36,104 bases of DNA, taken from contig CAJXVJ010000008.1 in NCBI GenBank assembly GCA_913061105.1, positions 1-36,104 on the forward strand. Direction: 5' to 3'. Position 1 is the first letter of the stretch, and each line of letters opens with the position of its first letter. Positions 1 to 36,104 of the stretch are shown piece by piece. The notes beneath the pieces are model-generated. The model was not told the origin of the DNA and searched no databases. It saw only the letters and a list, made by a program, of their open reading frames with translations. Source of the DNA: an uncultured Alcanivoracaceae bacterium. GTDB lineage: Bacteria; Pseudomonadota; Gammaproteobacteria; Xanthomonadales; Marinicellaceae. Position numbers and translations under genes: made by a program.

Positions 1-48
1 TCTACACAGAGTAGATCGTCGGCAGCGTCAGATGTGTATAAGAGACAG
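1..48 (+). other. Illumina Nextera i5-side adapter (P5 tail, 8-nt index AGAGTAGA, TCGTCGGCAGCGTC, Tn5 mosaic end); not biological
   Basis: tctacac + agagtaga + tcgtcggcagcgtc + agatgtgtataagagacag matches the known Nextera Read-1 adapter layout exactly. Confidence 0.99.
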
Positions 49-1293
49 CGATTTAGTTTTGTTTATGATAAATCTAATAATACTTTAAATGCTTCACATC
101 CACAGTTACAGGGAATGGCAGATGTTATAGGCAATGATCAAAGAGATTTTATGCAGCATGAAGGCATGTTGTTTCAAATCAGCCAAAACTACGACATTTT
201 ATTTGGTGCCTTTATACACAAAACCAATCGAGGACAAGCCTCAGGTGGATTACGTTATTGGCAATATGCAAGCATGCAAGATTTTATTTTCGATGGCATC
301 AGATTATCTAAAGGCATGACGCGTAAAAATGCTTTGGCCAATTTATGGTGGGGTGGTGGCAAAGGCATCATGGTCCATAATCCTGATTATGATAAATCGG
401 ATGTCAAAATGCGTGAGTCTATTTATAAAGATTACGGTAGATTTATCACATCAATTAATGGTTGTTACATCACAGCTGAAGATGTTGGCACAAATGAACA
501 AGACATGGGTAATATTTTTACCCAGACACGATTCACTACCTGTATACCTGCCAGCGTAGGAGGCAGCGGTAATCCATCATCTGCAACCGCATTGGGTGTG
601 GTTTTGGGCATGGAAGCTGCATTGGCTTTTGTGGAAAAGGGTACTATCGAAGGCAAAACCATTGCCATTCAAGGCATGGGCCATGTGGCTGAACCAATGA
701 TGGGTTATTTGTTTGAACGCAATGTAGGCAAAATCATAGCAGCAGATATTAATAAAAGTTTGATTGAAAAAGTTCAGCAAAAATACAAAGATAAAAACCT
801 AGAAACTCGATTGGTTGAAATCACCGATAATTCTATCTTATTTGAAGAGTGCGATATCCTAGCACCTTGTGCAGTAGGCGCCATTTTAAACGATAAAACA
901 ATTCCAAAAATACAAGCAAAAATCATATGTGGAGCAGCCAACAACCAATTGGCCAATTCTCAAACTGATGCAAAAAACATACAAGACAGAGGAATGACCT
1001 ATGTACCTGATTTTTTGGTGAACCGCATGGGAATTGTCAATTGTGCAGATGAACAAGCCGGATATGTAGATAATGATCCGATGTTTTATAGGCACTTAGA
1101 CAAAGAATACGAGTTTGGTGTTTATCAAACGGCATTGCGAGTGCTTAAGCAATCTTCCAAAACACAAGAAACTTCAGCACAAGTGGCAATCAAAGTAGCT
1201 GATGAATTGTCCCAAGAAATTAATCCTGTATATGGACACCGTGGTGAAAAGATCATCCACTCACTGGTCAAGAATAATTGGGTTAATTCTTAA
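49..1293 (+). CDS. Glu/Leu/Phe/Val dehydrogenase family protein, 5' end truncated at contig edge (ORF N-terminus MYKRQ is adapter-encoded)
   Basis: Motifs GGLRYWQY, LWWGGGKGI, TAEDVGTNEQDM and Rossmann IAIQGMGHVAEPM are typical of amino-acid dehydrogenases; called ORF 34..1293 begins in adapter. Confidence 0.88.
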   Translation, partial: RFSFVYDKSNNTLNASHPQLQGMADVIGNDQRDFMQHEGMLFQISQNYDILFGAFIHKTNRGQASGGLRYWQYASMQDFIFDGIRLSKGMTRKNALANLWWGGGKGIMVHNPDYDKSDVKMRESIYKDYGRFITSINGCYITAEDVGTNEQDMGNIFTQTRFTTCIPASVGGSGNPSSATALGVVLGMEAALAFVEKGTIEGKTIAIQGMGHVAEPMMGYLFERNVGKIIAADINKSLIEKVQQKYKDKNLETRLVEITDNSILFEECDILAPCAVGAILNDKTIPKIQAKIICGAANNQLANSQTDAKNIQDRGMTYVPDFLVNRMGIVNCADEQAGYVDNDPMFYRHLDKEYEFGVYQTALRVLKQSSKTQETSAQVAIKVADELSQEINPVYGHRGEKIIHSLVKNNWVNS

Positions 1294-1320
1294 TTATAAT
1301 ACAAAATGATATAGGTTTTA

Positions 1321-1350
1321 ATGTAAAACTAATTTTACATTTTTATCTTT
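1321..1350 (+). terminator. Weak AT-rich intrinsic terminator-like hairpin
   Basis: atgtaaaa-ctaa-ttttacat followed by ttttatcttt, 30 nt after the dehydrogenase stop. Confidence 0.4.
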
Positions 1351-1443
1351 GTTATCTTCGTTAGAAAAACCTATTTCTGCAGTTACAGACTTACTTTGTA
1401 TCCAATCACATTAATATAAATCAAATAAAATAAAAAACTATTC

Positions 1444-1471
1444 TTGACAAATACATAAGTACTTATATAAT
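1444..1471 (+). promoter_or_regulatory. Consensus sigma70-type promoter of the marR-like gene with a 12-bp palindrome in the spacer
   Basis: TTGACA (1444-1449), 16-nt spacer, TATAAT (1466-1471); perfect palindrome ATAAGTACTTAT at 1455-1466. Confidence 0.7.
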
Positions 1472-1503
1472 TACTAATATTAAATAATATTTTAAATAAC
1501 ATA

Positions 1504-1992
1504 ATGGAAAAGCTAGATTATTTTGATGAATTAGGTGAAGTGGCTTTGGGCAGTCGTTTGAAGCGCTTAAGCGACAGGATCATGAGTGAAGCTTTAAATG
1601 TATACAAACACATGGGTCAAGACATTCAACCAAAATGGTTTACACTCATGTCATTGTTGTATGAGAAAAAATCTGTATCTATAGTAGAAGCATCAGATTT
1701 GTTGGGTTTGTCACAGCCTTGTATTAGTCAATTTAGTAAAGAGTTAATAAAGAATAATTTGGTAAAAGCCAGTCCAGATGCCAATGATTTAAGAAGAAAA
1801 ATACTGTCATTGACTCCAAAAGGAAGAAAAAAATATAAAAACATGGAACCTGTGCGTAATGCAGTAAAGTTGGCAGCCATATCTTTGTGTGAAGAAGTGG
1901 AACACGATTTCTATCAATCAATAAAACAGTTTGAAAAAGCCTTATCAAAAAAAACTCTGTACCAAAGAACATTGGAGAAATACCATGACTAA
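1504..1992 (+). CDS. MarR family winged-helix transcriptional regulator
   Basis: 162 aa; LYEKKSVSIVEASDLLGLSQPCISQFSKELIKNNLVKASPDANDLRRKILSLTPKGRKKY is a MarR wHTH/wing pattern. Confidence 0.85.
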   Translation: MEKLDYFDELGEVALGSRLKRLSDRIMSEALNVYKHMGQDIQPKWFTLMSLLYEKKSVSIVEASDLLGLSQPCISQFSKELIKNNLVKASPDANDLRRKILSLTPKGRKKYKNMEPVRNAVKLAAISLCEEVEHDFYQSIKQFEKALSKKTLYQRTLEKYHD

Positions 1993-2485
1993 TAAGAATC
2001 TAGATGTTGAAATTGTTAAATTTAAACCAGAATTGGCCAAATATTTTTACAGCATAAATGCCCAATGGGTGAATAATATGTTTGTCATGGAAGACATTGA
2101 TGAAAAGATATTATCTAATCCTCAAAAACATATCATTGATAAAGGCGGGCAAGTTTGGTTTGCCATTAACAAAGAATTAGGTGTTATTGGAACTTGTGCG
2201 GTAAAAAATGCTGGCAATAAATGGTATGAATTAACCAAAATGGGTGTGTTGGAAAATGCACGCGGTTTAAAAGCAGGAGAAATACTGTTAAAACAAGTGA
2301 TTGCAGACTGCAATAAAATTGAGATGGACACGTTATTTTTGTTGACCAATAAAATATGCGAAGCGGCCATACATCTTTATGAAAAAAATGGATTTGTCCA
2401 TGACAAAGACATTAAGAAAAAATTTGAAGGTATCTATCAACGCAGCAATGTGTACATGAAATATATTACCCAAACCCTGATATAG
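1985..2485 (+). CDS. GNAT family N-acetyltransferase (ATG at 1985 preferred over the ORF start at 1931; overlaps the MarR gene by 8 nt)
   Basis: TKMGVLENARGLKAGEILLKQVI and LTNKICEAAIHLYEKNGFV are GNAT acyl-CoA-binding/C-terminal motifs. Confidence 0.82.
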   Translation: MTNKNLDVEIVKFKPELAKYFYSINAQWVNNMFVMEDIDEKILSNPQKHIIDKGGQVWFAINKELGVIGTCAVKNAGNKWYELTKMGVLENARGLKAGEILLKQVIADCNKIEMDTLFLLTNKICEAAIHLYEKNGFVHDKDIKKKFEGIYQRSNVYMKYITQTLI

Positions 2486-2680
2486 AGAATACGGTGTTAG
2501 CACAAGCCCTTAAGGCACCTAGAAAACTCAAAAAAAGCTTAATCACCAGGGGCGAATATTTATATTTATATTTTCAGCTAATAAATATTCGACCTAGGTG
2601 ATCACAGTTTTTTTGACTTTCCTATGCACATCAATTACTTGCACTACCAAACGCATTTCTATATCGGGATTTGGGTATTA
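2464..2680. repeat. MITE-like long imperfect inverted repeat (arms ~95 bp) with possible TATTA (or TA) target duplication
   Basis: Left arm CCCAAACCCTGATATAGAGAATACGG... (from 2469) pairs with right arm ...CGCATTTCTATATCGGGATTTGGG (to 2675); inner arms GGGGCGAATATTTA / TAAATATTCGACCT; TATTA at 2464-2468 and 2676-2680. Confidence 0.75.
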
Positions 2681-2739
2681 TAAAACATAGTTGTTAAGTT
2701 TTCGGTAGCAGTTTTATAAGCATGATATAGAATAGATGG

Positions 2740-3786
2740 ATGAATACTCAATTATCATTTAAACAAAAATACGATGCCATAGGAAATCAAGATACACAAT
2801 ATGAAGGTGTCTTTATTACAGCAGTAAAAACCACCGGTATTTTCTGTAGGCCATCTTGTCGCGCCAGGAAGCCGAAACAGGAAAATGTGGACTTTTATGA
2901 TACTGTCCAACAAGCCATGCAAAATGGATTTAGGCCGTGTAAAATGTGTAAGCCCATGCAAAAAATGGATGTTACACCACCTTATATTCAAGATATCATA
3001 AAAGCTTTACATGAAAATCCCTATTTGCGATTAAAAGACCAAGATATAAAAACAAAAGGGTATGAGCCAAGCCACATAAGACGTTGGTTTAAAAAACACC
3101 ACAATATGACGTTTCAAAGTTACCAAAGATTGCTGCGAATCAATGCAGCCTATACAAGTATAAACAAAGGTGAGTCCATAACAAATTCAGCCTTTGATAG
3201 TGGTTTTGATTCACTCAGTGGCTTTAATGACAGTTATAAATCTATATTTGGTGACAGTGCCAGTCAAACGAAAGACAAGGCAATCATTAATATTGTGCGT
3301 TTCACTACTCCACTTGGGCCAATGTTTGCCTGTGCCAGTAAACAAGGCGTGTGCTTATTGGATTTTACCGATAGAAAAATCCTTGAAGATGAATTTAATG
3401 ATTTGTGTAAAAGACTCAATGCTGTAATACTTCCTGGCACAAATTCTCATTTGGATTTGGTTCAAACACAAATGGCAGAATATTTTGCAGGTTCAAGGAA
3501 ATCTTTTAGTGTGCCATTGCATTATCCAAGTACTAATTTTAGAGAGTCCGTATGGACAGAATTACAAAATATACCCTATGCTCAAACCCGATCCTATAAG
3601 CAACAAGCCGAAGCACTAGGAAACCCGAAAGCAGTGCGTGCAGTAGCCGCGGCAAACGGCCAAAATCGCATCAGTATAATTATTCCATGCCACCGTGTCA
3701 TAGGCTCAAATGGTAGCCTAACAGGTTATGCAGGGGGATTACACCGAAAAAAATGGTTGTTGGATTTTGAGAAAAGCCACATTTAA
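2740..3786 (+). CDS. ada: Ada: bifunctional transcriptional activator / O6-methylguanine-DNA methyltransferase
   Basis: 348 aa: N-terminal Ada metal-binding domain (FCRPSCRARKP...FRPCKMCKP), AraC-type HTH, C-terminal MGMT active site IPCHRVIGSNGSLTGYAGG. Confidence 0.93.
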   Translation: MNTQLSFKQKYDAIGNQDTQYEGVFITAVKTTGIFCRPSCRARKPKQENVDFYDTVQQAMQNGFRPCKMCKPMQKMDVTPPYIQDIIKALHENPYLRLKDQDIKTKGYEPSHIRRWFKKHHNMTFQSYQRLLRINAAYTSINKGESITNSAFDSGFDSLSGFNDSYKSIFGDSASQTKDKAIINIVRFTTPLGPMFACASKQGVCLLDFTDRKILEDEFNDLCKRLNAVILPGTNSHLDLVQTQMAEYFAGSRKSFSVPLHYPSTNFRESVWTELQNIPYAQTRSYKQQAEALGNPKAVRAVAAANGQNRISIIIPCHRVIGSNGSLTGYAGGLHRKKWLLDFEKSHI

Positions 3787-3792
3787 GACCTA

Positions 3793-5217
3793 TTAAGCTA
3801 ATTCTAATATTTGATCTTGAAATACATTTTCATTTTCAGGATTAAACCAAGCCAATTCATTGGCCAATTTTGCTACTTCACCTATGACTATTAATGCTGG
3901 TGATTTAATCTTGTTTTGATCGATTAAGTCAGATAATTCATTTAAGTTTCCACTGATGACTCTTTGATTGTGACAGGTTCCATTTTCAATGATTGCAACA
4001 GGAGTGATTTTTGATAGGCCATTTGATATCAGGTTTTTACTCAGATATTGCGATTTCATTAAGCCCATGTACACAACCAAGGTTTGTTTTTCTTTGGCCA
4101 ATGATGACCAATCAAGGGTATCTATCGAATCTTTACAATGCGCTGTGACAAATACTGTGCTTTGTGCAAAATCTCTGTGGGTTAAGGGAATGCCTGCATA
4201 AGAGGTACATCCTATGGCCGCTGTAATACCAGGAACAATTTGGTATTTTACTCGCGCTTTCTTAAGGGCTTGGATTTCTTCTCCTCCTCTGCCAAATACA
4301 AAGGGATCTCCACCTTTTAGCCTACAAACGCGTTTGCCTTGTTGTGCATGGTCAATTAACAACTGGTTTGTGTCTTTTTGTTCAACACTGTGATGGCCCA
4401 TTGATTTTCCAACATTAATGAGTTCTGCATCGCGTCTGACCAACTCCAATATTTCGGAAGATATTAATCGATCATGAAACACCACATCGGCTTCTTGCAT
4501 CACTCTCAAAGCTTTGATTGTTAATAATTCAGGATCTCCCGGTCCAGCACCGACAAGAAATACCTCTCCTTCATTGTTAGATTCAGGTAATAATTTATTT
4601 ATTAGTTCATGACTATTGGGCTGTAAACCTGTGTCCATGATTCGTGAGCTGATGGATGAATTGAATAATTGTTCCCAGAATTTTTTTCTTTGTAGCAGTG
4701 TTGGTAAAATGTGTTTAACCGAGTCTCTTAATCCGGATGCAAATTTTGCCAGAATTCCGATATTATGTGGAATGGCTTTTTCTATTTTTTCTCTGATTTT
4801 TCTGGCCAAAACAGGCGCTGATCCGCTACTTGATATGGAAACAATAATTGGGTCACGATTAACAATGGCAGGAGATATATAAGTGCACAATTGTTTGTTA
4901 TCGACTGTATTGATTAAAATATTATTTAGTTGAGCTACTTTGTATATGTGGTGTGACAATTTGTCATTATCAGTAGCTGAAATTATTAATCTAAAACTAC
5001 TGAGATTGCTATATTGCAAATAATAAAAGATTTCTTTGTGTATGGTTGTGATATTACCATCTAGATTCTTGATGCTTTCATTTATCCTTTGAGCCACGCA
5101 AAAGACTTGGGCGCCTGCTTTTAATAGCATTTGAATTTTTCTATATGCCACAGGGCCACCACCAAATACAAGGCATTTTTTATTTTTTAAATCAATGTTT
5201 ATTGGCAAATATTCCAT
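3793..5217 (-). CDS. cysG: Siroheme synthase CysG (precorrin-2 dehydrogenase/ferrochelatase + uroporphyrinogen-III C-methyltransferase)
   Basis: 474 aa; N-terminal KKCLVFGGGPVAYRKIQMLLKAGA; C-terminal VFLVGAGPGDPELLTIKALRVMQEADVVFHDRL and GDPFVFGRGGEE. Confidence 0.94.
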   Translation of the reverse strand: MEYLPINIDLKNKKCLVFGGGPVAYRKIQMLLKAGAQVFCVAQRINESIKNLDGNITTIHKEIFYYLQYSNLSSFRLIISATDNDKLSHHIYKVAQLNNILINTVDNKQLCTYISPAIVNRDPIIVSISSSGSAPVLARKIREKIEKAIPHNIGILAKFASGLRDSVKHILPTLLQRKKFWEQLFNSSISSRIMDTGLQPNSHELINKLLPESNNEGEVFLVGAGPGDPELLTIKALRVMQEADVVFHDRLISSEILELVRRDAELINVGKSMGHHSVEQKDTNQLLIDHAQQGKRVCRLKGGDPFVFGRGGEEIQALKKARVKYQIVPGITAAIGCTSYAGIPLTHRDFAQSTVFVTAHCKDSIDTLDWSSLAKEKQTLVVYMGLMKSQYLSKNLISNGLSKITPVAIIENGTCHNQRVISGNLNELSDLIDQNKIKSPALIVIGEVAKLANELAWFNPENENVFQDQILELA

Positions 5218-5312
5218 TGTTATTCTCTATTATTAATTAAGGCCTAACTATAATTTTAATCACTGTACTTATGAAATAATTAATAAATCTGACAATATAA
5301 CAAAAAGTTATT

Positions 5313-5336
5313 GGACGTATAGACGTCTATACTTGC
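5313..5336. promoter_or_regulatory. MetJ operator: tandem met boxes around perfect palindrome GTATAGACGTCTATAC
   Basis: Consensus met box AGACGTCT at 5321-5328 (8/8); upstream 8-mer GGACGTAT at 5313-5320 (6/8); downstream ATACTTGC at 5329-5336 (4/8). metJ lies in the same window. Confidence 0.75.
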
Positions 5337-5386
5337 AATAATAATTATCATCTATTACTATTCAGATGAAATATTGAGAAGATACC

Positions 5387-6367
5387 ATGAAATTACAACA
5401 ATTGAGATTTTTTAATGCCATTTGTCAGCACGGCTTAAATGTCACTGCAGCAGCCAGTGCTTTGTTCACGTCACAACCTGGAGTAAGCAGACAAATGCGT
5501 TTATTTGAAGATGAGTTAGGATTGTCTTTGTTTGTCAGAGCGGGCAAAACACTGATATCATTGACACCTGCAGGCGAAGAAATTCTCAAACGTTGCCAAA
5601 AGGTATTAAAAGAAATTGATAATATTAAAGCCATCTCTCAAGATTTAACCAAAGTCACTCAGGGTGTTTTAAATATTTCAACCACACACACACAAGCCAA
5701 ATACGTGTTACCACCGATTATCAAAAAATTTCACGCGCGTTTTCCAGATGTGAAGGTTAATTTACATCAAAGCACCTCTTTAAAAAACATTAAATCAACC
5801 ATAGCGGGTGAATCTGATTTCACCATAGCCTCGGGTGATGATGAATATTGTAAAGGGTTGGTTAAGTTAGATTGTTTTAAATGGCAAAGGTTGATTGTTG
5901 TTCCTAAAAACCATCCATTGGCCAATAAAAAGGAAGTGACAATCAATCAATTAACGCAATATCCTTTGGTAGTTTATGTCTATGATGATCAAGACAATTC
6001 ATCTTTAGTCAAAACATTTAGAAATGCAGGAGTTGAATTCAAAATTGTTTTTACTGCACGTGATTCTGACATCATAAAAACTTATGTTCGTTCGGAAATG
6101 GGGGTAGGCATCATTGCCAGCATGGCCTATGATGAAAAAATTGACAATGATTTAGTGGCCATAGAAACTAAGGAAATATTACCATTGTGTGCGACCTGGA
6201 TTGCGTTTCACCCCAGTTTGTTTTTGAGGAAATTCATGAAAGAGTTTATTGGTTTATTTGCGCCCCATGTAAGCAATGAACAAATAGAGGAATCGGTTAA
6301 CAAAGAAAATGAAAGAATTGATCCACAAAAATCGACTTACCCTATTCATGCCATGTGGCAAATATAA
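5387..6367 (+). CDS. cysB: LysR family regulator, CysB-like
   Basis: 326 aa; MKLQQLRFFNAICQHGLNVTAAASALFTSQPGVSRQMRLFEDELGLSLFVRAGK... THTQAKYVLPPIIKKFHARFPDVKVNLHQ is CysB/Cbl-type; located within cys genes. Confidence 0.85.
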   Translation: MKLQQLRFFNAICQHGLNVTAAASALFTSQPGVSRQMRLFEDELGLSLFVRAGKTLISLTPAGEEILKRCQKVLKEIDNIKAISQDLTKVTQGVLNISTTHTQAKYVLPPIIKKFHARFPDVKVNLHQSTSLKNIKSTIAGESDFTIASGDDEYCKGLVKLDCFKWQRLIVVPKNHPLANKKEVTINQLTQYPLVVYVYDDQDNSSLVKTFRNAGVEFKIVFTARDSDIIKTYVRSEMGVGIIASMAYDEKIDNDLVAIETKEILPLCATWIAFHPSLFLRKFMKEFIGLFAPHVSNEQIEESVNKENERIDPQKSTYPIHAMWQI

Positions 6368-6375
6368 TATTGGTA

Positions 6376-7077
6376 CTAATCATGAATACCACATTCGCGT
6401 TTTAATCCAAAAAAGCGTGTGTCTTCAATATTCATATCACCACTTAAGGGTTTTGAAGTGTGTGTGTCTCCAATGGAAACATAGCCCTTTTCCCACAATG
6501 GGTGATACGGCAGTTTGTGTTTTTTAAGATACTTAAAGATATCTTTGTCATTCCAATCAATGATGGGGTGAATTTTAATGCGATTATTTCTGTACTCAAT
6601 TACTTTTTTATGTTTTCTTGATTCAGACTGTGTGTTTCTGATACCAGAAAACCAAGCATTGACACTTAATTCATTTAAAGCATTATTGAGCGGTGTTACT
6701 TTCATAATATTATTGAATTTATCAATTCCAGTTAGACCTTGTGACCACAATTCTCCGTACCTAGATTCAAACCATGCTGGTGATAATTGGCTTTTATAAA
6801 CTTTTAGATTTAACTTTAAACTCTCACAGAGCTGGTCAATAAATTGATAGGTTTCTGGAAACAAATAACCAGTATCAATAAGTATGACTGGGATGTCTTG
6901 GTATTGTTGGGTTAAAAGGTGTAAACACACTGCCGATTGTGCACCAAAACTTGAGGTCAAAGCAAACGGACCATTGATATGCTTAAGAGCATATTCAATG
7001 CGGGTTTGAGCACTGCTATGGGTTAAATGGTTTTGCAAAAATAACAATGATTCATTGTCATGGATTTTAATGGTCAT
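6376..7077 (-). CDS. cysH: Phosphoadenosine phosphosulfate reductase CysH
   Basis: 233 aa; SSFGAQSAVCLHLL, IDTGYLFPETY, C-terminal ECGIHD; lacks the CC pairs of APS reductases. Confidence 0.93.
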   Translation of the reverse strand: MTIKIHDNESLLFLQNHLTHSSAQTRIEYALKHINGPFALTSSFGAQSAVCLHLLTQQYQDIPVILIDTGYLFPETYQFIDQLCESLKLNLKVYKSQLSPAWFESRYGELWSQGLTGIDKFNNIMKVTPLNNALNELSVNAWFSGIRNTQSESRKHKKVIEYRNNRIKIHPIIDWNDKDIFKYLKKHKLPYHPLWEKGYVSIGDTHTSKPLSGDMNIEDTRFFGLKRECGIHD

Positions 7078-8783
7078 GTTTGTATCTCTAACTGTAGTTG
7101 GTGAACTTGTGACCCGTGAGTTATTGGTTTGACATATTGTTTACGAATAACAAAATCACCAAAATATTCATTGTCTAATGCATTTAAGCCATAATCTTTG
7201 AAAATAATATCCAATTCATTGAGTATTGATTGTTCATTAATGTTTTCTTTGTACAAATGGTTTAATCGGTTGCCAATAAAGCTGCCGCCTAAATAAAGAT
7301 TGTATTTGCCAGGTCCTTTGCCGACAAAACCAATTTCGGCCACAAAAGGTCTAGCACAACCATTTGGGCAACCTGTCATTCGAGTGACTATGGCTCGGTT
7401 AATGATGTTGTGTTTAATCTGAAGTTGTTCAATTTTTTCCAGTAAAAGCGGCAAATACCTTTCGGCTTCAGCCATGGCAAGTGAACAAGTCGGAAAAGCA
7501 ACACAAGCCATGGCATTGTCCTTAAGTTTGGAATGATTACCAAGAACATTGTATTTAGTTAATATTTCTAAAATGAGATTTTTATCTTCAACATTCAATT
7601 TGGCCAATATTAAGTTTTGATTGGCAGTAATTCTAAATTCGCCTCTGTTCAATAAAGCAATCTCCTTTAAAGCGGTCTTAAGTTGGCATGTGTCATTGTT
7701 AGTAATTCTGCCATTTTCAATAAATAAAGTGAGATTTAAACTGCCATCGAAATTTTTTGACCAACCAAATTGATCACCACGACTTGTGAAAATATAAGGT
7801 TTTTCATCTTGTAGTTCACACCCCAGTCGCGTATTTAATTCATTTGTAAACCAATCAATGCCTTTGCTATCAACTGTGTATTTGAACCGTGCTCTTTTAC
7901 GGTTACTTCTTTCACCGAAATCCCTTTGAATTTTTACAACCTGTTCTGCTACATCACAGACTTGACCTGGATAACAAAAACCGATGACTTGTGATAATAA
8001 TGGAAAAGTGGTTTTGTCTCCATGTGTACATCCCATGCCACCGCCTACGGTAACATTAAATCCCAATAGCTTTTCATTTTCAATGATGGCGATAAATCCC
8101 AAATCATGGGCAAAAATATCCACATCATTGGAAGGTGGAATGGCAAGCACAATTTTGAACTTACGTGGCAAGTAGGTTTGACCATAAATGGGTTCATTAT
8201 CAAGGGAGGATAAATGCTTTTGTTTATCTAACCATATTTCGTGATAGGCTGTTGTATTTGGGGTTAAATGTTGACTGATTTTATGTGCTGCATCAACCAC
8301 AGCTCCATGCGCAATTGAAGTGTCAGGGTTGGGTGTACACATGACATTTCGGTTGACATCACCACAAGCTGCGATGGTATCTAGTAATGATTGATTAATA
8401 GAAGCAATGGCGGTTTTTAGGTTCTTCTTTAACACACCATGCAATTGAAAAGCTTGTCGGGTGGTTAACCTGATTGAGTTATTACCGTATTGATTTGCCA
8501 GATCGTCCATCACTAGCCATTGATTAGGAGAGCAGATTCCTCCAGCGACACGTGCACGAATCATAAAGCTGTATTTAGGTTCGAGCATAAGTTTTCTTCT
8601 GGCCACTTGTGAATCGCGGTCTAATTGTTGATATATGCCATGAAATTTAGTTAATTGGGTGTCTTCTTCATCAAGTGATCCTGTTATTTCTTTCTTCAGT
8701 CCATTGGCAATATTACCTCTGAGAAAATTGCTTTTGGATTTGATTAGTTCAACGGCTTCTAATGGTTTGGTATTTTTTTTCAT
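7074..8783 (-). CDS. cysI: Sulfite reductase (NADPH) hemoprotein beta-component CysI
   Basis: 569 aa; LTTRQAFQLHGV, GDVNRNVMCTPNP, NVTVGGGMGCTHG, siroheme/Fe-S cysteine motif TGCPNGCARPFVAEIGFVG; overlaps cysH by 4 nt. Confidence 0.95.
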   Translation of the reverse strand: MKKNTKPLEAVELIKSKSNFLRGNIANGLKKEITGSLDEEDTQLTKFHGIYQQLDRDSQVARRKLMLEPKYSFMIRARVAGGICSPNQWLVMDDLANQYGNNSIRLTTRQAFQLHGVLKKNLKTAIASINQSLLDTIAACGDVNRNVMCTPNPDTSIAHGAVVDAAHKISQHLTPNTTAYHEIWLDKQKHLSSLDNEPIYGQTYLPRKFKIVLAIPPSNDVDIFAHDLGFIAIIENEKLLGFNVTVGGGMGCTHGDKTTFPLLSQVIGFCYPGQVCDVAEQVVKIQRDFGERSNRKRARFKYTVDSKGIDWFTNELNTRLGCELQDEKPYIFTSRGDQFGWSKNFDGSLNLTLFIENGRITNNDTCQLKTALKEIALLNRGEFRITANQNLILAKLNVEDKNLILEILTKYNVLGNHSKLKDNAMACVAFPTCSLAMAEAERYLPLLLEKIEQLQIKHNIINRAIVTRMTGCPNGCARPFVAEIGFVGKGPGKYNLYLGGSFIGNRLNHLYKENINEQSILNELDIIFKDYGLNALDNEYFGDFVIRKQYVKPITHGSQVHQLQLEIQT

Positions 8784-8820
8784 TTTATTCTCATAGTGCT
8801 GTTACATAAATTTCTGTCTA

Positions 8821-10590
8821 TTAATAAACATCTTTTTGATAACGTTTGTTTCTTTTTAAATTGGTTAAATATTGTTTTGCCCCATCTGCATCTAATTTTC
8901 CATGAACTCTTATAAGTGATAAAAGCTCAGTTTCAACTGATTTTGCCATGTGGTCTTTGTTTCCACAGATGTACAGATGAGCGCCTTGTTCTAGCCATTG
9001 CCAAATTTCTTGAGCTTTTTGTTTGACTTTGTGCTGCACGTATATTTTTTGTTCTTGATCGCGAGAAAATGCCAAATCAATCTGAGTTAAGAGGTTTTCT
9101 TTATGGTATTTTTGTAATTCTAGTTGATAAAGAAAATCATTTTCAAAACTGGGATTACCAAATATTAGCCAATTTTCTCCGGCCGCATTTAATTCTTTTC
9201 TTTCTTGAAGAAATCCTCTAAACGGGGCAATGCCTGTGCCTGCAGCAATCATAATAGTTGGGGCATCATTATTTTCAGGCAACTTAAAATTATTGTTGTT
9301 TTCTATATAAATTTCTACATCGTCACCTTCTTTTAAATGGCTGCACAACAATCCACTGACCAATCCTTTATTGGATTTATCTGTAGGAGACTCAACTAAT
9401 GCCACGGTTAGATGAATTTCATCAGGATTTTTGAGATAACTGGATGCTATTGAATAGAGTCTTGGAGAAATCTTATATAAGTTGTCCACCAGTTGCTGTT
9501 CAGTAATGGGAACCTGATATTGGGTGAGTACATCAGATAATTGTCTCTTTTCAACAAAATACTGAAACTGTTGATGATTTTCAATCATGTCATTAAATTT
9601 ATCAGATTGAACTAAGCTGGCATAAAACTTTAAAAACGATTTACTCACTAAGCTGATTTCAAGTGAACGTAACACCGTATTGAATGGTATTTCTTGTTTT
9701 TTATAATTGACAATCTTATTGCCATCAAAATCATTGTTTTGTATAAGAGAATCAATAGCAATTGAGCTATTTTGTGCCATTATGGCCAATGAATCCCCAG
9801 CTTGATAATTGATATCAGAACCCTCAATATCTAACTCAATGTGGTGGACATTTTTAATTGAGGCATCTGTAGTAATTTTTTGCAGAGTTATAATTTCTGA
9901 TGAATAAGTCTTATTTCTATTATATTGACTTAATTGTTTAGGTTTAAGTAATGACAAAGGTGAAACGTTATTATCAATATTGTTTATGTGTTTGGAAAAA
10001 TAATCATTGGTATTATTTTGCCAAGTTTCATAGGATTCTTCATAATCTAAATCACAGTCGATTCGATCAATTACTGGTGTAGCACCTAACTTTTGTAATT
10101 GCAGGTCAATGTCTACACCTGTTTGACAAAACTTTTCATAACTGGAATCTCCCAATGCCAGTAGAGAATATTTTAAGTTTTTCAAATTAGGCGATTTATT
10201 TGAGAACAAATACTCATAAAAAATTTCTGCATCATCAGGTGCATCTCCTTCTCCATGGGTTGAAATGATGATGACAACGTATTGTTCCTTATTAATATTG
10301 CGTGGTTTATAATCAGCCAATGAGATGAGTTGACAATTAATATCAAGCGACTGGCATGTCTGAGTATATTCTTCTGCGAGGCTTCTACAATTTCCAGTTT
10401 GACTGGCATACAAAATGGTTAATTGTTTTTGAGGGTTATTATTGGATTCAATTTTATCCTGTCTTGACAAACCAGCAATAAAACCAGAGACCCACAATAA
10501 TTGATTGGGATCTAAGTCTTGAACCGCAAGGTTGACTTTTTTGAATTGATCTGGTGCCAAAGGTGAAATGGCTTGGTTATTTGAGTACAC
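8821..10590 (-). CDS. cysJ: Sulfite reductase (NADPH) flavoprotein alpha-component CysJ
   Basis: 589 aa; flavodoxin domain (ILYASQTGNCRSLAEEYTQ), PRLYSIASS, GTGIAPFRGFLQER, and C-terminal YQKDVY. Confidence 0.95.
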   Translation of the reverse strand: MYSNNQAISPLAPDQFKKVNLAVQDLDPNQLLWVSGFIAGLSRQDKIESNNNPQKQLTILYASQTGNCRSLAEEYTQTCQSLDINCQLISLADYKPRNINKEQYVVIIISTHGEGDAPDDAEIFYEYLFSNKSPNLKNLKYSLLALGDSSYEKFCQTGVDIDLQLQKLGATPVIDRIDCDLDYEESYETWQNNTNDYFSKHINNIDNNVSPLSLLKPKQLSQYNRNKTYSSEIITLQKITTDASIKNVHHIELDIEGSDINYQAGDSLAIMAQNSSIAIDSLIQNNDFDGNKIVNYKKQEIPFNTVLRSLEISLVSKSFLKFYASLVQSDKFNDMIENHQQFQYFVEKRQLSDVLTQYQVPITEQQLVDNLYKISPRLYSIASSYLKNPDEIHLTVALVESPTDKSNKGLVSGLLCSHLKEGDDVEIYIENNNNFKLPENNDAPTIMIAAGTGIAPFRGFLQERKELNAAGENWLIFGNPSFENDFLYQLELQKYHKENLLTQIDLAFSRDQEQKIYVQHKVKQKAQEIWQWLEQGAHLYICGNKDHMAKSVETELLSLIRVHGKLDADGAKQYLTNLKRNKRYQKDVY

Positions 10591-10615
10591 GTCATCATTT
10601 AAAGTTTAAAGAAAT

Positions 10616-10639
10616 GGCAGTATAGACGTCTATAAATAA
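10616..10639. promoter_or_regulatory. MetJ operator upstream of cysJIH: TATAGACGTCTATA containing the consensus met box
   Basis: AGACGTCT at 10624-10631 (8/8) inside perfect 14-bp palindrome 10621-10634; flanking 8-mers are degenerate. Lies 31-44 nt upstream of the cysJ start, in the metJ-cysJ gap. Confidence 0.72.
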
Positions 10640-10696
10640 AAAAGATAATATGTTGTTTCTATAAGGTTATATCAATTTGTTATTAAGGTTTATAAG

Positions 10697-10978
10697 TTAT
10701 TCAGATTTATCTTTAAATAACATGTTGTCATAGTCATCAGAGTCTTTAGATAAGTTTTCATCTGTTGGAAGTGGTTGTCCCGTATAAGCATGTAAAAATG
10801 CTTCGCACAATAACTCACTATTGGTGGCATGCTTTAAATTTTTTACCTGACGCCTTGTCCTCTCATCGGTGAGTATTTGTAAAACATCACAGGGAATAGA
10901 CACGGTAATCTTTTTAACTTTGCCTTGTTTGTCACCATGTTTGACATAAGGGTTAATGTATTTGCCATTAAAAGCCAT
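10697..10978 (-). CDS. metJ: Methionine repressor MetJ
   Basis: 93 aa; [51 protein letters not shown] is nearly identical to the E. coli MetJ ribbon-helix-helix core recalled from knowledge. Confidence 0.95.
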
Positions 10979-11115
10979 GAATCTCTAAAAAATTTAAATT
11001 AAAATAAATTCTAACATAATTAATAAAATAAAGTACAAATATAAAAAAAGCCAATGCAGAAACCTAGTGACCTCTTGAGTTGTTAAAAACAGAATTCAAT
11101 TGATTTTATTAAAAA

Positions 11116-11667
11116 TTACAACAATTCATAGTCTATTTTGTGCTTGTCCAAAATACTTTGTGCAAATTTAAGCCATTGATCTGTGGGTTCCCAGACCAGG
11201 GTCATTTTTTCATGAGCTTGTGATGGATCTATATTTTCATGGATAACTCGGTATAAAAAGGTGAACAAAGAACCTCGCATGTTGATTTGGCAATGAACCA
11301 ATACTTTATTGTGTCCAGTGGTATTTAACACAGCACTAAAAAAGTTAAAGTCTTGTTCTGTTGGGTTTTTCCAATCAACTGGAATATTGACATATTTTGT
11401 ACCTGATTGAGCTACCAATCCGCCTTCTTCAAGAACTGAACCATTAGCTAAAGGCGGTGCAAGATTGATGACAAGATCATATTTTTTATCAGCAAAATTT
11501 TTAAGTAATTCTTTTGGTGGTTGACCTGATGTGTCAATTCTATTACTGACCTTGACAAAATTTACACCGTTGAGTTGTTTTTCATTATTTTCTTGAGCAG
11601 ATATATAAAAGGTGGAAATAACCAAGATGATTAATACGTATACTTTGTTTTTACAAATGAGGGTCAT
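11116..11667 (-). CDS. Secreted protein-tyrosine-phosphatase-like family protein
   Basis: N-terminal hydrophobic signal; SGQPPKELLKNFADKKYDLVINL and KVLVHCQINMRGSLFTFLYRVI, a phosphatase-like P-loop. Confidence 0.7.
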   Translation of the reverse strand: MTLICKNKVYVLIILVISTFYISAQENNEKQLNGVNFVKVSNRIDTSGQPPKELLKNFADKKYDLVINLAPPLANGSVLEEGGLVAQSGTKYVNIPVDWKNPTEQDFNFFSAVLNTTGHNKVLVHCQINMRGSLFTFLYRVIHENIDPSQAHEKMTLVWEPTDQWLKFAQSILDKHKIDYELL

Positions 11668-11786
11668 AATAAATAGATAGATAATGGTGGCTAATGAACT
11701 TCAATATTAGCATTATATGCAATTGAAGTATATATTAGTTATCTGTGAGTCAGATTTTTGATTCACATATAATAAGGTGAAAAATA

Positions 11787-12971
11787 ATGCCCAAAAAACC
11801 GAAGAACCTTTCATCAGATCTACAAGGTATCAGCCAATTAAGTATTGATACTGTTAAAGGCATAACTAAAGTAGTAGAATCTTTACACAGTACCATTAGT
11901 GCAAATACCCCGATATTAGGTAGCCATAAGGAAAAAGCATCAGGACTTACTGGTGCCATTTATAAAAGCATCAATGCAGTGACGCATTTATTAGGCGAGG
12001 GAATTAACGCAGTCCTGAATAAAACCAGTCAAATGCAAGGCGAATACTCAGGGGTGCATAAATTATCAAAAACCAGGGAAGCAGTCGCCGCAGCAATGAA
12101 TGGTGTATTAGGGGATCACTTTGATGAAGGTGATAATCCATTAGCGATTCAAATGAGTTTCCGTATTAATGGCCAAGCATTAAATAAAAATCAACTACAA
12201 GAAGTATTCAATAACACAGAAAACACAGTCACTGTTCTGATTCATGGATTGTGTATGAATGATATACAGTGGACAAGAGATGGCCACAATCATGGTGAAT
12301 TATTAGAGCAGGAATTAGGACACACTGTTATTTATTTACACTATAACTCTGGATTGCATGTTTCTGAAAATGGCAGGAAATTGTCAGAGTTATTGTTTGA
12401 GCTTGAACTCGATGACAATGTATCTATTAATCTTCTGTGCCATAGCATGGGTGGTTTAGTGGCACGCAGTGCTTGTTATTATGCTAAAATTTTAAATCAT
12501 GCATGGTTCTCTTCTGTAGATAAGATGATTTTTCTAGGCACTCCACACCATGGAGCTATCTTAGCAAAAGGTGGACATTGGGCCGATGTGTTTTTACAAA
12601 TTAGTCCTTATAGCGCACCCTTTGCCAAAATCACCAAAGTACGCAGTAATGGTTTACACGATTTACGTCATGGTTATGTAAAAGATGAAGATTGGCAGGT
12701 TGTTGAAGAAAGAACAATTGTACCTTTGCTAGAAAACATTGAATGTTATGCCATCGCAACAACCACATCCGAATACGCATCAAAATACCATGAAAAAATT
12801 GTCGGAGATGGTTTGGTGAGTATTAACAGCGCTTTAGGCATTCACAAAGACAAAAAGTTAGATTTGAAAATACCCAAACAAAATCAATGGACCAGTCCTA
12901 ATATTGGCCACATGCAACAATTGAGTCATAAAGAAATCTATCAAGTGATTAAAAACTGGATGAATACATGA
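11787..12971 (+). CDS. Alpha/beta hydrolase (lipase/PGAP1-like)
   Basis: VTVLIHGLCMNDIQW, nucleophile elbow LLCHSMGGLVAR, FLGTPHHGA. Confidence 0.85.
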   Translation: MPKKPKNLSSDLQGISQLSIDTVKGITKVVESLHSTISANTPILGSHKEKASGLTGAIYKSINAVTHLLGEGINAVLNKTSQMQGEYSGVHKLSKTREAVAAAMNGVLGDHFDEGDNPLAIQMSFRINGQALNKNQLQEVFNNTENTVTVLIHGLCMNDIQWTRDGHNHGELLEQELGHTVIYLHYNSGLHVSENGRKLSELLFELELDDNVSINLLCHSMGGLVARSACYYAKILNHAWFSSVDKMIFLGTPHHGAILAKGGHWADVFLQISPYSAPFAKITKVRSNGLHDLRHGYVKDEDWQVVEERTIVPLLENIECYAIATTTSEYASKYHEKIVGDGLVSINSALGIHKDKKLDLKIPKQNQWTSPNIGHMQQLSHKEIYQVIKNWMNT

Positions 12972-13510
12972 AATATATTTCAATTCTTCGAGGCATTAAT
13001 GTCGGCGGTCATAAAAAAATCCTTATGGCAGATTTAAAAAACCTTTATGCTCAATTGGGTTTCACCAATGTTATTAGTTATATACAAAGTGGCAATGTGG
13101 TTTTTGATAGTAATATTACTGATGTCAATCAAATAATTACATCCATAGAAAAAGCCATTACAACCCGCTATGGTTTTGATGTGCCAGTGATTATTCGCAC
13201 TCATGCAGAAATCAAAAATGCATGTGATAACACGCCATTTGGAGAAATAGACCTAAAAGCCGATGGATCAAAGTATTTTTTAACTTTAATAAGTGACCTT
13301 CCTACGAAGGAAAATATTGAAATACTCATGAATTATGTCAACCAACCTGAGCGCTTGCAAATTGAAGGAAAGAATATCTACATTTTTTATCCAAATGGCG
13401 CAGGCCGTACTAAATTAACTAACGGGCTAATCGAAAACAAACTCAAAGTGAAAGCCACGTCTCGTAATTGGAAGACAGTGGTTAAATTAATTGAGTTAAG
13501 TAAAGGTTAA
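12968..13510 (+). CDS. DUF1697 domain-containing protein
   Basis: [48 protein letters not shown] is the DUF1697 N-terminal signature; 4-nt overlap with upstream hydrolase gene. Confidence 0.88.
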
Positions 13511-14226
13511 ATCTCAGCATTATGAAAGACATTTTGTACGTCTTCCAAATCTTCTAGCATTTCATTAAACTTTTCAAAATTATCTAAATCATCTTGGTCT
13601 GTTATTTGCACAGTACTTTGAGGAATAAACTGAATTTCATCCACATCAAATTTAATATCTCCCAAATGCTCAAGTAATGCTTGTTGGGTTTTAAAATATT
13701 CAGTATTTGGGGCAAAAACAGTTATCTTGCCATCTTCGCATTCGATATCAGTAACATCAACATCGGCTTCCATAAGGGCTTCTAATATGGCTTCATCATC
13801 ATCGCCATCAAAGACAAATATTGCAGAGTGATCAAACATATGTGCGACACTGCCTTGGGTGCCAATGGAACAGTTTGTTTTAGTAAAAGCCAATCGAACA
13901 TCACCAAATGTACGGTTAGGGTTATCGGTTAAACAATCGACAATAACCATACATTTTCCTGGTCCATATCCTTCATATCGGGCAACAGCAAAATCTTCAC
14001 CACCAGCACCACTGGCTTTATCAATGGCTTTAGCAATAACATGAGCCGGAACTTGATCACGTTTGGCACGATCAATAAGGCTTCGCAATGCAATATTTCC
14101 ATCTGGATCTGTCCCACCAGATTTAGCACAAACATAGATGCTTCGAGAATGCTTGCTGTAAATGCGCGCATTGTTATCTGAGGTTTTTGCCATTGATTCT
14201 TTGCGATTTTGGTATGCTCTGCCCAT
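13507..14226 (-). CDS. YebC/PmpR (TACO1) family protein, YeeN-like branch
   Basis: 239 aa; [52 protein letters not shown]...[23 protein letters not shown]. Confidence 0.88.
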
Positions 14227-14488
14227 AGTAGAAGTTACGGTATTTTAAAGGCATCATTTTACAAGAGACATTGACATATTTATATGCCGAAACAAGAAAT
14301 AGAGAAAATTAGCCAGTTTGAGGACAATATTTTGGATAATTGGGTGTCTTCAATTGAGATTTATCAATAAACTTATGAGTAAATTTATATTGGATTTTAT
14401 TTAGGTTTTATATGCTATTACAAACTATTTGGATCATTCTGAATCACCCCAAGGATACAAAACTGCTATAATGTAATTAACTCACACG

Positions 14489-15739
14489 ATGAATTTAAAA
14501 ATACTGGACTCTAATGACAAAAACTCAAACAATAAGGATTTATCACTCAAAAATAACACTATTATGAAAGATTTAGCAATATTTGGAGGTGTTCCAACCT
14601 TTACACAATCTTTGTGTGTTAATAGGCCGCATATTGGGATTAAACAAAATTATTATAAAAGATTAGATGCTATGTTTGATAGCCGCATATTCACTAATGA
14701 TGGGCCATATGTTAAAGAGTTAGAGAAAAAAATTGCACATTTTTTAAATGTTAAGCATTGCATTTTAACATGCAATGGTACCATGGCACTCCAATTAATT
14801 TGTAAAGCATTAGATCTTAAAGGTGAGGTAATACTGCCTTCATTTACTTTCATAGCAACTGCACATGCGTTAGAGTGGCAGGGTTTGACTCCTGTTTTTT
14901 GCGATATAAATACCAATACACACAATATAGACCCAGAATCCTGTTTGGAATTAATTAATGAAAAAACGGCAGCAATTTTAGGTGTCCACCTTTGGGGTAA
15001 TGGTTGTTGTGTTAATGAATTAGAAACAATTGCCAGAGAACATGATATAAAACTATTTTTTGATGCTGCCCATGCCTTTGGTTGTAGTTATCAAAACAGA
15101 CCTATTGGAGGATTCGGAGATGCCGAGGCATTTAGTTTTCATGCAACCAAAGCCTTTAGTACATTTGAAGGAGGTGCAGTGACGACAAATAATGATGATC
15201 TGGCAAATAGAATTAAAAATTTTAGAAATTTTGGTTTCATTGATTATGATTGTGTAGATGGATTAGGAATCAATGCAAAAATGCCAGAAGTTTGTGCAGC
15301 CATGGGATTAACCAATTTAGAGCAATTTGAAGAGACAGTACAACAGAATAAGAAGACACATGATCACTATTTAAAATACCTTCATGAAATTAAAGGATTA
15401 AGTGTAATGAACTATACTGAGGAAAGTAACTATCAATATGTTGTTGTTGAAGTAGATAAAGAGTTGTTAGGGGTTAGTAGAGATGAGTTACTAATGGCTT
15501 TACATGCTGAAAATATTCTAGTTAGGAAATATTTCTATCCTGGCTGTCACAATATGGAACCTTATATTTCAAGAGCTAAAAGCAATCAAAATAATTTAAG
15601 TAGTACAGAGCATCTGGCACAAAAATTGCTAGTTTTCCCAAGTGGGTTTGGTATTTCAAAAACTGTAATTAAAGAAATAGTGAACACCATAGAAATTATT
15701 TCTAATCTTTCAACAGAAGTAAAAACTCATTTCAGCTAA
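14489..15739 (+). CDS. DegT/DnrJ/EryC1/StrS family PLP-dependent aminotransferase (alternative start 14564)
   Basis: FTNDGPYVKELEKKIAHFLNVKHCILTCNGTMAL, EVILPSFTFIATAHAL, PLP lysine motif FSFHATKAFSTFEGGAV. Confidence 0.9.
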   Translation: MNLKILDSNDKNSNNKDLSLKNNTIMKDLAIFGGVPTFTQSLCVNRPHIGIKQNYYKRLDAMFDSRIFTNDGPYVKELEKKIAHFLNVKHCILTCNGTMALQLICKALDLKGEVILPSFTFIATAHALEWQGLTPVFCDINTNTHNIDPESCLELINEKTAAILGVHLWGNGCCVNELETIAREHDIKLFFDAAHAFGCSYQNRPIGGFGDAEAFSFHATKAFSTFEGGAVTTNNDDLANRIKNFRNFGFIDYDCVDGLGINAKMPEVCAAMGLTNLEQFEETVQQNKKTHDHYLKYLHEIKGLSVMNYTEESNYQYVVVEVDKELLGVSRDELLMALHAENILVRKYFYPGCHNMEPYISRAKSNQNNLSSTEHLAQKLLVFPSGFGISKTVIKEIVNTIEIISNLSTEVKTHFS

Positions 15740-15762
15740 ACTTATTTAAAGTTAAATTATTA

Positions 15763-16656
15763 TTAGAACGGATATTGACCGTTGGTGACACTGATAACAT
15801 GTTGTTTGAATAATTCATCAGAACCCACGAGATCAAGTTGAATAAATTTATCAAATTCTATTTGGCATGAAAATATTTTATGCCTATCAAAACGAGAAGT
15901 TCTTAAATAGTGTAGCAGAATAATTTTATCCATTTCATCTCTTTGTACAGAATCGGCATTCCTGTCATTAGGATAGTTGTATCTCATGGGTAATGCTTCA
16001 TGAGGCAGACTTAGTTCATCAATTGCTAAAGCAAGACTGACCTGTGAGCAAAAGAATGGCCCCACGATTTCTGCAGTTTTTTCTAATAAGAGAATGTCCT
16101 GTTGACAAGCTTGTTTCAATAAATGTGGAGGGCCGGCTAAAAAACCGTAGTTAATATAAAAAGGGGTTTCATTTTTGCCATTACCTGGTTTTATTGTATA
16201 ACTGTGATTGATTTGTATTTCTCTGCCTAAAACATGTTGAGAGATTTCTTGCCAACTTTTTTCAATTGGAATTTTTTGATGCGCGATGACACCATATAAA
16301 GCTGGATACTCCATGCATTTTTTTATTAATTCAGGAAAAGGCCTAAACAGTAATGTGTCAGCGTCAACTAATATGGCCATGTCTGCATCTGGCCTGATTA
16401 ATTCATAGCGGTGATAATGTTGGGCACTGTGACTGATATTATTTTGTAATTTATCATATGACCATTCGATTTGAATGTTTTCAAAATAGGGCACCCATTT
16501 TAATGGAATTTCCTCTTTAATGTGATCACCAAAAGTCGCCACTAATCTGGCATCTTTATAGATTCCACCAAGCCTATCAAGGCAGATTCTAAAAAAGGCT
16601 ATTTGAGAACAAAATGCATCATTTGGTGTGCCGCAAATTAAAAAGTCTAGTTTCAT
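15763..16656 (-). CDS. Putative glycosyltransferase (GT-A-like, DxD)
   Basis: 297 aa; MAILVDADTLLFRPFPEL is a DxD nucleotide-sugar/metal motif; overall similarity to hypothetical nucleotide-diphospho-sugar transferases. Confidence 0.55.
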   Translation of the reverse strand: MKLDFLICGTPNDAFCSQIAFFRICLDRLGGIYKDARLVATFGDHIKEEIPLKWVPYFENIQIEWSYDKLQNNISHSAQHYHRYELIRPDADMAILVDADTLLFRPFPELIKKCMEYPALYGVIAHQKIPIEKSWQEISQHVLGREIQINHSYTIKPGNGKNETPFYINYGFLAGPPHLLKQACQQDILLLEKTAEIVGPFFCSQVSLALAIDELSLPHEALPMRYNYPNDRNADSVQRDEMDKIILLHYLRTSRFDRHKIFSCQIEFDKFIQLDLVGSDELFKQHVISVTNGQYPF

Positions 16657-16837
16657 GTCTTTCTTTTGAATTATTCAGTAAGACATTATTATTCCATGAA
16701 GCGCATCAGTCAACAGATACTCAAATGAGATTTGATAAAATGATGAAAGTGTGATTTCTTTGATAATATGAAATTAAACTTTACAAGTCATAAATTATTC
16801 TACAAAATATTCTCACCAATATACACTTTTAAATAAT

Positions 16838-17548
16838 ATGGTTGACTTAGGAAAATATTACAATCGCCGTGTACATGAACTGGGTCATGGCTCTCACTTG
16901 CTGCAAGTTGGACACAGTATCAATGGATCTGCTATTTCTCAACTTGATGTTGATGTGATCATCAATGACATCACCAATGGGTTGTCACTTAATAAAAATG
17001 ACAGTTTATTAGATCTTTGTTGCGGTAATGGTGCCATTACGCATAAATTATCAAAAACATGTAGAAATATTGTGGCCATTGATTTATCAAAAGAATTGAT
17101 ATCAATAGCAAAAAAACAATTTTCAGCTGAAAATATTATTTATGAACACAGGGATGTCTATTCGTTAACCAAACAATTTGGTCATTCATTAAATATAAAT
17201 AAAGTGTTGATGTTTGCCGCATTACAACATTTTAAAAAGAATGATTTGGCAGATTTATTATTATTGATATTTTCAATTTGTGGAAGTGACACTCGAATAT
17301 TCTTTGGATTTGTAACAGATAACAGCTACAAATGGAAATTCCATAATTCCCCAAAGAAAAAAATATTATATTACACGAGAAGACTATTAAAGTATGACAA
17401 AATGGGAACATGGTGGCAGAAAGATTATATTGCTGAAGTATGTCATTCATTGAACTTGACTTGTACATTTCAATCCGTTTTGAAAGGTTGTTATGGTTAC
17501 CCATATCGGTTTCATTGCACTATACAAAAAGAAGAAGGTTTGTCGTGA
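16838..17548 (+). CDS. Class I SAM-dependent methyltransferase
   Basis: SLLDLCCGNGAITHKLSKTCRNIVAIDLSKELISIAKKQF is a SAM-binding motif I/II. Confidence 0.85.
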   Translation: MVDLGKYYNRRVHELGHGSHLLQVGHSINGSAISQLDVDVIINDITNGLSLNKNDSLLDLCCGNGAITHKLSKTCRNIVAIDLSKELISIAKKQFSAENIIYEHRDVYSLTKQFGHSLNINKVLMFAALQHFKKNDLADLLLLIFSICGSDTRIFFGFVTDNSYKWKFHNSPKKKILYYTRRLLKYDKMGTWWQKDYIAEVCHSLNLTCTFQSVLKGCYGYPYRFHCTIQKEEGLS

Positions 17549-18495
17549 AGACAATTTATTTACATATAGGAATTGGAAAAACCGGCACTTCCTCTATTCA
17601 ACAGCATTTGGCTAATTATCATAAAGAATACTTGTTGAATGATTTGAGGTATATCCAATGCACAGGTGGTATCACTGGAGATGGACATCAGAACTTTGCT
17701 AAATCATTCATCTTTGATGTGCCAGATTATATGCATATTTCAGATCAAGTTATGAACAGCAGAGATGAAGTGAAAAGCGAATTGGTTTGTGCATCTGAAA
17801 AAAACATTTTATTGAGTTCTGAAAATTTTCAATTGGCTTCACCACTTGAAATTAAGAAATATTTTTTGAGTATTAACCAAGACTACAAATTTAAAATCAT
17901 ATTGTTTGTTCGATCTCAAGAGGAGCTGGCTGAATCTGAATACAATCAAATTGTAAAAGTCAGGCTTGAAAAAAGATCATTTTTTAACTATATAAACAGT
18001 GAGTTTGATGGCGATTTTATGCGATTAGCCAGTGAATGGGAAGGTGTTTTTGGTAGAGAAAATTTAATGTGTAAAATATATGATGCAAAGCAGAAGACAG
18101 CAATCAACGATTTATTAGATTGCATTTCTGGACCTAATCCTTCTTATACAAAAAATAAAAACACAGCACATTCCATTGAAAATACTTCTTTAGGGATCTC
18201 TGCTTTAACAATAAAGAGGATGATCAATAGATTATCAGCAGACAACTCAAGTAATATGCACATTGAGCTTCCAAAGGTAATCGTGGATTTAATTGGTTTA
18301 AATGATTGTCCTGCGTTGATGATGGACAGTAATCAGGCTAAGCAATTCAGACTGCGTTTTAAAAAATCTAATATTCAGTTCAGTAAAAGATATTTGGGTA
18401 AAAAAATGATTTTTTTGGGTGGTCAAAGATACGATGATCAAGAAAGAGACCGTATTATTAATATTGTTGATCAGCTTATCGGCATAAGGAAGTGA
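17545..18495 (+). CDS. Sulfotransferase-like P-loop protein (GTG start at 17545, GTGA overlap with methyltransferase)
   Basis: KTIYLHIGIGKTGTSSIQQHL is a PAPS-binding 5'-PSB-like loop; IILFVRSQEELAESEYNQ resembles the 3'-phosphate region. Confidence 0.65.
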   Translation: MKTIYLHIGIGKTGTSSIQQHLANYHKEYLLNDLRYIQCTGGITGDGHQNFAKSFIFDVPDYMHISDQVMNSRDEVKSELVCASEKNILLSSENFQLASPLEIKKYFLSINQDYKFKIILFVRSQEELAESEYNQIVKVRLEKRSFFNYINSEFDGDFMRLASEWEGVFGRENLMCKIYDAKQKTAINDLLDCISGPNPSYTKNKNTAHSIENTSLGISALTIKRMINRLSADNSSNMHIELPKVIVDLIGLNDCPALMMDSNQAKQFRLRFKKSNIQFSKRYLGKKMIFLGGQRYDDQERDRIINIVDQLIGIRK

Positions 18496-18507
18496 AGTTT
18501 TTTATTT

Positions 18508-19254
18508 TCAATTGATTAGTGAATATTCAGATAAGTGTTGTTGGGTTTTTCTTTTACCACAATTCATGAGAACATCAATAATAGATAAATTTTCTATGAA
18601 TGAATTGGATTTTTTTTGATGATAACTAATTGTGTTCATCTTGATAAAGTTTAATTTAATGTTTTCTTGTTCAAATAAATTTGGATCATAAAGTTTTTTC
18701 CCTCCGATTGCATTAATGTAATGATTTGAATTGTAATGTTTGCAAATTTCAAAAATTCTGACTTCTTTTCGATACAATATACCGCCATCTATGTATTGAT
18801 TACTTTGCAAGTCTTTCTCTAATTCATTAATTTTACAATCTGAGATTATTTTAGTTTTTATACCAATATGCGAAGATATTTTGTTGATGCTATACGCGTT
18901 AATTTCAGAAATGAACTGAGAGTTAATTTGAAGGCATGAATTTATGACATCCATTGTTTCTTCAAAAAAAGGGCTGTGTTTATATTCGTGATGAAGCAGA
19001 TTTAGGAGTTTCTTTTTCCATTTATTGTTTGATACTTTAATCTCTTTTATAAGCTTATTGGAACTTTGTTTCTCTAAGGGCAGGGTGAAAAATTTTGATC
19101 CTTCCTGGTTTGAGAGTAATTTGTTTCTATTTATCCATCCTTTTTTAATAAAATTTATATCATCATACAGAATAAAAATGTCAGCCTCATTGATTAATTG
19201 GTAATAGCCCAAATAAGGAAAAAAATAAGGTTGCATAATTGCAATTTTTGTCAT
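18508..19254 (-). CDS. WbqC family protein
   Basis: MTKIAIMQPYFFPYLGYYQLINEADIFILYDDINFIKKGWINRNKLL is the WbqC family signature. Confidence 0.9.
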   Translation of the reverse strand: MTKIAIMQPYFFPYLGYYQLINEADIFILYDDINFIKKGWINRNKLLSNQEGSKFFTLPLEKQSSNKLIKEIKVSNNKWKKKLLNLLHHEYKHSPFFEETMDVINSCLQINSQFISEINAYSINKISSHIGIKTKIISDCKINELEKDLQSNQYIDGGILYRKEVRIFEICKHYNSNHYINAIGGKKLYDPNLFEQENIKLNFIKMNTISYHQKKSNSFIENLSIIDVLMNCGKRKTQQHLSEYSLIN

Positions 19255-19271
19255 GATACTGTGGTGTATTT

Positions 19272-19315
19272 ATTCAAAAAAAAAGCCGTATCAATCAAAA
19301 ATTGATACAGCTTTA
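19272..19315 (-). terminator. Intrinsic terminator of the tail-fibre-like gene
   Basis: Minus strand AAGCTGTATCAATTTTTGATTGATACGGCTTTTTTTTT: stem gtatcaat/attgatac (19288-19295/19301-19308) and a 9-nt T tract. Confidence 0.85.
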
Positions 19316-19334
19316 TGATTTTTAAACTAAAAAA

Positions 19335-20957
19335 TTATTTAGATTCTAATTTTGCTAATCTTTCTTCTATTGATTCAAGCTTCTTAGTTTTCTCAGATAA
19401 TTTTTCATTAAGTTGAGCAATATAAATGTGTGCTTTTTCAAGCTCATTTAGCATTCCACCTGTTTTTTCAGTAATGTTGAACGGCTCATTTTCAATAGTT
19501 GGACCGACATTTGGAAGGTAACTATTGGCATACATTTGTTCTGCATGCTCTTCAATTGTAGGCAGTTTATAGTCATCAGAGAATACCAAGTCACAACCAG
19601 CAGGTTGTGCAGTTGTACTACATGTGGTTCCTGTTGTAGTTAATGTGCCATTAATTGACAAATTACCAGCTGTTGTTAGTCTCATTACACCGCCATCATC
19701 ATGCGCAATATTAAAAGAAGTTCCAGCTGAGTTTTCATGGGTTAAATACCATGATTTGGCCGCATCTGTGTTGGTCATAGTGATATAAGAACCACCATTG
19801 TTTGACATGGTTAACATGCCTCTTCCAGATGCTGTTCCACTTACGTCTTCAATTTTTAATTGGGCTGTTCCATCAGTTCTTCTTACATGTAAACTTGAAC
19901 TTGGTGATGATGAACCTATACCTACATTACCACCTGCTGCTACATCAATAGCGCTACTTGGAGCACCTGGACGAATTCTAAATGGCAATGTGCTGCCATT
20001 TGTGACATCTCTAATAAAAAAGTTGGCTTCATTACCTGCAAGGTCCCACGTTTGAGGAGTAAAGCCACTTGATCCATCTTGTTCTAAGCGTAATGTCGGT
20101 GTGTTTCCATCTTTAACATGTACTTGAACTACAGGAGTTGAAGTACCAACACCAATTCTTCCGCCATCATCAACATAAAGTGAATGAGAAGGTGCGCCGT
20201 ACTCAACTGTGAATGGCGTAGCTCCGTTATCAATACTATCTATTGAAAATTTGTTTGCGCCGCCATTTGCTGAATCATTAAATGTAATTTGCCAGTCCAC
20301 TGTTGGAAATGAAGACGTTGTGCTGGTGTCTTGGGCTTTAATGCGCAAATTATTTTCTTTTAATCGCAATGTATCAAACCCAAAACTTTCTCCATTGACG
20401 CAATCTTGGCCAATACAGGCACTGCCATCAACAATTAAATCATCTAAGATCTGTTGATCACGTGAAGTAGGTGGCTCATCTTGGTCAACCGACGCACGAC
20501 TACTTTTATTGGTCTCCGTAGATGGGTCGACAAGATTTTTGTCTGCCAATAAATCATCAGCTATGGTGAATACACCAGAAAGTGATTTGTTTTGTGATTC
20601 ATAGGTTTTGGTATATTCAGAAGACAATTCTTTATCATTCAATTGTCTAATGTCTTTAGATAATTGGCCAGACATGTAGACAGGTGTGAGTTCATATTTA
20701 TATAGTCCATTTTCAAGTTTGTTAATGCCCAACATTTCTGCAGTTAAGGAAAAGTCTCCGTTGCTAACATTGAATGTTTTTAATTGTCCATTAGGTATAC
20801 GTACCTTAGCTATATATTGAATTGAATCTAATTCGTCAAAAATTATGCTTTTATCTTGTTGTTTAATTTCTAATGCATTTGCACCAGTGGCTAAAATAAG
20901 TGCGCTTGTGAGTAAACTGAGCTTAAAGTGAGTGTGTTTTATCATGTTATTCCCCAT
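19335..20957 (-). CDS. Secreted tail-fibre-like repeat protein with C-terminal coiled coil
   Basis: Signal peptide (MIKHTHFKLSLLTSALILATGANA); repeated G(R/N)(I/V)G(V/I)G(T/S)S(T/S)P...(V/L)HV motifs; DDYKLPTIEEHAEQMYANSYLPNVGP then coiled coil. Confidence 0.7.
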   Translation of the reverse strand: MGNNMIKHTHFKLSLLTSALILATGANALEIKQQDKSIIFDELDSIQYIAKVRIPNGQLKTFNVSNGDFSLTAEMLGINKLENGLYKYELTPVYMSGQLSKDIRQLNDKELSSEYTKTYESQNKSLSGVFTIADDLLADKNLVDPSTETNKSSRASVDQDEPPTSRDQQILDDLIVDGSACIGQDCVNGESFGFDTLRLKENNLRIKAQDTSTTSSFPTVDWQITFNDSANGGANKFSIDSIDNGATPFTVEYGAPSHSLYVDDGGRIGVGTSTPVVQVHVKDGNTPTLRLEQDGSSGFTPQTWDLAGNEANFFIRDVTNGSTLPFRIRPGAPSSAIDVAAGGNVGIGSSSPSSSLHVRRTDGTAQLKIEDVSGTASGRGMLTMSNNGGSYITMTNTDAAKSWYLTHENSAGTSFNIAHDDGGVMRLTTAGNLSINGTLTTTGTTCSTTAQPAGCDLVFSDDYKLPTIEEHAEQMYANSYLPNVGPTIENEPFNITEKTGGMLNELEKAHIYIAQLNEKLSEKTKKLESIEERLAKLESK

Positions 20958-21142
20958 AAAGTTATAATGTAAATATCACTGATTTATCAATGAATCCTTA
21001 ATTTTACCATATATATGATTTTTTTTGTGTTGTTTTTTGAGAAATTATATGGTGCTAAATAAAGATAAAATTAATTTCATTTTGATTAAATATAATATAC
21101 AATTATTATTCAATATTTTATCTATATTTTCTTGGGGGAATT

Positions 21143-24100
21143 ATGTCTTTGACTAGAGCAAAAAGTGTATCATTATTAAACCTATTATTTTTATTTATTT
21201 CATTTGCCTCATATGCAGGAGGACCAATTGGAGCTGATTTAAATATCAATTTTAATTCTAATACAATTGGGCCAGGCTCAAATAGCCAATTAACTTATAC
21301 ATTTACTGGCGTTGGACCTGGAATTGTTACAGACATAGCAGTGACAAATACATTCCCTGCAGCTGTTGTCTTATCGTCGTCAGCTAATCCTGTTAGTGAT
21401 TGTAATGGTGCAGTTGTAACTGCTCCTAATGGGGGCAGTATCGTTACAATTAGTGATATTTCACTGCCAATGGGTTCTTTTTGTACTGTAGTTGTTAATG
21501 TCACCAGTTCAACGCCAGGTGTACATACGAATACTACTGATAATGTTACAACAAGTGAAGGTACAAGCATTTCTGCCACAGACGATTTGACTGTTGTAAC
21601 CGATCGCCCTGGGTTTACAAAAAGTTTTTCACCAAATACAGTTGGTCTGGGTGCACCAAGTACTTTAACTTTTACCATTGATAATACTGCAAATACCAGT
21701 AATGTCACATTTATACAATTTACTGACATGATGCCATCTGGTATGGTTGTGGCCTCCCCATCAGCGGCCTCTACAACATGTGGTGGTCAAACTGTAACTT
21801 TAACTGCTATTTCTGGTTCTGATCAAATTAATTTTCAATCATTTGGTGCTAATTTTGCTGGCTTTGAATCTGTAGTTGCTGGTGCATCATGTGCTATAAC
21901 CGTTGATATTATAGCCGGGGCTGTTGGCCAATTAATCAATCAATCAAGTGATTTGAATGTAAGAATTAATGGAGATTTTACTGATCTAAACAGTGGATTT
22001 GCAATAGATGAGCTTAATGTTAATATTCAAACAGTCATCTTATCTAAAGACTTTGTTGATGATCCCATAGTGCCAAGTGGAACAGGTACCCTTAGATTTA
22101 CCATTCTTAATACAGACAGAAATAATGCCACTAGCAATATGGCATTTATCGATGACTTAAGCGCTGTGTTACCAGGACTTGTAGCAATTGGTTTACCTCA
22201 ATCTAATGTTTGTGGTGCTGGTTCTTCATTAACAGGTTCTGGAATAATCAATTTATCAGGTGGAAACTTACCTCCAGAAGGTGAATGTAGTTTTGATGTG
22301 ACAGTGCAAGTTCCAGCTGCCGCTGGTCAGTACACCAACACGACTTCTAACCTTACTGGAGATTTAAATGGCAGTGGGTTTACATCCAATCCTGCGGTGG
22401 CTGATTTATTTGTTGAACCAGGACCAATCTTAACCAAACAATTTACTGATGATCCAGTTGGTGCAGGCGGAACAGTAAATCTTGAGTTCACTGTTACAAA
22501 TACCAGTACTACAGATATGGCAACAAATATTAGCTTTATTGATGAGTTGACGACTTTTTTGCCATTTCCAGTAGCTGTGACATTACCGACTAATCCTAAC
22601 CCTCCATGTGGTGCCGGATCAGCTATGAGTTTATCGTTTATTAATACTGACAGACAAGGTTTGTTATTAACAGGTGGATCATTGGCTGCTGGTGCTAGTT
22701 GTACATTTTCAGTCGATATCGATATCCCCAATGATTTACCTAATGGAATTTATACCAATACAACCGAAAATCCGACTGCCACTGTTAACGGTGTTACTTA
22801 TAATGGCAAGCCTGCTACGGATGATTTGGTAGTTGTTGCTGCACCGCAATTGAGCAAAGAATTTACAGACGACCCAGTCATTTCGGGAAGTAATGTGACA
22901 TTAGAGTTTACATTAACACATGATGGTTTTGCACCTGCTGATGCCAGTAATATCACATTTACAGATGATTTAAATACGACCTTGGCTGGTTTATCAGCAT
23001 CGGGTTTACCACTAACGGACATTTGTGGTGTTGGATCAAGTATTTCAGGAACAACTAATTTAACTTTCACTGGCGGGCTATTAGCACCAGGTGAAACATG
23101 TACATTTAATGTAACATTGGGTGTACCAGCGAATGCACTATCAGGTCAGTATCCAAATATCACAAGCACAATAACAGCTGATGTCTTGGGTGTTAGTGCT
23201 AATGGGAATCCTGCCTCAGATGTTTTAAATATTGCCAACATCTCTTTCACTAAAGAGTTTTTAGATGATCCAGTTATTCCTGGTGGAAACACATTGCTGA
23301 GATTTACCATCGATAACAGTGCCAATACTCAAGATGCTACAGGGGTGTTTTTTACAGATAATTTAAATGCTACATTAGCAGGATTGTCAAATACTTCAGG
23401 TATGGCTACAGTGAACACCTGTGGTGGTACATTGTCAGGTACTACCTTTTTGATATATGTGGGTGGTAGCGTTACTGCTGGAAGCTCATGCACCATTGAA
23501 GTAGAGTTATTGGTTCCTCCAGGTTCAAGCACTGGTGACTATACAAATATTAGTAGTAGTTTAAACGCGACTATTGGTGGGGGTACTGTTATATTGCCAC
23601 CAGCAATTGACGATTTAATGGTGTCTTCTGATGTTTTATTGTTTTCAAAAGAATTTACTGACGATCCAGTCGCACCTGGAAGTAATGTGACCCTTGAATT
23701 TATCATAGAAAATATTGACCCTAATAATACTGTATCAAATATTGGATTTACCGATGACTTAGATGCAACACTCACTGGATTGGTATTAGATACGCCAATA
23801 TCTAATACATGTGGAGGCATGGGTTCAGGAACATCAGTATTTACATATGCTGGCGGTTCTTTAGCTCCCATGAGCAGTTGTACAATTCAATTAAGTCTGA
23901 TAGTTCCTGCTGGGGCAACCAGTTCAGTTAATACCAATATTACCAATCAAATTACTGGTACAGCAGGTGGTTTACCAGTAAATGGTAATGTGGCAATGGA
24001 TGATTTGTTGGTTAACTTAGTCACATTCAGTAAATCTTTTGATGGTCCAACTACTGCAACTGGTACTCCAGTCTTAACGTATACCATTACAAATTTAGAT

Positions 24101-27100
24101 GCCAGCAATCCAGTTGCTGACCTACAATTTAACGATGATCTTGATGCTGTAGTTTCCGGCTTAGTAGCCACAGGATTACCAGTCAGCAATACTTGTGGTG
24201 TTGGATCGACTGTAGCAGGGACATCATTTTTAACTTTTTCTGGCGGCAATTTACCTGCCAGTGGGTTCTGTGAGTTTATGGTGAACCTTGTTGTACCAAA
24301 CAATGCTACTGCAGGGACATATCCAAGTACCAGTAGTGATTTAACTGTATCTGGTCTTCTAGTTTCTATACCTGCTACAGCTGATTTGGTTATTGAGCCT
24401 GCACCAACTTTTGCTAAATCATTTGCACCTGGTTCCATTGGACTCAATCAAAACAGTACCTTAAGTTTCAGCATCGACAATACAGCCAGTCTGTTATCAG
24501 CAACAGGCTTAGATATGACAGATAACTTACCTGCAGGGATGATTGTGGCATCGCCATCAATCACCACAAATACTTGTGGAGGAACATTGACGGCGACTGC
24601 TGGTACTGGTGTTATCAGTTTAACCAATGGTTCTGTTGCGGTAATGGGCAGTTGTAATTTACAAGTAGACGTTATTGGTACAGCTGTGGGTATGTTAGTT
24701 AATACCACAGGTGATTTAACCTCCAGTTCGGGAAATAGTGGGACAGCCAATGATACATTGTTGGTTAATCCACAACCTGGATTTAGTAAATCATTTGCAC
24801 CAGATCCAGTGTTTATCGGAGGCATCAGTATATTAACCTTTAATATTGATAATTCTGCCAGTACCGTTGTGACAACAGCGCTAAACTTTACGGATACTTT
24901 GCCTGCAGGATTGGCTGTTTCGACACCCAGTAATGCGACCACAACTTGTACGGGCGGTATCTTAACAGCGGTTCCTGCCTCTACAATGATTACTTATGCC
25001 TCAGGGTCGGTTAACAATGCCGTTTCTTGTACTGTTAGTGTAGATGTTGTGGCTGTTTCAGCGGGTAATTTGATGAATGTATCAGGTGATCTGACTTCCT
25101 CGTTAGGAAATAGTGGCAATGCCACAGATACAATAGTAGTCAATCCTCCACCGACTTTTGTTAAGGTATTTAATCCAGATGTTATTATTCCAAATGGTGT
25201 AAGTAATTTGACATTTACTATTGATAATACAGTCAGCACTGTTAATGCAACTGGCATTGATTTTACTGATAATTTACCAGTGGACCTATCAGTTGCAACT
25301 CCTTCCAATATTGCCAATACTTGTACTGATGGCACATTAACAGCTGTATCTGGCACAACAGTAATCAGTTACTCTGGTGGTACACTTAATTCAGGAGTCA
25401 CTTGTTTGATTTCAGTTGATGTGACATCATCAACAGTGGGTAATCACATGAATTTGACAGGTGATTTGACTTCAAATCATGGTAATAGTGGCCCAGCAAT
25501 GGCCAACTTGTTGGTAACTAATACACCAGTATTTAGCAAAGCATTTACCAATATCAATGATGTTATTAACAATCCAAACACATTAACATTTAGCATAAAT
25601 AATAGCGCAAATAATAATGCTATTGGAGGATTAGGTTTTACTGATAATATGCCAGCTGGCTTTACTGTTGCCAACCCTGCTAATATAACCAATACGTGTA
25701 CTGGAGGAACCATTACTGCTGCAAGTTCTAGTACTTCTATTATTTATAGTGGAGGCTCAGTAGCTGCTAATTTAACTTGTACTATTTCTGTTGATGTAAT
25801 CGCATCAATGACTGGACAATTTACAAATACCACCTCTGTTCTTTTGACAGAATTAGGAAATGGTAATGTGGCAACAGCTGATATCACCATTAGTTCTGTA
25901 CCTTTGTTTGCAAAATCCTTTGTGCCAAATATTATCGCCCCAGGAGGTGTAAGTACATTAAGTTTTGTTATCGATAATACTGCAAATGTTATAGATACGA
26001 ATAATTTTGCTTTTGTTGATAATTTCCCTGCAGGTTTAACTGTAGCTCCAGTAGCAAATATTGCAAACACTTGTGTCAGTGCTACAATCACAGCTGTTAC
26101 TGGGTCAGGTTCAATTACAGTTTCAAATGGCACGGTTGCAGCTAATAGTACTTGTCAGATCAGTGTTGACGTAACCAGCACCACTTCTGGCTTTTATACC
26201 AATGTAACAGGAGACTTAACATCTGATGCGGGTAATAGCGGAACAGCTACAGCAGACTTAAATGTTACAGGTGGTTTAACTTTTAATAAAACTTATGCAA
26301 GTTTTGTGACTCCAGGTGGCAATGTAACATTGAGTTTCTTAATTGAAAATACAACCAATACAGATGCTGACAATATATCATTCTCTGATAATCTTGGTGC
26401 AGTGATATCTGCTAATGCTATAAACCTACCATTAGATAATATTTGTGGAGTGGGTTCACAAATGACAGGGTCACCAGGAGGATTGATTCAGTTTACTAAC
26501 GGGTCATTGGTTTCAGGTGACAGTTGTCAAATTGATGTCGTTGTTCAAATAGATCCATCTGTATTACCGGGTGTATATACCAATACAACCAGTCCATTGA
26601 CTGCTGAATTTAATTCAAATGTCATTGTTACGGGACCAGCTTCGGATGATTTTACTGTAGTGGCTGCTCCAGTGATTAATAAGTCATTCCAAGGTGGCAC
26701 GATTACTGCTGGTGACACGATTGAACTGACTTTCAGTATCACTAACAATGCGCCAGTTGAAGCCACACAAATTTCATTCAGTGATGATTTAAATGCCTTT
26801 ATTGCAGGCAGTACTGGAGTCAACTTACCGCAAAATGATGTATGTGGAGTTGGATCTAGTATTTCGGGTACTTCAACATTGTTATTCCAAAATGGTACAT
26901 TGGCGGCAAATTCAAGTTGTCAATTTAGTGTATTCATTACCATACCTATGAACACATCTACTAGCCAATATGTCAATGTTACAAGCGCTTCATCCGCAAA
27001 CTATAGTGGTCTCAATGTGGTAGGTGGCAACCAATCAATTGGTAGCGCTACCTTGATAGTAAACGGTTTTGTCTATCAAGTACCTCTGTTTGATAACTGG

Positions 27101-27178
27101 ATTTCAATAAGCTTACTATTAATCTTAATGTTAATTGTAGCCAATGTTTATTATTACAGGATCAAGAAGTCTTTATAA
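21143..27178 (+). CDS. Giant secreted DUF11/DUF7933-like repeat protein (about 15 repeats) with C-terminal IPTL-CTERM-like sorting signal variant
   Basis: 2011 aa; N-terminal signal; repeat starts such as FSKEFTDDPVAPGSNVTLEF / FAKSFAPGSIGLNQNSTLSFSIDNTAS; C-terminus VYQVPLFDNWISISLLLILMLIVANVYYYRIKKSL. Confidence 0.82.
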   Translation: MSLTRAKSVSLLNLLFLFISFASYAGGPIGADLNINFNSNTIGPGSNSQLTYTFTGVGPGIVTDIAVTNTFPAAVVLSSSANPVSDCNGAVVTAPNGGSIVTISDISLPMGSFCTVVVNVTSSTPGVHTNTTDNVTTSEGTSISATDDLTVVTDRPGFTKSFSPNTVGLGAPSTLTFTIDNTANTSNVTFIQFTDMMPSGMVVASPSAASTTCGGQTVTLTAISGSDQINFQSFGANFAGFESVVAGASCAITVDIIAGAVGQLINQSSDLNVRINGDFTDLNSGFAIDELNVNIQTVILSKDFVDDPIVPSGTGTLRFTILNTDRNNATSNMAFIDDLSAVLPGLVAIGLPQSNVCGAGSSLTGSGIINLSGGNLPPEGECSFDVTVQVPAAAGQYTNTTSNLTGDLNGSGFTSNPAVADLFVEPGPILTKQFTDDPVGAGGTVNLEFTVTNTSTTDMATNISFIDELTTFLPFPVAVTLPTNPNPPCGAGSAMSLSFINTDRQGLLLTGGSLAAGASCTFSVDIDIPNDLPNGIYTNTTENPTATVNGVTYNGKPATDDLVVVAAPQLSKEFTDDPVISGSNVTLEFTLTHDGFAPADASNITFTDDLNTTLAGLSASGLPLTDICGVGSSISGTTNLTFTGGLLAPGETCTFNVTLGVPANALSGQYPNITSTITADVLGVSANGNPASDVLNIANISFTKEFLDDPVIPGGNTLLRFTIDNSANTQDATGVFFTDNLNATLAGLSNTSGMATVNTCGGTLSGTTFLIYVGGSVTAGSSCTIEVELLVPPGSSTGDYTNISSSLNATIGGGTVILPPAIDDLMVSSDVLLFSKEFTDDPVAPGSNVTLEFIIENIDPNNTVSNIGFTDDLDATLTGLVLDTPISNTCGGMGSGTSVFTYAGGSLAPMSSCTIQLSLIVPAGATSSVNTNITNQITGTAGGLPVNGNVAMDDLLVNLVTFSKSFDGPTTATGTPVLTYTITNLDASNPVADLQFNDDLDAVVSGLVATGLPVSNTCGVGSTVAGTSFLTFSGGNLPASGFCEFMVNLVVPNNATAGTYPSTSSDLTVSGLLVSIPATADLVIEPAPTFAKSFAPGSIGLNQNSTLSFSIDNTASLLSATGLDMTDNLPAGMIVASPSITTNTCGGTLTATAGTGVISLTNGSVAVMGSCNLQVDVIGTAVGMLVNTTGDLTSSSGNSGTANDTLLVNPQPGFSKSFAPDPVFIGGISILTFNIDNSASTVVTTALNFTDTLPAGLAVSTPSNATTTCTGGILTAVPASTMITYASGSVNNAVSCTVSVDVVAVSAGNLMNVSGDLTSSLGNSGNATDTIVVNPPPTFVKVFNPDVIIPNGVSNLTFTIDNTVSTVNATGIDFTDNLPVDLSVATPSNIANTCTDGTLTAVSGTTVISYSGGTLNSGVTCLISVDVTSSTVGNHMNLTGDLTSNHGNSGPAMANLLVTNTPVFSKAFTNINDVINNPNTLTFSINNSANNNAIGGLGFTDNMPAGFTVANPANITNTCTGGTITAASSSTSIIYSGGSVAANLTCTISVDVIASMTGQFTNTTSVLLTELGNGNVATADITISSVPLFAKSFVPNIIAPGGVSTLSFVIDNTANVIDTNNFAFVDNFPAGLTVAPVANIANTCVSATITAVTGSGSITVSNGTVAANSTCQISVDVTSTTSGFYTNVTGDLTSDAGNSGTATADLNVTGGLTFNKTYASFVTPGGNVTLSFLIENTTNTDADNISFSDNLGAVISANAINLPLDNICGVGSQMTGSPGGLIQFTNGSLVSGDSCQIDVVVQIDPSVLPGVYTNTTSPLTAEFNSNVIVTGPASDDFTVVAAPVINKSFQGGTITAGDTIELTFSITNNAPVEATQISFSDDLNAFIAGSTGVNLPQNDVCGVGSSISGTSTLLFQNGTLAANSSCQFSVFITIPMNTSTSQYVNVTSASSANYSGLNVVGGNQSIGSATLIVNGFVYQVPLFDNWISISLLLILMLIVANVYYYRIKKSL

Positions 27179-27194
27179 ACTCAGAAAAAAAATG

Positions 27195-27227
27195 AAAATG
27201 CAATAAAATATTTTATTGCATTTTTTT
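27195..27227 (+). terminator. Intrinsic terminator after the DUF11-like gene
   Basis: aaaatgcaataaaa-ta-ttttattgcatttt plus T7 tract. Confidence 0.85.
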
Positions 27228-27233
27228 AATTGA

Positions 27234-28847
27234 ATGATTGTAAAAATTAAAACCAGTGTATTATTTTTAACACTATTAATGTGTGTGGGCATAGTTCACG
27301 CTGAATATTTTAGCAATATTAGAGATCAAATCGGTTTTGAGTTTATTCATAACAATGGTAATTCTCAAAATTTTTATTATCCTGAAATTGTGGGTTCAGG
27401 CGTGGCATTATTAGATTTTGATAATGATGGTGATTTAGATATTTATTTGATACAAAGTGGAGAATTTAAAAATAATAAACTAAAAGATATGTTGTTTGAA
27501 AATCAACTGAATCAAGAAAAATCATTAAGTTTTAAGAGCAAAGAACATTCATTTTTAAATAAATCCATCAGTTATGGCATTGGAATCACAGTAGGTGATG
27601 TTAATAATGATGGAAGACAGGATATCTACTTATCAAATCTAAAGCAAAATCAATTATTAATCAATAAGGATGGCACAGGCTTTAACCCATTAAAAATTGA
27701 TGAAAAACAACACATGTGGTCAAGCGGTGCCAGTTTTTGTGATATTAATAATGATGGCTATAAAGATTTGTATGTCAGTAATTATGTAGATTGGTCAGCT
27801 AATAATAATCCCAAATGTTTCAATGCAAGCAGCAAACAAGATTATTGTGGCCCAAGTTCTTTTTCAGGATTAAAGGACAGTTTTTACCTCAATGATAAAG
27901 GCAGAAATTTCATTGAAAAAACCCAACAGTTTTTTCCAAAAATGCCCAAAATGCCAGGTCTTAATGTCGTTTGTAATGACATTAATAATGATGGATTTAG
28001 TGATTTTATTGTTGCCAATGACGGAAAAGAAAACTTAGTTTGGTTAAATCAAAATGGCCAGTCATTTAAAGAGGCAGGAATGTTTTCAGGTTTGGCTGTG
28101 AATGCGCAAGGCGTATCTGAGGCCAGTATGGGGCTTGCCATGTCTGATTATGATTTAGATGGTGATTTAGATGTGTTTTTTACACATTTAATGAATGAAT
28201 CAAATACTTTATACAATAACAATGGCAAAGGGTTTTTTAGTGATGTCACTAATCGATCTAAACTGTCAACTCAAAGTTATGCCTATACGGGGTGGGCAGC
28301 CGGATTTTTAATGGTCAATAATGACATTTATCCAGATTTGGTTGTTTTTAATGGAGCAGTGGCAGATGCCAGTCAAAAAAACAAAGATCAGCCTTCATTA
28401 AAACAAGCAAATCAATTGTTTTTAAATGCTGAGAATAAAGTGTTTTCTCAAATTAAAGATGAGAAGTGGCTGAATGAAAAAGCCGTTTCACGTGGCGCTG
28501 CCTTTGGTGACATCGATAATGATGGTGACATTGATATTGTTGTCAATAATAATAATGGTCCTGCAGACATCTTGATCAATAATCTAAATCCTGAAAAATG
28601 GATGGGCATAAAAATCATTGATCCGGAAAATAGAAGTTTAAAAGTTGAATTATATAATGAAAAGCATGCAATGCGATTGAATACAAATACTGATGGTTCA
28701 TATGCATCAGCTCATGATGATAGAATTGTCATCAATCAAGCTCAAATAGAGTATTACAAAGGCATTAGAATTATTTCAAACTCAACAATTCTGTTAGAAA
28801 AACCACTAATACACAACAATAAATATACGACAATAAAAATACCATGA
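27234..28847 (+). CDS. FG-GAP/VCBS repeat, CRTAC1-like secreted protein
   Basis: Signal peptide; repeated calcium-loop motifs DFDNDGDLDIYL, DVNNDGRQDIYLSN, DINNDGYKDLYVSN, DINNDGFSDFIVAN, DYDLDGDLDVFF, DIDNDGDIDIVVNN. Confidence 0.85.
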   Translation: MIVKIKTSVLFLTLLMCVGIVHAEYFSNIRDQIGFEFIHNNGNSQNFYYPEIVGSGVALLDFDNDGDLDIYLIQSGEFKNNKLKDMLFENQLNQEKSLSFKSKEHSFLNKSISYGIGITVGDVNNDGRQDIYLSNLKQNQLLINKDGTGFNPLKIDEKQHMWSSGASFCDINNDGYKDLYVSNYVDWSANNNPKCFNASSKQDYCGPSSFSGLKDSFYLNDKGRNFIEKTQQFFPKMPKMPGLNVVCNDINNDGFSDFIVANDGKENLVWLNQNGQSFKEAGMFSGLAVNAQGVSEASMGLAMSDYDLDGDLDVFFTHLMNESNTLYNNNGKGFFSDVTNRSKLSTQSYAYTGWAAGFLMVNNDIYPDLVVFNGAVADASQKNKDQPSLKQANQLFLNAENKVFSQIKDEKWLNEKAVSRGAAFGDIDNDGDIDIVVNNNNGPADILINNLNPEKWMGIKIIDPENRSLKVELYNEKHAMRLNTNTDGSYASAHDDRIVINQAQIEYYKGIRIISNSTILLEKPLIHNNKYTTIKIP

Positions 28848-30361
28848 AAAAACTACTAATTCTACTGTTATGGGCCAATTTTGGATTGACGGAGACAAAC
28901 AAGAATCAAGTTGATTTAGAAAATATTTCAACAGATGGTTTAGATAAAGATGTAGCTAGTGTTTTTGCTGAAACCAAGGCGTTGATTATCAAATCTAGAT
29001 CTGAAAAGGATACACAGTTAGAACTGTTAGGTACAAAAAAATGGTGTTATTTATTGCACAATTTTAGTTTTTTGGAACAAGCAAAAAACTGTTATTTCTT
29101 AATAGGAATGGATGCAAAAAATGAAGCCACATGGCCCTATTTGTATGGCAAAGCAGCCCTAGAACAAGGAAATGTAGAGGATGCATTAAAAGGATTTTTA
29201 CAAACAATTAATAGAGATTCGAACTACCTGCCTGCTCACTATTATTTGATTCAATTGTCTATTGAAAATGGCGACTTACTTCAGGCCTTTAAACTAAACG
29301 GAAATGTCCCAGCTAATTTAAAATTAACCGCTAAGATGTTGGATATTAGTGGGGACTTATATACACAAGTAGAAAATTATCATGTGGCCAATGGTTTTTA
29401 CAAGCAAGCACTAAGTTTGGCACCGCAATCAAATAGGATTAATTATAAAATTGCACAAAACTATCAAAGACTTGAACAATCAGAAATGGCAGAAAAATAT
29501 TTTGGAATTTCAGGCCAGTTTGGTATTTCTCTAATTGATCCTTATTATCAACAGGTAAAAGACACGACAGTCGGAGAAGTACCTTATTTAATTCAAGCCA
29601 AAAAAGCACTGTCCAATAATGATTATAAGCAAGCCATAAGTTTATATACAAAAGCAATAGAATTTAATCCAAAAAGTAAAAGCGCCCGAACAAATATAGC
29701 AGTGGCTTTTTTTCAAGATGGACAAATAGAAAAATCACAAAATTTATTTGAAACGCTTATAGCAGAGTATCCAGATAATCTTAAATTAATTTATAATCTC
29801 GCAACAATTGCTCAATCTAAAAATAATAGTAATCTTGCTATCGAATATTTTGAGAGGTACAGAAAAATTAACATTCAAGACAAATTTGTTAACAGAGAAT
29901 TAGCTGAACTTTATTATCAAAATAAATCATACGACAATGTGATTGAGATTGGAAGTGAAGCACTGTTGGCAGATGATGAAAAAATGCAACTGCTTAAAGC
30001 AAAATCATTTGTGCACACTGAGAAATATTCAAAAGCAGTAGAATTGTTAACTCAAATTAATAAGCACAAACCTAATAATAATGAAGTACTTTTACTATTA
30101 GCAAAATTGTTTTCACAAGTACCTGATATGGACATTAGAAATTCGGAATTGTCATTAATGTATGCAAAACAGGCTTTTGAAAATAATGTCAATCTACTCA
30201 GTTACTGGCAATTAATAATGGCATTGGATGAATCCAATAAATGTGATGAATTAGATAATACAATTTCAGAATTTTCACAATCGGTTAATCTTAATAAAAA
30301 GCAAATTAAATCAAAATTATCAATCCAACGTGGAAATGAACTCAGGTGTAAATTTGATTAA
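28844..30361 (+). CDS. Tetratricopeptide repeat protein with N-terminal signal
   Basis: 505 aa; SNNDYKQAISLYTKAIEFNPKSKSARTNIAVAFFQDGQIEKSQNLFETLIAEYPDNLKLIYNLA; 4-nt overlap with the CRTAC1-like gene. Confidence 0.82.
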   Translation: MKKLLILLLWANFGLTETNKNQVDLENISTDGLDKDVASVFAETKALIIKSRSEKDTQLELLGTKKWCYLLHNFSFLEQAKNCYFLIGMDAKNEATWPYLYGKAALEQGNVEDALKGFLQTINRDSNYLPAHYYLIQLSIENGDLLQAFKLNGNVPANLKLTAKMLDISGDLYTQVENYHVANGFYKQALSLAPQSNRINYKIAQNYQRLEQSEMAEKYFGISGQFGISLIDPYYQQVKDTTVGEVPYLIQAKKALSNNDYKQAISLYTKAIEFNPKSKSARTNIAVAFFQDGQIEKSQNLFETLIAEYPDNLKLIYNLATIAQSKNNSNLAIEYFERYRKINIQDKFVNRELAELYYQNKSYDNVIEIGSEALLADDEKMQLLKAKSFVHTEKYSKAVELLTQINKHKPNNNEVLLLLAKLFSQVPDMDIRNSELSLMYAKQAFENNVNLLSYWQLIMALDESNKCDELDNTISEFSQSVNLNKKQIKSKLSIQRGNELRCKFD

Positions 30362-31319
30362 TCATAAACTCTCAGTTGCACCTATGCTTGATTGGACTGA
30401 TAAGCATTGCCGTTATTTGCACCGATTAATATCAAAGGATGTATTGCTGTATTCTGAAATGATAACCACTCCGGCAATTCTACAAGGAGACAAACAAAAG
30501 TATATTGGATTTAATTCTCAAGAACATCCTGTGGTATTACAATTGGGTGGTTCTGACCCTGGCGATTTAGCAAAGAGCTGCATTATTGCTCAAGAATTTG
30601 GTTATGATGAAGTCAATTTAAATGTAGGCTGTCCAAGTGATCGTGTTCAAAAAGGCAGGTTCGGGGCTTGTTTAATGAATGAACCTGAATTGGTTGTTAA
30701 TTGTATAAAATCAATGTTGCAATCTGTTGACATACCTATAACAGTCAAATGCAGAATTGGCGTTGATGACAATACCAGTTATGAAAATCTTCTGGCTTTT
30801 ATTCAACATCTGGATCAAGCGGGTTTACAAACCGTTATAATTCATGCTCGCATTGCAATTCTTAAAGGCTTAAGCCCGAAACAAAACCGAACGGTACCAC
30901 CTTTGAATTATGATTTTGTTTATCGTATCAAAAAAACATTGCCCCATTTGAATATTGTTATTAATGGTGGAATTGAGACTGTAGAACAAGCGCAAAAGCA
31001 TTTAAAATATGTTGATGGAGTTATGTTGGGCAGAGCCATATGGAATAATCCATGGTTACTTAATGATTTAGGGGAAACATTATTTGATACCCATACACAA
31101 ACCACCAGGGATGATGTCCTAAAGCACTATCAAAATTATTGTCAGCAACAATTAGATGATGGGGTGAAACTGCATTGGTTATTGCCACCTATTCTTAACT
31201 TGTTCCATGGAATATCCGGTAATAAAAAATGGAAAAATTACTTAGTCACTCAGGCCCCATTAAGAAAAAATGATCTGTCAGTTTTTGATGAAGCCAGAGA
31301 ATTTGTGACGTTGAATTGA
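30330..31319 (+). CDS. dusA: tRNA-dihydrouridine synthase DusA (alternative ATG at 30342)
   Basis: LSVAPMLDWTDKHCRYLHRLIS, VVLQLGGSDP, YDEVNLNVGCPSDRVQKGRFGACLM, VIIHARIAILKGLSPKQNRTVPPL. Confidence 0.93.
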   Translation: MEMNSGVNLINHKLSVAPMLDWTDKHCRYLHRLISKDVLLYSEMITTPAILQGDKQKYIGFNSQEHPVVLQLGGSDPGDLAKSCIIAQEFGYDEVNLNVGCPSDRVQKGRFGACLMNEPELVVNCIKSMLQSVDIPITVKCRIGVDDNTSYENLLAFIQHLDQAGLQTVIIHARIAILKGLSPKQNRTVPPLNYDFVYRIKKTLPHLNIVINGGIETVEQAQKHLKYVDGVMLGRAIWNNPWLLNDLGETLFDTHTQTTRDDVLKHYQNYCQQQLDDGVKLHWLLPPILNLFHGISGNKKWKNYLVTQAPLRKNDLSVFDEAREFVTLN

Positions 31320-31351
31320 TATCAATGCTATTGGTGTTTAATTTAAACTTA

Positions 31352-32926
31352 TTATTTAGTGCCTAACAGTTTATGAAATAAAGCAATGTGTTTTAATGCC
31401 CAATAATCCCAGTTATATTGCTCTATTGTATGTGAAACTCGCTGTTTTCGTTCGATATATTCATTTTTAAGATTTCGGATAATTGATTTTAATGAATCAA
31501 TATCGTTCCATTTGTATTCTATATGGGGAAAATCTGGAATTACCCCAATTGCAGGTGCAATTGACATAGTTCCACAAGCCAATGCCTCCATAAAAGGGAC
31601 AGGCCCACCCTCATATAATGCCGGTACAAGTAGGTAATCAACAGATCGATAAAAGTCAGCCATAGAATCAAAATTCCATGTTGGAACGCCCCATGAGTCT
31701 GAAGTAGAAACAATTTGCATGTTTTTCATTAGTTCATTGTCTGCTAATAAGGACTGAACCAAGTTTTCTCCTTTTCTGCCTCCATCATAAATTCTTCCCA
31801 CAAGACCTATGGTTAGTTTTGGTTTAAAACTGGCATCAGCTCCTGTAGGAATCACAGTAATTTTATCTTCAGGAATATTGAATGCCTTAACTGAGGACTT
31901 TGTGTGATTTGAAATGGCGACGCAATGGTCAACTTCATGGGCAGATGATTCCCACTTGTCATTGAGTTTATCTGGATCATAGTGGGTGAAATTTGCGACA
32001 ACAATTCCATTTGCCGGTTTTTTATTAAAGTATCCGTAGTTGATGTAGTAATGGATATTGGCATCAGGATAATCGGCATTTATAACAGTGTTAGGTAATT
32101 TTTTTGCAATCTCTCGTGCCATTCTGTGCATGATCCAACCAGGTTTTTCTGTAATAATTCTTAATTTAATTTGCTGGTTTCTGTTGATAAATTTTGGAGA
32201 CTCAAATGATTTCGTGGATTTTTTAAGTAACATTAAATCACTTTCAGGTGTTAGACGTTGATCATATAATCTTCTGGTGACATTTTCATAATGAATGGCT
32301 GTTGCGTTAGCTACATAGAGAATGTCCTTATCAAAGAAATTTTTGTATTCTAAACATAATATGATATCTTGTGCAGCAACATCACATCGTTCATCAAATT
32401 GAATCTGTAAAAATTCATCTTTTTCAAGCATTAAAAAAGCGCCTGTAATGGCAGGAACAACTAAATTATTTGACACCCTTGGGTCTTGATAGTGAATTTG
32501 GTTCTTGTACCTGTGATATGGCATGTTTTTGTCATCAAAAAATACACCAGCATGCTGGATATTGTTATTTTTAAATCTTAAATTAGCGCCAACAATCCCA
32601 ACATTTGAATTAGTAATTTGATGATAGGCATTAGACAGGCATGCTTGATCTAAAATAATATCGTCATTCAGAAATAAAACAAACTGACCGTTTGCTTTTG
32701 ATGCCAGTAAATTGTTATTTTTAGAAAAGTGATAGGGTTTTTCTTCAACAATTGAAATCTCAAATGAATAATTAGCTGGGTTTATCATGTGTTGATTGTT
32801 GCCATTCCATGAGCAATGAAATTCAATTTCGAATCCTTTTGTATCAGATTTTTCGATACTATCTAATAAATTCGTGAGATTGTCATTGTTTTGACTAATA
32901 GTTAAAATTGAGATTTTATTGGTCAT
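31352..32926 (-). CDS. Two-domain glycosyltransferase (GT2-like N-terminus + GT4-like C-terminus)
   Basis: ISILTISQNNDNLTNLLDSI...GQFVLFLNDDIILD (GT2) followed by LTIGLVGRIYDGGRKGENLVQSLL...LLVPALYEGGPVPFMEALACGTMSIA (GT4). Confidence 0.8.
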   Translation of the reverse strand: MTNKISILTISQNNDNLTNLLDSIEKSDTKGFEIEFHCSWNGNNQHMINPANYSFEISIVEEKPYHFSKNNNLLASKANGQFVLFLNDDIILDQACLSNAYHQITNSNVGIVGANLRFKNNNIQHAGVFFDDKNMPYHRYKNQIHYQDPRVSNNLVVPAITGAFLMLEKDEFLQIQFDERCDVAAQDIILCLEYKNFFDKDILYVANATAIHYENVTRRLYDQRLTPESDLMLLKKSTKSFESPKFINRNQQIKLRIITEKPGWIMHRMAREIAKKLPNTVINADYPDANIHYYINYGYFNKKPANGIVVANFTHYDPDKLNDKWESSAHEVDHCVAISNHTKSSVKAFNIPEDKITVIPTGADASFKPKLTIGLVGRIYDGGRKGENLVQSLLADNELMKNMQIVSTSDSWGVPTWNFDSMADFYRSVDYLLVPALYEGGPVPFMEALACGTMSIAPAIGVIPDFPHIEYKWNDIDSLKSIIRNLKNEYIERKQRVSHTIEQYNWDYWALKHIALFHKLLGTK

Positions 32927-35900
32927 TGTTTTTCCTGTGGGACTAGGTTGTCAATTACATTGTAATAATTTATCAGCATTTGATCATAAGTTTGCATGTT
33001 TTTAAATAACTTTTTTGAACCTTTTGAGAAGGACCGCCGTGTTTGATCATTGTTGACTAATTCAAGTAACAATGTTTCTAATTGTTGAATGTCTTCTTCA
33101 TCGTAATAAAAAGCATTATAATTTTCAATACATTGTTCTATTATACCAAAACAAGGTGTTGTGACTATTGGCAGTGAGAAATACATGGCTTCGAGAATAA
33201 CCCTAGGAAAGCTTTCTATTCTTGATGTAAATACAAACACGTCAGCCATAGAATAAAAATCATAGGTTTTTGTATTCACCAATTTATCAGTTTCAGGAAT
33301 TAAAATAATTTTATCTCTGATCTCTTTAGAATAACCTTCAACTGTTTTTTTCACGAAATTTGAGTATTCATCCGTTTTATTAAGCGGATTTGAACCCATA
33401 CCAACTATGATGGCTTTTGTGGGGTTTTTAGCCTGTGACAATATATTTGGCAATGCTTTAACAAAATCTAATTGACCTTTTCTGGAAGAAACTGTTCCTA
33501 AAGACAATAACACAACTTCATCTTCTTTAATGCCAAATGTTTTTCTAATTTCGTAGCGACTGTTAATTGAGTCTTGGTTTAACAGCGAAGTATTTAATGA
33601 ATTATGAATAACTTTAAATGCATTGTTTTTATCCATAAAACTCCAGATTTTTCGAGTAGCATCCGCAACAAATATCACTTGAGTGGCAATTGTAAAAGTT
33701 AATTGGGCAATTGTATTCAACGGAGATGATAAATAATCGAAGTAAGATCTTGGTGGTTCACTTTCTCTTGGTATCCAGATACTCGAAATATTGGCCATTT
33801 TTGCAGCATGAACCATGCTAAAAGTTTGCAATGTATTTGCAATTAATACTTGGCAGTTTAGTGTTTTTAATTTCTGTGAAAAAATTTCAACCTGAGTACT
33901 CCATTCGTCAGCATCATCTTGTAATTTATGAAGAGAATTATCGATAATGACTTGAATGCCATGTTCTTTATATTTTGTACTAAGCGGCCCATCTGCTGGT
34001 GATTGAACAATGGGAGTTATTCCATATAAACGCTTTAAGCCAATGGCCAATTCAAATAGGCTATTTTGAGCCCCTTGTGAACGCATATTATGGCTACAAA
34101 ACAACACTATATTTGAGGTGTTATCATGCTCGCATATCCATGGGCTAGTTTCACAAAAATCAAAGGATCTAATCAATTGAAAACTGTGATCATATTTGGC
34201 ATACAAACTAAATTTGTGGATATTACCATCTAAGTACTTAGTTGGTACATTGATTTGAAACCCGCTTAAACATTGAATATTATGAGATCTATTAACATCT
34301 TCTCTGAGTATTGTGTTTTTAACACTGATTCCTTCTTTATCATTGATAACGAGCAAAAGTTCAACTACTGAGTGTTGACTGGTGCTTTCAATACTAAAAA
34401 TCCAACCACTAATTCCAGCAGCACTAATATACTCTACATTGGATTTAAACTTCTTCTGAGGTTTGACAATTTTTATATCATTAAGATTAATAGTCTTAGC
34501 GGACTTTGAAACTATAGAAATATCTTTAGATGTTTCCATTAGTTTATTAAATAGAAAATCCTGTTCCAATGATTTAGGTATTGATAGTGGTACATCTTCA
34601 AATGGATAGTCATTTTTATCAAAGACACACATGATTTCATAAGGTTGAATTTTTTGAATTAACTCTTTGTTAAAAATCACTCCTTGACATAATAACACGT
34701 AGGAATAGGATTGCATTAATCTATTTAAATCGTAGGATTCTTGATTTTCAGTAAAAATAATGAGCTTTCTATCACTTAATGCGTGGTTGACATATTTACT
34801 TATTGAAAATTGGTCTGTATTTAAATAAATAAATTCTTCAATATGATGAGGTATATCCTGAGACAAATTATTCAATTTTAAATTATATTGATTGAATCCG
34901 TTTACCCCTTGTTTTAAAATAATTGATTCAATGCCACGAACCTCCAACCATTTAATCATCTTACTAGAGGATTTTGAGGGTTTGCTATTATCAATTATAT
35001 CTGATTTATTTATTGATACATCATCCTCAAGAATATTGACGGGCGAATATGTAATGTTGTCAATGACATTGGGTAGTTCGAATTCTAATAATGTATCTAT
35101 ATCATTGTTCTGAAACAAATCAAAAGAATTATGCAACCTGCTTAAAAACCCATTAAATCTAGATTCCTTTTCTTTCTGAGATCTGCTTAATCTTTTATCA
35201 ATATATGTATCATTATTATTAAAGATACGTGCGCCAGCTTGAACTTCAAGGTAGCCAAACAAAATAAAATGTTCTAGTGCGTTAATAAACTGTCCATCTA
35301 AAATGGCTTGGTTTACGTCATCGTTGTTTTCTAAGTATTCTGATGAATTAAATGATTCAATCACTTTCCAAGGGATTTCATTAAATTTACTTTCAAGAGA
35401 ATCAATTTTGGCATTCAAGATATTTAACCGTTCAAATATATTTTTTATTCTTAATGGGTTTAAGTAACTAATAGGGTTAGATTTAATCTTAAGAATTCTG
35501 TCATTTAGCGAGACTCTTTCAGTGACTTTACTGCCAATGTGTAATGTGTATAAGGTATGAAATTGTTTTATGTTATTGGCAGCATTGTCTTTATAATTTA
35601 TGTGTTTTTCATGACTGTTTTTACAAGAATTAATGAAATCTGTCATTGACGATGTAATGTTTGACTTTGCTTGTATTAGGTTTTGTTGAATATTAATTTG
35701 GTTTTGCTTGAGATCAGAGATATAGGCTTGGTTTCTGGTTAACGAATTACGTAATGTACTGATTTGTTCATTTTTATCGGTATTTGTTTTTTCTAAGTTT
35801 GATATTTTTTTTTGGCCATCTGTAATCAAAATTTTTGCTTTGTTTTTTATAGATGTAATCTTATTCATTAAAAGATTGTTATTTTTATGAATAAGATTAA

Positions 35901-36082
35901 GTTTAGTATGTTGCAGTGCTTTGTGGTCTATTAATTTTTTATTATTATTGCGAACTTTACTTATGATGGCGAATGAATTTTCAATTTTTTTATCTTGGTT
36001 TTGTAATAATTCATTCAGTTTTTTTGACTTCTCTTGTTCAGATGATAATTGGAGTTTAATTAATTTGATTTCCTTGTTATTC
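32923..36082 (-). CDS. Large multidomain glycosyltransferase, 5' truncated (coiled coil + ALEHF-type helical motif + GWA-like beta domain + GT4); ORF N-terminus MCIRDR is adapter-derived
   Basis: C-terminal VLLSLGTVSSRKGQLDFVKALPNIL...VFVFTSRIESFPRVILEAMYFSLPIVTTPCFG (GT4); middle SEYLENNDDVNQAILDGQFINALEHFILFGYLE and ISGWIFSIESTSQHSVVELLLVIND. Confidence 0.8.
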
Positions 36083-36104
36083 CTGTCTCTTATACACATC
36101 TCCG
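36083..36104 (-). other. Illumina Nextera i7-side adapter (Tn5 mosaic end + CCG); not biological
   Basis: ctgtctcttatacacatct + ccg is the start of the Nextera Read-2 adapter complement (CTGTCTCTTATACACATCTCCGAGCCC...). Confidence 0.99.

Follow-up and report, generated by a model that had tools for sequence, protein, structure and literature searches.

A putative MetJ operator in the cysG/cysB divergent promoter of a Marinicellaceae genome, with a second copy upstream of cysJIH

In E. coli, cysJIH and cysG lie beside or under a CysB-type activator. The stretch of DNA analysed here (36,104 nucleotides, hereafter the window), which derives from a 3.6 Mb MAG of the family Marinicellaceae, is similar in having these genes near a cysB gene and in carrying a LysR-type dyad in the divergent cysG/cysB promoter. 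It differs in that a sequence resembling an operator of the methionine repressor MetJ is found beside the dyad, and SAM would thus act alongside the cysteine-pathway signal. Does this sequence place the reduction of sulfate under a SAM-dependent repressor? We propose, with a probability of roughly 0.87, that positions 5313-5336 are a MetJ operator, and that SAM-loaded MetJ would repress cysJIH, cysG and cysB together with metX-metB, on top of the activation by CysB.

The cys/met gene cluster and its candidate operators

The features of the cluster are reported in Table 1. The initial annotation had named the two genes flanking the site cysG and cysB: the CysG product scores well above the cut-off of its family, and NF009326 is the top family for the CysB product, with 375 bits, under the equivalog cut-off of 436. 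Similarly, TIGR01931 is the top family for the cysJ product, with 659.9 bits against a cut-off of 668. The gap between the start codons of cysG (5217) and cysB (5387) is 169 bp. The metJ gene, previously placed about 5 kb away in the same cluster, lies indeed ~5.4 kb from the operator, and the genome search returned one match, making it single-copy in the source genome. The DNA- and SAM-binding regions are conserved in its product: the segment KKITVSIP, which we take to be the DNA-contacting strand, and a 15-residue stretch, presumably part of the SAM-binding region, are both identical to those of E. coli MetJ.

Table 1. Coordinates of the genes and putative regulatory sites of the cluster within the window
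Feature	Position	Strand	Basis
cysG, siroheme synthase, putative MetJ target	3793..5217	-	NF007922, 598 bits, cut-off 400
ATAAC-N5-GTTAT dyad, LysR-type, beside operator 1	5297..5311	.	second conserved block in intergenic alignment
Putative MetJ operator 1, cysG/cysB divergent promoter	5313..5336	.	GGACGTAT-AGACGTCT-ATACTTGC, 18/24 vs tandem consensus
cysB, LysR-type sulfate-assimilation activator, putative MetJ target	5387..6367	+	CysB NF009326; LysR domains
cysH, PAPS reductase, putative target via cysJIH operon	6376..7077	-	NF002537, 272.6 bits, cut-off 154
cysI, sulfite reductase hemoprotein, putative target	7074..8783	-	NF010029, 779 bits, cut-off 457
cysJ, sulfite reductase flavoprotein, putative target	8821..10590	-	TIGR01931
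Putative MetJ operator 2, upstream of cysJIH	10617..10634	-	same rare 10-mer as operator 1
metJ	10697..10978	-	NF003622, 149.7 bits, cut-off 110; PF01340, 138 bits

Operator 1 is composed of three boxes in a tandem 8-bp register, GGACGTAT (5313-5320), AGACGTCT (5321-5328) and ATACTTGC (5329-5336), which match the met box at 6/8, 8/8 and 4/8 positions, respectively. The perfect 16-bp palindrome GTATAGACGTCTATAC (5317-5332), one of three such palindromes in the window, is centred on the met box AGACGTCT. The sequence and coordinates given in the initial annotation were exact; of the three boxes, only one is perfect.

Compared with three tandem copies of AGACGTCT, the 24-mer scores 18/24, the top score of the whole window. 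This value was attained by none of 100 dinucleotide-shuffled windows (maximum 17), nor by any shuffle of the 169-bp gap (n = 2000); for scale, the score is 19-21/24 for the canonical operators upstream of metJ in Vibrio, Shewanella and Gilliamella and at most 16/24 for shuffled upstream regions. Each site contains a single perfect 8-bp box. The bare 8-mer, allowing up to one mismatch, occurs in the window at chance level (4 found vs 4.4 expected), so the weight rests on the 16-24-bp context and on conservation.

A second box, missed by the initial annotation, is located between metJ and cysJ and widens the claim beyond cysG/cysB to cysJIH. Its core is the 14-bp TATAGACGTCTATA (10621-10634), ~30 bp ahead of the cysJ start; alone it scores 15/24, inside the range of the shuffled windows. 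In the 3.6-Mb genome, TAGACGTCTA has three copies: one in the cysG/cysB promoter, one in the cysJ promoter (10623) and one in a coding sequence. The motif also marks a methionine locus of this genome, with the one-mismatch copy GTATAGAAGTCTAAAC ahead of a metX-like gene and the metB-like gene behind it (contig C20), and it precedes metX-metB in Marinicella too. These searches used sequence patterns rather than a weight matrix. Most other one- and two-mismatch copies genome-wide fall within coding regions, and one candidate (C220:998) was rejected as a further operator site as it sits within an ORF. In seven genomes of the family, a longer operator pattern was used, and all but one of its matches with up to two mismatches were located at cysG/cysB, cysJ, metX-metB and msrA. 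In one Marinicella genome, a met box lies ahead of a methionine sulfoxide reductase (PMSR) gene (G020:C3:227772, L276); msrA has been reported as a MetJ target in Shewanella (PMC4239095).

Sigma-70 scans of the cysG/cysB and cysJ promoters of the window gave chance-level matches only, none of them overlapping the boxes.

Conservation in genomes with and without metJ

The initial annotation had suggested looking for the box in orthologous intergenic regions, with a lack of conservation counting against the proposal; the box passed this check. The upstream region of cysB could be read in 13 metJ-carrying genomes: eleven Marinicellaceae (the named relatives being Marinicella species), SZUA-51, which is a close relative of the window, and the window itself. 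The box is present upstream of cysB in 13/13, with scores of 16-18/24; as the compared genomes are related, these counts are not independent. Conversely, five order-mates that carry cysB and not metJ score 11-12/24 at cysB, chance level in 5/5, and 11-13/24 at cysJ. The box is conserved with metJ and missing in these order-mates without it. The alignment of 11 cysG/cysB gaps revealed two conserved blocks, ATATAACAAAAAGTTAT and the met box, within otherwise diverged sequence (best 16-mer identity 0.93, mean 0.42). This conserved footprint, together with a tandem score above those of the shuffles, supports the annotation of the site as a MetJ operator.

A TAG(A/C)C(A/G)TCTA-type box is present at the aligned position in 13/13 cysJ promoters that could be assessed in the family and in SZUA-51. 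One of these genomes (G028, a MAG with a completeness of 91%) keeps the cysJ box, and metJ was not detected in it. In many relatives, the box is flanked by TTCACA and TAAACT at a spacing of 17 bp, as read by eye, and there the cysJ operator would extend over the spacer and the -10.

Outside the family, the cysJ box was found in all five Kangiella genomes and in all three from SAR92/Porticoccaceae, and the cysB box in most Kangiellaceae/SAR92 loci. A met box is also present at the metJ promoters of Kangiella. Two Aliikangiella and a related Kangiellaceae MAG have the box upstream of cysB and none at cysJ, and Kangiella spongicola gave no cysB box and no cysI match. The cysJ box is absent in eight metJ-carrying genomes of Shewanella, Vibrio, Aliivibrio, Grimontia, Enterovibrio and Ferrimonas. 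In two order-mates of family f12, which have a divergent MetJ, a met-box-like sequence precedes cysJ (15-16/24).

Alternative explanations and proposed regulation

The strongest alternative, possible although clearly short of even odds, is that MetJ binds the site and serves one side only (cysG, or cysG-cysM in relatives), cysB being an unaffected neighbour. Coherently with this, wherever cysG is the neighbour the box lies at a constant 105-110 bp from its start, and the distance to cysB is variable. However, in two genomes cysG is relocated behind cysJIH, its place as the divergent neighbour of cysB is taken by a cysteine-synthase-type gene, and both conserved blocks are kept upstream of cysB; the box does not follow cysG. 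The cysteine synthase gene in this divergent arrangement is a possible alternative target to cysB.

It is far less probable that the palindrome is a site of CysB, or of another LysR-type regulator of the cluster, with an incidental likeness to the met box. Its occurrence in a cys divergent promoter and again at cysJIH, which are classical CysB targets, would fit such a site, but the palindrome is absent at cysB and cysJ of the order-mates that have cysB and cysJIH and no metJ. Moreover, the same motif lies ahead of metX-metB and msrA, a distinct LysR-type dyad is kept next to the palindrome, and the motif fits the met box, as at the Kangiella metJ promoters. We rejected this explanation on conservation. 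A chance likeness in an AT-rich genome, which agrees with the chance-level count of one-mismatch 8-mers, was rejected as having a negligible probability, contradicted by the shuffles, the rarity of the motif in the genome, its recurrence at linked promoters and the conserved footprint.

Returning to the MetJ operator, we infer the following regulation. When SAM is plentiful, SAM-loaded MetJ would occupy the met boxes of the cysG/cysB gap as well as the one ahead of cysJIH, and the genes for sulfite reductase, PAPS reductase, siroheme synthase and the activator CysB would be expressed less, as would metX-metB. When SAM drops, the block would be released and CysB, at the adjacent ATAAC-N5-GTTAT dyad, would activate transcription. 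CysB probably binds at this dyad, and transcription that depends on CysB may thus be blocked by MetJ or face competition from it. With both the MetJ block and the CysB activation, the reduction of sulfur would be gated by the end product SAM plus the classical cysteine-pathway signal, and sulfur uptake is probably coupled to the methionine/SAM level in the bacteria that carry the cys boxes.

The known MetJ regulon, studied in Enterobacterales, Pasteurellales, Vibrionales, Aeromonadales and Alteromonadales (PMC3228920, PMC4239095), shares with the window the repressor family, the AGACGTCT box, the 8-bp register and, as in the genome of the window, metX-metB as a methionine gene target. Unlike that regulon, the window has the operator at the promoters of sulfite/PAPS reductase, siroheme synthase and cysB. 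Augustus and Spicer 2011, whose survey covered Kangiella koreensis, stated that met boxes are apparently never found on cysteine-metabolism genes (PMC3228920), a claim with which our results conflict; no sulfate-reduction target is named in the main text of Leyn et al. (2014; PMC4239095). We found no report of this MetJ control of sulfate-reduction genes, either for cysJIH or in Marinicella or Kangiella, in a search that had subscription journals, supplementary tables and RegPrecise outside its scope. In Corynebacterium, McbR is reported as a single repressor over methionine and cysteine biosynthesis genes (PMC4239095); it is TetR-type, SAH-responsive and unrelated to MetJ, and its likeness to the window is in logic alone.

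The sequence comparison thus supports a MetJ regulon that is extended, in a lineage-specific manner, to the genes of sulfite reductase, siroheme and CysB/cysteine synthase; this would shift the reach of the SAM repressor from the synthesis of methionine to the entry of reduced sulfur. For the cultivated marine genera Marinicella and Kangiella, it predicts that sulfite reductase is controlled by two inputs, SAM and the cysteine-pathway signal.

Distribution of metJ and other features of the window

The metJ gene was found in 13/33 genomes of the family. The cysB gene is present in 12 of the 13 metJ-carrying genomes and in none of the 20 others (Fisher 4e-8), and cysI in 12/13 and 1/20, respectively (Fisher 5e-7), these counts being phylogenetically non-independent. 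MetJ and sulfate reduction were gained or lost together; the counts say nothing on the regulation of one by the other. About 20 of the 33 family genomes (f1, G001-G032), including all ten congeners of the window, are without metJ, cysB and, bar one, cysI. This suggests that assimilatory sulfate reduction was lost, or was recently acquired by the lineage of the window. No intact metJ was found in the ten congeners, with one very weak match containing internal stops.

Physical clustering of metJ with cys genes was seen in three families. In SZUA-51, metJ-cysJ-cysI-cysH is followed by a cysteine-synthase-type gene, cysG, a box, cysB, another box and a metB-like gene; one MAG each of Kangiella and Porticoccaceae has metJ, a cysteine-synthase-type gene, cysG, cysB, cysH, cysI and cysJ within ~10 kb. 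As a tentative proposal, to which we give somewhat less than even odds, metJ-cysJIH-cysG-cysteine synthase-cysB-metB could be one travelling module in Marinicellaceae, Kangiella and SAR92, with SAM-MetJ above CysB. If so, methionine sufficiency would shut off the entire reductive sulfur pathway, its own activator included; to our knowledge, such a hierarchy has not been described for E. coli. An even class-wide draw contained metJ in 3/276 genomes, and given this sparseness the wider distribution was traced via named metJ loci.

In the MetJ tree, the window groups firmly with the isolate SZUA-51 only, and the family is set apart from the order-mates of families f11 and f12, whose MetJ is divergent; with ~90 columns, the resolution of the tree is too poor for dating a transfer. 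This second clade within the same order (L074-L079) has 61-72% identity. Most Marinicella metJ genes (L064, L066, L068, L071, L072) have a half-conserved met box, TAGACGTTTATATGGCT, across the start codon, which suggests autoregulation. The metJ gene of the window lacks this box, a point against the operator reading.

A Nextera (Tn5 mosaic-end) adapter is present at both contig ends (AGATGTGTATAAGAGACAG in 1-50 and CTGTCTCTTATACACATCT in 36080-36104). As a result, two ORFs contain artefactual residues: the first ones of the ORF at 34, and the N-terminal MCIRDR of the ORF ending at 36099. Finally, positions 21143-27178 contain an ORF of 2011 aa with many similar repeats and a C-terminal hydrophobic segment, features that point to a likely surface protein.
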